Position numbers and translations under genes: made by a program. Of a stretch of 64,000 bases of DNA, positions 1-64,000 are shown in pieces (positions within the stretch are counted from its first letter, which is position 1; the number at the start of each line of letters is the position of its first letter). The notes under the pieces were generated by a model. It ran no database searches, was not told the DNA's origin, and saw only the letters and a list, made by a program, of their open reading frames with translations. The stretch is from NCBI GenBank assembly GCA_035712365.1, contig DASTAW010000027.1, positions 62,001-126,000 of the forward strand, read 5' to 3'. Origin of the DNA: Terriglobia bacterium (GTDB taxonomy: Bacteria > Acidobacteriota > Terriglobia > UBA7540).

Positions 1-1363
1 TCCGGTTTCCAAGGGAAGTCCACCAGTAGAGGCCGGCCCCGAAGCAAACGGTCAGCAACCCGAGGAATGATTCCGTGGGGCGAAGCCGGACAGTAGATAT
101 CAACATGCCGCAACTGGCCACCAGGAACACCACCGGCACGAGAGGAAAGAAACAGTCCACCGCAGGAAGTTTCCGCCAGTCCGCGCGCCTCCTCAATCGA
201 AAGATTCCGGCCGTCGCCAGCGCCGACAAAAGAACCAGCATGAATCCGATGTAGTAAATCAGCGCCTCGAACGTCCCTGTAACGATCATGGCTACCGTTG
301 CCAGCGCCTGGAATAACACTGCAACTACCGGCGCCTGGAATCGCGGGTGGACCCGCGCGGCCGAGCGAAAAAAACAGCCGTCCCTGGCCATCGCGTAGTA
401 AACCCGCGGTCCCACAATCACCATGGCGCTGATGCATGAAAGCAGAGCCGCCGCCATCATGCCGCTGAATATCGCGCCGCCGCGTCCTGCAAAGAGCGCC
501 TGCGCTGCCTCCGAACCGACCGGCAGAACGCCTTTCAGTCTTTTGAGCGGGAGCGCATAAATAAACGCTACGTTACACGCCAGATAGAACACGATCACCA
601 GCAGCGTTCCCCCAACAAGGGCCATCGGCAGCGAACGCTCGGGGTCCCGAATTTCTTCTGCCACGTAAGTTGCGGCATTCCAGCCGCTATACGCGAACAT
701 CACGAAGGTGAGGGAAACGGCAAACTGCAGCGCAAGATCATGGGAAGAAGCCCTCACGGCTGGCAACTCAAAATGGCGCCAGTTGCCGTGGCCGATCATA
801 AAAGCAAGGGCCAGGAAGGCGCTCAGCACTCCGATCTTCAGCAAGGTCAGCGTATTTTGCAGGCCGGCGGCCAGATGCAGCCCCAAAATGTTGACCAAGG
901 CAAAAGCGGCGACGACGACGACCGCCAGGAGTTGGCCGTTGCCCAGATGAATCCATGCGACTCCCGAATGAAGGAATGAATCGGAAGAGGACGGGGACAG
1001 CGAAGGAAAGAAAAAGCTGAGGTATGCCGCAAAGGCCAGACCGCCTGCGGCAATGGGAGCCGAAAAGCCCGCGAAAAAGGAGACCCATCCGCTCACAAAT
1101 CCCCACACCGGCCCCCAGGCTTCTCGCAGGTAGACGTATTCGCCGCCGGACCGCGGCAGGTTGACGCTCAATTCGCTGTAAACCAGACAACCCGCCACGG
1201 CCACAATGCCGCCCACAATCCATACGCCGAGCACCAGCGAACCGCGCCCGAGGTCCGCGGCAAGAAATCCCGTGGTAGTAAAAATGCCAGTGCCGATCAT
1301 GTTCGCCACTACAAGAGCCATGGCACTGAACGTGGTCAACTCTCGTTTGAGCGAAGGCGGCAT
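1..1363 (-). CDS. APC-family amino acid permease (C-terminus cut by window edge)
   Basis: Read on the minus strand from an ATG at 1363, an open frame runs without a stop to the window edge (about 454 residues seen). The N-terminus MPPSLKRELTTFSAMALVVA leads into NMIGTGIFTTTG, the unwound-helix glycine motif of TM1 in the amino acid-polyamine-organocation superfamily. Repeated hydrophobic segments follow, with NAATYVAEEIRDPERSLP, a typical loop of this family. Family members are proton- or exchange-driven inner-membrane transporters of 440-500 residues, so only a short C-terminal piece is missing. The substrate cannot be read from the sequence. It follows dapF by 96 bp that contain a strong hairpin. 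No clear Shine-Dalgarno was found, so the exact start is uncertain. Confidence 0.85.
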   Translation of the reverse strand, partial: MPPSLKRELTTFSAMALVVANMIGTGIFTTTGFLAADLGRGSLVLGVWIVGGIVAVAGCLVYSELSVNLPRSGGEYVYLREAWGPVWGFVSGWVSFFAGFSAPIAAGGLAFAAYLSFFFPSLSPSSSDSFLHSGVAWIHLGNGQLLAVVVVAAFALVNILGLHLAAGLQNTLTLLKIGVLSAFLALAFMIGHGNWRHFELPAVRASSHDLALQFAVSLTFVMFAYSGWNAATYVAEEIRDPERSLPMALVGGTLLVIVFYLACNVAFIYALPLKRLKGVLPVGSEAAQALFAGRGGAIFSGMMAAALLSCISAMVIVGPRVYYAMARDGCFFRSAARVHPRFQAPVVAVLFQALATVAMIVTGTFEALIYYIGFMLVLLSALATAGIFRLRRRADWRKLPAVDCFFPLVPVVFLVASCGMLISTVRLRPTESFLGLLTVCFGAGLYWWTSLGNR

Positions 1364-1433
1364 CAGAAAACCCGATTTCCAGTTCGATTCGTTCCGATGA
1401 CGGACGAAGCGGAGAAAGAGCAATCGCTTTGCG

Positions 1434-1457
1434 GGGGAAGCCCCTCAGGGCTTCCCC
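1434..1457. repeat. Perfect 10-bp stem hairpin between dapF and the permease
   Basis: GGGGAAGCCC and GGGCTTCCCC flank a 4-base loop CTCA, a perfect inverted repeat. It lies just after the dapF stop. It has no following T-run on the minus strand, so it looks more like one of the window's dispersed palindromes than a textbook intrinsic terminator, though it could weaken read-through. Confidence 0.7.
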
Positions 1458-1459
1458 AT

Positions 1460-2329
1460 CTACCCTGCCGGATAATAGACTCCGTCGGCTATCAGTTCTG
1501 CGGGCCCGGAAAGGAGGACTTCCTTGTCCTCGGGCCATTCGACTTCCAGAGCGCCCGCCAGCGTACGGACCTTAACCGACCGCCGCGTGAAACCGTTCAA
1601 GATGCATGCCACTACGGCCCCGCAGGAACCGGTACCGGACGACATGGTTTTCCCCACCCCGCGCTCCCAGTAGCGGACTTCGATCTCCGTTTTTGATAGG
1701 ACACGGATAAATTCCACATTGGTTCTGTTCGGGAACAACGCGCTTCGCTCAATTTCACGGCCGACATCCTCCCAGGGGACACTCGAAAAGTCCTCTACGA
1801 AAAGCGAGCAGTGCGGGTTCCCCATGGATGTAACGGTTGCCGCCAGAACTCCGTAAGTTACGCGGATCGGGTAACCGATCACTGGCGAGGGATGCTTTCC
1901 AGCAAGAAACGGAATTTTCTCCGCATCCAGGATGGGCCTGCCCATGTTGACGCGGAACCTCCACTTCCCCTGCTTCATCTGTGCAACGGTCGACAGGAGT
2001 TCCAGTGTCTTCACTCCGGACGCCGTTTCCACTCGAAGGGTGCGCAGCCTGCGGTTTTCACGGACCAGGAAAGCCCCGGCGCAGCGGATGCCGTTGCCCG
2101 ACATCTCGGCCTCGCTGCCATCGGCATTAAAAAAGCGCACGCGAGCATGATTGCGTGCGCTCCGGGACTTCTGCAGCAGGAGAAGCCCGTCCGCACCGAC
2201 TCCGGTATGCCTCTCACAGATGGCCAGGGCGAGCGTGGCTGGACCTCCGGCAACGTTGGAACTCTTCGTGACGATGAAGTCATTGCCGAGGCCATGGAAT
2301 TTTGTGAAAGTGATTGATCTGTTGGACAT
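1460..2329 (-). CDS. dapF: Diaminopimelate epimerase
   Basis: Converts LL-diaminopimelate to meso-diaminopimelate in the cytoplasm, for lysine and peptidoglycan synthesis. The protein starts FTKFHGLGNDFIV, as the family does. It carries both catalytic cysteines in their usual contexts: MSGNGIRCAG (about residue 83) and SSGTGSCGAVV (about residue 236). The 289-residue length is usual. An in-frame codon at 2356 would add nine residues, but ATG 2329 (MSNRSITFTK) fits the family start. It lies 35 bp downstream of the GT-C-like gene on the same strand. Confidence 0.96.
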   Translation of the reverse strand: MSNRSITFTKFHGLGNDFIVTKSSNVAGGPATLALAICERHTGVGADGLLLLQKSRSARNHARVRFFNADGSEAEMSGNGIRCAGAFLVRENRRLRTLRVETASGVKTLELLSTVAQMKQGKWRFRVNMGRPILDAEKIPFLAGKHPSPVIGYPIRVTYGVLAATVTSMGNPHCSLFVEDFSSVPWEDVGREIERSALFPNRTNVEFIRVLSKTEIEVRYWERGVGKTMSSGTGSCGAVVACILNGFTRRSVKVRTLAGALEVEWPEDKEVLLSGPAELIADGVYYPAG

Positions 2330-2364
2330 GGTTGCCCTTGTGCCCGCTGGCTGCAATCCTGGCG

Positions 2365-3987
2365 TTAGGAACTATTACGTTCAGCGGTGAATGACCCGCT
2401 CTTGCGCCGGTAAATTGTGATGCTTTGCTGTTCCGGAAAATTTCTTCGATACACCGGAACGAAGTCCTTAAACGCTTCCGGATATGCGCGCATGAGGACG
2501 TCAACTGGGTCGTTTTCGCCGCTCACAATCCATTCCACAAATTTCCCCGCCCCGTCCGGGAGCTTCCGCCAATACCTGCGATTATTTCCGCTCAGGATGT
2601 TCCGATAGTGAATGTCCAGGGTGGGAGCTAAGCACGGCCATTCGCCGGATTGCATCAGGATTCTCTTGCCGTCGTAATGGCTCCTGAAGAATGCGATCAG
2701 GGTCTGGTCAGGTTCGGTTTTGCACGGCGAGTTGAGAATACCCTCTGTAACCATCGGCAGATTGCGCGCTCCCCCGGCCAGCATCCAGGCGCTCTGCGCG
2801 CCAAGTATGGCGAGGCATACGGCCAGAATACCCCTCCTAAGGCTCCGTGTCACAGTAGGCGAAATGACGAACGAAGCCAGGAGCGCAATTCCCGGGAGCA
2901 TTTCAATTCCGTACCGGAGATTGTAATACGAATGGGGGAAATAAGCGGGGACGTACAGCGGTACGGCAGCGCCCGCCATCGCCTGAACATAAAAAGGCAG
3001 CAGCACGAGCAAGAGGAGACACGCCGCTCGCCGTTTGCGATACCGGCGCTCGAGCACCCACAGCATAAGGCCAAGCGCGGCGAGCACCAGCAGCCAGGGG
3101 CCCAGAATAAGCCTCAGATCTTCTACATAATAGCGGGCCGATATCAGCATGCTGCCGTCCGTGGGATAGCGAAATGCCGTGGTGGCAACCTGGTGGGCAT
3201 AAATGGCCTGCGCAGAGTCCGGCCCGTTGTAAAATTCGATTGGATTGCCTGCCGTGACCGCGTCGTGGAGCATCCAAAGGGCCGGCCCGGCGCCCGCGAT
3301 CACGGAAAACAACACGGCTCGACGCAAGCGGACCCTCCAAGCATCTTTTCTGACCAGCAGAACAAAGAGCGCCGCGAAAGGCAGGAGATACCACACTGAG
3401 TAGCGAGTCAACGTGCCAAAGAAGGCTGCAACCCCAGAGACTGCCAGCCAGCGTGCCAGTCCGCTCGTCTGGTAACGGAACAGAGCATAAACGGCAAGAA
3501 CGACCCACAAGATGGAAAGAGGTTCCGTCATGGGAGTGCTTGCGAGGTAAAACATGCTGGGACAAAGCAGGAAAGCGCCCAGGGTGACAAGGCCCGCGGC
3601 AATGCTTCGGTTCATTTCCAGTGACAGCCGAAAAAGAAACCATGCGCTGATGGCAAAAGCCATCGTGGCAACCAGGCTGCCAGCCAAACCCGTCCGCCAA
3701 AGGTGGTCATTGATGGCCAGCGGCGCCGCCAAAAAATGGAACATGGGCAGCCAGACGTTCCCAATCTCCGCACGGCCAGGCGTCATCGAGTCAAAGAGGC
3801 GCCGGGCCCCAGCCATGTGCGCCAGGGTGTCACCGTAAAGCTGGGTCAGCCCGCGGGTATAAAAGAAATGCAGACTGCCGAAGGCCACCGTGAGAACCAC
3901 TGCCCAGACGGAAATGGCCGCTCCGACAGGAAGGATTGGATTGGGCTGAAGCGGTGTGGAATCGGCGTCAGGCCGGTTAGACATCAA
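2365..3987 (-). CDS. GT-C fold integral membrane glycosyltransferase-like protein
   Basis: A 540-residue polytopic membrane protein with about 10 hydrophobic segments. A first-loop motif YGDTLAHMAGARRLFDS (Asp about residue 53) sits where GT-C glycosyltransferases of the ArnT/PMT type carry their catalytic acidic residue. The C-terminal 120 residues are soluble. Family members transfer sugars from polyprenyl-phosphate donors to acceptors outside the inner membrane; donor and acceptor here are unknown. Its first 11 bases overlap the end of the upstream PfkB kinase gene, so the two are probably translationally coupled. A membrane protein of the same fold but another function is possible. Confidence 0.7.
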   Translation of the reverse strand: MMSNRPDADSTPLQPNPILPVGAAISVWAVVLTVAFGSLHFFYTRGLTQLYGDTLAHMAGARRLFDSMTPGRAEIGNVWLPMFHFLAAPLAINDHLWRTGLAGSLVATMAFAISAWFLFRLSLEMNRSIAAGLVTLGAFLLCPSMFYLASTPMTEPLSILWVVLAVYALFRYQTSGLARWLAVSGVAAFFGTLTRYSVWYLLPFAALFVLLVRKDAWRVRLRRAVLFSVIAGAGPALWMLHDAVTAGNPIEFYNGPDSAQAIYAHQVATTAFRYPTDGSMLISARYYVEDLRLILGPWLLVLAALGLMLWVLERRYRKRRAACLLLLVLLPFYVQAMAGAAVPLYVPAYFPHSYYNLRYGIEMLPGIALLASFVISPTVTRSLRRGILAVCLAILGAQSAWMLAGGARNLPMVTEGILNSPCKTEPDQTLIAFFRSHYDGKRILMQSGEWPCLAPTLDIHYRNILSGNNRRYWRKLPDGAGKFVEWIVSGENDPVDVLMRAYPEAFKDFVPVYRRNFPEQQSITIYRRKSGSFTAERNSS

Positions 3988-4882
3988 ATCGGGTCAGTTG
4001 CGCAAATTCGCGCATGCGTCCTTCAATTTCCTGAGGTGTCAGCCCCAGGAGGCGTTTAAGGCCAAATTCTTCTACTGCAAAGCTTGCCATGACGGAACCA
4101 TAGACGACCGCGCGACGCAGATTGCCTTCGGAGAGATCTCCGGTTCGAGCAAGGTGCCCCATAAATCCGCCGGCAAAGGTGTCCCCCGCGCCTGTGGGAT
4201 CCTTGCACTCTTCTAACATAAATGCCGGCATCGAAAATATCGTCCCGTTGTTGAGGAGAGTAACACCGTGTTCGCCCCGCTTGATCACCAGGATTTTCGG
4301 GCCCATCTTCTGGATTTCCTTTGCGGCCTTCAGGAGGTTCTGACAGCCCGAAAGCATGCGGGCCTCACCTTCGTTTATCACCAGCGCATCCACCTCGCGC
4401 AGCGTTTCCTTCAGTTCGCCCGGCGTGCCTTCAATCCAATAATTCATGGAATCGAGTGCCACCAGTTGCGCCTTGGACAACTGCCGCCGAACGTGAAGTT
4501 GCAGCCTCGGATGGATGTTGCCAAGAAAGACAAATTCGGTTGAAGCATCGAGTTCGGGCACCTTCGGACTGAAATTCTGGAAGACGTTGAGCTGAATGTC
4601 GAGTGTCCTGGCATCGTTCATAGCGCCCACATATTCGCCTTTCCAGCGGAAGGTCTTGCCCGGCGCGCGTTCGATTCCGGTGGTCTCAATCGAGCGGAGA
4701 CGGAAGACCTCAAGGTGTTCCTCACCGAAGTCGTCGCCGACCACGGCGACAATCTTGACTGGACCAAACCAGCTTGCGGCGACTGAGAAAAAGCTTGCAG
4801 ACCCGCCCAGGATTCCTTCTACTTCCCCGTGCGGGGTCCGGATGGAATCAAACGCGACAGAACCAACGACCAAAAGCGACAT
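3977..4882 (-). CDS. PfkB/ribokinase-family sugar or nucleoside kinase
   Basis: A 301-residue PfkB-fold kinase that transfers the ATP gamma-phosphate to a sugar or nucleoside hydroxyl. GILGGSASFFSVAASWFG near residue 24 is the first PfkB signature. DPTGAGDTFAGGFMG near 228-242 is the second and holds the catalytic Asp (about 234) and the anion hole. A GGAAAAGG ribosome-binding site lies about 10 bases before the ATG. It sits 46 bp downstream of a methylthioadenosine phosphorylase, so a nucleoside or pentose substrate from purine or methionine salvage is plausible. The known methylthioribose kinase belongs to a different fold, so no precise name is given. Confidence 0.85.
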   Translation of the reverse strand: MSLLVVGSVAFDSIRTPHGEVEGILGGSASFFSVAASWFGPVKIVAVVGDDFGEEHLEVFRLRSIETTGIERAPGKTFRWKGEYVGAMNDARTLDIQLNVFQNFSPKVPELDASTEFVFLGNIHPRLQLHVRRQLSKAQLVALDSMNYWIEGTPGELKETLREVDALVINEGEARMLSGCQNLLKAAKEIQKMGPKILVIKRGEHGVTLLNNGTIFSMPAFMLEECKDPTGAGDTFAGGFMGHLARTGDLSEGNLRRAVVYGSVMASFAVEEFGLKRLLGLTPQEIEGRMREFAQLTRFDV

Positions 4883-4928
4883 AAAAGCTTGCCTTTTCCT
4901 CGTGAGTTAAAGACCCGTATCAACCAGT

Positions 4929-5792
4929 CTACTTGAGATATTTCCCGACGAGCAAGCCTAACCGTTTCTTAGCCTGGGCAGAAATCTTGCTGCGGTCCGT
5001 GAGAATCGCGTGTGCGAGAGCAGACCCGCATTTGCAACTCCGCTGGCCGGGCAGGCGACGGACGGCAGATCGCAGGATCTTTTGGGCATTCTTGACGTTG
5101 CGATTGAGATAGTCAATGATCTGGTCGACAGTGACCGCCGCGTGCTCAGGATGCCAGCAATCGTAATCCGTGACCATGGCCAGCGTTGCGTAACAGAGCT
5201 CTGCTTCGCGGGCAAGCTTGGCTTCCTGCAGGTTCGTCATGCCGATGACATCCATGCCCCAGCTACGGTAAGCGTTTGATTCCGCCTTGGTGGAAAACGC
5301 GGGACCCTCCATGCAGACGTACGTTCCGCCGCGATGCACTATGACTTTCGCGTCGGCGCAGGCGGCTTCCAGGGCATCCACGACCGTCGGACACATGGGG
5401 TCTGAAAAACCCACATGCGCCACAATCCCACCGCCGAAGAAAGTCGAGATGCGGCCGCGGGTCCGGTCGAAGAACTGGAGCGGGAGGGCCATGTCCATCG
5501 GGCGGTAATCTTCTCTTAAAGAACCCACTGCACTGACAGAAAGAATCCGCTCAACTCCCAGCTTCTTCATGGCATAGATGTTGGCCCGGTAGTTGATTTC
5601 CGAGGGCGTGATCACGTGCCCGCGTCCGTGGCGTGCCAGAAATGCAACCTGCCTGCCTTCAAGGACCCCGACGCGGAAAGCGTCCGAGGGTTTGCCAAAC
5701 GGCGTCGCCAAACGAACCCACCTGGGCTGGCTAAGGCCTTCCATCTGATAGAGTCCGCTTCCACCAATAATCCCGATCGCTGCTTGGGCCAC
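4929..5792 (-). CDS. mtnP: S-methyl-5'-thioadenosine phosphorylase
   Basis: Cleaves 5'-methylthioadenosine with phosphate to adenine and methylthioribose-1-phosphate (methionine and purine salvage). It begins AQAAIGIIGGSGLYQMEGL and has RHGRGH, NYRANIYAMKKLGV, YVCMEGPAFSTKAES and MTNLQEAKLAREAE, all hallmarks of the MTAP/PNP family; the NLQEA-type substrate loop and TDYDCWH favour MTAP. The start is chosen at GTG 5792 because GGAGGT lies six bases upstream. A longer frame back to 5882 would overlap the neighbouring hydrolase by about 60 bases. The length of 287 residues is usual. A human-like purine nucleoside phosphorylase role is less likely. Confidence 0.92.
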   Translation of the reverse strand: MAQAAIGIIGGSGLYQMEGLSQPRWVRLATPFGKPSDAFRVGVLEGRQVAFLARHGRGHVITPSEINYRANIYAMKKLGVERILSVSAVGSLREDYRPMDMALPLQFFDRTRGRISTFFGGGIVAHVGFSDPMCPTVVDALEAACADAKVIVHRGGTYVCMEGPAFSTKAESNAYRSWGMDVIGMTNLQEAKLAREAELCYATLAMVTDYDCWHPEHAAVTVDQIIDYLNRNVKNAQKILRSAVRRLPGQRSCKCGSALAHAILTDRSKISAQAKKRLGLLVGKYLK

Positions 5793-5821
5793 TTTGGAAC
5801 CTCCACTCTTCCTTCTCTCCG

Positions 5822-6655
5822 TTATTTCACTGCTACCGGCTGGAACGTCAACTTTCCGTCCACTTCCGACAGCGTTCCCCATGGAACATCAGGATCATGC
5901 GGGAAAACCGTTAATACGCCCTCCTCCGCCAGGCACGGAAGCAGCCGCTTCTTTGAAGCCAGAGTTTCCATCGGATAGAGGTCGAAAGCCATAATCCATG
6001 GGTAGGGGATGTGAGCGCGTGTTGGAACGAGGTCAGAAACAAAGCACGCGCGCTGGCCTTCTGACTCAATCCATACGCACTGCAAGTCCTTGACGTGTCC
6101 GGGCGCAAGTTCAACCCGGACCCCAGGCACGATCTCATGGTCGCCATCAACCAACACCGTTTGCGGTTCCGCTGGGGCAAACCATTCTTCGAAATAGCTT
6201 GCCCGGTCTCGTTCGCTGGGGTGCAGGGCATGTTCCCACTCGGCCCTTTGCATGAAATAGCGCGCGTTTGGAAACGTCGGAACGATTTTCAATCCATCGC
6301 GCCGCGTATTCCAACCGCAATGGTCGAAGTGCAAATGAGTGTTGATGACAATATCGACATCACCAGGTCCAATCCCGTGACGTGAAAGCTCGTCGGGGAG
6401 GCGTGACGAATGATTGACGTCGTAAATATCGCCAAACTTCGCGTCAAATTTGCCGCCAATGCCTGTTTCGACGAGAACATTGTAGCGGCGTGTCTTGACG
6501 AGCAGGCAGGTGAGTCCAAGGCGCACGCGGTTGCGCTCATCTGCGGGCAGCTTCTTTTCCCACAGAACCTTCGGAACAACCCCAAACATTTGCCCGCCGT
6601 CAAGGCCGAATGTACCATCAGACAGCGCATGAATCTCAAAGGCGCCCAGCTTCAT
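5822..6655 (-). CDS. Metallo-beta-lactamase-fold hydrolase (AHL-lactonase-like)
   Basis: A 277-residue protein with the zinc motif THLHFDHCGWN (about residues 106-116), a later metal His in APGHVKDLQ, the bridging Asp in FVSDLVPT and a final His in VFPHDPDVPWG. This set is complete for a dinuclear MBL hydrolase. The layout resembles the AiiA/AttM lactonase branch, but the chemistry could equally be another ester or thioester hydrolysis. Its ATG overlaps the stop of the methylmalonyl-CoA epimerase gene (TAATG), indicating coupled translation, so a role in acyl-CoA or organic-acid metabolism is a reasonable guess. Confidence 0.85.
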   Translation of the reverse strand: MKLGAFEIHALSDGTFGLDGGQMFGVVPKVLWEKKLPADERNRVRLGLTCLLVKTRRYNVLVETGIGGKFDAKFGDIYDVNHSSRLPDELSRHGIGPGDVDIVINTHLHFDHCGWNTRRDGLKIVPTFPNARYFMQRAEWEHALHPSERDRASYFEEWFAPAEPQTVLVDGDHEIVPGVRVELAPGHVKDLQCVWIESEGQRACFVSDLVPTRAHIPYPWIMAFDLYPMETLASKKRLLPCLAEEGVLTVFPHDPDVPWGTLSEVDGKLTFQPVAVK

Positions 6656-7092
6656 TACTTGCTTCCCTGCTCCGGATATGAGGTTTCCTGCCTCGATTCA
6701 GTCTCTTCAAGCAGCTCGATCAAAATATTTGCCGTACTTGAAGGGTGCAAGAAGGCAATCGACTCACCTCCTGCACCAACGCGCGGAGTGCGATCGACAA
6801 GTCGGATGCCATGCCGGTCGAGCTCGTTCAGCGTCGTCTGCAAATTGCCGACGGTCAAAGTCAAGTGATGGATTCCCGGCCCGCGCTTACCGATGAAGCG
6901 CGCAATCGGCGATTCAGGCGAACTGGCCTCCAGCAGTTCAAGACGGCTTTCTCCAACCTGGAAGCTCGCAACCCGCACTTGTTGATCTTCGACTTCTTCG
7001 CGAGAATCGGGCGGGCGTCCCAGTAAGAGTTCAAACACTGCCGCCGCTTTTTCAAGAGACTCCACAGCAATGCCCAGATGATGAATACGCAT
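6655..7092 (-). CDS. mce: Methylmalonyl-CoA epimerase
   Basis: A glyoxalase/VOC-fold protein of 145 residues that interconverts (R)- and (S)-methylmalonyl-CoA in propionate and odd-chain fatty acid metabolism. It starts MRIHHLGIAVESLEKAAAVF. It has a metal His early (HHLGIAV), the second in GPGIHHLTLTVGNL, and the C-terminal FLHPSSTANILIELLEE with a metal Glu. ATG 7092 matches the family start; an earlier ATG at 7113 would add seven residues. The gene lies between meaB and the MBL hydrolase, in a run with an acyl-CoA dehydrogenase. The methylmalonyl-CoA mutase itself is not in the window. Confidence 0.93.
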   Translation of the reverse strand: MRIHHLGIAVESLEKAAAVFELLLGRPPDSREEVEDQQVRVASFQVGESRLELLEASSPESPIARFIGKRGPGIHHLTLTVGNLQTTLNELDRHGIRLVDRTPRVGAGGESIAFLHPSSTANILIELLEETESRQETSYPEQGSK

Positions 7093-7181
7093 TCTTTCAT
7101 CCCATAGCTGCAAGATTATGGTTTACTACGCCGGTATTTTCATCCTGTCCCGGGCCGTCGCATCTCCTTTGAGCGGGCCGA

Positions 7182-8150
7182 TCAGCCGCGCCCGGAGCCG
7201 ACGCCCGATTCCTGGAGCATTTCTTCCACGATGGAATGTGGATCGCGCCGGCGCGCCAGAATTGCCTCCACGTATTCGCTGATCTGTTTCTGGTCAATCC
7301 GCTCCTCAGCAACCCGTTCGAACAGGCGTTGACGTAACAATTCCAGGAGGTGCAGACGGGCGTTTTCGCGCCGTCGATTCAGCCCTGCGGAACTGCCTTC
7401 CGTCGCCGCCCGGAATTTCTCCAATTCTTCACACAGTTCGGATATTCCCTCACCCGTTGTCGCCGTCGTTTTAACAATGGGCGGGCGCCAGGCATCCAGC
7501 TTCGTCCCCACGGACAGCAGTGCGTCCAACTCGCGTTCCATGCGCTCGGCGCCCGGTTGATCGGATTTGTTAATCACGAAAAGGTCCGCAATCTCCATCA
7601 CACCGGCCTTAAAAGTCTGAACACCATCACCCATGCCCGGAACCAGAACGACGACGGTGGCGTCGGCGAGGCGAGCCACGTCCACCTCGGCTTGTCCCGC
7701 CCCTACTGTTTCAATGAACACTACATCACAACCTGCGGCATCAAGGATGAGGGCTGCGTCGCGTGCAGCGGGTGCAAGCCCGCCCAGTTGTCCGCGGGTT
7801 GCCATGCTGCGAATATAGACGCCCTCATCGGTTGCAAGCGCCTGCATGCGAATGCGGTCGCCCAGAATAGCGCCGCCTGAAAACGGACTGGTGGGATCCA
7901 CCGCAACGATGCCTACACGCTTGTCTGACCGCCGGAATTCCGTGGCCACCTTTCCGAGCAGAGTGCTCTTGCCCGCCCCTGGCGCTCCTGTAACACCGAT
8001 CGTGTATGCCTGACCGGCCTTATGAAAGAGGGCGCGCAGCAACGCCGAGCTTGAGGGTCCTTTCGTCTCAACCGAGGAGATTGCCTGTGCAACCGCCCGC
8101 CGGTCCCCGGCGCATATCTTCTCAACCCACTGTTCAACAGAGATACCCAT
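7182..8150 (-). CDS. meaB: Methylmalonyl-CoA mutase-associated GTPase MeaB
   Basis: A G3E-family P-loop GTPase that protects methylmalonyl-CoA mutase and gates its B12 cofactor loading. Walker A is GVTGAPGAGKSTLL; VGIVAVDPTSPFSGGAILGD, GVYIRSMATRGQLGG and VVFIETVGAGQAEVDVA are the MeaB/ArgK signatures; FVINKSD is the G4 motif. The C-terminal arm needed for dimerisation is present. ATG 8150 (MGISVEQWVEKICAGDRRA) matches the usual family start; a GTG at 8210 would overlap the acyl-CoA dehydrogenase gene by 26 bp. Neither start has a good Shine-Dalgarno. The short gap to the dehydrogenase suggests one operon. Confidence 0.94.
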   Translation of the reverse strand: MGISVEQWVEKICAGDRRAVAQAISSVETKGPSSSALLRALFHKAGQAYTIGVTGAPGAGKSTLLGKVATEFRRSDKRVGIVAVDPTSPFSGGAILGDRIRMQALATDEGVYIRSMATRGQLGGLAPAARDAALILDAAGCDVVFIETVGAGQAEVDVARLADATVVVLVPGMGDGVQTFKAGVMEIADLFVINKSDQPGAERMERELDALLSVGTKLDAWRPPIVKTTATTGEGISELCEELEKFRAATEGSSAGLNRRRENARLHLLELLRQRLFERVAEERIDQKQISEYVEAILARRRDPHSIVEEMLQESGVGSGRG

Positions 8151-8184
8151 CAATTCATCACGCGCGCGATGCACAGCAGATGCG

Positions 8185-9357
8185 CTACGGCAATTTCCCC
8201 AGAGACTCACGGGCGATAATCAGCCGCTGAATTTCGCTGGTGCCCTCACCGATCGTACACAGCTTGACGTCCCGGTAAAACTTCTCGACGGGATACTCTT
8301 TGATAAAACCGTATCCACCGTGAATCTGCACTGCTTCGCCCGCAATCCTCACCGCGATTTCGCTGGCAAACAGCTTGGCGATGGAGCTTTCGCGCGTTAC
8401 TCGTTCGCCCCGTGTCGCCAGAGCGGCCGCCCGCCACGTCAGCAGCCTTGCTGCGTCGATTTCGGTGGCCATGTCGGCCAGCTTGAAGCGAATGGCCTGA
8501 AAACTGGCGATGGGCCGTCCGAATTGCTCCCGTTCCCGGGAGTGCCTGAGCGACTCTTCGAATGCGCCCTGCGCTATCCCTACGGAGAGCGCCGCAATGG
8601 AGATGCGTCCTCCATCCAGGACCCGCAGGCTGTCAATAAATCCCTGCCCCTCTACACCCAGGCAGTTCTCCTCCGGAATTCGGCAATCCTCGAAGATGAT
8701 CTCTCCTGTATTGCTGGCCCGCATGCCCAGCTTGTCTTCGGCCTTGCCGGGTCGGAAGCCGGGAGTTCCCTTTTCGATGATAAACGCGGAAATTCCATGC
8801 TTACCCTTGGCCTTGTCAGTAACGGCCATGGCCACACAGGTGTCTGCGTAATGGCTGTTCGTAGTAAATGTTTTCGAACCGTTAAGTATCCAGGTATTAC
8901 CTTCGCGCCGCGCGGTGGTGCGCGTACCACCCGCGTCCGACCCCGCGCCGGGCTCAGTCAGACTCCAGCAGCCCAGTTTGTCACCCTGCGCAAGTGGGAC
9001 AAGGTACTTCCTTTTCTGCTCCTCGGTGCCAGCGAGCAGGATGTGATTGGCGCAAAGGGAATTGTGCGCTGCCACAACCAGCGCGATAGAGCCGTCAACT
9101 CTTGCCAACTCCTCAATTGCTATGACATAGGGAATGTACCCAAAACCGGCGCCTCCGTATTTAGCAGGCACGGTTACGCCCATCAGCCCCAGCCTGGCAA
9201 GCGCAGGCAAAAGTTCGATCGGAAAATGTTCGGCCGCATCCCATTCGCGAACGTGAGGGCGTATCTCCTGCTCCGCGAAGGCCCGCACCGAATCCCGAAT
9301 CCCACGTTCCTCGTCCGTCAATTCGAAATCCAGCCTGCACCTCCGCCCACGCCGCAC
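8185..9357 (-). CDS. Acyl-CoA dehydrogenase (short-chain type)
   Basis: An FAD-dependent enzyme that makes the alpha,beta double bond of acyl-CoA. It has the FAD/substrate motif [15 protein letters not shown], the flavin-loop [16 protein letters not shown], and the C-terminal [34 protein letters not shown] with the catalytic Glu in IGEGTSE. About 380-390 residues, as in butyryl-CoA-type members. The upstream edge is a GTG at 9357, but GGAGGT lies inside this frame, five bases before CTG 9333. Starting there gives [14 protein letters not shown], the normal family N-terminus, so the real start may be that CTG. The substrate chain length is not readable. Confidence 0.92.
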
Positions 9358-9377
9358 TGACCGCTCGATTCAGGGTT

Positions 9378-9383
9378 ATTCTA
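9378..9383 (-). promoter_or_regulatory. Candidate -10 element (TAGAAT) before the acyl-CoA dehydrogenase run
   Basis: On the minus strand GCATGTTAGAATAACC holds a -10-like TAGAAT, 20 bases before GTG 9357 and 44 before CTG 9333. The same GCATGTTAGAATAA string occurs just before the heptose adenylyltransferase gene near 60905. No convincing -35 was found. Confidence 0.4.
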
Positions 9384-9481
9384 ACATGCTTAAGCCTGAT
9401 GCCTTTTGCTGCCACACATCTCTTGCGTAGGTTATTGCTGCTTTCGGCGGCATCTTCCGTGATACTATTGTGTCCAAGAAT

Positions 9482-10243
9482 ATGAACACCCGTCCTCACA
9501 TCCTTCTCCTTTCCGCTCTTATGCTCATGGGCAACACCTGCGGCTCGGCCAAATGGTTGCTCGGAAAGAAACACGCGAACGCGGCGCCATCGGCCACAGT
9601 TTTGGCCGTATCGGGGAAGGACGGTTGTAAGGTGGATGTCGATGGCGAGGATGCCGGGACCACCGGGAGCGACGGTGTCCTGGTGATTAAGGGCGTAGAC
9701 TCAGGTAACCATTACATCCATGTGCAGTGTCCGAACCAGCGCGAAACTTCCTATTTTATTTCTGCTATCGCAGGACAGCGGATGGAACTCGATGCCCGGT
9801 CGGCTGATAGCAGCTCCGGAGTGGCGGAATCCGTCTCCCTGAATCCTGCCGCGTCCGAGATGCAGTTGCGCAATATGGTTTCAGAGGCGGATCAACTGCG
9901 GTCGAGCGGCCAATTCAAAGAGTCTGTCGATCTCCTGCGGAGAGCAACGCTGCTTGACCCGAGAAACGGAGATCTGCACCGGGAACTCGGGATTACCTTC
10001 CTCATGTTCCATGACTGGGAGAGCGCCAAAGTAGAAATGCTGGAAGCTGTCCGCCGCGATCCTCAAAGCGTTGATGCGCACAGCGGACTGGCATATGCGC
10101 TCGAAAAGCTGGGCGACCTGGACGGAGCGCTCAAGGAATACCGCACTTGCACTCAGATGGATCCGCACGACACCGAATACCGCGACCATTACGTCGAAGT
10201 CCTTGGTATGTTGTACAGCGAGAAAGCGGATAAGAAACACTGA
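9482..10243 (+). CDS. Exported TPR-repeat protein
   Basis: A 253-residue protein with an N-terminal hydrophobic signal (ILLLSALMLMGNT, first 25 residues), then a beta-rich PEGA-like segment (VSGKDGCKVDVDGEDAGTTGSDGVLVI). Three or so tetratricopeptide repeats follow (about 135-245: EADQLRSSGQFKESVDLLRRAT, GDLHRELGITFLMFHDWESA, DAHSGLAYALEKLGDLDGAL). TPRs are protein-binding scaffolds. The residue before the early Cys is Thr, so it is not a standard lipobox. It is the only plus-strand gene in this part of the window and stands alone. A GTG at 9470 is an alternative start. Confidence 0.75.
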   Translation: MNTRPHILLLSALMLMGNTCGSAKWLLGKKHANAAPSATVLAVSGKDGCKVDVDGEDAGTTGSDGVLVIKGVDSGNHYIHVQCPNQRETSYFISAIAGQRMELDARSADSSSGVAESVSLNPAASEMQLRNMVSEADQLRSSGQFKESVDLLRRATLLDPRNGDLHRELGITFLMFHDWESAKVEMLEAVRRDPQSVDAHSGLAYALEKLGDLDGALKEYRTCTQMDPHDTEYRDHYVEVLGMLYSEKADKKH

Positions 10244-10273
10244 GCGCACCTCACCTACTCTTCCTTTCAGCCG

Positions 10274-10287
10274 GCGGGTTAACCCGC
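10274..10287. repeat. 14-bp perfect palindrome between convergent genes
   Basis: GCGGGTTAACCCGC is self-complementary and lies in the 70-bp space between the 3' ends of the TPR gene and the threonine aldolase gene. It may act as a bidirectional terminator or be one of the dispersed palindromes of this genome. Confidence 0.5.
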
Positions 10288-10312
10288 TATTTGCCAAGGT
10301 GTGGAAGGAGGC

Positions 10313-11374
10313 TCACGCTCCTACGGAATTTTGCGCGACCGCGAGAACCGCCCGCAGCACGCTGAGCGCCCGCTCGCAACCTGCGTGGTCAACGTCAAAG
10401 TGCGTCACCATGCGCAGGATTGAGGCGCCCGTAGGGTTCGCCAGCACACCCTGCGCGGCCAGACGCTTTGAGACTTCCCTGGCGGTGAGTCCGCTGGCCG
10501 ACACATCGAAAAAGAGGATGTTTGTTACGACCTTGGCCGGATCGATTTCCACGCCGGGGATTTCCGCCAGTCCTTCTGCCAGGAACTTCGCATTTTCATG
10601 ATCAATATGGAGGCGCGTCGGGCTTTCTTCAAGCGCCACCAGTCCGGCTGCGGCCAGAATTCCCGCCTGCCTCATTCCACCACCCAGCATCTTGCGGACA
10701 AGCCGCGCCTCTTCGATGAAGTCCTTGCACCCCAGCACCATTGACCCCACCGGCGCGCCCAGCCCCTTGGACAGACAAAACATGATGGAGTCAAATTTTC
10801 GCGTCAGTTCCACTACAGAGCGTCCGAGCGCTACGCTGGCGTTAAAGATCCGGGCGCCGTCCAGGTGGACCGGCAGGCCCCGCTGATGCGCACGGTCACA
10901 TATTTCATCGGAGATTGCAAGCGGATAAACGGACCCGCCTGCAAGATTTGACGTGTTCTCCAATTCAACCAAACCCGTACTGGCGTGATGATCACTGCGG
11001 CGGCGGATGAGGGGTTCGACCTGCTCCCATCGCATGATCCCGTCCTCGGCTACAATCGTCCTTGGCACGACACCCGAAAAAGCTCCCATCATACCCATTT
11101 CGTGATTGTAAATGTGTGCGCGCGCCTCGCAAATCACCTCCCGGCCAGGCCGCGTGTGGACCTTGAGCGCCGTCTGATTCCCCATGGTGCCTGAAGGAAC
11201 CAGGAGTGCGGCTTCACGGTTGAAAATTTCGGCAGCGCGCTCCTGGAGACGATTGACCGTTGGGTCTTCGCGGTACACGTCATCGCCCACTTCCGCCTCT
11301 GCCATTGCACGTCGCATTGCCGGCGTCGGACGAGTCACCGTGTCACTGCGCAGATCAACCCTTGATTGACCCAT
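10313..11374 (-). CDS. ltaE: Low-specificity L-threonine aldolase
   Basis: A PLP-dependent fold-type I enzyme that splits threonine or allo-threonine into glycine and acetaldehyde. It has [51 protein letters not shown]-like [12 protein letters not shown], and the PLP lysine in [13 protein letters not shown]. The 353-residue length is usual. ATG 11374 is chosen because GGAGAG precedes it by six bases; an upstream start at 11401 would add nine residues. It follows hemW at 32 bp on the same strand. Confidence 0.93.
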
Positions 11375-11406
11375 GTTAATCTCTCCAGTCTCGAACATCA
11401 AGTGCG

Positions 11407-12588
11407 TTAGACGCCGACGAATTCCTGGAAGATCTCGTTTGAAACCAGGAGCGCTTTTTCCGCCAGGCGCACCCGGCCGTTGTGCAGCTCAAGCCAACCG
11501 TCACTTTCAAGCGACCGGATCTTCTGAGTCCACCGGTCAAGGAGTCCGCTGCCCCAGCGGCGACGGGCCTCGATCAGATTAATCCCATCCAACTGGCGAA
11601 GTCCGAGAAAAAAGAACTCCTCCAATTGCGCTTCGGAGTTCACCCGCCGCTGCTCGCAGATTGGCGACTCTCCCTGTGCCAGGCGCCTTTCGTATTCTTC
11701 CACCGCCGTGGCGTTTTCCCAACGGAATTGCCCGTCGGAAGAGTGTGCGCCTGCGCCCAGGCCCAGGTACGGTTCCAACTGCCAATATTTCCGGTTATGG
11801 ATCGATTCGCGGCCCGAAACCGCGAAATTTGAAATCTCATAGTGACGGTAGCCCGCCTGGCGCAATCGCTCGCGCCCCAGTTCGTATGCATCAACCATGA
11901 AATCATCATCCGGGATTTCCCCAGCGTGATAGCGTATGCCGTGGCGCAGTACTTCACCGCCCAGGCGGCTCTTCTCGTCAATTTCGAAAAGATAGAGGGA
12001 GAGGTGCTCTGGCGTCTGCGCGATCGCAGAATCTAATGAAGAGTTCCAGGAGCCTGGCGTCTGGTGCGGCAGCCCGGCAATCAAATCCAGGCTGACGTTA
12101 TCAAAGCCCTCATCACGCGCGGTTCGAATCAATGCTCGGGTGTCATCAGCAGAGTGTAGCCGTCCGACAGAGCACAGCTCGCCATCATCAAAGGACTGTG
12201 CACCGATACTGAGGCGGTTAATGCCGAGAGTCCGGACATGTTTTAGAAAATCCTTGTCCGCCGATCCCGGCGTGACTTCCAAAGTGAATTCCACGTTGGG
12301 ACTAAACCGGAACAGCCGGTGAAGTCCAGCGACCATCTGATTGAGGCGATCGGCTCCAAGGAGTGAGGGCGTTCCTCCCCCTATGTAAACCGAGTCCACG
12401 GATTTCTGGAATATAGTCGGCGCTATTCCAGCCCTCCCATAAATTTCCGGTAGGCTGTCGATTTCCCGGACCACGGCCTGGCAGTAGGCGTCATAGACGT
12501 CCGCGCGAGCTACTCGCGAACTGAAATTGCAGAAACTGCACTTTGAGGCACAGAAAGGGACCTGGATGTAAAGGCCGAGCATTTCCAT
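11407..12588 (-). CDS. hemW: HemW-like radical SAM protein (HemN family)
   Basis: A radical SAM protein with the cluster motif [12 protein letters not shown] (CxxxCxxC). After it come [26 protein letters not shown] and [16 protein letters not shown], all typical of the HemN/HemW group. At 393 residues it is the short HemW type, thought to be a heme chaperone, rather than oxygen-independent coproporphyrinogen oxidase (about 450 residues with an extra N-terminal segment). It starts 2 bp after the YjbQ stop, so the two are likely co-translated. A second Met two codons later is an alternative start. Confidence 0.9.
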
Positions 12589-12590
12589 GG

Positions 12591-13037
12591 CTAATCCGAG
12601 ACAAGCTTGACGTAGAGGTCTCGCCGGCGAGGTCCGTCAAATTCACAAAAGTATACGCCTTGCCAGCGGCCGAGCAGCAGGCGATGGTCCTCAATCAGAA
12701 GTGTTCTGGTGGCGCCGAGGAGGGTTGCCTTGAGGTGAGAGTCGCAGTTGCCGTCGTTGTGGCGATAACCAGCGGCGGTAGGCGCAAGCCGCTTGAGGAA
12801 GTCCGCAATGTCCTCGCGGAGACCTGGGTCGTAGTTTTCGTTGATCAGGACCGCCGCGCTGGTATGCGGAACGAACACGTGGCACTGGCCGCTCTCGATT
12901 TCCGATTTCTCGACCAACTGCTCGATCTGGCTGGTAACATCTCTAAACTCCACGCGGGAGTTGGTCTCAATATGAAGAGTGTGGCGCTGATTTTTCGGTT
13001 TTTCCGCGCTTGGGGCCCGTGCTTGCTGCTCAGACAT
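12591..13037 (-). CDS. YjbQ/UPF0047 family protein
   Basis: A 148-residue protein of the YjbQ family (secondary thiamine-phosphate synthase activity is reported for members; the physiological role is unclear). Conserved blocks: HVFVPHTSAAVLINENYDPG, LREDIADFL, YRHNDGNCDSHLKATLLG, and GRWQGVYFCEFDGPRRRDLYV. The grouped His, Asp and Glu residues suggest a metal site. The first 15 residues are charged and poorly conserved in style, so the start is approximate. It is followed almost without a gap by hemW. Confidence 0.9.
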   Translation of the reverse strand: MSEQQARAPSAEKPKNQRHTLHIETNSRVEFRDVTSQIEQLVEKSEIESGQCHVFVPHTSAAVLINENYDPGLREDIADFLKRLAPTAAGYRHNDGNCDSHLKATLLGATRTLLIEDHRLLLGRWQGVYFCEFDGPRRRDLYVKLVSD

Positions 13038-13164
13038 TCTTCTCTCCTCTGTTCAGGCGTCGATATTCAGGAGAAAAACTTCATTCAGTATATCAAGAGC
13101 AAGCGAGGGATTCTCAGCCTAACGTGGCCACGAATCCTGTCTTAAACGAATGCCCGAATGAAAC

Positions 13165-14799
13165 TCAAAAACTCATGATGTAGTGCCCCGAAGAATCGGC
13201 AGGAATTTGATCGAGCAAGCGGTCAAGCAACCCGTACCCCGCCCGGCCCAGGAAGTACACCCCGCTGACAAGCCGCTCCTGCAATTCCTTTTCAGGCATG
13301 ATGGCACGAAGAAGGGCCTGTTCGTGGCGCGCCAGGACATCCGAACGGCTGAGTACCGAACGCGTCAATTTGGCTTTGAGCTTTTCGACCTGATATTGGA
13401 TCTTTTCTTCCGCGTGGTTCAGCGTATCCAGCAATGTGGGGTCGAGGACCTCGATATCCTTTCGCAACCGTGACAGCAGTTCTGCCAATTCCTTCTCCGT
13501 CTGGTCAAAACGTTCGGACCAGCCTTCCGAAAGTGCCGTGGCAGCAATGCGCTGACTAAGATGGTCCTGGCCAAGCCAGACGTCTTCGGCGGTAACCTGA
13601 TATTTCTCCATCCAGCGCTCGACGCGGCGGTCAAGCAGAGTGAAGCCGCAGCGGGGAAAGACTGCGGGCATCGGCCGATTAAGGGCTGAATAGAGCACCT
13701 GCGACTGGCCGAGATACGCCAACTCAGAGGGTCCTGCAACGTAAGCAATGGTTGGCAGCAGCGAGTCCTGCACAACCGGCCGCAGCAGGACGTTGGCAGA
13801 GAAATTAAGCGGCCGATCTTTGATCTCGTTCTCCAGCTCGCTGAAAGAAGCCGTTTGGCGGTCGCCGATCGAAAACTCTTTCCCGCCGGCGGCAGGGCCG
13901 TGCACCGGCAGGCGGTTCCCTTCCCGATCAGCAAAGAGCAGGGTCGAATCTTCAGCAATGTGGACCTGGGCGTGGTAGCCCGCTTTGACGAGTTCAATTG
14001 AACGCGCCTGAAGCAACGAACGAAACTCGACAGCCTGGCGCAATGCCTTCCAGTAAATCGGAGCAGCTAACGCGTGGATCGCCGCGTCCATAGGGTCAAG
14101 AAGAATCACACCCCAACGGTCGAACAGGCGGGTAAGAAACTGCGCAAATGCGTGTGACCACGTGTTTCCGGGCCGATACGCGATACGCAGGTCGTCAAGC
14201 AATTGAGCGCCATTGCCGGAAGTTTGGAGGAGAGATTTCAGCCGGTCGAGCACTCCGGAAATGCTCTCCGTCAGTTTTACCCGGCCAACGGCTGATTGGG
14301 GTGCGGGCCGGTCTCCAGGGTCGTGCAAATGAACGGCCTCATATTCGTCGTTCAAAGCGTAGGTTTGGGCTACCTCCTCCAGGTCGTGGTCTTCGGAGGC
14401 CAGCCAGAATACCGTTACGGTTGTCATCCCTCGTTCGTTGAGCGACTGCGACAACCGCACCGCCGTTAAAGCCTTATAAAGGGTGAAGGCCGGACCCGAT
14501 AAGAGCCCAACCTGCTGCCCGGTTACAACCGCCAGAGTCTCCGGACGGCTGAGTCGCTGAATGTTCTGCAAGGTATCCTGGCCGGCTCCGAAAGCCTTGT
14601 TTTGTTTCAGCAGAACACCGACAAGTGTCTCTCGATCAATTTGAACGTCTTGAAGCTTCTCTCTGAGATTGTCATAAGTTTCGGCAGAAAAGGGAGAGCC
14701 GTTGTAATATCGGGCAACCTTGCCGTGCCGCTCCACGTAGTCCACCAGGAGCTTGCTCGATTTCGGGACTTGAGAAAGCGGCAGCGATACGGTATCCAT
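13165..14799 (-). CDS. bshC: Bacillithiol biosynthesis cysteine-adding enzyme BshC
   Basis: Final step of bacillithiol synthesis: adds cysteine to glucosaminyl-malate. Hallmarks are VVTGQQVGLLSGPAFTLYKALTA (near residue 90), VFWLASEDHDLEEV and YVAGPSELAYLGQ, followed by the C-terminal coiled coil (EKELAELLSRLRKDIEVL and following). The 544-residue length is usual. ATG 14799 is chosen; GTG 14808 is three codons upstream. bshA and bshB are not in the window. Bacillithiol is known from Firmicutes, Deinococcus, Bacteroidetes and Acidobacteria, which agrees with the proposed host group. Confidence 0.95.
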   Translation of the reverse strand: MDTVSLPLSQVPKSSKLLVDYVERHGKVARYYNGSPFSAETYDNLREKLQDVQIDRETLVGVLLKQNKAFGAGQDTLQNIQRLSRPETLAVVTGQQVGLLSGPAFTLYKALTAVRLSQSLNERGMTTVTVFWLASEDHDLEEVAQTYALNDEYEAVHLHDPGDRPAPQSAVGRVKLTESISGVLDRLKSLLQTSGNGAQLLDDLRIAYRPGNTWSHAFAQFLTRLFDRWGVILLDPMDAAIHALAAPIYWKALRQAVEFRSLLQARSIELVKAGYHAQVHIAEDSTLLFADREGNRLPVHGPAAGGKEFSIGDRQTASFSELENEIKDRPLNFSANVLLRPVVQDSLLPTIAYVAGPSELAYLGQSQVLYSALNRPMPAVFPRCGFTLLDRRVERWMEKYQVTAEDVWLGQDHLSQRIAATALSEGWSERFDQTEKELAELLSRLRKDIEVLDPTLLDTLNHAEEKIQYQVEKLKAKLTRSVLSRSDVLARHEQALLRAIMPEKELQERLVSGVYFLGRAGYGLLDRLLDQIPADSSGHYIMSF

Positions 14800-14917
14800 A
14801 TTCTTCACATGCTACACTACGCGGCGGCTAGAATTGCAACAACACCCCGGCAATACCTCCCGCAACTCTACAATGATGTTGCAATGGCGACTTACGATTC
14901 AAAATAGGGTTGAAAAA

Positions 14918-15844
14918 TCAGGCCGCCTGGAACTTCTTCGGGTGGATGCCGACCTCCCTCAGGGCAGCAGCCACCTTCCGTCCTTCGACGCGGCTTAAGG
15001 GCAGCAGAGGGCTTCGGGGTTTTCCGCCGCGGTAACCGCACAAATCGAGTGCGTATTTGATCCCAGGTATCCCGGCGCGAACGTTTACTTCCTGGACGAG
15101 GGACAGGATGCTCTGCTGAACTTGCCTGGCGCCGGCAAAATCGCCCTGGAGGTATCGATTGTAGATTCCAAGGCACAGGTCCGGTATGTAGTTTGCGGGG
15201 CCCAGAACAGCGCCCGCTGCTCCTGCCTGGAAAGCGTCCAGCATGATCAATGCCGAGCCTGCCAGGACGCGAAATCCTGCCTTGGATTTCGTCAAAACAT
15301 CGCGCAGGAACTCCAGGTTACCGGAACTCTCTTTGAGGCCAACAATGTTGCCGTGGCGCGAGAGGCGCGCAATCGTCTCCGGGTCAATATTGATGCCGGT
15401 AAACTGCGGAATTGAATAGATCAACACGGGCCGCTGCACGGCGTCGGCCACGGCCGAAAAGTGCGCGGTGAGCGCGGCTGAATCCATGCGGTTCTTGAAG
15501 TAACCTGGCGTCAGCACCAGCAAAGCATCGGCCCCTCGTTTCAGGGCCTCCTTGCTCAAATGGATTGTCTGGCGTGTTGCTTCAACGCCAGTACCGACCA
15601 GCAGGATTTCTGGGGCGGGAACCAATGGCCGGGCCAGTTCCACCAGGCGCATCCGTTCGCGCTCGGTCAGGTACGGACCCTCGCCGGTTGACCCTGCGAT
15701 GAGAATGCCATTAAATCCCTGCCCTACATACCGCCGCACGTTGGAACGGAACCCCGCCTCGTCAAGATCGCCGCGCGTATTGAAGGGTGTCACTACGGGA
15801 ACAAAGACCCCTTTAATCCGATCGAGAATTTCTTTCCTTGTCAT
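14918..15844 (-). CDS. DapA/N-acetylneuraminate lyase-family aldolase
   Basis: A 308-residue (beta/alpha)8 class I aldolase. It has VTPFNTRGDLDEAGF, AGSTGEGPYLTERER, the catalytic Tyr in LIYSIPQFTGI and the Schiff-base Lys in IVGLKESSGN. Members include dihydrodipicolinate synthase, 4-hydroxy-2-oxoglutarate aldolase and sugar-acid lyases. The GSTGE loop in place of the GTTGE of true DapA, and the absence of lysine-pathway neighbours, favour a 2-oxo-acid aldolase, but this is not decisive. It starts 5 bp after the carB stop. Confidence 0.82.
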   Translation of the reverse strand: MTRKEILDRIKGVFVPVVTPFNTRGDLDEAGFRSNVRRYVGQGFNGILIAGSTGEGPYLTERERMRLVELARPLVPAPEILLVGTGVEATRQTIHLSKEALKRGADALLVLTPGYFKNRMDSAALTAHFSAVADAVQRPVLIYSIPQFTGINIDPETIARLSRHGNIVGLKESSGNLEFLRDVLTKSKAGFRVLAGSALIMLDAFQAGAAGAVLGPANYIPDLCLGIYNRYLQGDFAGARQVQQSILSLVQEVNVRAGIPGIKYALDLCGYRGGKPRSPLLPLSRVEGRKVAAALREVGIHPKKFQAA

Positions 15845-15849
15845 GAGTG

Positions 15850-18800
15850 TCAGCCACCCGTGTTGAGCGTTTTACTGGCGCCAGACCTCTGGGCCATCAC
15901 CTTGTGCTCCAGATGAAGCTCCTGAAGACAGGCGACCGCAATGCCGCGGTCGCGTTGGGCGCGGATACCGTTAACAGCGGCCGTCGCGGCCGAAAGTGTC
16001 GTAATGCAGGTCACTCCGTGCTGGATGGCCGCGCGGCGGATGGATTTCTCATCGTAGCGCGAGCCGCGGCCAAGAGGCGTATTGATGATCAGGTCAATGG
16101 AGGAATTCTTGATGTGGTCAACCACATTCGGCCGGCCCTCTTCCACTTTATAGACTTTTTCCACCTTGATTTTCGCCGCGCGAATGGCCGCGGCGGTCCC
16201 CCTTGTGGCGATCAGCCGGAAGCCCAGCCCGGCAAGGTCGCGCGCCAGGCTGACGGCGTGGGGCTTGTCGTGGTCGTTGACGGAAATAAAGACGGTGCCC
16301 TTCAGCGGTATCTTCTGGCCGGCGGCAAGCTGGGCTTTGGCGAAGGCAAGCCCGAAGTCGTCGGCGCAGCCCATCACTTCGCCGGTGGATTTCATTTCCG
16401 GCCCCAGCACCGAATCAGCACCCGGAAATTTCTGGAACGGAAAGACTGGGGACTTGACATAAAAATAACCGACTGGGAGTTCAGGTTCGAGCTTGAAGGA
16501 ACTCAGTTTCTCGCCCACCATCAATCGAGCCGCAATCTTGGCCAGGGGCACGCCGGTCGCCTTGCTCACGTAGGGTACTGTCCGCGACGCCCGGGGATTG
16601 ACCTCCAGCACGTAAACTTTTCCGTTCTGGATGGCGTACTGAGTATTCATCAATCCCACCACCTTCAGTTCACGAGCCAGCCTGGTGGTGTAGTCGATCA
16701 GGCTGCGGCGGGTTTCCTCGGGAATATTCACTGAGGGCAGGACGCAGGAACTATCACCCGAATGGATGCCGGCCTCCTCGATGTGTTCCATGATGCCCCC
16801 GATCACAACGTCTGTTCCATCAGAAAGCGCGTCCACGTCTACTTCGGTAGCGTTCTCCAGGAAGCGGTCGATCAGGATGGGGAATGCGCCTTCCAGTTCC
16901 TCGATTCGGCGCACGTAGTTCGCCAGCATCTTCTGGTCATACGCAATTACCATGGCGCGCCCGCCCAGGACGTATGACGGCCGGACGAGCACTGGATAGC
17001 CAATCCGTTTGGCGACCTCGAGGGCCTCTTTCACGCTCATGGCTGTCCCGTTCTCGGGCTGGGGGACCTCCATGTCTCTGAGCAGTTTTCCGAAATACTT
17101 GCGATCTTCGGCCAGATTGATGGATTCCGGCGATGTGCCAATGATCGGGACGCCTGCCGCCTTGAGCTGTCGGGCAAGATTCAGGGGCGTCTGGCCGCCA
17201 AACTGGACAATGACGCCGGCCGGGCGCTCTTCTTCCACAATCGACATGACGTCTTCAAAGGTCAACGGTTCGAAGTAGAGGCGGTCTGAGGTGTCATAAT
17301 CGGTCGAGACGGTTTCGGGATTACAGTTCACCATGATCGTCTCGTATCCCTGTTCCTTCAGCGCGTACGACGCATGGACGCAGCAGTAATCGAACTCGAT
17401 TCCCTGCCCGATGCGGTTGGGGCCGCTGCCAAGAATCATGATCTTCTTGCGGTCGGTCGGTTCCGCTTCATTCTCGTCTTCGTAGGTGGAATAGAAATAA
17501 GGTGTGAAGGATTCGAATTCCGCCGAGCAGGTGTCTACTCGCTTAAAGACCGGCCGAACATTGTGTTCCAGCCGCTTTTGACGAACCTCGGGCCCGCTGA
17601 CTCCCCACAACTCACCCAGGTGCAGGTCTGAGAAGCCCAGCCTCTTGGCCTCGCGCAGAACACTGACCGGCACGCCCGCCATGTCAAAACGCTTAAGCTC
17701 GTTCTGCATCACCACCATCTGGCGGACCTGGTCAAGGAACCAGGGGTCGATCTGGGTAATTTCGGCCAGCGTCTCCACGCTCTCGCCTGCGTTAAAGGCG
17801 TAAAGCAGGTCCCAGAGTCGTTCGGGATTGGGTGTGGAAACGCGGCGCAGAATCTCTTCACGGTCGGCGGGGGGCTTGGGAGGCTTGCGGCCCGTCTCGA
17901 GCGACCGAATGCCCTTCATAAAGGCTTCTTTAAAGGTCCGCCCGATCGCCATGACTTCCCCGACGGACTTCATTTGCGTGCCCAGCGTGGAGTCGGATTC
18001 GGGAAACTTTTCCTGGGCCCATTTGGGGATTTTCACCACCACGTAATCGAGTGTGGGCTCAAAACACGACGGAGTTTTCTTGGTGATGTCGTTGGGAATT
18101 TCGTCCAGCCGATAGCCCATGGCCAGCCGCGCCGCAATCTTGGCGATGGGAAAGCCTGTGGCCTTGGACGCCAGGGCCGAGCTGCGGGAAACGCGCGGGT
18201 TCATTTCAATCACCACCATGCGTCCCGTTCCCGACTCGACCGCAAATTGAATGTTGGAGCCTCCGGTCTCGACCCCTACCGTGCGGATCACCTTGAAGGC
18301 GGCGTCGCGCATCACCTGATATTCCTTATCGGTGAGCGTCTGCGCAGGAGCCACGGTGATGGAATCGCCGGTGTGGACTCCCATGGGGTCAAAATTCTCA
18401 ATGCTACAGATCACCACGGCGTTGTCCGCGTGGTCGCGCATCACTTCCAGCTCGAACTCTTTCCAGCCCAGCACGGACTCTTCCACCAGCACTTCGTGGA
18501 CAGGGCTCAGATCGATTCCAAAGCGGATTTTCTCGGCAAGCTCTTCGCGGTTATAGGCGATGCCGGACCCCGTCCCGCCCAGGGTAAACGAGGGCCGCAG
18601 GATCAACGGAAAGCCGATCTGATCAGAAACCTTCAGCGCCCCTTCCACCGTGTTGACCAGCACGCTGCGCGGCACCTCAAGGCCGATCTTCTTCATGGCA
18701 TCCTTGAACCAGAGCCGGTCTTCAGCAATCTTGATGGCCGTGGGCGAGGCGCCCATCAGTTTCACGTCGTAGCGGTCAAGAATTCCCTTCTCGGCTAATT

Positions 18801-19101
18801 CGATGGCAAGGTTCAACGCGGTCTGCCCGCCCACAGTGGGCAGCACGGCATCAGGACGCTCGCGGGCAATGATGGCTTCCAGGTACTCCACAGTGAGGGG
18901 TTCGACGTAGGTGCGGTCAGCAAATTCGGGATCGGTCATGATGGTGGCCGGATTGGAGTTGACCAGCACCACCTCATAGCCGTCGGCCTTGAGAGCTTTG
19001 CACGCTTGCGTCCCGGAATAGTCGAATTCGCACGCCTGGCCGATTACAATCGGCCCGGAACCAATAATGAGAACTTTGTGGATGTCAGTACGTTTAGGCA
19101 T
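15850..19101 (-). CDS. carB: Carbamoyl-phosphate synthase large subunit
   Basis: Makes carbamoyl phosphate from bicarbonate, ammonia (channelled from CarA) and 2 ATP, for pyrimidines and arginine. It begins [20 protein letters not shown] and has two homologous halves. Each half has a pre-ATP-grasp motif ([33 protein letters not shown]) and an ATP-grasp core. A C-terminal methylglyoxal-synthase-like allosteric domain follows (about residues 930-1083). The 1083-residue length is usual. ATG 19101 is chosen over a frame reaching 19290, which would run far into the upstream gene. The first eight bases overlap the stop of the unknown membrane-protein gene, so carB translation is probably coupled to it. 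Confidence 0.97.
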
Positions 19102-19777
19102 CTTCCGCGCTCTTCTGGATTGCCTCTGCCAGTTCAGGTTGTGTCTTTGCAAGTTTCTCCAGCAGGTCGCACTCAGAGGCAACCGGGACATCGCGAGAAC
19201 AAAACGGCACTCCTGCAAAACTGCAAAGCGACCAGGAAGCCAAATAAAGCGACAATCGTAGCTCCTCAAATTTGCATTTAAGACCCGCAAGCAGGCGCCT
19301 GGAGATTATATCTTGCTCGAAAATGTCATCACCCTTATGAACCCTTTCGGCGCTTGCCTCGTAGTCCCGGATGCACGCCAGGAAGTTCGCGCCTGCGGAG
19401 TAGCATGCGACCACGGCGGAGACCACGTGTGCGTCAAGGTCGCCCAGCATAGAGGAGATTGCTGAAAACACCATGGACCATTCGCTTGGGATCGCCTTAA
19501 AGAGAGGCAGGGGCCTCACGCAGTCCGGATCCGTGGAACGCAAACTATCCAAGCTTCTCAACGTAAAGTAGACGGCGGTCAAATCTACAAGCATCACGCG
19601 TGCCATTCCAACTTTTCGCCGTCTCAACTCTTCATTGCGTGCTTCCCTCTCGGTGTCAAGCTGCTTCTGAAGGTTTGAGGTGGAAGAGCGGACCTGCCAC
19701 CAAACGGCGCAGAATGCGATGATGCCAGCCACCAGTGTCGCGAGTCCATCGCCCGTTATTGTCCAGTTGACACGCAT
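19094..19777 (-). CDS. Unknown membrane-anchored protein between carA and carB
   Basis: A 227-residue protein I do not recognise. One N-terminal membrane helix (about residues 9-28, [17 protein letters not shown]) is followed by a charged coiled-coil stretch (about 30-56, [20 protein letters not shown]). The rest is a helical, cytoplasm-like domain with six Cys residues in the C-terminal half. GGTAGGG precedes the ATG. Its last bases GATGCCTAA contain the carB start ATG, an 8-base overlap. It lies 163 bp downstream of the coiled-coil gene, in a space with a hairpin. Nothing links it to pyrimidine synthesis by sequence; it may be an inserted gene that rides in the car operon, or a membrane tether. 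Confidence 0.75.
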
Positions 19778-19850
19778 TCGCAGCCCTACCGCTCCCCTCT
19801 AGACCAAACCTCTGCGGCTAAAGCCAGACCGGTTTTCACCCTTCCCGTCA

Positions 19851-19868
19851 GCACGCCTAAAGGCGTGC
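19851..19868. repeat. Hairpin GCACGCC-TAAA-GGCGTGC inside the car operon
   Basis: A perfect 7-bp stem with a TAAA loop lies between the coiled-coil gene and the membrane-protein gene. A smaller GGCT-AA-AGCC palindrome lies 35 bp away at 19816-19825. Both resemble the short dispersed palindromes seen elsewhere in the window. Confidence 0.6.
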
Positions 19869-19940
19869 CCTGACGCGGCTCTTGACGTTTATTGCCATGC
19901 CTTCGTCAGGGCAGGGATTTGGCTCAGTGCCTTCCGCTCA

Positions 19941-20348
19941 TCACCGCCCCTCACGGCGCAACAAGGCCTCCACAAGACGATCCAGTTTTTGATTCGTGGA
20001 GCCAGAAACATCGGCCAGCTTGTCAATCTTGTCTCCCAACTTATCAAGTCTTTGCTCCGTCCGCACCGAAAGATCAGCAAGCCGGTCGATTTTTTGTTCA
20101 GTTCGAACCGAGAGGTCAGCCAGACGGTCCAGTTTTTGGTTTGTCGATGCAGAGACATCGGCCAGCTTGTAAATCTTATCGCCAAGCCCGTCGAGCTTTT
20201 GTTCGGTTTGAGACGAAAGGTCAGCAAGTCGGTCGAGCTTTTGGCCCAGCACAAGATTAAGATCCGCAACCTGATTAAGCTTGGAACTGGTATTGACCAT
20301 CATGTCGGTCATCTGGGTCATCCAATGGTCGATTTCTTCAAGTTTCAT
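19941..20348 (-). CDS. Heptad-repeat coiled-coil protein coupled to carA
   Basis: A 135-residue soluble protein built almost wholly of repeats. After a 34-residue lead ([20 protein letters not shown] and following) come [14 protein letters not shown] (14 residues), then [21 protein letters not shown] (21), then 14, 14, 21 and a divergent last unit ending [11 protein letters not shown]. All unit lengths are multiples of seven, as expected for a continuous coiled coil. The ATG overlaps the carA stop (ATGA), so translation is coupled. I do not know a named family. It could oligomerise, act as a scaffold, or pair with the membrane protein encoded next. DNA composition follows the repeats, so slippage-driven length change is possible. 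Confidence 0.75.
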
Positions 20349-21481
20349 GCACCGCCTCCAGACTTGAACTCCTCCATCAATCTCACAAACTGGTCGAACA
20401 GGTACGCCGAATCATGCGGCCCAGGCGAGGCTTCCGGATGATACTGCACGGTGAAAAGCGGCAACGAGCGGTGGCGCAGTCCTTCGAGGGTATTGTCATT
20501 CAAATTCCGGTGCGTCAGCGTTACTTCACTGTCCTTCAACGAGTCGGGGTCAACAGCAAAACCGTGGTTGTGCGCCGTAATCTCCACCTTGTTGGTCTCA
20601 AGATTGATCACCGGATGGTTGCCGCCATGGTGCCCGAATTTCAGCTTATAGGTCTTTCCGCCAAGCGCCAGTCCCACCAGTTGATGGCCCAGACAGATTC
20701 CGAAGATGGGCACTCGCCCTGTAAGGTCGCGGATGTTTCGCACCGCATAATCGACGGGCTCAGGGTCGCCCGGCCCGTTGGAAAGGAATACTCCGTCCGG
20801 TTTCAGGGCCAATACATCCGCGGCCGAGGTGCTTGCCGGAACCACTGTTACCCTGGACCCGGTATCCACCAGCCGCCGCAGGATGTTGTGCTTGATGCCG
20901 AAATCGTAAGCCACGACATGGCGCGGCACTTTGCCTTCCGCCGCTGCCTGGTCCTGATAAATATCGGTCGAGGGCTCGCTCCAGTCGTAGCGCGCTGAAG
21001 TCGTCACGCGGCTGGCGAGGTCCAGCCCGACCATATCCGGCGAGGCCTTCACCTTTCGCAGAAGGCTCTGCTCATCAAAATCTACCGTAGACAACACGGC
21101 CCGCATGCTGCCGTGGGTCCGGAGGTGGCGCACCAGCGCGCGCGTGTCGATGTCGGATATCACCGGCACTCCAAAATCCGCCAGAAACGCTGAAGCTGAT
21201 TCCACCGACCGCCAATTGCTGGCGAGTTCGGCCAGTTCGCGGACCACCAGCCCTTCGGCGTAGGGAGAAGATGATTCTGAATCCAGCGGGTTGGTGCCGT
21301 AGTTGCCGATGTGCGGATACGTAAGGCACACAATCTGGCCGGCGTAGGAAGGATCTGTGAGGATTTCCTGGTAACCGGAAAGCGAAGTGTTGAAAACCGC
21401 TTCGCCAAAACGTTCGCCGGCAGCGCCGTATCCCCGCCCGCGAAAAATCCTTCCATCCTCTAAAGCAAGAACCGCCTGCAT
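20345..21481 (-). CDS. carA: Carbamoyl-phosphate synthase small subunit
   Basis: The glutaminase subunit of carbamoyl-phosphate synthase. The N-terminal half has the CarA-specific [21 protein letters not shown]. The C-terminal class I glutamine amidotransferase domain has [11 protein letters not shown], the nucleophile in [16 protein letters not shown] and the His-Glu pair in [10 protein letters not shown]. The 378-residue length is usual. GGAG lies six bases before the ATG. carB is 1.2 kb further downstream, with two unknown genes between, instead of directly next as in most bacteria. Confidence 0.97.
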
Positions 21482-21614
21482 TCGTTCTCCGTGCGGAGCG
21501 TTTCAGGTCCGGGTTGGGTGCTTCTGCACAGCCGGCCTCCTGTGCCCCGATGATACGTTTCAGCCGTCGCCAAAAAATTCCGGGTGATGAACTTACAAAA
21601 GGTTGCATAATCTA

Positions 21615-21705
21615 GTGACACGTTGTTTTTGTAGCGCCGCCGTCTCGGCGACATTTATCGAGGCCGGTCCCGCTTGGCGGGACCGGCGCTACGCGAAAAC
21701 GTCAC
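21615..21705. repeat. Composite palindromic element (REP/BIME-like) upstream of carA
   Basis: A 91-bp unit whose ends are inverted: GTGAC...GTAGCGCCG on the left and CGGCGCTAC...GTCAC on the right. Inside are two hairpins, CGCCG-TCT-CGGCG (21638-21650) and an 11-bp stem GCCGGTCCCGC-TTG-GCGGGACCGGC (21663-21687). The CGGCGCTAC tail recurs at 28308-28320 and 31503-31513. It lies between the lepB stop and the carA start. Such elements are usually non-coding, transposase-dispersed repeats that can affect mRNA ends or supercoiling. Confidence 0.75.
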
Positions 21706-21768
21706 TATATTTTACAATCCTCAATAAGGCCATGAGGCCGTTTTCAATCTGCCCGCACCGGCTGCGGC

Positions 21769-22350
21769 CTAGCGCAGCAAGCCCGCATCACCGGGAGGCC
21801 AATAGGCAAACGCCGCCTTCCCGTAGATATATTTTCGCGCAACCTGTCCCCACTCGCGGCTGTCGTTTGAAAAATCCCGATGGTCGCCCAAAACGTAATA
21901 ATGGTTCGGGGCCACATGGACGGGCGCATAGGTCGCACTGTCCGCATAAGCCGGCCGGAGATAAGGTTCATGCAGCCGCCTGCCGTTCACGAAGACCTGC
22001 CCATCTCGAATGCTCACCCAGTCCCCGGGCAGCCCGACAACCCGCTTGATAAACGATTCTGAAGGATCCAGCGGATAGTAGAACACAATGATGTCGCCAC
22101 GTTGGATGGATTCAACATGATACGCAAACCTGTTGACCACAATGCGCTCGTGGTTCTTCAGAACCGGCAGCATGCTGGTGCCTTCAACCTGTACCGGCTG
22201 GTAAAGAAACAGGAAGACCGTGAAGGCCAGCAACAGCGCGAGAACGATATCCCGCAGCCAATACCGGCCTTCAAATAATGCCCATCGCCGCTTCGAGTAG
22301 ACCGTGGGCACACGGGGAAAGCAACTATCTGGAATATGGGTTTCCTGCAT
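21769..22350 (-). CDS. lepB: Signal peptidase I
   Basis: The inner-membrane serine protease that removes Sec and Tat signal peptides. One N-terminal membrane helix (about residues 33-51, DIVLALLLAFTVFLFLYQP), the catalytic Ser in VEGTSMLPVL, the general-base Lys in SFIKRVVGLPGDWV, and box E YVLGDHRDFSNDSREWG. At 193 residues it is a compact, Gram-positive-like size with one anchor. A TATAAA sequence lies about 20 bases before the start on the minus strand and may be its -10. It is followed by 287 bp of non-coding DNA before carA. Confidence 0.95.
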   Translation of the reverse strand: MQETHIPDSCFPRVPTVYSKRRWALFEGRYWLRDIVLALLLAFTVFLFLYQPVQVEGTSMLPVLKNHERIVVNRFAYHVESIQRGDIIVFYYPLDPSESFIKRVVGLPGDWVSIRDGQVFVNGRRLHEPYLRPAYADSATYAPVHVAPNHYYVLGDHRDFSNDSREWGQVARKYIYGKAAFAYWPPGDAGLLR

Positions 22351-22474
22351 CGCGTAGTAAACTAAATTTTATACCACAAAATTCGAAGCAGATTCCATTC
22401 GCTGCCGAACAACGGACCTGCCGCATGGGCCAGCAATGGTAAAATACCGCCTTCAGGCATCCTATCGGGTTCGC

Positions 22475-23191
22475 ATGCGCCACACCTATGCCCTTATTAT
22501 TCCCGCCCTGAATGAGGCCGAGTCCATTGGCCGCGTTCTAGGCCGCGTCCCCTGGGGACTGTTTTACCAGGTCATCGTGGCAGATAACGGAAGCCTGGAT
22601 CAGACGGCCGAAGTGGCCGCCGCTACTGGGGCCGAAGTCGTGCGTGAGCCAAGGCGCGGATACGGCCAGGCTTGCCTGGGCGGCCTACGCCAGGTCCAGC
22701 CTTGCGTAACAGCCATTGCCTTTATGGACGCGGACCTTTCGGACCATCCCGAAGACCTCGAGTCGATGGTCCGCTGCTTTGATGAGGACACGTGGGACCT
22801 GGTACTGGGTTCGCGCACCCTTGGCAATCCGGAACCGGGATCGCTTACGGCGCTCCAGCGTTTTGGAAACTGGTTTTCGACACGGCTGATCTCCATCATG
22901 TGGCACGTTCGTTTCACCGACCTCGGCCCCATGCGCATCATTCGCCGCCATTCCCTGGCGCAACTCGACTTGCGAGACCGGACGTACGGTTGGACTGTGG
23001 AGATGCAGGCACGGGCTGCCAAGCTGGGCCTTAGAGTATGCGAGCTCCCCGTCCGCTATAGCCGGCGTTTGCACGGCCAGTCAAAAGTTTCCGGCACCAT
23101 TTCTGGCAGTGTTCGCGCCGGCATGAAAATCCTTTGGACAATTCTGCGTTGCTCTCTCTTGCCGTTACAGGCCTCGTCGCCCGAAAGGTAA
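22475..23191 (+). CDS. Family 2 glycosyltransferase (DPM1/GtrB-like)
   Basis: A cytoplasmic GT-A inverting glycosyltransferase, likely making polyprenyl-phosphate sugar. It has LIIPALNEAESIGRVL, the nucleotide-binding VIVADNGSLDQTAEVA, the DXD-type AFMDADLSDHPEDL, and the C-terminal YGWTVEMQARAAKLGLRVCELPVRY typical of dolichol-phosphate-mannose synthase-like enzymes. No C-terminal membrane helices. ATG 22475 (MRHTYALIIPALN) is chosen for its fit to the family; ATG 22436 is 13 codons upstream. It is divergent from lepB. Confidence 0.88.
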   Translation: MRHTYALIIPALNEAESIGRVLGRVPWGLFYQVIVADNGSLDQTAEVAAATGAEVVREPRRGYGQACLGGLRQVQPCVTAIAFMDADLSDHPEDLESMVRCFDEDTWDLVLGSRTLGNPEPGSLTALQRFGNWFSTRLISIMWHVRFTDLGPMRIIRRHSLAQLDLRDRTYGWTVEMQARAAKLGLRVCELPVRYSRRLHGQSKVSGTISGSVRAGMKILWTILRCSLLPLQASSPER

Positions 23192-23337
23192 GAGGAGCGG
23201 AATTCCCGGAACAGGGCGTGGATGAAAAAATAATCAGCCGTCGCCCGCGCGTTTTTGGATTAATTTTCTGGCTCCATTGGGATAGCAGTTCCCACTGCGT
23301 CTTTACACCCGGAATGGAATGCGGAGAACCCATTCGT

Positions 23338-24012
23338 ATGCAAAAACTGTCCATTTTGCAAGGCCTTGCCCTGGCGGGATTAGTCTGGGCGAGTGCGCCT
23401 TTCGTGGCTTTCAGCCAGGGCGCCTCCACGAGCGATCTCTCAACCCCAACCCAGGCTGCTCAGCCTTCCCAGCCTGAAGCGGAACCCTACTGGACCAGCC
23501 ACGGAAGGCTCACATTGGGCCTCCAGTTGGGGTTTGGAGTTGAGAACGATATCCCGCACAACGTTTCGCACATCAACTTCATTTTCGCAGCGCCCGAGAT
23601 CGGGTTCATCGCCTGGGATTCTCCGCACTCCCGGCTTCCGCTGAAACGCTTTGAGCTGATCAGCCAGCAGATGCTTGGCGGTTCCGCGCATCCCGGCGGA
23701 AGCCTGATCGGAACGTCGCTGGTGATGCGCTTCGGATTCAAACCCGTGGGCAGGGTGGCGCCATACTTCGATGCCGGGTCGGGACCCGTGCACACCACCA
23801 TCAACGAGAATGCGTCTGAAATCACAGGGCACACGCAGTTTCTTTCGCAAGGCGGGGTGGGACTTCAGTACTTTGTAGGCGCGCAACGGGCCGTGGTGTT
23901 TGAATATCATTATTTCCACATGTCGAATGCCGGGCTCGAGCAACCGAACCATGGATTCAATGGCAGCATGTTCACCGTCGGCTTTCGTTGGCTCCGCTGG
24001 CCACACCTCTGA
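23338..24012 (+). CDS. PagL-like lipid A 3-O-deacylase (outer-membrane beta barrel)
   Basis: A 224-residue protein with a signal peptide (LSILQGLALAGLVWASAPFV, cleavage near FSQG). A Pro/Gln-rich linker and alternating beta-strand segments follow, ending in an aromatic strand (FTVGFRWLRW). The C-terminal YFHMSNAGLEQPNHGFNG matches the PagL active-site block (His-x-Ser then NAGL). PagL removes the 3-O acyl chain of lipid A in the outer membrane. ATG 23338 gives a clean signal peptide and has GGAG upstream; longer in-frame starts (23314, 23134) add implausible residues. It is convergent with dnaJ. Confidence 0.8.
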   Translation: MQKLSILQGLALAGLVWASAPFVAFSQGASTSDLSTPTQAAQPSQPEAEPYWTSHGRLTLGLQLGFGVENDIPHNVSHINFIFAAPEIGFIAWDSPHSRLPLKRFELISQQMLGGSAHPGGSLIGTSLVMRFGFKPVGRVAPYFDAGSGPVHTTINENASEITGHTQFLSQGGVGLQYFVGAQRAVVFEYHYFHMSNAGLEQPNHGFNGSMFTVGFRWLRWPHL

Positions 24013-24024
24013 GGCATCGGAATT

Positions 24025-24051
24025 CTGCACAGCAAGCGATTCGCTGTGCAG
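24025..24051. terminator. Hairpin between the PagL-like gene and dnaJ
   Basis: CTGCACAGC and GCTGTGCAG form a perfect 9-bp stem around AAGCGATTC, just past the PagL-like stop. The flanks GAATT and GAATT extend the symmetry. There is no long T-run, so bidirectional terminator function is inferred from position between convergent genes. Confidence 0.5.
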
Positions 24052-24190
24052 CGAATTTGGCAGGGTTTACGATCTAAACGGAACGAATAAGCGAAGGCAC
24101 GCAAAGTCCACTATGGCGCAGACCGCGAAAAGGCACGACCGCTCCCGCCGGCCGTCACTCTGGCCAGATTTTCACCCGAACACCAGTGGA

Positions 24191-25318
24191 TTATCCGAAC
24201 ACGTCTTTGACTTTTTCGGAGGATGCACGTTCCACAGGTTTGTTCTCCACTTCCACCGATGGCGCCAGTGATTCCAGCGTCCGGCGCTGCTCGCGGGACA
24301 GCCTGTGAGGGATGATCACGTCAACCAGAACGTAAAGGTTGCCGTGGCCGCGCCCGTTCAAGACCGGCATGCCGTGGCCGCGCAGTCGAAACACTGCTCC
24401 CGGCTGTGTTCCTTCAGGGACCTTCAACTTCTCCTGTCCACGTAGCGTCGGCACCTTGATGTCTGTTCCCAGGGCAGCCTGGGTGATGGACAGCGGAATC
24501 CTGACGTAAAGGTCTTCGCCTCGGCGCTCAAAATAAGGATGGGGACGCACCTTCAAGGCCACATAGAGATCTCCCGGCGGGCCCCCGTGGCGCCCCGCCT
24601 CCCCCTCGCCCGAAATTCGTAGCCGGGTGCCGTCATCCACGCCAGCCGGAACCTTGATCCCCAGAACTTTCTCGCGCCTCACGCGCCCTTCGCCGTGGCA
24701 GTCGGGGCAGGGATCACGATTCACCTGGCCGGTACCACGGCACTGCGGGCAAGTCCTCGAAACGGTGAAAAAGCCCTGCGAATAACGGACCTGGCCCCGC
24801 CCTCCGCACGCAGCGCAGGCAGCCATCTGCGAGCCATTTCTTGAACCGGAGCCATGGCAGCTTGGGCAGCTCTCGCTGCGAGGAATTTTGATCTTGGTGT
24901 CGAGTCCGGAGGCTGCCTCCTCGAAAGAAATCTCCATTTCGTAGCGGAGATCAGCGCCCCGCTCGGCGCGGACACGCCGCCCTCTGCCCTGGCCAAAAAG
25001 CTCTTCCAGATCGAAGAAAGACCCGAACAAATCCTCGAGTCCGGAAAAGATCGTCGAGGAGAAATCGGGCGCTCCTCCTCCGGCGCCGCCCACGCCCGCA
25101 AAACCGAAACGGTCATACGCCGCGCGCTTGTCAGAGTCCGCAAGCACGCTGTAGGCTTCCGTAATCTCTTTGAAGCGCTCTTCGGCTTCTTCTTTGTTGC
25201 CGGGATTGCGGTCGGGGTGGTGCTGAAGCGCGAGGCGACGGTAGGCGCTCTTGATTTCCTGGTCCGTTACCCCACGGCCAACGCCCAGGACTTCGTAGTA
25301 ATCCCGCTTCTGATTCAC
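24191..25318 (-). CDS. dnaJ: Chaperone protein DnaJ
   Basis: Hsp40 co-chaperone that stimulates the DnaK ATPase and delivers clients. The J domain has the HPD loop in QHHPDRNPGNKEEAEERF. A Gly/Phe-rich segment (FAGVGGAGGGAPDF) follows. The four zinc CxxCxGxG modules are CPSCHGSG, CAACGGRG, CPQCRGTG and CPDCHGEG. Two beta-sandwich client-binding domains and a dimer tail complete 375 residues. The start is GTG with GGAAGG upstream. It is third in hrcA-grpE-dnaJ; dnaK is not in this window. Confidence 0.97.
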   Translation of the reverse strand: MNQKRDYYEVLGVGRGVTDQEIKSAYRRLALQHHPDRNPGNKEEAEERFKEITEAYSVLADSDKRAAYDRFGFAGVGGAGGGAPDFSSTIFSGLEDLFGSFFDLEELFGQGRGRRVRAERGADLRYEMEISFEEAASGLDTKIKIPRSESCPSCHGSGSRNGSQMAACAACGGRGQVRYSQGFFTVSRTCPQCRGTGQVNRDPCPDCHGEGRVRREKVLGIKVPAGVDDGTRLRISGEGEAGRHGGPPGDLYVALKVRPHPYFERRGEDLYVRIPLSITQAALGTDIKVPTLRGQEKLKVPEGTQPGAVFRLRGHGMPVLNGRGHGNLYVLVDVIIPHRLSREQRRTLESLAPSVEVENKPVERASSEKVKDVFG

Positions 25319-25420
25319 GCAGCCTTCCTCATCAGGTTTTGCTCCATGCTTTGCCAGGACCTTTGCGCGAGCTCCCGGCCGGGCCTTCCGCCCGGCGCAG
25401 CGTCATCTGCTGGCTTGGTA

Positions 25421-26020
25421 CTATCGCTCATCCCCTTTAGGAGACGCTCTTTTTCCCGCTGGCGCAACCGCAACCTTCACAATGGCAGGCCGCAGCAGCC
25501 GCTGCTTCAATTTGTACCCGCGCTGGAGTTCCTCGACCACCGCCTGGTCACCGAACTTGTCCGTCTCTACCGTTTCGACCGCCTGATGGACATGCGGATC
25601 GAAGGTCGCCCCTTCGCTCTCAACCGGCGTAAGCCCCGCCCTTTTCAGCACCTCGAGCAGTTCGCGATGGATCAATTCCATCCCTGAGTAAAACTTATCC
25701 GGAACATCCTCCTCGCGGTGCTTCAGGCCTCGTTCAAGAGCGTCAAGCGTGGGAAGCAACGCGCGAATGATTCCCATCGTTGCATGCTGAAGAAAATCCT
25801 CCTTCTCGCGCTCGACCCGCTTGCGCACGTTTTCAAGCTCGGCCTGCTTCCGGACCAGGCGATCAAACAGCTCCTTTTTGTCTTCCAGCACCTGGCGGTA
25901 GGCGGCGGCCAGATCGGCTGGAAGGCCTGGCACATTTTCGGCGCCGGGCTGCGCAGGGTGATTCCTGTGCATATCCGCGCGCGATTCGGGTTCTTCGGTA
26001 AGGTCCTTCTCGTCTGTCAT
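25421..26020 (-). CDS. grpE: Nucleotide exchange factor GrpE
   Basis: Releases ADP from DnaK. The acidic N-terminus leads into a long helical dimer segment (AAYRQVLEDKKELFDRLVRKQAELENVRKRVEREKED). The C-terminal beta domain has the family signature FDPHVHQAVETVETDKFGDQAVVEELQRGYKLKQRLLRPAIVKVA. The 199-residue length is usual. It lies between hrcA and dnaJ. Confidence 0.95.
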   Translation of the reverse strand: MTDEKDLTEEPESRADMHRNHPAQPGAENVPGLPADLAAAYRQVLEDKKELFDRLVRKQAELENVRKRVEREKEDFLQHATMGIIRALLPTLDALERGLKHREEDVPDKFYSGMELIHRELLEVLKRAGLTPVESEGATFDPHVHQAVETVETDKFGDQAVVEELQRGYKLKQRLLRPAIVKVAVAPAGKRASPKGDER

Positions 26021-26113
26021 AACTTCGTTATTCTATCCTGTCTTAAACTGTAAAACAGTTGGCCCGGAAAAAATTCGCTGCCGGCTTGTTTTGGGCGACG
26101 TAACGGGCGGTTT

Positions 26114-27163
26114 TCAATTGACACTCAACAGCCGGCTACAAAGGTGGGCGACGTACTCGACGGTTGTCACCGCCCGGTCGTATTCCATCCGCGTAGGACC
26201 AACCACTCCCAGAGCACCTACAATCCTTGACCCATACCTCAACGGCGCCATCACCAGGGCGCAATGCCGCATCTCATCGGCGGGGTTTTCTTTCCCAATC
26301 ACAACCTGCACACCCAGGCTCGCAGAATGCAGGAACGACCCCAGAATCTCGATCAACCGGGCTTTCTCCTCGAAGGCCAGCAGCAGTTGCCGGATTTTGC
26401 GCGCGTCCTCAAACTCAGGCTGCTCGAGGATTCGCGCCGTGCCTTCAACAAACAGAGGCGCGAGTTCGTCGTGCCCGAGCGCGCCTTCCATCAGCAGGCG
26501 GGCCACGCTGCGCAAAAGGTGATCAAAGAGTTCACGGGCTTCCTCGATTTTCTTAAAGATCTCCAGCCGGATGGTCCTCAGTGACCATCCCCGAAACTCG
26601 GCATTCAGATAGGCCGCGCTGCGATCCAATTCTTCCTGGCTGATGTCTTCGTCCAGCCGCAGCACCTTGTTTTCAATCAAATTCGGCTTCGAAACGATCA
26701 CCACCAATACCCGGCAATCGGGGAGCCTGATGAATTTGACGTGCTCCAGCAGCTTCTCTTCGAGGGCCGGCCCCAGCACCAGCCCCACATGGCTCGAAAC
26801 CTCTGAAAGCACGTGTGAGGCCCTGGCCATCAATTGATCGTTTGGCACCTCATCGCCGCTGAGACTCTCTTCAATGAACTTTGCCAGCGCAGGAGTCAAC
26901 TGCGCTATCCGCATCAGGCGATCTACGTAGTACCGGTAGGCCTTGTCCGTGGGGACCCGGCCCGCGGAGGTGTGCGGCTGCTCCAGAAATCCCTCGCTTT
27001 CGAGTTGCGCCATCACGCTGCGGACCGTGGCAGGGCTCAGAGATTCCCCGGTTTCACGTGCCACCGTTTTTGACCCCACAGGCAGTCCCCTGGCGATGTA
27101 GTTTTGCACGATCGCCGACAAAACTTCACGGCGCCTTTGTTCGAAGTTTGGTTCTGATCGCAT
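26114..27163 (-). CDS. hrcA: Heat-inducible transcription repressor HrcA
   Basis: Represses chaperone operons by binding CIRCE operators. The N-terminal winged helix (RRREVLSAIVQNYIARGLPVGSKTVARETGESLSPATVRSVMAQLESEGFLEQPHTSAGRVPTDKAYRYYVD) is diagnostic. A GAF-like domain with the C-terminal AVTTVEYVAHLCSRLL follows. The length is 349 residues from ATG 27163; a TTG seven codons upstream is less likely. No CIRCE inverted repeat (TTAGCACTC-N9-GAGTGCTAA) was found upstream by eye. Confidence 0.95.
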   Translation of the reverse strand: MRSEPNFEQRRREVLSAIVQNYIARGLPVGSKTVARETGESLSPATVRSVMAQLESEGFLEQPHTSAGRVPTDKAYRYYVDRLMRIAQLTPALAKFIEESLSGDEVPNDQLMARASHVLSEVSSHVGLVLGPALEEKLLEHVKFIRLPDCRVLVVIVSKPNLIENKVLRLDEDISQEELDRSAAYLNAEFRGWSLRTIRLEIFKKIEEARELFDHLLRSVARLLMEGALGHDELAPLFVEGTARILEQPEFEDARKIRQLLLAFEEKARLIEILGSFLHSASLGVQVVIGKENPADEMRHCALVMAPLRYGSRIVGALGVVGPTRMEYDRAVTTVEYVAHLCSRLLSVN

Positions 27164-27218
27164 GGCCTGGTTGCAGGAGCGCAAACGCGCCCAAATCTCT
27201 GTTTATTCTAACGTTTTT

Positions 27219-27247
27219 ATACTAGACGGCAGCCTTTCTTGTGTCAA
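27219..27247 (-). promoter_or_regulatory. Candidate housekeeping promoter of hrcA-grpE-dnaJ
   Basis: On the minus strand a perfect -35 TTGACA (27247-27242) is followed by a 17-base spacer and TAGTAT (27224-27219). Transcription would start near 27212, about 50 bases before the hrcA ATG. A second -10-like TAGAAT lies at 27210-27205. Confidence 0.6.
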
Positions 27248-27444
27248 CGATTGCATCTCAACGCGCCACGGCTGTTTTACTTACAAGGAGCCCATGGCGT
27301 GCTCCAGGCGGAAACTGTTACGCAATATACCCGGCCAGCAGGTCTCCGCTTAACGTGCTTCCCGCACGTTCTTCACCTCCCTACTCTTTTAGTAGCTGGG
27401 CCCGCTGTGTTATGTTTTCGCTTCGTTTTTTCGGCCCCCCTAGT

Positions 27445-27640
27445 GTTTTCAACAAGATCGGTAGCTTTGTTTTTAGGTTCGTTCCGGTTTGTTTTTTCCA
27501 CAGCTACGTGTTTTCAACAACTTCTCCGCTTTGTTTTAGGTTCGTTTCCGGTTCGTTTTTTGGCAATTTTCCTTTGTTTTCAACAACCTCTCCGGTTCGT
27601 TTTTCAAAAAACGTGTTTTTTTGTCCCATTTGCCTCAAAA
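27445..27640. repeat. T-rich tandem repeat, about 65-bp period
   Basis: GTTTTCAACAA begins at 27445, 27510 and 27576, a period of 65-66 bp. The first two units share GCTTTGTTTT, AGGTTCG, CCGGTT and a T-tract in the same order. The third unit is partial (GTTTTCAACAACCTCTCCGG then a T-tract). The strand is strongly T/pyrimidine biased on the plus side. Frames through it give no protein-like sequence. The rest of 27248-28090 holds no recognisable gene; a run of GGAGTCAG/AAGTCAG direct repeats lies at about 27930-27970. Confidence 0.75.
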
Positions 27641-28096
27641 CCAGCGCGAAAAGTGCCTTTTGGGGGACTGCAAAAATTCGCTCGTTGCCGGCACGTATTT
27701 GTCACCTGCCACTGCGAAAACCGCTGGGCCAACCATGGGCCGCGCGCTACAGACACCCCGCTTCATTCCCTGATCCTGCACCGCCAATTTCGATGTTTAA
27801 CCTGGCAGGTTTTGCCTGCCTCTCTGCAAGACTTGTGCCCGGCCCCGCGCCTTACCGGGAACCACTCTGTAAAGACTACCATAGCTAGCCTACTAAGTCA
27901 AGCAAAATCGGCGGGAGAGGCTGGAAGGCAGGAGTCAGGGGCCAGAAGTCAGGAGTCAGAAGTCAGGAGCAGCGGGTCAGTGCTTCAGAATTGCCCGATG
28001 ATCGCTTCAGGGGCTGAAGCCCGTTGGATCGAGGAGTCTGACAAGTGTCGGAACTGAAGCTCCGACCTCCTGAGGAGCCTTACCAGCAGATTCCTC

Positions 28097-28111
28097 TCCC
28101 GCTTTGCGGGA
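28097..28111. repeat. Short palindrome TCCCGC-TTT-GCGGGA
   Basis: A 6-bp stem followed by TCGGAATGAC, the form of a common non-coding intergenic palindrome. It lies in a cluster of similar elements, including GTCGGA-N8-TCCGAC near 28045-28064. Confidence 0.5.
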
Positions 28112-28157
28112 TCGGAATGACGGCGGCGGGTCGCATACATCGCAAAAGGAGCGACAT

Positions 28158-28265
28158 TTACGCAACCCGCTGTTCAATGTGCGCGCGCAGTTCCTTGCTC
28201 AACTCCGCTTCCATGGAATCGCGCCGCAATGGAGTCCGCAAACGGTAAAACAGATCGCCGAGCAC
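28158..28265 (-). pseudogene. Truncated copy of the ADOP permease 5' end
   Basis: From GTG 28265 the minus strand encodes a 35-residue peptide that starts [20 protein letters not shown] and goes on to KELRAHIEQRVA, then stops. This closely matches the first 33 residues of the intact permease ([20 protein letters not shown]). The upstream leader, including a palindrome and a CCGGATCGAGGTGAATCG string, is also shared with the intact gene. The rest of the permease is absent, so this is a relic of a duplicated or deleted second ADOP gene. Confidence 0.8.
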
Positions 28266-28291
28266 GATTCACCTCGATCCGGAAAATGCCA

Positions 28292-28308
28292 GTCCCGCAG
28301 GGCGGGAC
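28292..28308. repeat. Palindrome in the leader of the ADOP relic
   Basis: GTCCCGC-AGG-GCGGGAC (7-bp stem) followed by CGGCGTTACAAC. The same tail follows the palindromes at 21663-21687 and 31489-31506. Confidence 0.65.
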
Positions 28309-28356
28309 CGGCGTTACAACTTCCGTTCAATCACCAAATCACGCAATCACAATTCA

Positions 28357-31020
28357 TCATTCGTGTCGCAGGGCCGTCATGGGATCGACGTTGGCCGCAC
28401 GGCGGGCGGGAATATAGCAGGCCGCGAGCGCGACGGCGATGAGGATGAGCGAGACGGCGATGAACGTGACCGGGTCGGTAGGCGTGACGCCATAGAGTAA
28501 GCTCGCGAGGAATCTTGTAAGCGCCAGCGCTCCGGCAACGCCGAAGGCCACGCCGATCAACGCCAGCCTGAGCCCCTGCCCGATCACCATCCTGAGAACG
28601 TCCCGCCTTTCCGCGCCCAATGCCATGCGGATGCCGATTTCATGCGTCCTCTGCGCGACCGAATAAGAGATCACGCCGGAAATCCCGACTGCGGAAAGAA
28701 GCAAGGCCAGACCCGCGAATATGCTGACCGCGGTCATGGGCAGCCATACGTGTTCCCATGAAGCGACATCATGTCTCATCCGGTCGAAACCGAGGAGCGC
28801 CACTTCGCTGTCTACGGATCGCACCGCCGCTCGCACGGTCGGAACCAAGCTCATCGGCTGGACGGCAGTCCGAAGGACAAAGATCATTCCGTGCTGGGCA
28901 GGATATTGGGAATACGGAAGGTAAATTCGCGGGCCTTTGCTGAGCACTGGACCACGCAAGAAGATGTCTTTGATAACGCCGACAATCAGGATAGGCTGGG
29001 GCGGCGCATTGGGGTTTTCGTATCCGTAGATTTGCGAAAGAGGTACAATCTGCCGCCTCACGGGATTGACGTTTGGGAAATACACTCGCGCAAAACTCTC
29101 ATTGACGATGGCAACGGGAGGCGCGCTGGCCGTGTCCGCTTGCGTCAACTCCCGCCCTGCGATCAAAGTTGCCCTTAGCGTGTGCATGAAGCCAGGCAGA
29201 ACAGCCTCCGCGTCAGCGCTTGGCTCTTGGCCGGGAGCAGGGGGCGGCTGCCCTTCCTGTCTGAAGACCAGCCTCCCGCCTGGGATGAAACCAGCCGCAT
29301 CCGTAACGCCTGGCAGTGCGCGGAGTCGAGCAAGGATTTCCTCGACATGTTCAGACTCTTGAATGCCAGTCTTGTATTTGTATGGCGGGAAGGCGGTATC
29401 GAACGTCAGCACATGGTCGGGGTCGAAGCCGAGATCTGCGTTCAAGAGATTGGTGGACGTGCGTATCAGGAGGCCAGCAGCCGTCACCAGCGCCACCGCG
29501 AGCGCAATCTCAGCGACGATGAACCGGCCGCCCACCTTGCTTCGTCCCGCTGTCGTTGTGACCGCGGCGGCAGCTTCCTTCAGTGATCCGTTCAAGTCTA
29601 CCTTTGTTGCGCGGAGCGACGGTACAAGCCCGAAAATCACAGCCGTGATCACTGAAAGGCTCAAGCAGAAGATAAACGCCGAATCGTTCAACGCAATGCC
29701 TTGTCGGCCAGGAACCGGGTAGTGGTTTGCGGCGAGCGCGAGTAAATCGACTCCGATCCACCCGACAAAAATTCCAGCCAGACCCCCAGCGAGGGCCAGC
29801 AGAAGGCTCTCCATCAGCAGTTGGCGGACGATTCGCTTCCGTCCGGCACCTAACGCCGCTCGAACGGCGATTTCCTTCTGGCGGACGGAGGAGCGGGCCA
29901 GCAGCAGATTTGCCACATTGACGCAGCCGATCAGAAGCACAAGGAGCGTAGCGGCCGCAATGGCTAGCAGCGACTCTGGGACTGACTGGCGGTAATAAGT
30001 GGAGAGCAGCGACCTGACCTTCAATCCCCATCCTTGGTTTGCACTTGGATACTGTTTCGCTAGGCGAACTGCGGCGGAGTCCATTTCCGCCTGCGCGCTC
30101 GCCAGCGTCACACCAGGACTTAGACGTCCCACAACGCTCAACGTGTGACTCGATCGCTCGCGCTCGGACAAATCTTCCGAGCTCAGCGCGAGCGGGGTCA
30201 ATACATTGGTGTCCACGTCCATTACGAAGTAAAATCCCTTGGGCATAACACCCAGAACTGTATAGGGCTTGCCGTCCATTTGGATCGTCTGGCCGATGAT
30301 GTCGCGTCGACCCCCAAATTGCCGCTGCCAGAAATCATATCCGAGCAAGGCCACACGGTCATTGCCGGGTTCGAACTCACTCGGTGCAAAAGCACGGCCC
30401 AAGATCGGGTCGACGCCGAGAAGCTTGAGAAACTCTGGTGAGATCGCGGCGCCGACCAGATACTCCGCCGACTTGGGAGTGCCCAGAAAAGGACGCTCCC
30501 AATGGTAGTAGCTGATCTCTTGAAACCCTTGGCTATCCTTTTGTAAGTCAACGACGTTCAACGCAGACAACGGGACCTGGGTGGATTCCGTTCCCCCGCC
30601 ACGACGCTGTTGATAAATGGCAACCAGCTCGCCGGGCTGTGGGTAGGGGAGCACCCGCATCACCACAGCGTCAAGGAAGCTGAACATCGCGGTATTCGCC
30701 CCAATTCCAAGGGCCAGGGTCAATACCGCCACCGTCGTGAATCCGGGGTTGCGGCGAAGCTGGCGCGCGCCGTAGCGAAGGTCTTGTGCGAGTTCACTGA
30801 CGATGCGCACGCCCCAACTTTCACGGCAATCTTCTTTGACCTGCTCGATGCCGCCGAATTCGAGCCGTGCTCGCCGTGCCGCCTCCTCCGGAGACATCCC
30901 TGCCTGGACATACTTCTCCGCCTGCTGTTCGACGTGCGCGCGCAGTTCCTTGTCCAACTCCGCTTCCATGGAATCGCGCCGCAAGAGAGCCCGCAACCGG
31001 TAAATTAGATCGTGGAGCAC
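28357..31020 (-). CDS. ADOP-type ABC transporter permease (MacB/FtsX family)
   Basis: An 887-residue fused permease. A short N-terminal cytoplasmic region ([20 protein letters not shown] onward, with [16 protein letters not shown]) is diagnostic of acidobacterial duplicated orphan permeases. TM1 (about 97-117, [20 protein letters not shown]) and a MacB-like periplasmic domain follow. A first FtsX block comes at about 350-480, then a second periplasmic domain, a second FtsX block and the ending [14 protein letters not shown] proteins lack a neighbouring ATPase; their substrate is unknown. The start is GTG. A PadR gene lies 35 bp upstream, the usual partner and probable regulator. Confidence 0.92.
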
Positions 31021-31055
31021 GAATCAACTCGATCCGGCAGGCGCCGGACGCGCCG

Positions 31056-31388
31056 CTACGCTGTTTCCAACACTCGGCCGACCGCAGCCGCGAGTTTGCG
31101 CCAGGCGCTTTCCTCGGCCTCAAGCTGTTTTCTTCCGGCTTCCGTTAACTCGTAATATTTCGCATGCCGGCTGTTTTTCGTCATGGACCATTGGGCCTTG
31201 ATCCATCCGCGCCGCTCGAGGCGATGCAGCGCCGGGTAAAGAGAACCCTGCTTGATGGTCACCACGTCCATTGAAATCTGCTGAATGCGCTCAGAAATCG
31301 CCCAGCCGTGCTGCGGTTCAAGAGCCAGCGTCTTGAGGATTAACAGGTCGAGCGTCCCCTGCGGCAGATCGATTCGGCTGTCTGTCAT
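31056..31388 (-). CDS. PadR-family transcriptional regulator
   Basis: A 110-residue winged-helix repressor: LPQGTLDLLILKTLALEPQHGWAISERIQQIS, then IKQGSLYPALHRLERRGWIKAQW (recognition helix and wing), then a C-terminal dimer helix (YYELTEAGRKQLEAEESAW). PadR proteins of this short class commonly precede ADOP permeases and are thought to control them in response to small molecules. The ATG lies three bases after the stop of a 24-residue relic of the ADOP 5' end, whose GGGTAGC provides a ribosome-binding-like sequence. Confidence 0.93.
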   Translation of the reverse strand: MTDSRIDLPQGTLDLLILKTLALEPQHGWAISERIQQISMDVVTIKQGSLYPALHRLERRGWIKAQWSMTKNSRHAKYYELTEAGRKQLEAEESAWRKLAAAVGRVLETA

Positions 31389-31391
31389 AAG

Positions 31392-31466
31392 CTACCCTTT
31401 CGCTTCTACTTCCACGAATTTGCGCCGCCATAGAGCCCGCAAAGGGTAAAACAGATCGCCGAGCAC
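31392..31466 (-). pseudogene. Second ADOP 5'-end relic directly before padR
   Basis: From GTG 31466 the frame reads LGDLFYPLRALWRRKFVEVE then AKG and a stop. It matches the beginning of the intact ADOP permease and shares its leader (GGATCGGGGTGAATCGTGCT). It ends three bases before the padR ATG. It may be only a relic, or it may now serve as a short leader peptide that couples ribosomes to padR. Confidence 0.75.
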
Positions 31467-31488
31467 GATTCACCCCGATCCGGCAAAT

Positions 31489-31506
31489 GCCGGGCTGAAG
31501 CCCGGC
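31489..31506. repeat. Palindrome GCCGGGCT-GA-AGCCCGGC
   Basis: A perfect 8-bp stem followed by GCTACAACG, in the leader of the padR-proximal ADOP relic. It is the third occurrence of the palindrome plus CGGCG(C/T)TAC arrangement. Confidence 0.7.
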
Positions 31507-31761
31507 GCTACAACGTCCTGGCGATCTCCCAATCGCAAATCATCGAGTACCCTCTCACTTCTACAGCAAGCATCTTATTTCCGCCGGTGTCGAAGCGCAA
31601 GGGTAAAATAAGACTCAGTTGTTGCCTTAATGATGAGCCGGTGCCGGTCCGGTGAGCTTGTGCTGGTGAAGGAAGCTTGGAGAACCAATTATAAATTATG
31701 AATTCTGAAGGCCGAAGCCGACACTCCCTCGGCGGTCTGTATCTCACTGAAAATGACCAAA

Positions 31762-31850
31762 ACAGATCCTTCGCGGAGTTCACCCTGAGCCCCTTCACTC
31801 CGTTCAGGGCCGTTCGCAAGCGGAGGGCGAACGGGCTCAGGATGACGTGG
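31762..31850. repeat. Dispersed intergenic element with internal inverted repeat
   Basis: The stretch from ACAGATCCTTCGCGG to GGGCTCAGGATGACG contains CCTGAGCCC (31784-31792) and its complement GGGCTCAGG (31833-31841). The ATCCTTCGC and CAGGATGAC ends resemble widespread non-coding bacterial intergenic repeats. The rest of 31507-32187 shows no gene; 31985-32040 is markedly AT-rich. Confidence 0.5.
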
Positions 31851-32187
31851 TACAGAGGGTTTTTCATCAACCTGCCAGAAGAAGCGCAAGTTCCGGGGCT
31901 GGTGTGAAGGACTATTTTGGACTGGACCGGGCGGCAGGCAGCAACGGCCAATGTTCTCCTTCAGATGACGAAAGGCCTTACCCGGATGAGAGGTTAAGTT
32001 CTTTTTTATTAGATTTTTCACATCATACTTTAGTACCATTGCATGCACGCCGCACATGCTGTAAAAATTTTGCGAAGGGGGAGGGAGATCACTTCGGAAT
32101 CTCAACATTGGGTCACTGTGCGTTTGCCTAGACGGGACGTACGGGCGGCAGATCGTTTGTAGCTGCCAAGAGAGCGGGGTATAGCTG

Positions 32188-33627
32188 ATGTGTGAACAAG
32201 CTATCCGGGTTTTGTTTTTCAGTTCAGACGGTCCCTTCGCAGAAGTGGTAACAAGAGCCCTCGGGCCCGGCTACGAAGTTCGAACCAGCGAATATGATGA
32301 CTTTGAAGTAAATCCTGCATGGCGCGAGTGGTGCGATGTCGTCTTGCTCGACTTACACGACAGCGGAGAGGATGAGGACGCTGAAGAGACTCTCCGGCTG
32401 ATGGATGAAATCAAAAAGCTCAATTCATCCACCCCCATGATTGCAATCGTCGACGACGCCGACGACAGCCTCGCCCGGACCGTCCTTGAAAATGGCGCCT
32501 ACGACACCCTCTCAAGTCCTCCCAACATGCCGGACCTCCGGCTGCTTCTCCGCCGCGCCTGCCGTTTCCAGAGAATAACCAGAGAGCTGGCCGACCTCCG
32601 TTCGCGCGACCTCTCCGGTGGACGCTTTGGCGACATGCTCGGAACGTCCGAGTCCATGCACCAGGTGTTTGAGACATCGCGCAAAGTGGCGCCCTGCGAT
32701 GTCAGCGTGTTGATCGCCGGTGAAACCGGCACAGGCAAAGAACTTCTGGCCCGCGCCATTCACCGCCTGAGCCCGCGGGCGGCGGGCCCGCTGGTGGCGT
32801 TTTCCTGCGCCAACCTTCCGGAAACTCTGGTGGAAGACGAGCTGTTCGGCCACGAAAAGGGCGCATTTACGGGAGCAATTGCAACGCGCCGCGGAAGATT
32901 TGAAGCGGCCCACGGCGGAACGCTGCTCCTGGACGAGATTGGCGATTTACCGCTGGGGCTGCAATCCAAGATGCTGAGGGTCCTCCAGGAACGGTCGTTC
33001 GAACGGCTGGGCAGCAATACGCCTATCGAGTGCAACGTGCGCGTCCTGTGCGCCTCTCACCGGGACCTGGCAGCCATGGTTGAGCAAGGGCAATTCAGGA
33101 AAGACCTCTTTTACAGGCTCAACGTGGTGCAAATCGAGATCCCGGCGCTGCGCGACCGCCGTGATGAGATTCCTATCCTCGCCCAGCATTTCCTGCAACG
33201 GTTTGCCCAGCAATTCGGAAAGAACGTCACGCGGTTCTCGCCGCTGGCCATTCACGCTCTGGAAGAATACCAATGGCCCGGTAACGTGCGCGAACTCGAG
33301 AACGCCGTTCAGCATGCCGTGGTCATGGCAGAAGGGCCGACGGTTGAAACCTGGCACCTGCCCAACAGCCTTCGCGGTGACTTCGAGCAGACGGTTGCAG
33401 GACGGTCTTACGAGGATGAGGTCCGCGAATTTAAGCGGCGGCTGATTATGAGGACCCTCCGAGAGTGTGGAGGCCGCAAGGTGGACGCCGCCCGCGCACT
33501 GGGCGTGGCGCGCGGATACCTTCACCGCCTCATCAACCAGTTGCAGATTCAGGTTGATGACGAGGACGTGGGAATTGCTGAGGTTGAAGAGGCAGAAGAG
33601 CCGGCCTCGCAGGAACACATTATGTAG
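32188..33627 (+). CDS. NtrC-type sigma-54-dependent activator with degenerate receiver domain
   Basis: A 479-residue enhancer-binding protein. The central AAA+ domain is complete: Walker A GETGTGKE (about 178-185), the sigma-54 contact loop GAFTGA (225-230), Walker B LLLDEIGDLP, and RKDLFYRLNV with the arginine finger. The C-terminus has a Fis-type HTH (GGRKVDAARALGVARGYLHRLI). The N-terminal receiver-like domain keeps the phospho-acceptor position (VVLLDLHDSG, Asp about 55). It has SSD where the acidic pair should be and SSPP where the invariant Lys-Pro should be, so phosphorylation may be absent or unusual. No histidine kinase is adjacent. Three sigma-54-like promoters occur downstream in the pilus island, which makes it their likely activator. 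Confidence 0.92.
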   Translation: MCEQAIRVLFFSSDGPFAEVVTRALGPGYEVRTSEYDDFEVNPAWREWCDVVLLDLHDSGEDEDAEETLRLMDEIKKLNSSTPMIAIVDDADDSLARTVLENGAYDTLSSPPNMPDLRLLLRRACRFQRITRELADLRSRDLSGGRFGDMLGTSESMHQVFETSRKVAPCDVSVLIAGETGTGKELLARAIHRLSPRAAGPLVAFSCANLPETLVEDELFGHEKGAFTGAIATRRGRFEAAHGGTLLLDEIGDLPLGLQSKMLRVLQERSFERLGSNTPIECNVRVLCASHRDLAAMVEQGQFRKDLFYRLNVVQIEIPALRDRRDEIPILAQHFLQRFAQQFGKNVTRFSPLAIHALEEYQWPGNVRELENAVQHAVVMAEGPTVETWHLPNSLRGDFEQTVAGRSYEDEVREFKRRLIMRTLRECGGRKVDAARALGVARGYLHRLINQLQIQVDDEDVGIAEVEEAEEPASQEHIM

Positions 33628-33651
33628 TCCGGCCGACCCCGGGTATCAGGA

Positions 33652-34641
33652 ATGTCCGCAGGCACTGAATTGGCCAGAATACCGCCGCAGGAGCGAGACA
33701 TTCATACCCCGCAAAGCAGTTTTTTCCCCGATCTTTTACGCCGCGCTCAGAACCCGGATGGCGGGTGGGGCTATCGGCAAGGACTTCAAAGCACTACTGA
33801 GCCGACAGCGTGGTCCATTCTTGCCCTGCTGGCGCATGAAGGTCCACCCGACAAGGTGATCTCCTCTGCCTGCGACTGGCTGCGTCGCACGCAGACCGAC
33901 GAGGGGGCCTGGCCTACGAGTTCCGGAAAGGATCCCGGATGCTGGGTAACCGCGTTGGCATGCCTGGCGATGGCAATTGCGGCAGAAGGTCCGGAGGGCG
34001 CCGTCTCCCGTGGAACAAAATGGCTGTGCAGCACCTGGCCCGCAGAGGGCAACCTTTTGTGGCGCCTGCGCCAGCTCCGGCAGGAGAAGTCTGAAATATT
34101 CGTCCACCAGGACCATTCACTTCGAGGGTGGGGCTGGACCCCGAATACAGCAAGCTGGGTGGAGCCCACAGCCTACGTGATGATCATGCTCCAGAATCTC
34201 CCTCCGCAACTTCGCCCGCCAGAAGCATCCCGGCGCCTGCAACTGGCTGAGCGGATGCTCTATGACCGCGCCTGCCGCGGCGGCGGATGGAACGCGGGCA
34301 ATCCACTCGTTTACGGTGTTCCCGGAGTTCCGCGAATCGGGCCAACAGCCTGGGCGCTGCTGGCATTGCGGCAGCATCCGGAGCATTCTGCCGTGCTCGA
34401 GGGACTCGGCTGGCTGGAAGAGCACTACCAAAATCCGCGAAGCCCGGCCTCGCTTGCCCTGACTCAATTGTGCCTGAAGGTATTCAGCCGCCCGACCAGG
34501 CCGATCGAGGACGCTCTTTGTGACTTCTACGGTGGCAGCGAGTTCCTGCGGAGCACCCCGGTGGTTGCCTGGGCATCGCTGGCCCTGGGCGAGCTTCCCC
34601 GCTGGCTTGGACCTTCATCCCCGGAAAAAGGCGTGATATGA
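33652..34641 (+). CDS. Terpene-cyclase/prenyltransferase-fold repeat protein
   Basis: A 329-residue alpha/alpha-toroid protein with QW-like repeats: RRAQNPDGGWGYRQG, RRTQTDEGAWPTSSG, GWGWTPNTASWVEPTAYVM, and RGGGWNAGNPLVYG followed by GPTAWALLAL. These are the folds of squalene-hopene cyclase and prenyltransferase beta subunits. It is half the length of a squalene cyclase and lacks a DXDD motif, so true cyclisation is doubtful; it may bind a prenyl or polyisoprenoid lipid. Its end overlaps the start of the DUF362 gene (ATGA), and it begins 24 bp after the sigma-54 activator. Confidence 0.75.
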   Translation: MSAGTELARIPPQERDIHTPQSSFFPDLLRRAQNPDGGWGYRQGLQSTTEPTAWSILALLAHEGPPDKVISSACDWLRRTQTDEGAWPTSSGKDPGCWVTALACLAMAIAAEGPEGAVSRGTKWLCSTWPAEGNLLWRLRQLRQEKSEIFVHQDHSLRGWGWTPNTASWVEPTAYVMIMLQNLPPQLRPPEASRRLQLAERMLYDRACRGGGWNAGNPLVYGVPGVPRIGPTAWALLALRQHPEHSAVLEGLGWLEEHYQNPRSPASLALTQLCLKVFSRPTRPIEDALCDFYGGSEFLRSTPVVAWASLALGELPRWLGPSSPEKGVI

Positions 34642-35552
34642 GCTATTCCAACACGCGCCTGGTCCCGCCCTTCCACCGCTCGCCTTCCTCCGTTGCGATC
34701 AGGGCCGTTGCAAGCTATGAGGCTGGCGTGGAGGCGGTGCTGTGGGAAACTCTTCAGGAGCTCGGCCCTCCGGTGCGAGACAAGTCCGTCCTGCTCAAGC
34801 CGAACTTCGTCGAACCCGACGTTGAAGGCACCATCAACACACATCCCGTGGTGATCAGGGCCGCACGGGAAGCGTTTCTGCGGCTGGGTGCCAAGACTGT
34901 CATTGTTGCTGAGGGGCCTGGGCACGAACGCGATACAGAAGCAATCCTGGAAGTGCTGCGCTTAAGCGATTACGTGGGACCATTGGACCGGTCTTTCGTT
35001 GACTTGAACACCGACGAAGTCTCGCAAGTGTCGCCGCGGACCCATGCATCGAAACTGAAATCCCTTTGCCTGCCAAAGACAGTCCTGGCGGCGGACTTTG
35101 TGGTTTCGATGCCCAAGATGAAGACACATCACTGGGTCGGGGTTACTCTCGCGCTTAAGAACATGTTCGGAATCATTCCGGGAAATTGTTACGGTTGGCC
35201 AAAGAATGTACTTCACTGGGCGGGCCTCAGCCAGTCAATCCTGGACATTAACAGCACCATTCGGCCGGACTTTGCCATAGTTGACGGCATCGTTGGGATG
35301 GAGGGAAACGGCCCGATCCAGGGAGCGCCCAAGGCATGCGGGGTCCTGGTTGCCGGTAGCGACCCGGTATCCGTGGACGCTACCTGCGCCAGAATCATGG
35401 GCCTTCGACCGGAGCGGATTGACTACCTCAGGCGCGCTTCGCTGCTGCTGGGGAATATCGAGGAAGCAAGAATCGAGCAATTGGGTGAAACGATTGGCGC
35501 CACCTGCAAGCCCTTTGAGATGGTGCCCGCTTTCCAGGAGCTTCGGGCGTGA
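34638..35552 (+). CDS. DUF362 domain protein
   Basis: A 304-residue DUF362 protein. Family marks are VLLKPNFVEPD with NTHPVVIRA, VVSMPKMKTHHWVGVTLALKNMFG, and the C-terminal VAGSDPVSVDATCARIMGL. DUF362 proteins are often fused to 4Fe-4S ferredoxin domains; none is present here, as there is no clustered Cys motif. The function is unknown, though a redox or radical role is often proposed. It is translationally coupled to the cyclase-fold gene, so the two products probably act in one process. Confidence 0.85.
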   Translation: MSYSNTRLVPPFHRSPSSVAIRAVASYEAGVEAVLWETLQELGPPVRDKSVLLKPNFVEPDVEGTINTHPVVIRAAREAFLRLGAKTVIVAEGPGHERDTEAILEVLRLSDYVGPLDRSFVDLNTDEVSQVSPRTHASKLKSLCLPKTVLAADFVVSMPKMKTHHWVGVTLALKNMFGIIPGNCYGWPKNVLHWAGLSQSILDINSTIRPDFAIVDGIVGMEGNGPIQGAPKACGVLVAGSDPVSVDATCARIMGLRPERIDYLRRASLLLGNIEEARIEQLGETIGATCKPFEMVPAFQELRA

Positions 35553-35621
35553 GCGGGGCCATCGGCCGGGTTGTTTGTTGATCAGGTAATACCAAAGAAA
35601 TACATTTGGGCGTTTACCCTA

Positions 35622-35648
35622 TTGACAACAGGTAAATTTAAGGATACT
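35622..35648 (+). promoter_or_regulatory. Possible sigma-70 promoter before the pseudopilin genes
   Basis: A perfect TTGACA (35622-35627) is followed after 15 bases by GATACT, or after 17 by TACTGA. Spacing to a good -10 is not ideal, so this is a weaker call than the sigma-54 site downstream. Confidence 0.35.
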
Positions 35649-35705
35649 GATAGAAAAGGTAGTTAGATAATTGGGCTATATCTCATGCCCACGGAAAGCA
35701 GATTT

Positions 35706-35721
35706 TGGTAAGAGATTTGCC
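35706..35721 (+). promoter_or_regulatory. Candidate sigma-54 promoter upstream of the first pseudopilin gene
   Basis: TGGTAAG-AGAT-TTGCC has GG and GC exactly ten bases apart and matches 9 of 12 positions of the -24/-12 consensus TGGCACG-N4-TTGCW. Transcription would begin near 35732, 45 bases before the ATG at 35777. An NtrC-type activator is encoded 2 kb upstream. Confidence 0.55.
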
Positions 35722-35776
35722 TCTCTTTCAGGTGGCGTAGGCAACAATCAGTTGTAATTAAAAGGGATGGTGTTGA

Positions 35777-36343
35777 ATGGTCTACGCTGGAAGGGTAAAA
35801 GGCGGACGCATGTGTCATCGGCCGAGCACGCGCATTGAGCGGTTTTGTGTCCGAGTGGTCACAAAAGCGAAGGAAGATTCCGGCGCCGAGCTGTTTGAGG
35901 CCGCGCTTGTCCTCCCCATCCTTCTGACGCTGTTGCTGGGAATCGTCACCTTCGGCCGGGCATGGAATACGTACCAGACCATTACCCGGGCCGCCCGTGA
36001 GGGCGCGAAGGCGGCCGTGCTGACCCCCTGCGCCGACTCGACGTATTGCTCCGGAGCCAAGAATTATACTGCAAGCGACATTTGGACCAACTTTGTGAAT
36101 CCGGCCCTCCAATCGGACAATCTGCCTACGAGCAAAGTGACAAGCAAGTCGATTACGTACGTCCAATTGGATCCCAATGGCTCGCCAGCCCACGTCTGTG
36201 GATTGCAGCTCCAGTTTAGTTATCCCTATACTTTCTCGCTTCCCTTCACCAGCCTTAATCTGTCAACCATCACCCTCAAGACAAAGGTCCGGATGCGGCT
36301 GGAGAACCAGCCGACCACATGCCCGGTAGGAACCAGCTACTGA
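35777..36343 (+). CDS. TadE-like pseudopilin (first)
   Basis: A 188-residue protein with a TadE signature: EDSGAELFEAALVLPILLTLLLGIVTFGRAWN, in which an acidic residue after Gly-Ala precedes a single membrane helix (about residues 41-62). The rest is an exported beta-rich domain with four Cys. TadE-type proteins are processed by prepilin peptidase and act as minor pilins of Tad pili. AGGGAT precedes the ATG; a second Met at codon 12 is an alternative. The stop abuts the next gene's ATG. Confidence 0.85.
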   Translation: MVYAGRVKGGRMCHRPSTRIERFCVRVVTKAKEDSGAELFEAALVLPILLTLLLGIVTFGRAWNTYQTITRAAREGAKAAVLTPCADSTYCSGAKNYTASDIWTNFVNPALQSDNLPTSKVTSKSITYVQLDPNGSPAHVCGLQLQFSYPYTFSLPFTSLNLSTITLKTKVRMRLENQPTTCPVGTSY

Positions 36344-37006
36344 ATGGGGAGCAAGAAGCCTGTGCAAAAAATGAATAGTGGTATGAAAGCCCATAATGGT
36401 TCCGGACGTTCCAGCAACGTAAAGGCCCTGTCGGCCCGATTCCGCAACCCTATCTCCGCAGTAGCAACTGCGATCTGCGCCTCCTTCAGAGACAGCAGCG
36501 GCGCAGAGCTGCTTGAGTTCGCACTGGCTCTGCCGTTGATTCTGGTGATGGCAGCGGGCTTGCTCGATTTTGCGCACGCTTACAACATCAAGCAAAAGCT
36601 TGCCAACGCGGTGCGCGAGGGCGCGAGGTACCAGGCTGTTGAATCCAAGGACGCCGACAATCCGAGCCCCATTTCGGTGCCAACCCTGAGGGATGACGTG
36701 GTGACTTACCTTACGAACGCCAGCGTCAACACGTCATTCATTGCCACATCCTTAACCTACAATGGGCCAACTTGCACGGGTACGTGGTACACGACAAAAA
36801 ACGGGGTCAGCTACGGACTGAAAGTCGAACGATGTGTGTCGATTTTGGACAGTTCCAGCACCTCGATTCCGTCAACCCGCGTAACCCTGTATTATCCCTA
36901 CGACTGGACTTTTGGCTTTAACCACATCATCAAGCTGTTGCTTCCGTCGTCGACCTTTTCAAACCCCATCAAAATCCAGGCAGATGCCACCATGTCGAAC
37001 TTCTAA
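36344..37006 (+). CDS. TadE-like pseudopilin (second)
   Basis: A 220-residue protein with a longer cytoplasmic lead (about 50 residues), then SGAELLEFALALPLILVMAAGLLDFAHAYN, the TadE helix. KLANAVREGARYQAV follows, a conserved amphipathic stretch after the helix. The C-terminal domain is beta-rich with two Cys (GPTCTGTW, VERCVSI). It directly follows the first pseudopilin with no gap. The lead may be shorter in reality, starting at Met 10 or 14. Confidence 0.85.
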   Translation: MGSKKPVQKMNSGMKAHNGSGRSSNVKALSARFRNPISAVATAICASFRDSSGAELLEFALALPLILVMAAGLLDFAHAYNIKQKLANAVREGARYQAVESKDADNPSPISVPTLRDDVVTYLTNASVNTSFIATSLTYNGPTCTGTWYTTKNGVSYGLKVERCVSILDSSSTSIPSTRVTLYYPYDWTFGFNHIIKLLLPSSTFSNPIKIQADATMSNF

Positions 37007-37023
37007 CTAAGGAGCAGGCGGGT

Positions 37024-38376
37024 ATGAGAGCACGGGAACTCACGCATGAGCAACGTCCTAGTGAACGCGGTGTCAGTATTGTATTGATTGCAGTCGGAAT
37101 GGTCTTTGTGCTGGGAATGGCTGGCTTGGGCGTAGACCTGGCTTCACTCTACGTCGGGCGGAGCCAGGCGCAGCGCGCGGCCGACGCCGGCGCGTTGGCA
37201 GGCGCCCAGGAGCTGGTGAGTGCGGGCTGCACATCCGCTGGCGGTTCGGATATTTCGGCAACTTGCCAGGGCCTGGCGAAAGACAGGGCCGTAGCTGTTG
37301 CCAATGCGAACCTGATTGCCGGCGTCAGCCCCGCCATCACCAACGCCGACGTCACTTTTCCCTCAACAAGCATCAACGACCCCCAGATAAAAGTCGTGGC
37401 TGGGAGAGATACGAGTCACTCGAACGCAATGCCCACGTTCTTCGTCAAGATATTCGGCATCAATTCCGCAAACGTCTCGGCATCAGCCAAAGCGGAAGCG
37501 TATAATCCTTCATCAAATGGGCCCCTGGTTGGGGCAACCTGCCTCAAGCCCTGGCTCCTGCCCAATTGCGATCCGAGTGTCAACCACGAGACGACATCGG
37601 CCCTCGGCAATCCAAGTTGTTATGACGCGGTGACAGGAAAATACTCCGCCTATTTCATTGACCCTTCCCCTCCCCACGCCATCAGGAATCCCGGCCCAGT
37701 CAGTTCCGGCGGAGTGCAGGGCGAGCAAATAACAATTAAGCCGGGAGACCCTAACGGCGGCGCGACTGCCGCGCCTGGGAAATTCTGGCCGGTGTTTCTT
37801 CCCGCGGGATCGGTTGCGAGCGAGTGTCCCGCTTGCGCCAGCGGGGGTGCCGGAACGGGCCCCGGAGCCGGATCTCTTTATCGCCAGAACATTGAGTGCT
37901 GCAACCAGAACCAGATTGTCTGTGGAATCCAAACAATTCAGCCCATTACCGGCAACATGGTGGGACCAACCGAGCAGGGAGTCGATTGCCTGATTCATCA
38001 GGGCGGCAACAAGAACAGTCCGAGCGGGATGGACACGATGGATCCTACGACCCTGCAGATTTCAGCAGGATCGGGAAATCCCTACGGATTGACAGGTGCC
38101 ATCAGTACTTCAGACTCGCTTGTCACGATACCGATCTATGACGGAACCGTGCTGTGCCCCGGAAATTCGTGCCCCTCCACAATCACGGTCGATGTCATCG
38201 GGTTTATCCAGTTATTTCTTATAAACGAAGATGGCTCCAATCAGGGTAACGTCAGTGCCTATGTGGTGAACGTCATAGGTGGTGCCTGTGCCGGCGGTGG
38301 GGGAGGAGGCGGTAGCGGCGGCAGCACCACCATTGCCAGCGGGGGTTCAGCCATTCCCGTGCGTTTGATCCAGTAA
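37024..38376 (+). CDS. TadG-like pilus-associated protein
   Basis: A 450-residue protein beginning ERGVSIVLIAVGMVFVLGMAGLGVDLASLYVGRSQAQRAADAGALAGA, the N-terminal TadG-like helix and flank. The exported part is Ser/Gly/Pro-rich, with at least ten Cys in pairs (CLKPWLLPNC, ECPAC, ECC). It ends in a Gly-rich tract (CAGGGGGGGSGGS) near residue 430. No VWA-type MIDAS motif was seen, unlike longer TadG proteins. It is third in the pseudopilin set. Confidence 0.8.
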   Translation: MRARELTHEQRPSERGVSIVLIAVGMVFVLGMAGLGVDLASLYVGRSQAQRAADAGALAGAQELVSAGCTSAGGSDISATCQGLAKDRAVAVANANLIAGVSPAITNADVTFPSTSINDPQIKVVAGRDTSHSNAMPTFFVKIFGINSANVSASAKAEAYNPSSNGPLVGATCLKPWLLPNCDPSVNHETTSALGNPSCYDAVTGKYSAYFIDPSPPHAIRNPGPVSSGGVQGEQITIKPGDPNGGATAAPGKFWPVFLPAGSVASECPACASGGAGTGPGAGSLYRQNIECCNQNQIVCGIQTIQPITGNMVGPTEQGVDCLIHQGGNKNSPSGMDTMDPTTLQISAGSGNPYGLTGAISTSDSLVTIPIYDGTVLCPGNSCPSTITVDVIGFIQLFLINEDGSNQGNVSAYVVNVIGGACAGGGGGGGSGGSTTIASGGSAIPVRLIQ

Positions 38377-38746
38377 AGCTGCTTTCAGCCAGTGTTAGGT
38401 TCAATGAGGGCCGGAGGCGAGCGACACTCGCACTCCGGCGCCGACACAAAGGCTGGAGGCTCGGATTACACCTCCTTGGCAGCTCTCCACGGCATCCACC
38501 GGACCAAACGTGCGGTGGCCAGCCCTCGATGCCGGGCCGTCACCGTCCAGCCACCCGCCATGGCTCCTGTCCACATCTGGTGACATTTGAGCAGGTTGCC
38601 CGTCTCCGGCCGTTATCATTAGCCATTGAAGAATAAGCAGTTAGCTCGGCCTGACAGGCATAAAGCAGTTGTAGCGGCGCGATCACTCGCCAATAATCAA
38701 CCAGATAATCCCGCAATTTCACAATCCGTCCCAAACCTTTGCTGAT

Positions 38747-38762
38747 TGGCCCGCGACGTGCT
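38747..38762 (+). promoter_or_regulatory. Candidate sigma-54 promoter before the glycosyltransferase
   Basis: TGGCCCG-CGAC-GTGCT matches 10 of 12 -24/-12 consensus positions with exact GG-N10-GC spacing. The predicted start is near 38773. The remaining part of the 369-bp gap 38377-38745 shows no gene. Confidence 0.55.
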
Positions 38763-38841
38763 AAATAGCATTGTTTGTTGCCGGCTTCCGCAGCCAACCG
38801 GCCGCAACGGGCGAAAGAGCCGTCATTATGAAGGGTCCCAA

Positions 38842-39963
38842 TTGAGCCAATCTTTCTTCCAACCGGGACGATCGCACGGACCACTTGAACCAGGGAGGGT
38901 CGAAGGCCGAGCGATCTTGCTTTCCGTTGTGGTCCCTTGCAAGAACGAAGAAGAGGGGCTTCAGGAAACCCATCGGAGGCTGGTTGCCGCTTTGGAGTTG
39001 ATTGGCGCACACCCTTCCTCTCCACCAGATTCCGTGCCCCAGACGTTCGGAGAACCGATAAGCGCCGGGCGAGCCGGGGCCGTCCGTTTTGAAGTCATTT
39101 ACGTTGACGACGGCAGCACGGACGGGACCGCATCCATCCTGCGCCAACTCCAGGCGCGAGACCGTTGCGTTCGAGTCGTGCGCCTGTCCCGAAACTTCGG
39201 CCACCAGGTGGCCATCACGGCGGGCTTGGAGCACGCCTCGGGCGACGCCGTGGTGATTATCGACGCCGACCTGCAGGACCCGCCGGAAGTTATCGGTGAC
39301 TTCCTGGCCCGCTGGCGCGAAGGGTATGACGTTGTGTATGGAGTGCGCACCGACCGCCCGGGAGAAACGGCGTTCAAGCTCTGGACGGCGAAGGCGTTCT
39401 ATCGCTTCATCAATCGTCTGTCAGAAACCCGCATCCCGCTGGACACCGGCGACTACAGGCTGATGGACCGGGCGGCCGTCGATGCCCTGCTCTCCATGCC
39501 GGAACGCGACCGATTTGTGCGAGGCATGGTGAGCTGGCTGGGATTTTCACAGGTTGCCGTTACCTATGTTCGCGCCGCGCGCTACGCGGGGTCCACGAAA
39601 TATCCCCTTTTCAAGATGTTGCGGTTTGCCACGGACGGCATCTTATCATTTTCCATAACTCCTTTGCGGCTTGCCACCTGGGTGGGTTTTGCGGCATCCG
39701 CGCTGGCCATCCTGGGCATCATCTACGCCTTATACGCGCGCTTTTTCGCCGTACATCTGGTCAGAGGCTGGACTTCGTCCCTCATCGCCGTGCTGTTTAT
39801 CGGCGGCGTTCAACTGATCTGCCTGGGGATCATCGGCGAGTACGTGGGGCGAATCTACGGGGAATCCAAGCGGCGACCGCTCTATTTTGTGCGCGAGCGG
39901 CTGGGGTTCAGCGCGCAGGACCGGCCGGCCGTCATCGATGTGGCGGAAAAAATTGCGAAATGA
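38842..39963 (+). CDS. Polyprenyl-phosphate glycosyltransferase (GtrB/ArnC-like)
   Basis: A family 2 glycosyltransferase with LLSVVVPCKNEEEGL, VIYVDDGSTDGT, VVIIDADLQDPPE and TGDYRLMDRAAVDALL. The GSTKYPLFKMLRFATDGILSFS block and two C-terminal membrane helices (about 40 residues apart) are typical of GtrB/DPMS-type enzymes, which load a sugar onto undecaprenyl phosphate. The start is uncertain: the open frame reaches TTG 38746 but that codon lies within the sigma-54-like promoter, and there is no ATG before the catalytic core. TTG 38842, with AGGG eight bases upstream, is the tentative choice. It probably supplies donors to the GT-C-like proteins that follow. Confidence 0.85.
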   Translation: MSQSFFQPGRSHGPLEPGRVEGRAILLSVVVPCKNEEEGLQETHRRLVAALELIGAHPSSPPDSVPQTFGEPISAGRAGAVRFEVIYVDDGSTDGTASILRQLQARDRCVRVVRLSRNFGHQVAITAGLEHASGDAVVIIDADLQDPPEVIGDFLARWREGYDVVYGVRTDRPGETAFKLWTAKAFYRFINRLSETRIPLDTGDYRLMDRAAVDALLSMPERDRFVRGMVSWLGFSQVAVTYVRAARYAGSTKYPLFKMLRFATDGILSFSITPLRLATWVGFAASALAILGIIYALYARFFAVHLVRGWTSSLIAVLFIGGVQLICLGIIGEYVGRIYGESKRRPLYFVRERLGFSAQDRPAVIDVAEKIAK

Positions 39964-40098
39964 TCCTTGATTTTGGGCCTGCCCAGCAAGGGCAATCTCG
40001 AGCGCGCTTCTCAACATGGACTTTTATCATTCGATGGAAATCCGTCATGCCTGCCAGCCCAGCCGATGTCAACGGGCTTTCCCGGAAATTAGCCACAA

Positions 40099-41745
40099 AT
40101 GATGAACGACGCACCAAACTTGGCTCATGCGGACACGGCGACCGAAGTCCTGGCCGAATGCGACCGTCACGTCCTGAACCATGATTTGGCGGCGCCCGCC
40201 GGTCGCCAACCCTCATCCATCGTTCGGCTCAAGCGATTTTTTTCGTTTCCCGTGTTTCTTGGCGCCATTCTGGTTGTGGCTAATTTCGCCATCGAGCGCG
40301 GGCTGCGCATGGATCCGGACACCTGGTGGCATCTGAAGTACGGCGATACGATCCTTCAGACAGGTTACTGGCCGACAGTTGATACCTGGTCTTTCACTGT
40401 CCACGGCATGCCGCGAGTTGCTTATGAATGGGGCGGCGAAGTCTTAACCGCGCTTGCCTACCGGCTTGGCGGCCTGCGCGGAATGGACGTCCTGCTCATC
40501 GCGTTGACCAGCGCAATCGTTCTTCTGATGTACTACTTTGCCTGGCTGCGCTGCCGGAACTGTTACGCCGCCTTCTTCGCGACTTTTATCCTGCTCCCTG
40601 TGGCGGTCCTTTGCTTTACTCTGCGGCCGCAGTTGCTCGGATATATTTTTTTGCTCGTAACACTGATCGCACTGGAGCGGTTCCGCCTGGGAGAACAGAA
40701 ACACTTGTGGGCCTTGCCCCTCGTTTTCCTACTCTGGGTGAACACTCACGGGTCGTTCACTCTGGGTTTTATGATACTCGGACTCTATTGGCTTAGCGGC
40801 CTTACGGAATTTTCTTCGGGCGGGCTTTACGCGGTCCGATGGCAGCCGGAACAGCGTCTCCACCTGGAATTGGTCGGCTTGCTAAGCGTCGCCGTTCTTC
40901 CTCTGACGCCCTATGGCACCCGATTGGCTGCTGTTCCGTTTGATGTTGCAACTTCCCTGCCTCTCAATTTCACCCATATCATTGAATGGCAGCCCATTAA
41001 TACGGAGCTCTGGCAGGCCAAGCTGCTGCTGGTTCTCGTGTTTGGCTTCTTCGTGGCCCAGGTGGCGTTCCGGTTGCGCTATCGGCTCGATGAGATCTCC
41101 CTTTTCCTTATTGTTCTGTATGCCACCTTCGTCCACTTTCGCTTCGCGATCTTATTTGCAATTGTATTTGCACCGCTGGCGGCTTCTATTTTTGTAGCCA
41201 AGGCGCCCACTTATGATCCCAGCAACGACAAATACGCCCTGAATGCTGCCCTTACTTTCCTCGCAATTGCGGCCATTGTATGGTTGCTTCCCTCCCAAAC
41301 CGCATTGCGGAAAAACGTTTCCAGGGATTATCCCGTTCAGGCTGTCCGATACATTCAGGAACATCCCGTACCCGGCCGGATGTTCAACAGTTATGACTTT
41401 GGGGGCTATCTGGTCTGGGCATTGGCGCCTGAACACAAGGCTTTTATCGATGGCCGGGGTGATGTCTACGAGTACGCTGGTGTCTTTTCGGATTACGCCA
41501 CGGTCGTACAACTGAAGCCGCAAGCCCTGGCGGTGCTTCAAAGCTACCAAATTGACTCCTGCCTGATTCAACCGGACGGGTCTCTTGCGACGCTGCTGGC
41601 ATCGAGTCCCGACTGGAAGGAAGTCTACAAAGACGGCATCAGCAGCATCTTTGTTCATCGAACAGCAAAATCATTCCCCTCAAACGGCGTGGCCGCCGCA
41701 GGGCCGCGGCACAGTCCATGGCATTCGGCCACACAGGCTTTGTGA
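40099..41745 (+). CDS. GT-C-like membrane protein, paralogue 1 of 3
   Basis: A 548-residue polytopic protein. The first loop has MDPDTWWHLKYGDTIL, with an Asp in the position of a GT-C catalytic acid. Conserved blocks follow: CFTLRPQLLGYIFLLVTLI, LLWVNTHGSFTLGF, TPYGTRLAAVPFDV. A soluble C-terminal domain has NSYDFGGYLVWALAPEHKAFIDGRGDVYEY. About ten membrane helices. The same blocks recur in the next two genes, so this is a tandem family. Acceptor and donor are unknown; pilin or surface glycan modification is inferred from the context. Confidence 0.75.
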   Translation: MMNDAPNLAHADTATEVLAECDRHVLNHDLAAPAGRQPSSIVRLKRFFSFPVFLGAILVVANFAIERGLRMDPDTWWHLKYGDTILQTGYWPTVDTWSFTVHGMPRVAYEWGGEVLTALAYRLGGLRGMDVLLIALTSAIVLLMYYFAWLRCRNCYAAFFATFILLPVAVLCFTLRPQLLGYIFLLVTLIALERFRLGEQKHLWALPLVFLLWVNTHGSFTLGFMILGLYWLSGLTEFSSGGLYAVRWQPEQRLHLELVGLLSVAVLPLTPYGTRLAAVPFDVATSLPLNFTHIIEWQPINTELWQAKLLLVLVFGFFVAQVAFRLRYRLDEISLFLIVLYATFVHFRFAILFAIVFAPLAASIFVAKAPTYDPSNDKYALNAALTFLAIAAIVWLLPSQTALRKNVSRDYPVQAVRYIQEHPVPGRMFNSYDFGGYLVWALAPEHKAFIDGRGDVYEYAGVFSDYATVVQLKPQALAVLQSYQIDSCLIQPDGSLATLLASSPDWKEVYKDGISSIFVHRTAKSFPSNGVAAAGPRHSPWHSATQAL

Positions 41746-41765
41746 GGGAGTAGACGGCAAGGCGA

Positions 41766-43499
41766 ATGTCGCCTTGCACAATGAGCATGGTTAATCGAGA
41801 CGATACGCTTGATCAATTAAATTCGACCGTCGGTCACAATGCCGCGGCGGCAGGCGGCGTGGGGACCGATCGCTCAGCCCGGTGGAATTCCACAGCCGGC
41901 TACGTGCTCAGAAGGGTCTTCTCCTTTCACGCCTTCCTGGCGGCATTATTGCTTGCCGGGGCCTATGTCGGGACGTTCACCAACGTCCACCAGGCAGTAT
42001 CTTCTGCATCCCAGCCTCTGCGCTGGGTCGAGAGCGATACACTTTGGCACATAACAGTGGGCAACCTGATCCTGAAAACGCACACATGGCCCACCCACGA
42101 CATCTATTCATTTACCGCGCACGGAAGTCCCTGGATTGCTTATGAGTGGCTGGGAGAGGTCATTATGTCTCTCTCCTGGCGGGCCGGCAACCTGCACGGG
42201 CTGGCCGTGCTGGTGATGGCGCTCATCAGCGCGATTATCCTGGGCCTCTTCTATCTGGCATACCTCGGCAGCCGAAACACTAAATCCGCGTTTGCAGCCT
42301 GTGCCGTGCTGCTGCCACTCTCGGCTATCTCATGGACCTTGCGGCCGCAACTGCTGGGATACTTGTTCCTCATCATTACACTGATTGTCCTGAAGCGTTT
42401 TCGCCAGGGATATGCGAAGAGCATCTGGATCCTGCCCTTCATTTTTCTGCTCTGGACCAACACCCATGGGACGTTTGTGCTGGGATTTGGCGTCCTGGGC
42501 ATCTACTGGCTGAGCGGCCTGAAAGAAATACACGTCGGCGATCTTTACAGCCAGCGATGGACGCCACGCGAACGGCGGCAGGTTGAACTCATCGCTCTCC
42601 TCAGCCTGGTCGCCTCCATCATCACGCCCTATGGGACCCGGTTGGCCGCCTACCCGCTGGAAATGGCCGGATCACAGCCGATGATCATTCAGATTGTCCA
42701 GGAATGGCAGCCCCTGGCCTTGTCGGAATCCTACGGGAAACTGTTTCTTGTGCTGGTGCTGGCATTTTGGATTCTGGTTATTGTTCGGCGATTTCGCATC
42801 CGCCTGGAAGACATGGCGCTGCTGCTGATTGCCACGGCAGAGACCGTCATGCACGCGCGTTTCATGGTCCTTTTCGTACCTGTTTTTGCGCCGCTGCTTG
42901 CTGAGTTGATCACGCCGTGGTTTCCGCCTTATGCAGAAGCAAAAGATCACCCTGTTTTGAATTTCGCCCTGGTCGGGATCATCATCGCCGGAATTGCGGT
43001 TTTCTTCCCTTCGAATAACAGGCTGAAGCAGGAACTTGCCATCGAGATGCCAGCAGGCGCGGTCCAGTACCTTGCTGCCCACCCCGAGCTGGGGCCGACG
43101 TTCAATTACTTCTTCTGGGGCGGATACCTGATTCAGAACCACAAGGCCGATGGCAGAGTCTTTATTGACGGACGGCTGGACATCTATGAGTATTCCGGCG
43201 TGCTTGCCGACTATATGTCCATCATGTCGCTTAAGCCCGATGTGGAACCGCTGCTGAGCAAATATCACGTAAGGTCCTGTCTGGTTCCTCCGGAAAACCC
43301 GCTCGCACTTCTTCTGACTTCGAGTTCGGGCTGGAAACAGGTCTACCGGGATGGAATCAGCACGATTTTTGTACGGGACAGCGCGGAAGCCAATTCCGCA
43401 AATGCCACTGGTACGGCCACGGCGAACGGCAAGGTTGCTGTGCGCAAAGTGCTGAGTTCGGCGCCTGAAGCCTTCAACGCTTCGGCTGGAGCTTTCTGA
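41766..43499 (+). CDS. GT-C-like membrane protein, paralogue 2 of 3
   Basis: A 577-residue paralogue of its neighbours. The loop motif is VESDTLWHITVGNLIL (DTLWH in place of DTWWH). It keeps SWTLRPQLLGYLFLIITLI, LLWTNTHGTFVLGF, TPYGTRLAAYPLE and GGYLIQNHKADGRVFIDGRLDIYEYSGV. It has an extra N-terminal hydrophilic lead and an Ala/Asn-rich tail. The most divergent of the three. Its stop overlaps the next ATG (TGATG). Later Met codons at 41781 and 41787 are alternative starts. Confidence 0.75.
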   Translation: MSPCTMSMVNRDDTLDQLNSTVGHNAAAAGGVGTDRSARWNSTAGYVLRRVFSFHAFLAALLLAGAYVGTFTNVHQAVSSASQPLRWVESDTLWHITVGNLILKTHTWPTHDIYSFTAHGSPWIAYEWLGEVIMSLSWRAGNLHGLAVLVMALISAIILGLFYLAYLGSRNTKSAFAACAVLLPLSAISWTLRPQLLGYLFLIITLIVLKRFRQGYAKSIWILPFIFLLWTNTHGTFVLGFGVLGIYWLSGLKEIHVGDLYSQRWTPRERRQVELIALLSLVASIITPYGTRLAAYPLEMAGSQPMIIQIVQEWQPLALSESYGKLFLVLVLAFWILVIVRRFRIRLEDMALLLIATAETVMHARFMVLFVPVFAPLLAELITPWFPPYAEAKDHPVLNFALVGIIIAGIAVFFPSNNRLKQELAIEMPAGAVQYLAAHPELGPTFNYFFWGGYLIQNHKADGRVFIDGRLDIYEYSGVLADYMSIMSLKPDVEPLLSKYHVRSCLVPPENPLALLLTSSSGWKQVYRDGISTIFVRDSAEANSANATGTATANGKVAVRKVLSSAPEAFNASAGAF

Positions 43500-45097
43500 T
43501 GGCAACTGAGACCATGATTCCGATTAGCGAACAGGTGGTGAAGAGACCGGCGGTCCAGCGAGCCCTGCGCAGATGCTTTTCGTTCCCCGTGCTGCTGGGA
43601 GCCCTGCTGGTTGCTCTCAACGCGGTCATCATGTTTCCAACGTTCCGGCTGGAACCGGACACGTGGTGGCACTTAAAACTGGGCCAGCAAATCCTGCTGA
43701 CAGGCCATTGGCTCAAGGCAGACATCTACTCGTTTACGGCCTACGGAAATCCTCCGCTAGCTTTTGAGTGGCTGGGCGAGATTGTGCTGGCTTTCGCATA
43801 CAAAATCGGCGTGCTCAGAGGCTTACATATCCTGCTTTTTGCGCTGACCAGCGCCATCCTGGTCCTTACTTACTATTTCGCCACCCTGCGAAGCCGCAAT
43901 TCCAAGGCGGCCGTTGCCGCCACGGCCATTCTGATCCCCTTGGCCGGAATGTGCTTTACGCTTCGCCCCCAATTGCTGGGATACATCTTTCTGCTCATCA
44001 CGCTGATCTGCCTGGAACGCTACAAGCAGGGCTTGCAGAAGTCACTTTGGATATTGCCTCCGCTTTTCCTTGTCTGGGTTAACACCCATGGCTCGTTCAT
44101 TCTCGGCTTCTGCGTTGTTGGACTCTACTGGATCTGCGGACTGGTTCCCTTCCAGGCTGGCGGCCTCACGATGGAGCCCTGGAAGCCGCGGCAGCGAATT
44201 CATCTGGAGATCGTGATGCTGCTGGGTTGTGTCACACTTCCCTTCACTCCATTTGGAGGACAGGCATTCATTTTTCCCATCGACAAGGCACTGTTCTTTC
44301 CTCAGCAGTCGGCGCACATTCAGGAGTGGCTGCCGCTGAATTTCAGCCAGTGGGAGCCGAAAGTAATGCTGGTGCTCCTGCTGGCCTTTCTGCTGGCCCA
44401 GGTTGCGTACCGGCCCACATACCGCGTTGAAGAATTCTTCCTCGTCCTGTTCACGGCTTATATGACCTGTGTTCACACGCGCTTTGTGATTTTGTTCGCG
44501 CTCGTTTTCGCGCCCCTGGCGGCCTCACTGCTGGCGCGCTGGGCGCCCACCTATGAGGCGGAAAATGACAAGCCCGTAGTCAATGCGGTGCTCATCGTTT
44601 TAATCATTCTGGCCATTGGTCGCGGACTCCCGACCAGAAAAGAATTGGCCAAACGGGCCGCCAGCAACTTCCCCGTTGCGGCAGTCGATTACCTGCGGAA
44701 GAATTCTGTGCCGGGTCCCATGTACAACGACTATGGATTTGGGGGTTATCTGCTCTGGGCTTTGGGACCGCAGCACAAGGTCTTCATCGATGGCCGCGGC
44801 GATTTTTACGAGCAGGCAGGCGTGTTTTCCGATTACATCAGCGTCCAGGACATCCACCCTGACGCCCTTGCCATCCTGCGTAGCTACCGTGTCAACTCGT
44901 GTATCATTCAGCGTGAAAGCGCGCTGGCCACGCTGCTGCGCGCCCGGTCTGACTGGAAAGAAATCTACAAAGATCCACTCAGCTCGATTTTCGTCAGGGA
45001 CCGTTTGCTCCCGTCGGAAGGCACAAAAGACCCGTCAGAAATCGGGCCTGGAACGAACAGTAGCGCCGCCAGCGCAAAGGCCGGAGCGCGCTCATGA
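43499..45097 (+). CDS. GT-C-like membrane protein, paralogue 3 of 3
   Basis: A 532-residue paralogue most like the first copy: LEPDTWWHLKLGQQIL, CFTLRPQLLGYIFLLITLI, LVWVNTHGSFILGF and YGFGGYLLWALGPQHKVFIDGRGDFYEQAGVFSDY. Coupled at both ends: its ATG overlaps the preceding stop and its stop overlaps the methyltransferase start (ATGA). The close packing implies one transcript and balanced expression of the three copies with the methyltransferase. Confidence 0.75.
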   Translation: MATETMIPISEQVVKRPAVQRALRRCFSFPVLLGALLVALNAVIMFPTFRLEPDTWWHLKLGQQILLTGHWLKADIYSFTAYGNPPLAFEWLGEIVLAFAYKIGVLRGLHILLFALTSAILVLTYYFATLRSRNSKAAVAATAILIPLAGMCFTLRPQLLGYIFLLITLICLERYKQGLQKSLWILPPLFLVWVNTHGSFILGFCVVGLYWICGLVPFQAGGLTMEPWKPRQRIHLEIVMLLGCVTLPFTPFGGQAFIFPIDKALFFPQQSAHIQEWLPLNFSQWEPKVMLVLLLAFLLAQVAYRPTYRVEEFFLVLFTAYMTCVHTRFVILFALVFAPLAASLLARWAPTYEAENDKPVVNAVLIVLIILAIGRGLPTRKELAKRAASNFPVAAVDYLRKNSVPGPMYNDYGFGGYLLWALGPQHKVFIDGRGDFYEQAGVFSDYISVQDIHPDALAILRSYRVNSCIIQRESALATLLRARSDWKEIYKDPLSSIFVRDRLLPSEGTKDPSEIGPGTNSSAASAKAGARS

Positions 45098-45924
45098 CGC
45101 CTGACATGGTGACGCACGAACGCGAAGCCGCCTTTCATGACGCCTGGGCAGGTATCACCCGGCCTGACAGTGTCCTGGTGCGCGAGTCCTTCGAAGGGCC
45201 AACCGCAGTCGAAAACCAATTCATCCTGGAGTTGATGGGGCCGCTGGCCGGCAAGCAGTTACTCGACATCGGTTCAGGCCTGGGCGAATCGTCTGTGTAT
45301 TTCGCACTGCAGGGCGCTGACGTTACTGCACTCGACCTTTCACCAGGAATGATCGAGACAACTCTCAACCTGGGCAAGCGGTTCGGTGTGGGGGTGAAGG
45401 GCGTTGTCGCTGTGGCTGAAGAACTGAACGTTCCCAGCCAGAGCTACGATATTGTTTACATCGCAAACGCCATTCACCACGTGCAGGACCGGACCAGAAT
45501 GTACGAAGAAATCCGCCGCGTTCTCAAGCCTGGAGGGCGCTTCTTCTCCTACGACCCGCTCGCCTACAATCCGGCAATCAACATTTATCGCAAGATGGCG
45601 ACGGAAGTACGCACGCCAGACGAACGGCCCCTGACCCGCGCCGACGTAAAGCTCGCGAGTAAATACTTTTCCAATTTCGGCCATCGCGAGTTCTGGATTG
45701 CATCGCTGGCATTATTTGCAAAGTACTACCTGAAGGACCACGTACACCCAAACCGGGACCGCTACTGGAAGCGCATCAACCACGAAACAGAAAACAACCT
45801 CCGGTGGTGGTTGCCGCTCCGCACCGCAGATGCTGTGCTCACGCGAATTCCAGGCGTCCGCTGGCTGGCGTGGAACGTGGTGATGTGGGGTGAAAAGAAG
45901 ACTGATTCCCCGCCCCGGACGTAA
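45094..45924 (+). CDS. Class I SAM-dependent methyltransferase
   Basis: A 276-residue methyltransferase with motif I LLDIGSGLGESSVYFAL, an acidic residue after beta 2 (ALDLSPGMIE), the post-I EELNVPSQSYDIVYIANAIHHV and LKPGGRFFSYDPLAYNP. The C-terminal 100 residues, with WWLPLRTADAVLTRIPGVRWLAWN, are longer than the core and may bind the substrate or the membrane surface. Placement among sugar-transfer genes suggests methylation of a glycan or lipid-linked sugar; this is inferred only from neighbours. Confidence 0.85.
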   Translation: MTPDMVTHEREAAFHDAWAGITRPDSVLVRESFEGPTAVENQFILELMGPLAGKQLLDIGSGLGESSVYFALQGADVTALDLSPGMIETTLNLGKRFGVGVKGVVAVAEELNVPSQSYDIVYIANAIHHVQDRTRMYEEIRRVLKPGGRFFSYDPLAYNPAINIYRKMATEVRTPDERPLTRADVKLASKYFSNFGHREFWIASLALFAKYYLKDHVHPNRDRYWKRINHETENNLRWWLPLRTADAVLTRIPGVRWLAWNVVMWGEKKTDSPPRT

Positions 45925-45942
45925 GGACCGCTTCACCATCTG

Positions 45943-47520
45943 GTGTTTTCTATGGCAACCACCGAACTGGCGACCCGGCTGGCCGTGAAGAAATCATCCT
46001 ATGCAGCGATTGCCTGCGTTCTTACGGCCTTTCTCCTGACCGGCTTTTTTGCTGTTCGAAATCTCACATCCTGGCACACCCGGATCACTTACCCTGGCGA
46101 GGAGAGCTATGAAGGCTGCGCCCTTGCTGAAATGGCCAGGCTCGGACAGGGAGTCCCCATCTACGCCCCGCCAACGGACCAGGGGTTCGCAGGCGCTACT
46201 TACGGGCCCTTATATTACCTCGTTGGCTCTCGCCTGATCGATCCGGCAAACCCATCGTATACCCCTCTCCGACTCCTATCTTTAATTGCAATTCTCGGTT
46301 GCGCGGCAGGGTGCGGCCTCCTGGCATTCTGGGTTACTCGAAATCGGCTGGCTGCTCTCCTGAGCCCCTTGGTTTTCCTTTCTTATGGGGTTGTAACTTT
46401 TCATGGGGTTTCGGCGTTGTCTGACAGCGTTGCTCTGCTCCTCTTTTTTTCGGGATTCCTGGTTGCATACAGGTTCCGGAACAGCACCGCCCTGATTCTG
46501 GCAGCGCCTCTGATGTGCCTGGGGTTTTACTACAAGCCGCAGTACATTGCCGGACCGTTAGCCGTAATGGTCTTTCTCGTCATCGAGAAGCGGTATGTCC
46601 GGCTGGCGCAATTCTTCGGCGCCCTGGCGCTGTTTGGTTTCGGCCTGCTTGGGATCTTCCAATGGGTGGCTTTCCCCGGGCAGCAGTTCTGGCGGCATTT
46701 CTTCCTTTACCAGGCGACGCTTTTTTCCTGGTACCAGTTCAAGATAGGTCTCTTGGTTTTTGTGCTGATGTTTGGGGTGGCGGTGTTGCTTGCCTTTGAG
46801 TTCCTTCGCAGGTATCCGGACAGAATGCTCCTGTGTTACTTCGGCTGCGCTGTGATACTCGGGATTGTGACAATCGGTAAAGCAACAGCTTTTATCCAGT
46901 ACTTTTTCGAATCCATCCTGATGATCAGCGTGCTGGTTCCCGCGCTTGTTTTGAAGCGGGCTGAAAAAGGCGGATACCCGGTGGACATCATGTTTCTTCT
47001 GGCAATTGCCCTCTTCGCCGGTCAGTGGTATACGCCACCGGCTCCGGCGCCGGGGGCGGTTGGTCAGTTCGAGGCTGTGCAAGCGTACTTCCGACGGAAT
47101 TTTCCAGCCCACGCGCGCGCCATCGGCCTTCGGGGAGGCGACTTGGTACAGGCGGGATTCGACACTCCATTCTCCGATCTCCTGCAAACCGAGCTTCTGG
47201 CCCGGAGGAGAGTCGTGCCCGATGAGCATCTCCTGAAGCAAATCCGAGCTGGCTGGTTTTCACTCATCGTGCTTGATTTCGACCTTCAAAAGGAAACCGA
47301 CCCCGTTTGGCTGAATTACTATCTCACACAAGACGCGCGCGACGCGATTGCCGGTGAATACCGGGTGATCGATACCCTACAAGTGCCCCAGCCGACGAAG
47401 CTGTTTCCGCAGGATCGGCTTTACATCTATGTCCCTAAATCCAATAAGATGACCGAAAACCACGCCAGTGGATATTCTGCACAAATACTTGTTCACCAAA
47501 CGTCCCCCACGGTAAAGTAG
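45943..47520 (+). CDS. GT-C-like integral membrane glycosyltransferase
   Basis: A 525-residue polytopic protein, distinct from the three upstream paralogues. The first loop has ITYPGEESYEGCALAEMARLGQGVPIY, with acidic residues where GT-C enzymes keep catalytic ones. About ten helices follow (LLSLIAILGCAAGCGLLAFWV; LSYGVVTFHGVSALSDSVALLLFFSGFLVAY and others). A soluble C-terminal part begins near residue 370. It is 18 bp after the methyltransferase. A Met three codons in (MATTEL) may be the true start. Confidence 0.72.
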   Translation: MFSMATTELATRLAVKKSSYAAIACVLTAFLLTGFFAVRNLTSWHTRITYPGEESYEGCALAEMARLGQGVPIYAPPTDQGFAGATYGPLYYLVGSRLIDPANPSYTPLRLLSLIAILGCAAGCGLLAFWVTRNRLAALLSPLVFLSYGVVTFHGVSALSDSVALLLFFSGFLVAYRFRNSTALILAAPLMCLGFYYKPQYIAGPLAVMVFLVIEKRYVRLAQFFGALALFGFGLLGIFQWVAFPGQQFWRHFFLYQATLFSWYQFKIGLLVFVLMFGVAVLLAFEFLRRYPDRMLLCYFGCAVILGIVTIGKATAFIQYFFESILMISVLVPALVLKRAEKGGYPVDIMFLLAIALFAGQWYTPPAPAPGAVGQFEAVQAYFRRNFPAHARAIGLRGGDLVQAGFDTPFSDLLQTELLARRRVVPDEHLLKQIRAGWFSLIVLDFDLQKETDPVWLNYYLTQDARDAIAGEYRVIDTLQVPQPTKLFPQDRLYIYVPKSNKMTENHASGYSAQILVHQTSPTVK

Positions 47521-47558
47521 ACGGGCAATCTGACCGATGACACTTTCGTGGGCAGTCC

Positions 47559-47572
47559 CCGGCCTTTGCCGG
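47559..47572. repeat. Small hairpin CCGGC-CTTT-GCCGG after the sugar-gene block
   Basis: A 5-bp GC stem 40 bases after the GT-C stop, followed by CCGATTT. It could help end the sugar-gene transcript. The 376-bp gap 47521-47896 otherwise holds only the flp promoter and leader. Confidence 0.35.
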
Positions 47573-47812
47573 CCCGATTTGGCTGCGGCAAACTGGGGCT
47601 GCGGCACCCCGTCCGAACCCAGCAGAGTCTACAGGCCGTGGCTGAAAGCGTCACCAGAAGTCAAACCGCGTAGGTATCTAGCGTCAACAAATGGTAACGC
47701 CTCGTAACCGCACCAGAGGGCCGCATCAGGATGTTTACCGGTTTACTGCTGCAGCTCATTGATTTTGCTGAACTTAAATTTTGTTAATAACTCTTGTTCG
47801 GGCGCCACGGTT

Positions 47813-47828
47813 TGGTACGCGGAGTGCT
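47813..47828 (+). promoter_or_regulatory. Candidate sigma-54 promoter of the flp pilin gene
   Basis: TGGTACG-CGGA-GTGCT matches 10 of 12 positions of the -24/-12 consensus with exact GG-N10-GC spacing. The predicted start is near 47839, leaving a 58-base leader that contains GGGAGGA before the ATG. Confidence 0.6.
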
Positions 47829-47896
47829 CTAAAGCAGGACAGGGTGCGATAAATAAGGTGTCCCACCTAAACTTCAACTCACGGGAGGATTTACTG

Positions 47897-48073
47897 ATGA
47901 CGGAGCTACTCAAGAGGCTTTGGCAGGAAGAAGAAGGCCAGGACCTCACGGAATACGCGTTGCTTCTGGTCCTGATTGCCCTGGCTGCTATCACTGTCAT
48001 GGGAACACTCGGCAGTGCTATCAACAATGTGTTCTCAACAGCCGCCAGCAACCTTGCTGCTGCAAGCAGCTAG
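47897..48073 (+). CDS. flp: Flp-type IVb pilin
   Basis: A 58-residue prepilin: a short charged leader MTELLKRLWQEEEG, cleavage after Gly, then QDLTEYALLLVLIALAAITV with the Glu-Tyr pair at mature positions 5-6 that defines Flp pilins. A short polar tail (AINNVFSTAASNLAAASS) follows. It forms the main filament of Tad pili. The start ATG 47897 has GGGAGGA nine bases upstream; a longer frame to 47759 is not supported. It is separated from cpaA by 283 bp. Confidence 0.93.
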   Translation: MTELLKRLWQEEEGQDLTEYALLLVLIALAAITVMGTLGSAINNVFSTAASNLAAASS

Positions 48074-48356
48074 TCGTAAGGAAGACAGTCACCAGCTGAG
48101 GAGCGCGGATAGCTTCCTCGGCTGGTGAGTGCTCCTTGGATGCGCAACGGCAACCGCTTGGAAGTTCAACTTATCCGGAGTGTCCCAGGGAGGAAGCAAT
48201 TCCCAGGAACGACCCCGGAGGGGGGCGGCTCAAGATCAGCTTCTGGGCTTCGAAGGTGCCCTGGGCAGTGCTTTTAGTGTGCCCGGCTTGTTCACTAAGT
48301 CCTCAATATCTGGTCAACTATTTCCCCTCTCCTCGAAATTGCACAGGGTTTAGAGA

Positions 48357-48920
48357 ATGCCAGCCACGCACAGCTTAGTATGGAGCCATGTTGTCATTTG
48401 GGCCGTAGCATTGCTTGTGGCCCTGTGGGCGGGATGGCTGGACTTGCGTTTTCGTCGCATTCCCAATTGGCTCACAGTTTCGGGGTTTGTAATCGGCCTG
48501 GCGACCAATGGAGTTCTCCTGGGCTGGATCGGAATCAAGGCTGGGCTGGAAGGCGCGGGCATCGCCGCAGCCGTCCTGATCGTTCCGGTGGCCCTTCGGG
48601 GGATTGGGGCTGGAGATCTGAAATTGATGATCGCGCTGGGAGCGTGCCTTGGACCGTGGAAATTCCTGAACGTGCTGCTGGCGAGCATTTTTATCGCCGG
48701 CTTTATGGCAGTGGTGGAAATTGTGCGGAAACGTCGGGTCAAACAAACACTTGGCAACCTGGTAGTTCTGATTCAGGCGTTCGCGACGTTCGGCCTGGGT
48801 GCGCGGGAATCGATCGTAACTCTGGATGATCCCGGTACGCTGCGCCTGCCGTTCGGCGTGGCAATAGCTTTAGCAATGGTTCTTGTTGTCTTTACAAACT
48901 CGAGTTTGGTGACCTTTTGA
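48357..48920 (+). CDS. cpaA: Prepilin peptidase (A24, CpaA/TadV)
   Basis: A 187-residue polytopic aspartic protease that cleaves Flp prepilin and pseudopilins in the inner membrane. Catalytic Asp residues are in DLRFRRIPNWLT (about residue 29) and GIGAGDLKLMIALGA (about residue 86). It lacks the cytosolic methylation domain of PilD, as TadV/CpaA enzymes do. It begins the core Tad run cpaA-cpaB-cpaC-cpaE-cpaF-tadB-tadC. Confidence 0.93.
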   Translation: MPATHSLVWSHVVIWAVALLVALWAGWLDLRFRRIPNWLTVSGFVIGLATNGVLLGWIGIKAGLEGAGIAAAVLIVPVALRGIGAGDLKLMIALGACLGPWKFLNVLLASIFIAGFMAVVEIVRKRRVKQTLGNLVVLIQAFATFGLGARESIVTLDDPGTLRLPFGVAIALAMVLVVFTNSSLVTF

Positions 48921-48938
48921 AGTACCGAGGAAGGAAAC

Positions 48939-49793
48939 ATGAATAGGAATCGAGCTTTAATCGCTTTGGTCGTGGCGATCGCGATTGCTGTGATCGCAAG
49001 CCGTTTTGTTTACCGGCAAATCCAGCAGGCGTCTGCGGTCAAGCCGTTGCCGGTGTCCCACATCGTGGTGGCATCACGCCCACTGGCCCTGGGCACCCCA
49101 TTGACAGCGCAGGACGTGGAATCGATCGCCTGGCCGGAAAGCACTCCGCTGCAGGGGTCCTTTGTGCGGGTCCAGGACTGTATTGGCCGGTCACTGATTA
49201 CTCCAATTTCGAAGAATGAACCAATCCTGGAGTCCAAGCTCGCTCCTAAAGAAGCCGGGGTCGGACTGCCAGCCGCCATTCCCATTGGAATGAGAGCTGT
49301 TTCGGTAAGAGTGGACGACGTGGTGGGAGTTTCCGGATTTGCCATGCCAGGGACGATGGTTGATGTTCTGGCAACAGGCACGCCCCAGGGCGGAGATGAC
49401 AGCCTGACGCGTACCATCATCCAGGACGTGCGTGTACTGGCTGCCGGACAGACCGTGGAGCAGGACACACAGGGGAAACCCCACACCGTAGGCGTGGTTA
49501 CTTTGCTCCTCACGCCGAAGCAGGCCGACCAGCTCACCATGGCGAGCACCGACAACAGAATCCACCTCGCCTTGCGCAACACGATCGACACGAAGATCGA
49601 CGAAAAATCTGAACCTGTTTTCAAGTCGGCGCTCCTGCTGGGCGGCGCGGAACCACGCCACGTGGGCGGCGGCGGCGGCAAGCCGCGTCCGCGGCGCGAG
49701 GCAGCGCCTTCGAAGCCAGCCGCCCCCGCTCCTTATGTCGTTGAAGTTATCAGAGGCAACAAGAAGACAGACCAAGCGTTTTCGGGTCAATAA
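48939..49793 (+). CDS. cpaB: Flp pilus assembly protein CpaB/RcpC
   Basis: A 284-residue periplasmic protein with an N-terminal membrane anchor (ALIALVVAIAIAVIASRFVY). A SAF domain follows (VVASRPLALGTPLTAQDVESIAWPES and following). The RcpC core has GMRAVSVRVDDVVGVSGFAMPGTMVDVL and GVVTLLLTPKQADQLTMA. A Gly/Arg/Pro-rich tail precedes the final VEVIRGNKK. CpaB links the secretin with the inner-membrane part of the Tad machine. It is 18 bp after cpaA. Confidence 0.92.
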   Translation: MNRNRALIALVVAIAIAVIASRFVYRQIQQASAVKPLPVSHIVVASRPLALGTPLTAQDVESIAWPESTPLQGSFVRVQDCIGRSLITPISKNEPILESKLAPKEAGVGLPAAIPIGMRAVSVRVDDVVGVSGFAMPGTMVDVLATGTPQGGDDSLTRTIIQDVRVLAAGQTVEQDTQGKPHTVGVVTLLLTPKQADQLTMASTDNRIHLALRNTIDTKIDEKSEPVFKSALLLGGAEPRHVGGGGGKPRPRREAAPSKPAAPAPYVVEVIRGNKKTDQAFSGQ

Positions 49794-49824
49794 AGGTAAT
49801 CCAAGCTAAATTCAGGCGGAATCG

Positions 49825-51249
49825 ATGACAAGAAAAAATAGCAGAAACGAACGACGTTCCCTTCCCGCATTTGCGACCCTGATCGTTCTAACGGCGGTGC
49901 TCGCAGCGCCAGGTTTCAGTTCTCCATGGGCAGGGGCATCCCGGATTGATACGCGCACCAGCGTCCAGCAGGCCGAGGGCGAAGGTGCGCCATCGGGAGG
50001 CCCGGAAGCGCTCCATTTAATCGTGGACCGCTCGCTGGTGGTCACTTCCCCGTCCCCGATTACGCGGGTTTCCCTTGCCAATCCGGACATCTGCGACGCC
50101 GTTGTCGTCAGCCCTACCGAGATACTCCTGAATGGCAAGCGAGCGGGTGCAACCTCGCTGGTCATCTGGGGCCGGTCCGGCCAGATGCAGACATTTGACG
50201 TTTATGTTGACCTCGACGTGCTTGACCTGACAGGCGACATCCGCAACACCTTCCCGAATGAGCCGGTGAAGGTCACCGTCAGCAAGGACATCGTGACCCT
50301 TTCAGGCCATGTTTCGTCTGCCGATGTGGCCGACAAAATCCTGGAACTGGCACAGTCAATGGTGCCAAGGAAGCAGAACGTGGTCAGCCTGCTGGAAGTG
50401 CCGGCGCCTCCCACCGGAGAGGTCCTCCTGAAGGTCCGATTTGCGGAAGTGGACCGGTCAGCCCTCAGGCAACTGGGTGTGAACATCATGAGCCTTCCAG
50501 GAGCAAAAAACATCGGAACCATCACCACCGGCCAGTATTCGCCTCCCGGACTGTCGCAGTTGAGTCCGGCGGCGGGAGGCTTTACCCTGGGCAGCCTCTT
50601 GAACGTCTTCATCTTCCGCCCGGACATCAACCTGGCGACCACGATCCAGGCGCTCCAGACAAAGAACCTCCTGCAGATCCTGGCCGAACCCAATGTGCTG
50701 ACCGAGTCCGGCAAAGAGGCTACCTTTCTCTCTGGCGGCGAGTTTCCGTTCCCGGTGGTTCAGTCAACCGGAGCTGGCGGCGGAGTTCCTGCCATCACCA
50801 TCCAGTTCCGGCAGTTTGGCATCAGACTTGACTTTACTCCTACGATACTTCCGGACGACGCGATCCATCTGAAAGTCGAACCGGAAGTCAGTTCTCTCGA
50901 TTTTTCAAATGCCCTGACAATTACGGGCTTTACTGTTCCCGCTCTTGCGGTTCGTCGGGTACAATCTGAGATGGAACTGCGGGATGGACAGAGCTTTGTA
51001 ATCGCTGGATTGATGGACAATCGGGTCACCAGGACACTCCAGAAGATTCCGGGTTTGGGCGACATTCCCCTGCTGGGGAAGATATTCCAGAGTGAGAGCC
51101 TGAACAAGAATAAGACGGAATTGCTGGTGCTGGTAACGCCCCAGATCGTTCATCCGCTGCCTCCCGGCCAGGTCCCCGGCGGGCCGCAGTTCCCGATGCA
51201 GTTCCTGCCGCCGGCGACCAGCGGACAGGGTCAGAGCTCTGGCCAGTAG
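49825..51249 (+). CDS. cpaC: Tad secretin CpaC/RcpA
   Basis: A 474-residue outer-membrane secretin that forms the pilus exit channel. It has a signal peptide (LPAFATLIVLTAVLAAPGFS) and the pilus/secretin N-domain (VVSPTEILLNGKRAGATSLVIWG). A BON-like segment (VKVTVSKDIVTLSGHVSSADVADKI) precedes the secretin core, which has ANPVLTE-like AEPNVLTESGKEATFLSGGEFPFP, VPALAVRRVQSEMELRDGQSF and IPGLGDIPLLGKIFQS. The Gln/Gly/Pro-rich tail is low complexity. No separate RcpB-type pilotin gene is seen. Confidence 0.94.
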   Translation: MTRKNSRNERRSLPAFATLIVLTAVLAAPGFSSPWAGASRIDTRTSVQQAEGEGAPSGGPEALHLIVDRSLVVTSPSPITRVSLANPDICDAVVVSPTEILLNGKRAGATSLVIWGRSGQMQTFDVYVDLDVLDLTGDIRNTFPNEPVKVTVSKDIVTLSGHVSSADVADKILELAQSMVPRKQNVVSLLEVPAPPTGEVLLKVRFAEVDRSALRQLGVNIMSLPGAKNIGTITTGQYSPPGLSQLSPAAGGFTLGSLLNVFIFRPDINLATTIQALQTKNLLQILAEPNVLTESGKEATFLSGGEFPFPVVQSTGAGGGVPAITIQFRQFGIRLDFTPTILPDDAIHLKVEPEVSSLDFSNALTITGFTVPALAVRRVQSEMELRDGQSFVIAGLMDNRVTRTLQKIPGLGDIPLLGKIFQSESLNKNKTELLVLVTPQIVHPLPPGQVPGGPQFPMQFLPPATSGQGQSSGQ

Positions 51250-51291
51250 GATTGCTGCAAATTTGTGTGAGTCTGGAAAGAGGACGAATTA

Positions 51292-52482
51292 ATGTTGACC
51301 GCGGCTGTTGTCGCTACAGACGCTAAAAGCACTTCTTACCTGCGTGCCTGCATCGAGCAGACGGGTCTCGCCGAGTCGGTGGTGGAATGGGCTCCGTCCG
51401 CCGAGCAGCATCCCGGGCCTGGGGAAAGCATTCCGGACGTTGTGTTGCTGGATCTTGGTGGAGGGACGGAAGTCTCTCTTGAATTTGGCGCGCATATCCG
51501 GCGGCTCAAACCGTCGGTTGTCGTCATCGCCTGCTCTCCCCTGAAGCAGCCTGACCCCGAGCTCTTAATGCAGGCTATGCGAAGTGGCGTGCGCGAGTTT
51601 CTGCCCCAGCCCGTTGACACCATCTCTCTGGAATCCGCCCTGAAGCGCATCCGCGAGGACCAGGCCCCGGGTGAAAAGTCTCTTGAAAGAAAGCTCATCA
51701 TCGTCATGGGCGCAAAGGGAGGGGTGGGTTCCACCACGGTGGCAGTCAATCTCGGTGCGCAACTCGCCCGGGTCTCCCGCAAACGCGTTATCCTGATGGA
51801 TCTCGCCCGCCCCATGGGACACGTATCGCTCCTTCTCGATCTTCGGTCGCGATTTTCTGTTCGGGATGCGACCCAGAACCTTGACCGGCTGGACAGCCAT
51901 TTCTTCAACGCTCTGCTGACGGTCCACGAAAAGAGCGGCCTGGAGGTCCTGGCCGGCGCATCAGACCCGGACGAGTGGGAAGAGATCCAGACCTCGGCCC
52001 TGCTGCGGGTCGTTAACGTCGCTCAAAGCTGCTGCAGCCACCTGGTCATGGACATGGGTTCCAATTACTCCATGCACTCCCGGTCGCTGGTCCGCATGGC
52101 GCGCATGGTCATGCTGGTGGCTGAGGCTGACGTGCCGGCCCTTTGGACGCTGGAGAAACATCTGGCGAAATTATCCTCATGGGGGATTGACCCCGACCAG
52201 TGCCGGGTGATTATCAACCGCTACCATCGCTCCGACGAGGACGCCATCAAAGCCTTTGAAAAGCGGACCAAGCTGCCCGTTTTCGCCCGATTGCCAAACG
52301 ACTTCAGGCAAGTCAGCGAATCCATCAACCTGGGCACTCCGCTTTCCCGAAATCACAATAATCCGCTGGTATCCAACTTTCAGCAGCTTGCCACGCGTTT
52401 GGCCGGCACTATTGCCGCTTCGGAACCGCCCAAGAAGCCAGCAGCGATTTTTGGTCTGTTTTCCAACACTCAAAAGAGGTAA
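51292..52482 (+). CDS. cpaE: CpaE/TadZ-like pilus localisation ATPase
   Basis: A 396-residue protein with an N-terminal receiver-like domain (SIPDVVLLDLGGGTE, about residues 1-120) and a MinD/ParA-type ATPase. The deviant Walker A is MGAKGGVGSTTVAVNLG (about 139-155): it keeps the signature first Lys but has Ser in place of the second Lys, as CpaE proteins often do. TadZ/CpaE places the Tad secretion machine at a cell pole. It ends 7 bp before cpaF. Confidence 0.9.
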   Translation: MLTAAVVATDAKSTSYLRACIEQTGLAESVVEWAPSAEQHPGPGESIPDVVLLDLGGGTEVSLEFGAHIRRLKPSVVVIACSPLKQPDPELLMQAMRSGVREFLPQPVDTISLESALKRIREDQAPGEKSLERKLIIVMGAKGGVGSTTVAVNLGAQLARVSRKRVILMDLARPMGHVSLLLDLRSRFSVRDATQNLDRLDSHFFNALLTVHEKSGLEVLAGASDPDEWEEIQTSALLRVVNVAQSCCSHLVMDMGSNYSMHSRSLVRMARMVMLVAEADVPALWTLEKHLAKLSSWGIDPDQCRVIINRYHRSDEDAIKAFEKRTKLPVFARLPNDFRQVSESINLGTPLSRNHNNPLVSNFQQLATRLAGTIAASEPPKKPAAIFGLFSNTQKR

Positions 52483-52489
52483 CTGAATC

Positions 52490-53788
52490 ATGCCCACACC
52501 GAACCCAATGCGGAACGACCTGAGCAGCATCAAGGTGGCAATCCACCACAAGCTGATTCAGCGGCTGGACCTTGAGCGTATTAACCAGCTTGACCGGAGC
52601 ACGGTCAAGGCTGAGGTTGCGGAGATGGTGGAAACCCTTGCGGCCGAAGAAAACGCCCCCATGACGTTGACCGAGAGAGAACGGCTCTCTCAGGAAGTGC
52701 TCGACGAAGTCTTCGGTCTGGGACCGCTCGAACCTCTCATGAAGGACCACACGATTTCCGACATCCTGGTGAATACTTTTAAGAACGTCTACATAGAACG
52801 GAACGGCCTGCTAGAACGCACGGCGGCCAGTTTTCGAAATGACGCCCACCTGATGTCGATCATCGACCGGATCGTTTCCGCAGTGGGCCGCAGAATCGAT
52901 GAGTCGTCGCCCATGGTGGACGCCAGACTGGCCGACGGCTCCCGTGTAAACGCTATCATTCCGCCTCTGTCCATCGACGGCCCCTGCCTCTCGATTCGCC
53001 GTTTTGGACGCGATCCTCTGACGGCAACCGAACTGGTGGAAAACGACTCACTAACGGCCAAGATGGTTGAGTTGCTTCGAGGTTGCGTCTACTCGCGACT
53101 GAACTGCCTGGTCTCCGGCGGTACAGGCGCCGGTAAGACGACCCTGCTCAATGTGCTGTCATCCTTCATTTCCAACCGTGAGCGGATTGTCACCGTCGAA
53201 GACGCCGCGGAATTACAACTCCACCAGGACCACGTGGTACGGCTGGAAACGCGACCGCCCAACGTGGAAGGCCGGGGAGCTGTGCGCCAACGAGAGTTGG
53301 TGATCAACTGTCTCCGTATGCGCCCGGACCGCATTATCGTGGGCGAGGTTCGTGGCGAAGAAGCTCTGGACATGCTTCAGGCCATGAACACGGGCCACGA
53401 CGGCTCCCTGACCACCATCCACGCCAACTCTCCGCGTGATGCGCTTTCCCGCCTGGAAACGATGGTGGCAATGGCCAACCTCAACATACCCGATACGGCC
53501 ATCCGCCGGCAGATTGCTTCCGCGATTGACGTTGTTGTCCAGGTTAGCCGCCTCAGTGACGGTAAACGGCGCGTCACCAACCTGGCGGAGGTGACCGGAA
53601 TGGAAGGCGAGGTGGTCACCATGCAGGATATTTTTATCTACAAGAAGATGGGCATCGGTGAAAATGGCGAAGTGCTGGGACAGTTCGTCCCAACCGGCAT
53701 TCGTCCCAAGTTTGCCGAGCGCCTGGTGACTTCAGGGATTCACCTGCCGGCGGAAATGTTCGAGCATACGCCGGTGGCAGTCCGCTAA
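52490..53788 (+). CDS. cpaF: Tad pilus assembly ATPase CpaF/TadA
   Basis: The type II/IV secretion ATPase that drives both extension and retraction of Flp pili. The N-terminal domain has [19 protein letters not shown] and [25 protein letters not shown]. Walker A is [14 protein letters not shown] (about 208-221). The Asp/His-box region is [39 protein letters not shown]. The 432-residue length is usual for TadA. Confidence 0.96.
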
Positions 53789-53798
53789 GGAGATTCAG

Positions 53799-54770
53799 AT
53801 GGCGCTGGCATTAGCCGGACTAACATTTCTGATTATCATCCTGGTCGTGGGGGGCGTTCTCGTTTTGTCGGCCGCAGGCACTGCCCCGGACAAGGTAGTG
53901 GCAAAGCGCCTCGACGCCATCGAGCGCAGCGCCAAGCGCGGCAGCGAGTCCCTCGAGCTGAAAGTCGTCCGCGATGAACTTCTCAGCGACGTCCCTGCGC
54001 TTCACCGGATGCTGCTGAAATGGAAATGGGCCGACCGACTGCGGAACTTTATCGGCCAGGCTGGCATGAAGGTGAAACCCGGCAGGCTTATACTTCTAAG
54101 CGCAATCCTGGCCGTAGCCGCGTTTTTGATCGGTACCAGGATGATGGACAATTCCCTGATCGGCCTCCTGTTCGTTCCCGTTGGAGGACTCATCCCCATC
54201 GGCTTTGTGGCCTTCAAACGCAGAGGGCGCCTGAAGGCGTTTGAAAAGATTTTCCCTGAAGCCATCGATCTTCTAGGGCGTGCTGTGCGCGCAGGCCACT
54301 CCTTTTCCACCGGCCTCGAAATGATAACAACGGAATTGCCCGAGCCGGTGGCCGGAGAATTCCGCACGACATTTGAAGAACAGAATTTCGGACTCCCTTT
54401 GCGCGATGCGCTGTTGAACCTTTCAGAGCGGATTCCGCTGATCGACGTCCGTTTCTTCGTAACCGCGGTCCTCATTCAAAAGGAGACTGGCGGCAACCTG
54501 GCCGAAATCCTCGACAATCTTGCCCACGTGGTCCGCGAACGGTTCAGGATTCTGGGCGAAGTGAAGATTAAGACGGCGCAGGGCCGCCTGACGGCAGCGA
54601 TCCTTATTTCACTGCCGCCCATCATGGGACTCGTCCTGCGTTTTCTCAACCCGAGCTATATGAAGCCCCTGTTCACTGATCCCATCGGTCCCTGGATCAT
54701 AGCGCTGGCAGTATTTCTCCAGGTCGTGGGATCTTTGATGCTGTGGAAGATCGTTAATATCGATGTCTAG
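53799..54770 (+). CDS. tadB: Tad inner-membrane platform protein TadB
   Basis: A 323-residue T2SS-F domain protein. An N-terminal helix (LAGLTFLIIILVVGGVLVLS) and a central pair (about 95-140) frame the cytoplasmic domain with FPEAIDLLGRAVRAGHSFSTGLEMI and VRERFRILGEVKIKTAQGRLTAAILISLPP. Two C-terminal helices follow. It forms the platform with TadC, on which the ATPase acts. It is 10 bp after cpaF. Confidence 0.92.
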   Translation: MALALAGLTFLIIILVVGGVLVLSAAGTAPDKVVAKRLDAIERSAKRGSESLELKVVRDELLSDVPALHRMLLKWKWADRLRNFIGQAGMKVKPGRLILLSAILAVAAFLIGTRMMDNSLIGLLFVPVGGLIPIGFVAFKRRGRLKAFEKIFPEAIDLLGRAVRAGHSFSTGLEMITTELPEPVAGEFRTTFEEQNFGLPLRDALLNLSERIPLIDVRFFVTAVLIQKETGGNLAEILDNLAHVVRERFRILGEVKIKTAQGRLTAAILISLPPIMGLVLRFLNPSYMKPLFTDPIGPWIIALAVFLQVVGSLMLWKIVNIDV

Positions 54771-54788
54771 TCGCCTGAGGTAAGAAGC

Positions 54789-55703
54789 ATGGTTTGGGTA
54801 GCCGTAGGTTTGACGTTTGTTGCGATTCTCGTGGTTGCGGGCGCGCTGGTTTACGCGTTCGCGCCGGGCGAATTTCCCATTGCCGACCGGTTGTCACGGC
54901 TTTGGCAACCTCTGGCAGCACAGAGAAAAGTCTCCTTCCGCGAAAAGCAGACGCAGAAGGCCGCCCAGGTTCTAAGCGATGTCGGGAAGCTGCTTCCCTC
55001 CTCCAAGGACCTTTCTGCCACCAAGCTGATGCTCGTGCGCGCCGGATACCGGCGCCCGGAAGCTCTCATGGCCCTGAGGGGAGCCAAAGTTCTTCTGCCC
55101 ATCATCTTCGCGATCATTGTCTACGTGTCGGGCCTGGCAGAGTCAAACAATGGCATGTTCGTATGGATCCTGGCCCTGGTGGCCGGTTTTCTTCTGCCCG
55201 ATATGTGGCTGTCACGTCGCGTCAGAAAACGCCAGACCATCCTTCGCAAAGCCCTGCCCGACGCCCTGGACCTGCTGGTGGTCTGCATCGAGGCGGGACT
55301 CGGGCTGGACCAGGCGTTTATGCGTGTTTCTCAGGAGTTGAGAATAACCCATCCCGAACTCTGCGGCGAGCTTGACCTGGTCAATGCTCAAATCCGCGTC
55401 GGGCGGACACGAATTGAATCGATGCGCGAACTGGCGTCCCGGACAGGCGTGGACGACATCAAGGCGCTGGTGGCTATGCTCATCCAGACAGACCGTTTTG
55501 GCACCAGCGTTTCGCAATCGCTGCGTGTCCACGCCGACGACATGCGACTGAAACGGCGGCAAAGAGCTGAAGAGGCAGCGGCCAAGACTCCGGTCAAAAT
55601 GGTCCCACCTCTCGTGTTCTTCATCTTCCCCGCTCTGTTTGTGGTTATTCTCGGTCCGGCCATCATTACCATATTCCGGCAGTTCATCGGAATTCATCAG
55701 TAA
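54789..55703 (+). CDS. tadC: Tad inner-membrane platform protein TadC
   Basis: A 304-residue T2SS-F domain protein, paralogous to TadB: LPDALDLLVVCIEAGLGLDQAFMRVSQEL, MRELASRTGVDDIKALVAMLIQTDRFGTSVSQSLRVHADDMRLKRRQRAEEAAAKTPVKMVPPLVFFIFPALFVVILGPA. The last block is a TadC hallmark. Four membrane segments. It is 18 bp after tadB and closes the core Tad run. Confidence 0.93.
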   Translation: MVWVAVGLTFVAILVVAGALVYAFAPGEFPIADRLSRLWQPLAAQRKVSFREKQTQKAAQVLSDVGKLLPSSKDLSATKLMLVRAGYRRPEALMALRGAKVLLPIIFAIIVYVSGLAESNNGMFVWILALVAGFLLPDMWLSRRVRKRQTILRKALPDALDLLVVCIEAGLGLDQAFMRVSQELRITHPELCGELDLVNAQIRVGRTRIESMRELASRTGVDDIKALVAMLIQTDRFGTSVSQSLRVHADDMRLKRRQRAEEAAAKTPVKMVPPLVFFIFPALFVVILGPAIITIFRQFIGIHQ

Positions 55704-55786
55704 GGAGAGGTTGACCATCAAGTGAAGCAAGTTCGTGCAAGGCAAGTCGGTTTACTCAAAATTCGATAAAGTGCGGAGGAAACACC

Positions 55787-55885
55787 ATGGACGTTACAAC
55801 CATTCGAATCATTGCCGGAATCGGAGCCGTTATCGTGCTGTACGTCATCATCTGGCGTCGAAAACGGCAGGCGTCTCGCGACTAG
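55787..55885 (+). CDS. Tiny single-pass membrane peptide after tadC
   Basis: A 32-residue open frame starting MDVTTIRIIAGIGAVIVLYV and ending IIWRRKRQASRD. A near-perfect GGAGGA lies six bases before the ATG. One membrane helix (about residues 6-23) is followed by a basic tail (WRRKRQ), giving a predicted cytoplasmic C-terminus. It fits the gap between tadC and the DUF192 gene, on the same strand. I do not recognise it. The good ribosome site and sensible topology support a real small protein, perhaps an accessory of the Tad platform. Confidence 0.6.
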   Translation: MDVTTIRIIAGIGAVIVLYVIIWRRKRQASRD

Positions 55886-55915
55886 GCGCATCGCCGTTAG
55901 ACTAAGTTTGGAGCA

Positions 55916-56380
55916 ATGGACGTGGGCAACAATAACCGGAAACGGGTGTACGTTTACAACAAGACTCGCGAAACCTTTGTGGCCACGAACGCTTCGGTGG
56001 CGGACAGCTACATGGGCCGTCTCGTGGGTCTGTTGGGAAGGACCAGCCGCTGGGCACGGCCTGGACAGGGACTGTGGATCGTCCCTTCCTACGGCGTGCA
56101 CACCATCGGCATGTTGTTCTCGATCGACATCGTTTTCCTCGACCGAAGCAACCACGTGGTCCACATCGAGGAACATGTGCGCCCGTTTAGAATTTCAAAG
56201 GTTATTCTGAAGGCTGACAGCGTGCTCGAGTTGCCGCCCCACACGATTTTCAGAACTCGAACCCATGTTGGAGACCTTCTTGAAATCGGGCCCCTGCCTT
56301 CGTCTGCGAAATCACGCTCCGTATCCGCGCCCCAAACCTCGGAAGGCATCCCGAAGAACGGCACCACGGTCAGGGCATAA
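55916..56380 (+). CDS. DUF192 family protein
   Basis: A 154-residue protein of the DUF192 family: ADSYMGRLVGLLGRTS, GLWIVPSYGVHTIGMLFSIDIVFLDRSNHVVHIEEHVRPFR, and VLELPPHTIFRTRTHVGDLLEI. The family is a small beta-fold of unknown function, sometimes exported; here there is no signal peptide. TTGGAGCA precedes the ATG. The C-terminal 30 residues are disordered. DUF192 genes are often seen beside Tad pilus loci, which this arrangement repeats. Confidence 0.85.
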   Translation: MDVGNNNRKRVYVYNKTRETFVATNASVADSYMGRLVGLLGRTSRWARPGQGLWIVPSYGVHTIGMLFSIDIVFLDRSNHVVHIEEHVRPFRISKVILKADSVLELPPHTIFRTRTHVGDLLEIGPLPSSAKSRSVSAPQTSEGIPKNGTTVRA

Positions 56381-56525
56381 ACACGCATCCCGTGCGATGT
56401 CCCTCGTCTGTGGCCCGAGTACGGAGACAACAATCCGGTGATCTGGTGGGCATGTACCTGCCTTCGCAGTGGCAAAATGCCCGGGCGAAAAGCGGCAGGC
56501 CCGCGAACCCGATGCCCCGGATGAG

Positions 56526-56903
56526 ATGGCCCTTCTGATTGCTATGGCTGAAATCGTCAAAATTGCAGCTCCGGTAAAAGGTGGCAGATCACCGCGTAGC
56601 CGCCTGGTGACTACCGCCATGATTATCGTCCTTCTCGTCTTGCTGGCAGCGATGGCGCCTCTTCTCGCCAAGTACCGAGGCATGCCACAAGTCTGGGTGG
56701 AAGAGCTGGAGGCCATGAGCCAAAGCCAGCCGGCCCCTCCGGCCCCCGATGTCAAGCAGACCGTCTGGGTAAATCGGCGCTCAGGGCTCTACTACTGCCG
56801 CGAAAGCAAGTTCTATGGGAAGATGAGCCCCGGATCCAGCATGCTGCAGGAGACGGCTTTGCTAAAGGGATTCCGCCCTGCGCAAGGGCAGTCCTGCCGC
56901 TAG
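56526..56903 (+). CDS. Membrane-anchored protein with a small Cys/Tyr-rich C-terminal domain
   Basis: About 125 residues: a short cytoplasmic lead, one membrane helix (VTTAMIIVLLVLLAAMAPLLA), a Pro/Gln linker (SQSQPAPPAPDV), and a compact domain VWVNRRSGLYYCRESKFYGK then MSPGSSMLQETALLKGFRPA. The pattern VWVN-x-x-SG-x-Y through GFRPA occurs in small exported bacterial proteins of unknown role. The start is uncertain: GTG 56469, ATG 56526 or ATG 56544. It lies between the DUF192 and AAA+ genes. Confidence 0.6.
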   Translation: MALLIAMAEIVKIAAPVKGGRSPRSRLVTTAMIIVLLVLLAAMAPLLAKYRGMPQVWVEELEAMSQSQPAPPAPDVKQTVWVNRRSGLYYCRESKFYGKMSPGSSMLQETALLKGFRPAQGQSCR

Positions 56904-57020
56904 CCCCCGGGGGTAGCATCATCCTGCTGAATGCACCGGCGCACCAAGTCCCTGTTTCGGCTCAGAATTATTCGCTGGACTCGGGCGCTGTCAGTGAGGA
57001 ACGATGGAGAAATAGAACTG

Positions 57021-58265
57021 ATGATCAGCGCTGAACTTGAAACCCCGAAGAAGTTCCAGGACCTTGGCATACGCCGCGCCTTGCTGGAAGATCTGGCGCT
57101 AAAAATCCTCTATTACGAAGGCGAGCTGACTCTCCTTGAGCTCGCGAAAAAGATGTGCCTGAACTTCGGCATTATCGAGCTGCTTTTTGAGCGTCTACGC
57201 AAGGAACAGCTTTGCGAAGTGAAGGGCATGACAGGGGTCGTTCACCGCATTGCCATTACTTCCGGCGGGCGAAGCCGGGCGCTCGAACTGCTGACGCTGA
57301 ATCATTACTACGGCCCAACGCCCGTATCGCTTGAGGATTATGTCGCGCGAATCCGCGCGCAGAGCATCAGGGAGGCCGATGTTCGCCCTGCGCAGGTGGA
57401 GAAGGCCTTTGGACATCTGGTGCTTCCTGAAGAAACCCTGAACCAGATGGGGACCGCCGTCGTATCCGGTCGCTGCATCATTCTCTACGGCCCCGCTGGG
57501 ACCGGCAAGACCGCCATGGCTGAAGCCATTCCCAAGATTTACGGCGACCGCATCTGGATTCCCTACGCGGTTGAAGTTGATGGGCAGATCATCACCGTGT
57601 ATGACCCGCATCTGCACGGACGCTTTGAAGAAGAGGAAGACGCACTGGGCGATTTTGACAGGAGGTGGGTCCTCTGCCGGCGCCCCCGAGTGGTGGTGGG
57701 CGGCGAGTTGACCCTGGAGATGCTGGATCTCCAGATGAATCCCCTCACCAAGTTTTACACTGCCCCGTTGCAAATGAAGGCTAATAACGGCGTTCTGGTT
57801 GTGGACGACTTCGGCCGCCAGAGAATGCGCCCTGAGGACATGCTCAACCGCTGGATTGTGCCGCTTGACCGGAGAATCGATTTCCTCAACCTGGCTGGGG
57901 GAAAACAGATCGAGATTCCCTTCGACCTGTTTGTGGCCTTTGCAACCAACCTCGACCCGAGGTCACTGGCTGATGAAGCATTCCTTCGCCGCATCCAGAC
58001 AAAAATCAAAGTAGATTATGTTCCGCCCGGCCAGTTTCACGAAATCTTTCGCCGCGTGTGCCAGGAATTCAACCTGGTCTATGACGCGACTGTGGTGGAC
58101 GGCGTCTTGAGCCTGCTGGCGGCCCTGCAACAACCTTTGCGTGCCTGCTATCCGCGCGACATCGCCCAGCATATCTCCTGGGCCGCCCGCTACCACGGAA
58201 TCCAGCCCAAGCTGGACGGTCCGTCAGTTCGCCAGGCTTGCCGGAACTATTTCCTGGAATCGTAG
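57021..58265 (+). CDS. Winged-helix AAA+ ATPase
   Basis: A 414-residue protein from ATG 57021. The N-terminal 90 residues look like a winged helix (LTLLELAKKMCLNFGIIELLFERLRKEQLCEV). The AAA+ core has Walker A LYGPAGTGKTAMAEAI (about 155-170), Walker B GVLVVDDFGRQ, a sensor-1-like FVAFATNLDPR and a C-terminal lid. It resembles MoxR-type or remodelling AAA+ proteins more than transcription activators, as no GAFTGA is present. It comes last in the pilus island, convergent with hemL at a 10-bp distance. Its target is unknown; remodelling a pilus or envelope complex is a guess from position. Confidence 0.8.
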   Translation: MISAELETPKKFQDLGIRRALLEDLALKILYYEGELTLLELAKKMCLNFGIIELLFERLRKEQLCEVKGMTGVVHRIAITSGGRSRALELLTLNHYYGPTPVSLEDYVARIRAQSIREADVRPAQVEKAFGHLVLPEETLNQMGTAVVSGRCIILYGPAGTGKTAMAEAIPKIYGDRIWIPYAVEVDGQIITVYDPHLHGRFEEEEDALGDFDRRWVLCRRPRVVVGGELTLEMLDLQMNPLTKFYTAPLQMKANNGVLVVDDFGRQRMRPEDMLNRWIVPLDRRIDFLNLAGGKQIEIPFDLFVAFATNLDPRSLADEAFLRRIQTKIKVDYVPPGQFHEIFRRVCQEFNLVYDATVVDGVLSLLAALQQPLRACYPRDIAQHISWAARYHGIQPKLDGPSVRQACRNYFLES

Positions 58266-58275
58266 CACCGCCCGG

Positions 58276-59568
58276 CTACCTTCCCGCCCGAATCGCGCGA
58301 AACGCCTCGGCAGCCGAGCGGACCGTAAAGTCAATATCGTCTTCTGTGTGCGCCGTCGAGACGAAAAGTGATTCAAACTGGGATGGCGGAAAATAAACCC
58401 CCCGTTCGAGCAACTCCCGGAAGAATCCTGCAAACATCGCAGAGTCAGATTTTTTCGCGGATGAGTAGTCCGTGACAGGCCCGGGATTGAAAAACGTGGT
58501 CATCATGGAGCCCATCCTGTTGACAGTGATGGGAATCCTGGTCTGGCCGGCCTGCTCCTCGAGACCGGTCGCAAGCTTCTTGCCAAGCATCTCGAGGCGA
58601 TCATAAGTTCCGGGCCGCCGCAGCAATTCCAATGTCTTGGTCCCCGCAGCCACGGCCAGTGGGTTTCCAGAAAGAGTCCCAGCCTGGTAAACCGGTCCGC
58701 TGGGTGCGACCAGGTCCATCAGGGATGCTTTCCCTCCGTACGCGCCAACCGGCAGCCCTCCGCCAATCACCTTGCCGAGCGTCGTTAGGTCCGCCGAGAT
58801 TCCATAAAGCTGCTGTGCCCCGCCGTAAGCGACGCGAAAGCCGGTGATGACCTCATCAAAGATCAGCACTGTTCCATGTTCCTCAGTCAGCGAGCGCAGC
58901 CGCATCAGGAATTCCGGCTTTGGCGGCACCACGCCCATGTTGCCGACTACTGGCTCGACCAACACCGCGGCCAGTTGGTTCTGGTGCCAATCGAAGGCGC
59001 TTTCAAGAGCTTCAAAATCATTGAATGGGATGGTGATCGTCAACTCGGCGAGCACCCCGGGAACGCCCGGGCTGTCCGGCAGCCCCAGAGTAGCCACGCC
59101 GGATCCGGCCCTCACCAGCAGGCTGTCGGAATGCCCGTGATAGCACCCGTCAAACTTCAGGATTTTGTCGCGCCTGGTCGCTGCCCGTGCCAGCCGCACG
59201 GCGGAAAGAATGGCTTCCGTGCCGGAATTGACCAGGCGAACACGTTCGATTGAGGGAAACGCCCTGGTAATCTCCTCCGCCAGGGTGACTTCGCCCTCGG
59301 TTGAAGCCCCAAAGCTGGTCCCTGTTCCCAGGACGGCTGAAAGCTCCTTTGTCACTTCGGGATGGCAGTGACCCAGAATCAGCGGCCCCCAGGAAAGCAC
59401 AAAGTCCACATACTCGTTGCCGTCAACGTCCTTCACATGAGAACCCCGGCCGCTTGCCATAAACACCGGGGTTCCGCCGACCGCCCGGAACGCCCGCACC
59501 GGCGAGTTCACACCGCCGGGCATCACTTGGATCGCTTTAACAAACAACTCTTCAGATTTTTTGCGCAC
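58276..59568 (-). CDS. hemL: Glutamate-1-semialdehyde 2,1-aminomutase
   Basis: Last step of the C5 pathway to 5-aminolevulinate for heme. It begins VRKKSEELFVKAIQVMPGGV and has NSPVRAFRAVGGTPVF, LVNSGTEAILSAVRLARAATRRDKILKFDGCYHGHSD, FDEVITGFRV and the PLP Lys in TLGKVIGGGLPVGAYGGK. The 430-residue length is usual. GTG 59568 is chosen; a longer frame to 59721 would run into the upstream flavoprotein gene by over 100 bases. Confidence 0.95.
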   Translation of the reverse strand: MRKKSEELFVKAIQVMPGGVNSPVRAFRAVGGTPVFMASGRGSHVKDVDGNEYVDFVLSWGPLILGHCHPEVTKELSAVLGTGTSFGASTEGEVTLAEEITRAFPSIERVRLVNSGTEAILSAVRLARAATRRDKILKFDGCYHGHSDSLLVRAGSGVATLGLPDSPGVPGVLAELTITIPFNDFEALESAFDWHQNQLAAVLVEPVVGNMGVVPPKPEFLMRLRSLTEEHGTVLIFDEVITGFRVAYGGAQQLYGISADLTTLGKVIGGGLPVGAYGGKASLMDLVAPSGPVYQAGTLSGNPLAVAAGTKTLELLRRPGTYDRLEMLGKKLATGLEEQAGQTRIPITVNRMGSMMTTFFNPGPVTDYSSAKKSDSAMFAGFFRELLERGVYFPPSQFESLFVSTAHTEDDIDFTVRSAAEAFRAIRAGR

Positions 59569-59614
59569 GCCACCATCCTGATAAGACTTTGTTGGATTGC
59601 AAACAAGCTGTGTC

Positions 59615-60808
59615 TTAAGCCTGCTCTGCAGACTGGATCCCCATCCGTTTCCAGACGGAGTGTGCTGCCGTCTCCACCAGATACGTTGGCAGGTTTCGGA
59701 AGAGGCGGCCGGGAAGTCCACGATACGCCTGGCTGCCTTCCACCATGTCCTGGAAAAGGTTCAAAAACGTTTTGCTCCGGCCACAAAGCTGGACCATGCG
59801 AGTGGTCAGGCCGGCCCCCAAAAACTCGCCGTGATAAAACCTGGGACATATTCGGGCGCCCAGCATGAGCTTGCTGCCAAATTCATCCCAGACTTTTCGC
59901 GCGTAAGAGAAACCCTTCAGGATGGCCTCCGCCAGTAATTCGCCTGATCTTAGCGCAAAGTAGAGGCCTTCGCCCGTGACAGGGTCTGTCAATCCTGCTG
60001 CGTCTCCAGCCAGCGCCCACCCGTCTCCCTCCAGGCGCAGGCCAGCCCAGCTTTCAACTTCCAGCGAGGGCAGCAAATGGCTAAAGACCGGGGCCGAGTC
60101 GGTCGAGTATCCGTGTCGTTCCATGAATCCGAAAAGGTTTCGCTGCAGGTCGGACATGTGGGCCTCTCCCACCTTGCCGCATATCCCGACGGAAAGGTGG
60201 TTCAAGCGCGGGAATGACCACGCATAGCCCTCAAAATTCGCGAAGAATTCCACCCGAAGCAAGTCCTCATGACCTGGGACAAAATACCCAAACGTCAGCA
60301 TGAAGTCTTTTGCCTTGAGGGCCCCGGCCAATTGGTTCCTCAAACTGCTCCGCGCTCCCGCCGCAACAATCAAATAGTCAGCCTCATAGGAGGCAGCGCG
60401 ACCTCCCAAACGCCACTTGTCGCCAGATTTTTCAGCGCTGATCACGCGGTCGTTGACCACCTCCGCGCCGGCGCGCTGGCTGCGTTCGAGAAGAAGTTGG
60501 TTCAGTTCTCGCCTGGAATAAATGGCGAGGGGCTCACGAAGATTGATCGACGCGGTCGCGCCTCCGGGCGCGTGGACCTCCATCTTCCACACCGGGTTCG
60601 CCAGCTCCGTTGCCTCACGAAGAAAAGGATACCGTTTCAGCGCCTTGTGGCTTAAGCCGCCTCCACAGGGCTTCTCCCAACCGAGTTTCTCTTCGAAGAC
60701 GATGACGCGTACATCGCCGCCGCCGGGTTGCGTCGCGGCGTCCTGCAACAGCCTTGTGGAGGTCATCGAGCCGGCGGGTCCGCCACCGACGATGGCAATT
60801 GTCCTCAA
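59615..60808 (-). CDS. Geranylgeranyl-reductase-family FAD-dependent oxidoreductase
   Basis: A 397-residue flavoprotein. The N-terminal Rossmann motif IAIVGGGPAGSMTSTRLL binds FAD; GWEKPCGGGLSHKALKRYP is the CGGG block of geranylgeranyl reductases; WALAGDAAGLTDPVTGEGLYFALRSGELLAEAIL is the second FAD motif. Members reduce polyprenyl chains of quinones, lipids or chlorophyll; without phototrophy genes here, a menaquinone or lipid substrate is plausible. It is 46 bp upstream of hemL on the same strand. Confidence 0.85.
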   Translation of the reverse strand: MRTIAIVGGGPAGSMTSTRLLQDAATQPGGGDVRVIVFEEKLGWEKPCGGGLSHKALKRYPFLREATELANPVWKMEVHAPGGATASINLREPLAIYSRRELNQLLLERSQRAGAEVVNDRVISAEKSGDKWRLGGRAASYEADYLIVAAGARSSLRNQLAGALKAKDFMLTFGYFVPGHEDLLRVEFFANFEGYAWSFPRLNHLSVGICGKVGEAHMSDLQRNLFGFMERHGYSTDSAPVFSHLLPSLEVESWAGLRLEGDGWALAGDAAGLTDPVTGEGLYFALRSGELLAEAILKGFSYARKVWDEFGSKLMLGARICPRFYHGEFLGAGLTTRMVQLCGRSKTFLNLFQDMVEGSQAYRGLPGRLFRNLPTYLVETAAHSVWKRMGIQSAEQA

Positions 60809-60909
60809 CCTTTGCGCCCCATTCTTTCTAATTGTCAGAATATCATGGCACTTGGCACAGTGTAAGTTCTCAAATCTTCGGAGGTCAAGTGATTAGCCGC
60901 CGCGCATGT

Positions 60910-60915
60910 TAGAAT
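60910..60915 (+). promoter_or_regulatory. Candidate -10 element giving a leaderless rfaE2 transcript
   Basis: TAGAAT lies six bases before the GTG start at 60922, so a transcript begun at the usual distance would have almost no leader. There is no Shine-Dalgarno. The same GCATGTTAGAATAA string precedes the acyl-CoA dehydrogenase run. Confidence 0.45.
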
Positions 60916-60921
60916 AAGCCT

Positions 60922-61431
60922 GTGAACCTTGGGAATCCGGCAATTCGTCCGGCGCTGGCCAAAGTGCTTCAGTTGGAAGACGCTTACCAGCTTGTTGAGC
61001 GGCTCAAGGCCCGCGGCGACCGTGTGGTTTTCACCAATGGATGCTTTGACCTGTTGCATCCTGGCCATACGCGCTATCTGGCCGAGGCTCGGAAGCTTGG
61101 GGACGTCCTGATCGTTGCCATCAACAGTGACCGGAGCGTCCGCTCCTTGAAGGGGGAGGGACGGCCCATCTTCCCGCAGGAAGAGCGCGCTGAAATCCTC
61201 GCGGCGCTCGAAGCTGTGGGCTACGTAACTACGTTTGATGGTCCCACGCCTCGGGACGTCATCGCGCGCATGCTGCCGCAGGTGCTGGTGAAGGGCGCCG
61301 GGTGGGGTCCAAATGAGATTGTGGGACGCGCTGAAGTCGAGGCAGCCGGAGGGCGTGTCGTTTCCATGCCGGCCGTTCCCGGCTTCTCGACCACGCGCAT
61401 CGTCAGCGCCGTGCAAAAGATTTTTGGCTAG
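60922..61431 (+). CDS. rfaE2: D-glycero-beta-D-manno-heptose 1-phosphate adenylyltransferase
   Basis: A 169-residue nucleotidyltransferase, equal to the C-terminal domain of HldE, that makes ADP-heptose for lipopolysaccharide inner core. It has [27 protein letters not shown] (HxGH), [32 protein letters not shown] and the C-terminal [15 protein letters not shown] (ISSTxI-like loop). The kinase half is not fused here and is not in the window. GTG 60922 lacks a ribosome-binding site. mfd starts 15 bp downstream. Confidence 0.93.
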
Positions 61432-61446
61432 CAACCCTCAGCTTTG

Positions 61447-64000
61447 ATGGCCGCCATTCAATCCTTACTCCATACGATTCTCGAGCATCCCGGCTTCCGG
61501 GCGGCGCAGGCAAGCGCACAGGTGGAGGCCGCACGGCCCGGAGGCGGAGTTTCGATTTCGGGACTGACCCGCCCGGCCAAAGGAATCGCGGCCGCCCTCC
61601 TGGCTCACCAACTGGCCCGACCCGCCGTCATTCTCACCGCCGACAACGATGCTGCCGAGGCACTGGCTCGGACGGCTTCCACAGTGCTCGATTGGCTGGA
61701 ACCCGGCGCGGGCGAGGCGGCCGTTTCCCTTCCCGCCTTCGACTGTTCCCCCTATGAGGCGCGCTCGCCGCACCCGGACATTCTTGAACGCCGAGCCGCG
61801 GCTCTTTGGCGAGTCGCCCGCGGCGAGGTCCGCGTTATCGCGGCGCCGCTATCCGCCGCTATGATGCGATACCGCCCTAACGCTTTTCACCGCTCACTCG
61901 CTCTCCGGCTGAAAACCTCCGACGAGCTTGCTCCGGAAGACCTTGCTGAACACCTGTTGACAGTCGGTTACGAACCGTCAGAACCTGTATCCACGGTAGG
62001 CCAGTTCTCGGTGCGTGGCGGCATCGTTGACCTCTTCCCGCCGGAGGCGGAATGGCCCGTCAGGATCGAGTTTTTTGGCGATTCGATCGAGTCCATGCGG
62101 CAGTTTGATCCGGCAAGCCAGCGGTCAAGGAAAAGCGTCGCTGAAATTCTGGCCCTTCCCCTCACCGAAGCTGCCCCGCCTTCAAATTTCTTCGCCCGGC
62201 TGGTTGATGTATTGGCAAAGCGAAACCCGGATGGCCGCGAGGCGCGCCTCGCACCGGGTTGGTCCGATACCTTCTCGGGGCCTTTCCCCGGCTGGGAATT
62301 CTACGTGCCGCTTGTCGAGCCGCATTCCGGGACGCTGTTTTCACTCCTTGGGCATCCGCTCGTTATTTGGGACGAGCGCGCCGAGCGCCAGGCGCAGTCT
62401 GCGGAATTTCTGGAAAACCTGCAAAGTGGTTTCGATGCTGTCCGGGACGTTTCTCCTCAGCCGCCGCGGCCAGATGAAATCTTCCTGACGAGCGAGGAAT
62501 TTCAGTCGTCGCTTGAAGGCCTTCAATCCGTTTACCTTAGCGAGCTCGAGATTGAAGGGTCCGGTGAGCCGTCGGTATCTCCTGCCGTCCCTGCGGAAAC
62601 GAGCCGGCGATTCTTTCTAAACACCCAGCCACTGCCCAAATTTCAGGGCTCGCTCAAAATGATGGCCGAACAGCTTCGCAGCCAGATCGACAGCGGTGAA
62701 AGCATGCTTCTGGCCGTCCCAACCTCGGCAAAGGCCGACCGCCTCCGCGAGATTTTTTCTGATTATGAAATCCCTTATGAAAATGTGGGCTGGCCGAGCG
62801 CGCGCCGGAAATCCGGTCAGAAAGAGATCGCCCCTGCCAATCCCGCCTCATCGGGCCGCGCTTTGCTGATCGCCAGAGGCGAAATCGAGGCTGGAGTTGC
62901 TTTCCCCGATCTTCACCTTCTGCTGCTTTCTGAGCGCGACGTTCTGGGCGACTTTGCCTGGGGCGCAGCGCGCCGTCGGGAGGGTGCGGCTTCAAGTTTT
63001 CTCTCGGACCTCAGTGATCTGAAGGTGGGCGATTACGTTGTCCATGTAGACCACGGCATCGGCGTTTACCAGGGGCTCAAGCAGCTTCCCGTCGGCGGCG
63101 CAAGCCGCGACTTTATGCTGCTCACTTATCAGGATGATGCGCGGCTGTACGTCCCGCTGGAGCGGCTCGATCTCGTGGAAAAGTACCGCTCCAGCGGCGA
63201 CGGGGTCAAGCCCAGCCTGGACCGCCTCGGCGGGACCTCCTGGCAGCGTACCAAGAAACGGGTGCAGCGCGCCCTGCGCGATATGGCGGAAGAGCTCCTC
63301 AGGCTTTACGCCGAGAGAAAGATGCGTGGCGGCACAGCCGTCGCGCCGGACAACAACTGGCAGAAGGAATTTGAAGACTCCTTCCCGTTTGAAGAGACGC
63401 CCGACCAGTTGACTGCCATCGCCGACATCAAGCGTGACCTGGAATCTCCCGAGCCCATGGACCGCCTCCTCTGCGGCGACGTGGGCTACGGCAAGACCGA
63501 GCTTGCTATGCGCGCGGCGTTCAAGGTGGTCCAGGAAAGCCGCCAGGTTGCGGTGCTTGCGCCCACGACTGTTCTGGCCTTCCAGCACTACACCACCTTT
63601 TGCAAGCGCATGGCGCACTTTCCCGTGCGCGTTGAAATGCTCAGCCGCTTCCGTTCTGCGGCGGAGATCAAGAAAACGGTTACGGATATTGAAGCCGGCA
63701 AGGTTGACATCGTGATCGGTACCCACCGCATGTTGTCAAAGGATGTGCAATTCCAGGATCTGGGACTGATGGTCGTGGACGAAGAACAGCGGTTCGGCGT
63801 GGCCGCCAAGGAGCGATTGAAAAAGCTGAAGGCCAACGTCGATGTGCTCACCATGTCCGCCACGCCCATTCCACGCACGCTGCACATGGCGCTCGGCGGT
63901 CTGCGCGACCTCTCGGTGATTGAGAGCCCGCCGCGGGGGCGCCTGGCCATTCAGACCACCGTAGCCACATTCCACGACGGCCTCATCCAGTCTGCCATCC
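61447..64000 (+). CDS. mfd: Transcription-repair coupling factor (C-terminus cut by window edge)
   Basis: An open frame from ATG 61447 to the window end (851 codons), starting MAAIQSLLHTILEHPGF. The UvrB-like N-terminal module has LPAFDCSPYEARSPHPDILERR and VRGGIVDLFPPEAEWPVRIEFFGD. The RNA polymerase interaction domain has VGDYVVHVDHGIGVYQGL and LLTYQDDARLYVPLERLDLVEKY. The superfamily 2 translocase has LLCGDVGYGKTELAMRAAFK (Walker A), GTHRMLS, VVDEEQRFGV and TMSATPIPRTLHMAL. Mfd removes stalled RNA polymerase and recruits UvrA. Usual members have 1100-1200 residues, so about a quarter is missing. Confidence 0.96.
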   Translation, partial: MAAIQSLLHTILEHPGFRAAQASAQVEAARPGGGVSISGLTRPAKGIAAALLAHQLARPAVILTADNDAAEALARTASTVLDWLEPGAGEAAVSLPAFDCSPYEARSPHPDILERRAAALWRVARGEVRVIAAPLSAAMMRYRPNAFHRSLALRLKTSDELAPEDLAEHLLTVGYEPSEPVSTVGQFSVRGGIVDLFPPEAEWPVRIEFFGDSIESMRQFDPASQRSRKSVAEILALPLTEAAPPSNFFARLVDVLAKRNPDGREARLAPGWSDTFSGPFPGWEFYVPLVEPHSGTLFSLLGHPLVIWDERAERQAQSAEFLENLQSGFDAVRDVSPQPPRPDEIFLTSEEFQSSLEGLQSVYLSELEIEGSGEPSVSPAVPAETSRRFFLNTQPLPKFQGSLKMMAEQLRSQIDSGESMLLAVPTSAKADRLREIFSDYEIPYENVGWPSARRKSGQKEIAPANPASSGRALLIARGEIEAGVAFPDLHLLLLSERDVLGDFAWGAARRREGAASSFLSDLSDLKVGDYVVHVDHGIGVYQGLKQLPVGGASRDFMLLTYQDDARLYVPLERLDLVEKYRSSGDGVKPSLDRLGGTSWQRTKKRVQRALRDMAEELLRLYAERKMRGGTAVAPDNNWQKEFEDSFPFEETPDQLTAIADIKRDLESPEPMDRLLCGDVGYGKTELAMRAAFKVVQESRQVAVLAPTTVLAFQHYTTFCKRMAHFPVRVEMLSRFRSAAEIKKTVTDIEAGKVDIVIGTHRMLSKDVQFQDLGLMVVDEEQRFGVAAKERLKKLKANVDVLTMSATPIPRTLHMALGGLRDLSVIESPPRGRLAIQTTVATFHDGLIQSAI

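Follow-up and report, generated by a model that had tools for sequence, protein, structure and literature searches.

Why a single locus should carry the beginning of the same permease gene three times, with only one of the three leading into a complete gene, is the question raised by a 64,000-nt stretch of DNA (hereafter the window, whose positions serve as coordinates throughout) from a Terriglobia bacterium (assembly GCA_035712365.1, contig DASTAW010000027.1). A sequence-only reading had described three repeated starts of an ADOP permease on the minus strand, at 31020 (A), 28265 (B) and 31466 (C), and all three were confirmed. Copies A and B are 87% identical over 117 bp, B and C 88% over 83 bp, and A and C 79% over 85 bp; comparison of the copies by BLAST within the window gave E values of 6e-37 to 8e-16, which rules out chance. 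It was also correct that only A is intact and that relics B and C, of 35 and 24 codons respectively, flank the PadR–ADOP pair (Table 1). The window genes exceed the cut-offs of TIGR03434, NF038403 (perm_prefix_1) and TIGR03433. The ADOP covers positions 1–803 of the 803 in the TIGR03434 profile and comprises two permease units, MacB_PCD and FtsX each matching at two places, and the adjoining PadR gene lies 35 bp from its start.

Table 1. Features of the PadR–ADOP locus, in window positions
Feature	Positions	Strand	Measure or basis
Copy A, intact ADOP permease of 887 residues starting with GTG at 31020	28357..31020	-	TIGR03434 874.8 bits vs cut-off 622.3
Head of A (prefix domain, codons 1-75), kept at the locus	30796..31020	-	NF038403 65.8 bits; sister head 75-83% DNA identity
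Conserved block, codons 74-113, holding the 5' head/body change-over	30682..30801	-	Binned identity profiles
Body, about codons 80-795, putative exchanged segment	28636..30783	-	DNA identity comparisons
Tail, codons 790-887, sister-like again	28360..28653	-	76-78% DNA identity
Leader of A, PadR stop to ADOP start, with CCGGATCGAGTTGATTC motif	31021..31055	-	
PadR regulator	31056..31388	-	TIGR03433 151.2 bits vs cut-off 101.8; sister PadR 88% DNA identity
Relic B, first 35 codons of an ADOP, then TAA at 28158-28160	28161..28265	-	87% to A over 117 bp; changes even across codon positions
Leader of B and hairpin	28266..28326	-	Hairpin z -4.5
Insertion C relative to sister: spacer, hairpin, leader, about 19 ADOP codons, start at 31466	31410..31547	-	
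17-bp direct repeat, outer copy of PadR leader	31548..31564	-	
17-bp direct repeat, inner copy, adjoining PadR ATG and giving the last codons of relic C	31393..31409	-	

Relics B and C look like dead copies of the working start A, because changes fall evenly on codon positions 1/2/3 (5/5/5 between A and B, 4/4/4 between A and C, 3/4/1 between B and C) and because C is absent from the equivalent site of a same-genus sister genome (G001); the proposal of duplication and decay at this ADOP locus is thereby supported. Compared with the sister, C adds 138 bp, inserted between 17-bp copies of the PadR leader. Its frame runs for 24 codons to a TAG lying 6 nt 5' of the PadR ATG, with ADOP homology stopping at about codon 19 and the remaining codons belonging to the second copy of the PadR leader, GTAGAAGCGAAAGGGTA. 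The proposed search for microhomology at the relic breakpoints covered C: at its 3' junction, GGAA is joined to the PadR leader, and the 5' junction lies near an ATGA common to the spacer preceding B. The 5' spacer of C resembles that of B modestly (17 of 21 positions, matched by 6 of 2000 shuffles). We propose that A, B and C are copies of one locus-specific head, comprising the leader and first ADOP codons, tied to the local PadR. B would be the stump of a second, tandem ADOP that has neither body nor tail, and hence presumably of a second member of an array, and C would be a short copied insertion in the PadR leader, accompanied by the 17-bp duplication of that leader and generated by templated insertion or by tandem duplication and deletion. 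We conclude that B and C are orphan heads. No others like B were found in 758 kb of ADOP neighbourhoods, except for four truncated or interrupted ADOPs, and therefore such relics are not a common footprint. The sister retains, ahead of its intact gene, the last codons of another ADOP, which had prompted the idea that B was left by differential loss of an old tandem pair; this was not adopted, as A and B resemble each other (87%) more than they do the sister, which is identical to A at 79 and to B at 72 of 105 positions.

Bodies at the same site differ between species. The G001 site shares PadR and right-flank synteny with the window; this synteny was found through a sigma-54-type regulator on the far side from HrcA, an approach through HrcA having failed, with other HrcA neighbours in both same-genus genomes, and in G002 the PadR/ADOP DNA was unmatched in 19 kb at the corresponding place. 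PadR, the head of 75 codons and the tail are common to the window ADOP and the syntenic gene, at the identities listed in Table 1, whereas the two bodies are 35–62% identical in DNA over codons 117–790 and 30% identical in amino acids. Against another ADOP (L159), the window body is 63–84% identical in DNA over codons 77–887. Clear DNA identity on both outer flanks was present, in the stretches fetched, for two of the 11 locus pairs compared. Loci L107 and L187 align from -1179 to -512 (86%) and from -450 to 487, spanning PadR and the head (80%), and past the head only a 185-bp piece of the tail (78%) and the downstream DNA (81%) align; L104 and L185 are 85% identical from -1910 to 358, and thereafter in the tail (77%) and downstream. 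Since both outer flanks, PadR and the head are constant in these two pairs, it is the body that changed at the site. One locus of 15 was inherited whole in the second of the samples described below (body 79%), and one of 22 in another comparison. By contrast with bodies at PadR loci, those of four headless ADOP pairs in matching arrays are kept (76–93% amino acid identity per third). The only strong G001 counterpart of the C41 body is at the PadR locus (73% amino acid identity, with one genome per species compared), a placement that suggests movement, with no direction given.

Within genomes, tandem neighbours share heads over unrelated bodies. In every adjacent ADOP pair with at least 45 aligned head codons the heads were more alike than the bodies (15/15 in the first set and 9/9 in the second, 24/24 altogether). 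Pairs below this threshold, most of them headless, were dropped (8/23 and 21/30); they include two with unlike short heads (G001 L178, 21 codons, 41%; G046 L239, 28 codons, 33%) and one with a short head identical in DNA over 23 codons (G046 L238). Of 57 candidates, the neighbour ranked first for the head in 23 of 30 cases and for the body in one; for the second set the figures were 10 and 5 of 18. This set is the weaker, with heads 65–94% identical in DNA and one pair whose bodies are fairly alike (60% DNA, 53% amino acids). Where codons specify the same amino acid, a fraction of 0.71 are identical in tandem heads, compared with 0.36 in the bodies of these genes and 0.45 in heads from other loci, which points to recent DNA ancestry of tandem heads and not to protein selection alone. 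Conversely, orthologous bodies with comparable heads carried unlike heads in 18/19 and 9/10 pairs (27/29).

PadR covaries with the head and not with the body. Over 703 locus pairs, PadR similarity was correlated with head similarity (rho 0.62, reached in 0/500 permutations) and not with body similarity (rho 0.00, 226/500), and a second sample of 990 pairs gave 0.52 (0/500) and 0.06 (111/500); loci are shared among pairs, so that pairs are not independent. The first set of loci is non-random, consisting mostly of the best matches to the window ADOP together with all ADOPs of its genome. For the second sample, PadR places were used from G004 (5/5), G034 (3/4), G005 (1/1), G021 (2/2), G007 (28/34) and G023 (24/28), and none of those listed in G025, G012, G006 and G022. 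Of the 63 fetched loci, 16 had no usable linked ADOP, and two of the 47 linked ADOPs (20 in G007, 21 in G023, three each in G004 and G034) had no comparable head; as some loci of G004 and G034 overlap with the first set, independence of the second sample holds for G007 and G023 only. A PadR gene was found upstream, in the stretch fetched, for 53 of 58 headed ADOPs and for 2 of the 19 in which fewer than 45 head positions aligned. Covariation of PadR with the head is no proof that the two interact, because everything 5' of a crossover stays together by linkage.

The change-overs lie near two motifs that ADOPs share, of 16 and 10 amino acids. Similarity between tandem pairs drops to background at about codons 114–138, that between body orthologues climbs at codons 74–82, and a second change-over is near codon 797; these points fall inside DNA common to donor and recipient, as is characteristic of homologous recombination. 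Our working hypothesis is that at PadR-linked loci the regulator, leader, head and often the tail remain in place while the body (about codons 80–795) gives way to the body of a different ADOP; homologous recombination within the two motifs is the most likely mechanism and would then be the cause of the exchange. Our conclusion is that a locus-bound chassis of PadR, leader and head carries an exchanged permease body, and we regard it as probable that locus-bound head copies and body exchange at PadR-linked ADOP loci provide the explanation.

It is alternatively conceivable that the heads move, gene conversion spreading the PadR-proximal head over its neighbours and cassettes of head and PadR jumping in front of existing bodies. 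Heads of tandem neighbours are indeed alike, up to the identity seen in G046 L238, and head copies do arise, as B and C illustrate; however, L107/L187 and L104/L185 keep flanks, PadR and head and differ in the body alone, and we consider this explanation improbable, while recognizing that head conversion within arrays may occur alongside body exchange. Even less probable is a history free of exchange, in which the head is simply the slowest-evolving part of the protein and tandem ADOPs go back to ordinary old duplications of whole genes, followed by fast divergence of the bodies under selection that was relaxed or diversifying. The one vertically inherited pair between G002 and G000 (L183/L108) does have a head 83% identical and a body about 59% identical in amino acids, so that slower evolution of heads is real. 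Such a history is nevertheless at odds with the rank of the neighbour as best body match in just one of 30 cases, with the excess of synonymous agreement in heads over bodies and with the failure of PadR similarity to predict the body, and it is already contradicted, barring assembly errors, by the close body counterparts found in other species under unlike heads. Most of the genomes are fragmented assemblies, in which misassembly of repeats could mimic some mosaics but hardly the colinear cases.

Should bodies be exchanged beneath a constant regulator and head, whole-ADOP trees are misleading and each module needs its own assignment of orthology. This matters for a large and unexplained protein family of the Acidobacteria, of which this genome has 38 members over the family cut-off; 102 such permeases are reported in the MAG CO124 (PMC10564751). 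No report of ADOP body exchange was found in the open-access journal papers searched, including passages of PMC10564751 and PMC3174227. Structure prediction for the window ADOP (pLDDT 81) gave a fold whose top match is YbbAP (E 6e-19, TM 0.47), followed by MacB and, lower, BceAB. The permeases of these three systems work with an ABC ATPase, whereas by definition an ADOP has none adjacent, and at this locus the window ADOP adjoins PadR, the neighbours scanned (PadR, HrcA, GrpE, DnaJ, a squalene-hopene-cyclase-like protein and a DUF362 protein) including no ATPase. Modelled by itself, the head yielded a weak, helical prediction (pLDDT 64); it has no usable relative among PDB sequences (best E 0.019, a designed protein), and Pfam gave no match for the three heads tried. 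Tentatively, headed ADOPs might be membrane receptors and not transporters, the cytoplasmic head serving as an output fitted to the local PadR and the periplasmic body as an exchanged input cassette. This would fit the preferential linkage of PadR to headed ADOPs and the retention of bodies by headless ones, and, if true, body exchange between loci and species would rewire the response of the regulator. The pattern makes function testable, with a short head possibly working with PadR and a body supplying specificity.

Comparable arrangements are known. In HsdS, the specificity genes of type I restriction systems, paralogues trade target domains by recombining within the conserved segments on either side, and the chassis is left in place. 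The proposed ADOP exchange is similar in that conserved flanks and chassis would stay around a variable segment, but here the variable segment comes to some 700 residues of membrane permease, and what is kept is a short head next to a transcription regulator. Polymorphic toxins, with their fixed N-terminus, and chemoreceptors or histidine kinases with swapped sensors likewise combine one fixed end with an interchangeable module behind it, as the ADOP head and body would; unlike them, ADOPs often keep the tail too, so that the cassette is the middle. No toxin domain was among the profile matches of the window PadR and ADOP genes. To our knowledge, the definitions of the ADOP, perm_prefix_1 and acidobacterial PadR families are silent on exchangeable bodies.

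The broader pattern at ADOP genes thus concerns a start repeated or retained, with a differing body, at PadR-linked loci, and not the leader module that the sequence-only reading had taken as a mark of ADOP genes and of the family's spread; as stated, that claim fails, the leader having been seen at this locus only. It was not found at other ADOPs of this genome among the 40 of 60 candidates scored, and a short-word BLAST of the leaders against DNA containing all 38 ADOPs placed the post-hairpin leader here only, among the best 22 matches per query. In 100 other genomes, with up to eight candidates scored per genome where listed, at least five matches in four genomes were recorded (query 64–170, with the start codon at 76). 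The module of B had 21 matches in its own genome at E<=0.01, again from 40 of 60 candidates scored: the three window copies, one confined to coding sequence (44 bp) and 17 confined to the palindrome. A palindrome had been assigned to all three copies; a GTAGCGCCG-type hairpin does stand beside the leader at B and C, but at A the GTAGCGG is the stop and 3' end of PadR, as it is in the sister, and the hairpin possible there is weak (z -1.3; -1.5 at C). That selection maintains the shared leader as a regulatory unit (an operator for PadR, or a leader peptide) in front of both PadR (C) and the ADOP (A) and also after the ADOP (B) is hard to credit: a ribosome-binding-like stretch and hairpins are kept in B and C, and C, by its position, could read as an upstream frame, but the sister PadR has no such unit in front, changes are even across codon positions, B and C have different hairpin stems, and the hairpin of A is weak and partly the end of PadR itself. 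The hairpin of B and C resembles a dispersed palindrome and has a REP/REPIN-like trait, the palindrome part of B recurring at 17 other places and a 131-bp relative in at least 40 copies. REP and REPIN elements are moved by a cognate RAYT transposase. Relic C was considered as a fragment of that 131-bp repeat and this was rejected, the likeness being confined to the hairpin flank. An Rfam scan of the region returned a single match, below the gathering score (E 0.24). The hairpin heads read GTAA in B and GTAG in C, and the genome has nine Y1_Tnp matches over the cut-off, all unlinked to this hairpin.

The window carries the start of an ADOP gene (permease family TIGR03434) three times, and, as the sequence-only reading had it, only copy A is intact, opening a full ADOP, with B and C both running into early stop codons.

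Copies of the ADOP start and the genes beside them
Feature	Position	Strand	Family assignment
PadR regulator	31056-31388	minus	TIGR03433, above cut-off
Full ADOP permease, 887 residues	28357-31020	minus	TIGR03434 and prefix domain NF038403, above cut-offs
Copy A, intact ADOP start	31020	minus	
Copy B, 35 codons, then TAA	start 28265	minus	
Copy C, 24 codons, then TAG	start 31466	minus	

DNA identity is 87% over 117 bp (A-B), 88% over 83 bp (B-C) and 79% over 85 bp (A-C). B and C are read as dead copies because the differences are spread evenly over the three codon positions (5/5/5 for A-B, 4/4/4 for A-C and 3/4/1 for B-C), as expected of such copies. A palindrome, leader and gene start had been described at all three; leader and start DNA are indeed common to the three, and a hairpin precedes the leader in both B and C (stems differing, flanks the same), but at A the hairpin-start lookalike GTAGCGG is the PadR stop codon with its 3' neighbour, common also to the sister species (G001, a genome of the same genus with a syntenic locus). 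A leader module marking ADOP genes family-wide is not supported, as own-genome DNA searches found the post-hairpin leader at this locus only. Module B (its hairpin, leader and start) gave at least 21 matches at E<=0.01 in the window's own genome (among the best 40 of 60 candidates), those listed being the three copies themselves, 17 to the palindrome alone and one, 44 bp long, confined to coding sequence. Short-word BLAST of the leaders against DNA containing all 38 own-genome ADOPs over the family cut-off (best 22 matches per query) placed the post-hairpin leader nowhere else. At least four of 100 other genomes had a module match at E<=1e-6 (among at most the best eight candidates per listed genome); these lay within query positions 64-170 and are almost wholly coding, since the start codon is at 76.

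What neighbouring ADOPs tend to share is the head (codons 1-75, the prefix domain). Our first set, which is weighted towards best hits to the window ADOP, drew 77 ADOPs from nine genomes; of its 23 adjacent tandem pairs, 15 had at least 45 aligned head codons. Heads were more alike than bodies (about codons 80-795) in all 15 (75-94% versus 40-50% DNA identity). Median amino acid identity of bodies was 31% between neighbours versus 32% between ADOPs at other loci, whose heads were 35% alike (393 pairs). Where two genes encode the same residue, the fraction using the identical codon was 0.71 for tandem heads, against 0.36 for the bodies of those pairs and 0.45 for heads from other loci. In 30 cases examined, the neighbour ranked first by head in 23 and first by body in one. 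The similar tract mostly runs from about the start codon to some 100-150 nt beyond the prefix; it is 55 nt in two pairs and takes in about 200 bp of upstream DNA in one array. A second set (61 ADOPs, four genomes of three other families, 30 adjacent pairs, nine with comparable heads) gave the same direction in nine of nine, more weakly (65-94% versus 43-60% DNA identity), the neighbour ranking first by head in 10 of 18 cases and first by body in five of 18. Among the pairs of the two sets that were excluded for too few aligned head codons, two have short, unlike heads. At one locus (L238 of G046, 7481-10103 and 10210-12688, minus strand, reverse-complement coordinates), 23 aligned head codons are DNA-identical between neighbours with 42% identical bodies, perhaps a very recent head copy.

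The head also goes with the regulator. Within the fetched stretch, 53 of 58 headed ADOPs in the first set had a same-strand PadR gene upstream, versus two of the 19 ADOPs whose head alignment covered fewer than 45 positions. Across 38 loci (703 mutually dependent pairs, from mostly fragmented assemblies, one per species), PadR identity correlated with head identity (rho 0.62, reached in 0/500 permutations), body identity showing no such correlation (rho 0.00, 226/500). With PadRs at least 80% identical (n=28), heads reached 55% in 27 pairs and bodies 50% in none; among cross-genome locus pairs with PadRs of at least 85%, one of 22 shared a body at 50% or more, every array gene counted. A second sample, picked by PadR alone from G007, G023, G004 and G034 (the 63 fetched loci yielded 47 linked ADOPs, of which 45 entered 990 pairs; some G004 and G034 loci were also in the first set), gave rho 0.52 for heads (0/500) and 0.06 for bodies (111/500); in its 15 pairs with PadRs at 80% or above, five of them within one genome, heads reached 55% in all and bodies 50% in one. 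Conversely, heads were unlike (14-51% amino acid identity) in 18 of 19 pairs with comparable heads and bodies at 55% or above, and in the second sample, where bodies reached at least 50% in 10 pairs, nine of these had unlike heads (24-39%) and PadRs (38-56%). By contrast, four pairs of headless ADOPs in the G000/G002 arrays retain their bodies (76-93% amino acid identity per third).

Bodies differ even at the same site. The sister locus reads PadR (88% DNA identity to that of the window), a thioredoxin/DUF3738 protein and ADOP, and is anchored by 3.4 kb at 73% identity covering a neighbouring regulator, sigma-54-type by our own reading, and genes beyond. In codon-wise alignment, DNA identity between the two ADOPs is 75-83% for codons 1-76, 70% for 77-116, 35-62% for 117-790 (40-column bins) and 76-78% for the tail (codons 790-887). 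From codon 77 onward, the window gene shows 63-84% identity to L159, an ADOP of MAG DBS2-1.bin101 whose head is unlike (49-50%). The sister ADOP shows 57-83% identity to a headless ADOP that the window's own genome carries on contig C41; the body of this headless gene has a single counterpart in the sister genome at E<=1e-150, which lies at the PadR locus (73% amino acid identity). Identity on both outer flanks was seen in two of 11 compared locus pairs, many fetched flanks being short. One (L107/L187, G000 versus G002) is colinear, with upstream DNA at 86%, PadR and head at 80% over -450 to 487, a 185-bp tail piece at 78% and downstream DNA at 81%; DNA alignment found nothing at E<=1e-8 between head and tail piece. 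The other (L104/L185) is 85% identical from -1910 to 358, likeness resuming in the tail (77%) and further down (72%). In binned profiles, similarity of tandem pairs drops to background at about codons 114-138, body-orthologue similarity climbs at 74-82, around a conserved protein block, and a second change-over lies near codon 797, at a conserved 10-residue motif. These positions fit a model in which paralogues undergo homologous recombination at motifs they have in common. The tail, too, is often locus-bound (up to 93% DNA identity between neighbours). The searched literature, which lacks most subscription papers, held no account of exchangeable ADOP bodies.

The predicted ADOP structure (pLDDT 81) resembles YbbAP, MacB and BceAB. 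The head, predicted with low confidence to be helical and with no solved structural relatives found, is probably cytoplasmic, because the first hydrophobic segment (97-116) comes after it. We hypothesize that head and PadR communicate; their covariation could arise from linkage alone.

The unit repeated in the window would thus be the head of this PadR locus. B, with 35 of 75 head codons kept, is positioned and spaced as a further headed ADOP, next in an array, would be. C is probably a head copy that landed in the PadR leader. In the sister, PadR is preceded by an unbroken promoter-like region and leader; the same DNA in the window is interrupted by 138 bp (31410-31547), flanked on either side by GTAGAAG(T/C)GA(G/A)AGGGTA. 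C is therefore an insertion relative to the sister, or else the product of duplication then deletion. Immediately before its intact ADOP start the sister keeps the final codons of a lost ADOP (..GVDPTVALRYE*; L156, 10259-10403, minus strand), weak in the profile scan (E 0.24).

Orphan heads seem rare: when 758 kb of DNA around ADOPs was scanned with a profile, the hits were B (E 3e-7) plus four ADOPs that are truncated or interrupted, one of these at a contig edge; the best reversed-sequence control had E 0.48. Fragments of tails were commoner: across four loci, five stretches scored E<0.003 (control 0.76) in reading frames shorter than 100 residues. L110 carries a decayed, frame-shifted ADOP tail of about 60 codons (847-1109, minus strand) downstream of its intact ADOP.

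Other repeats were noted as well. A 131-bp element at 21610-21740 (minus strand) is bounded by imperfect terminal inverted repeats and holds two facing GTAGCGCCG hairpins. It has at least 40 genome copies (among the best 40 of 76 candidates), twelve of those listed being 92-100% identical to this one and most others about 80-85%. A dispersed repeat of about 550 bp (27400-27955), which contains a tandemly repeated unit of about 66 bp, recurs on contigs C7 and C64 at 87-97% identity, the C64 copy adjoining tandem ADOPs. At three loci in three genomes of one genus (L105, L179 and L185), a REP-type element (GTAGCGGCGCGTTTACCGCGCC..GGCGGC..) lies behind ADOP genes, and after it some 30 bp of the ADOP tail occur a second time; at L105 and L179 its GTAG provides the TAG stop of the ADOP.
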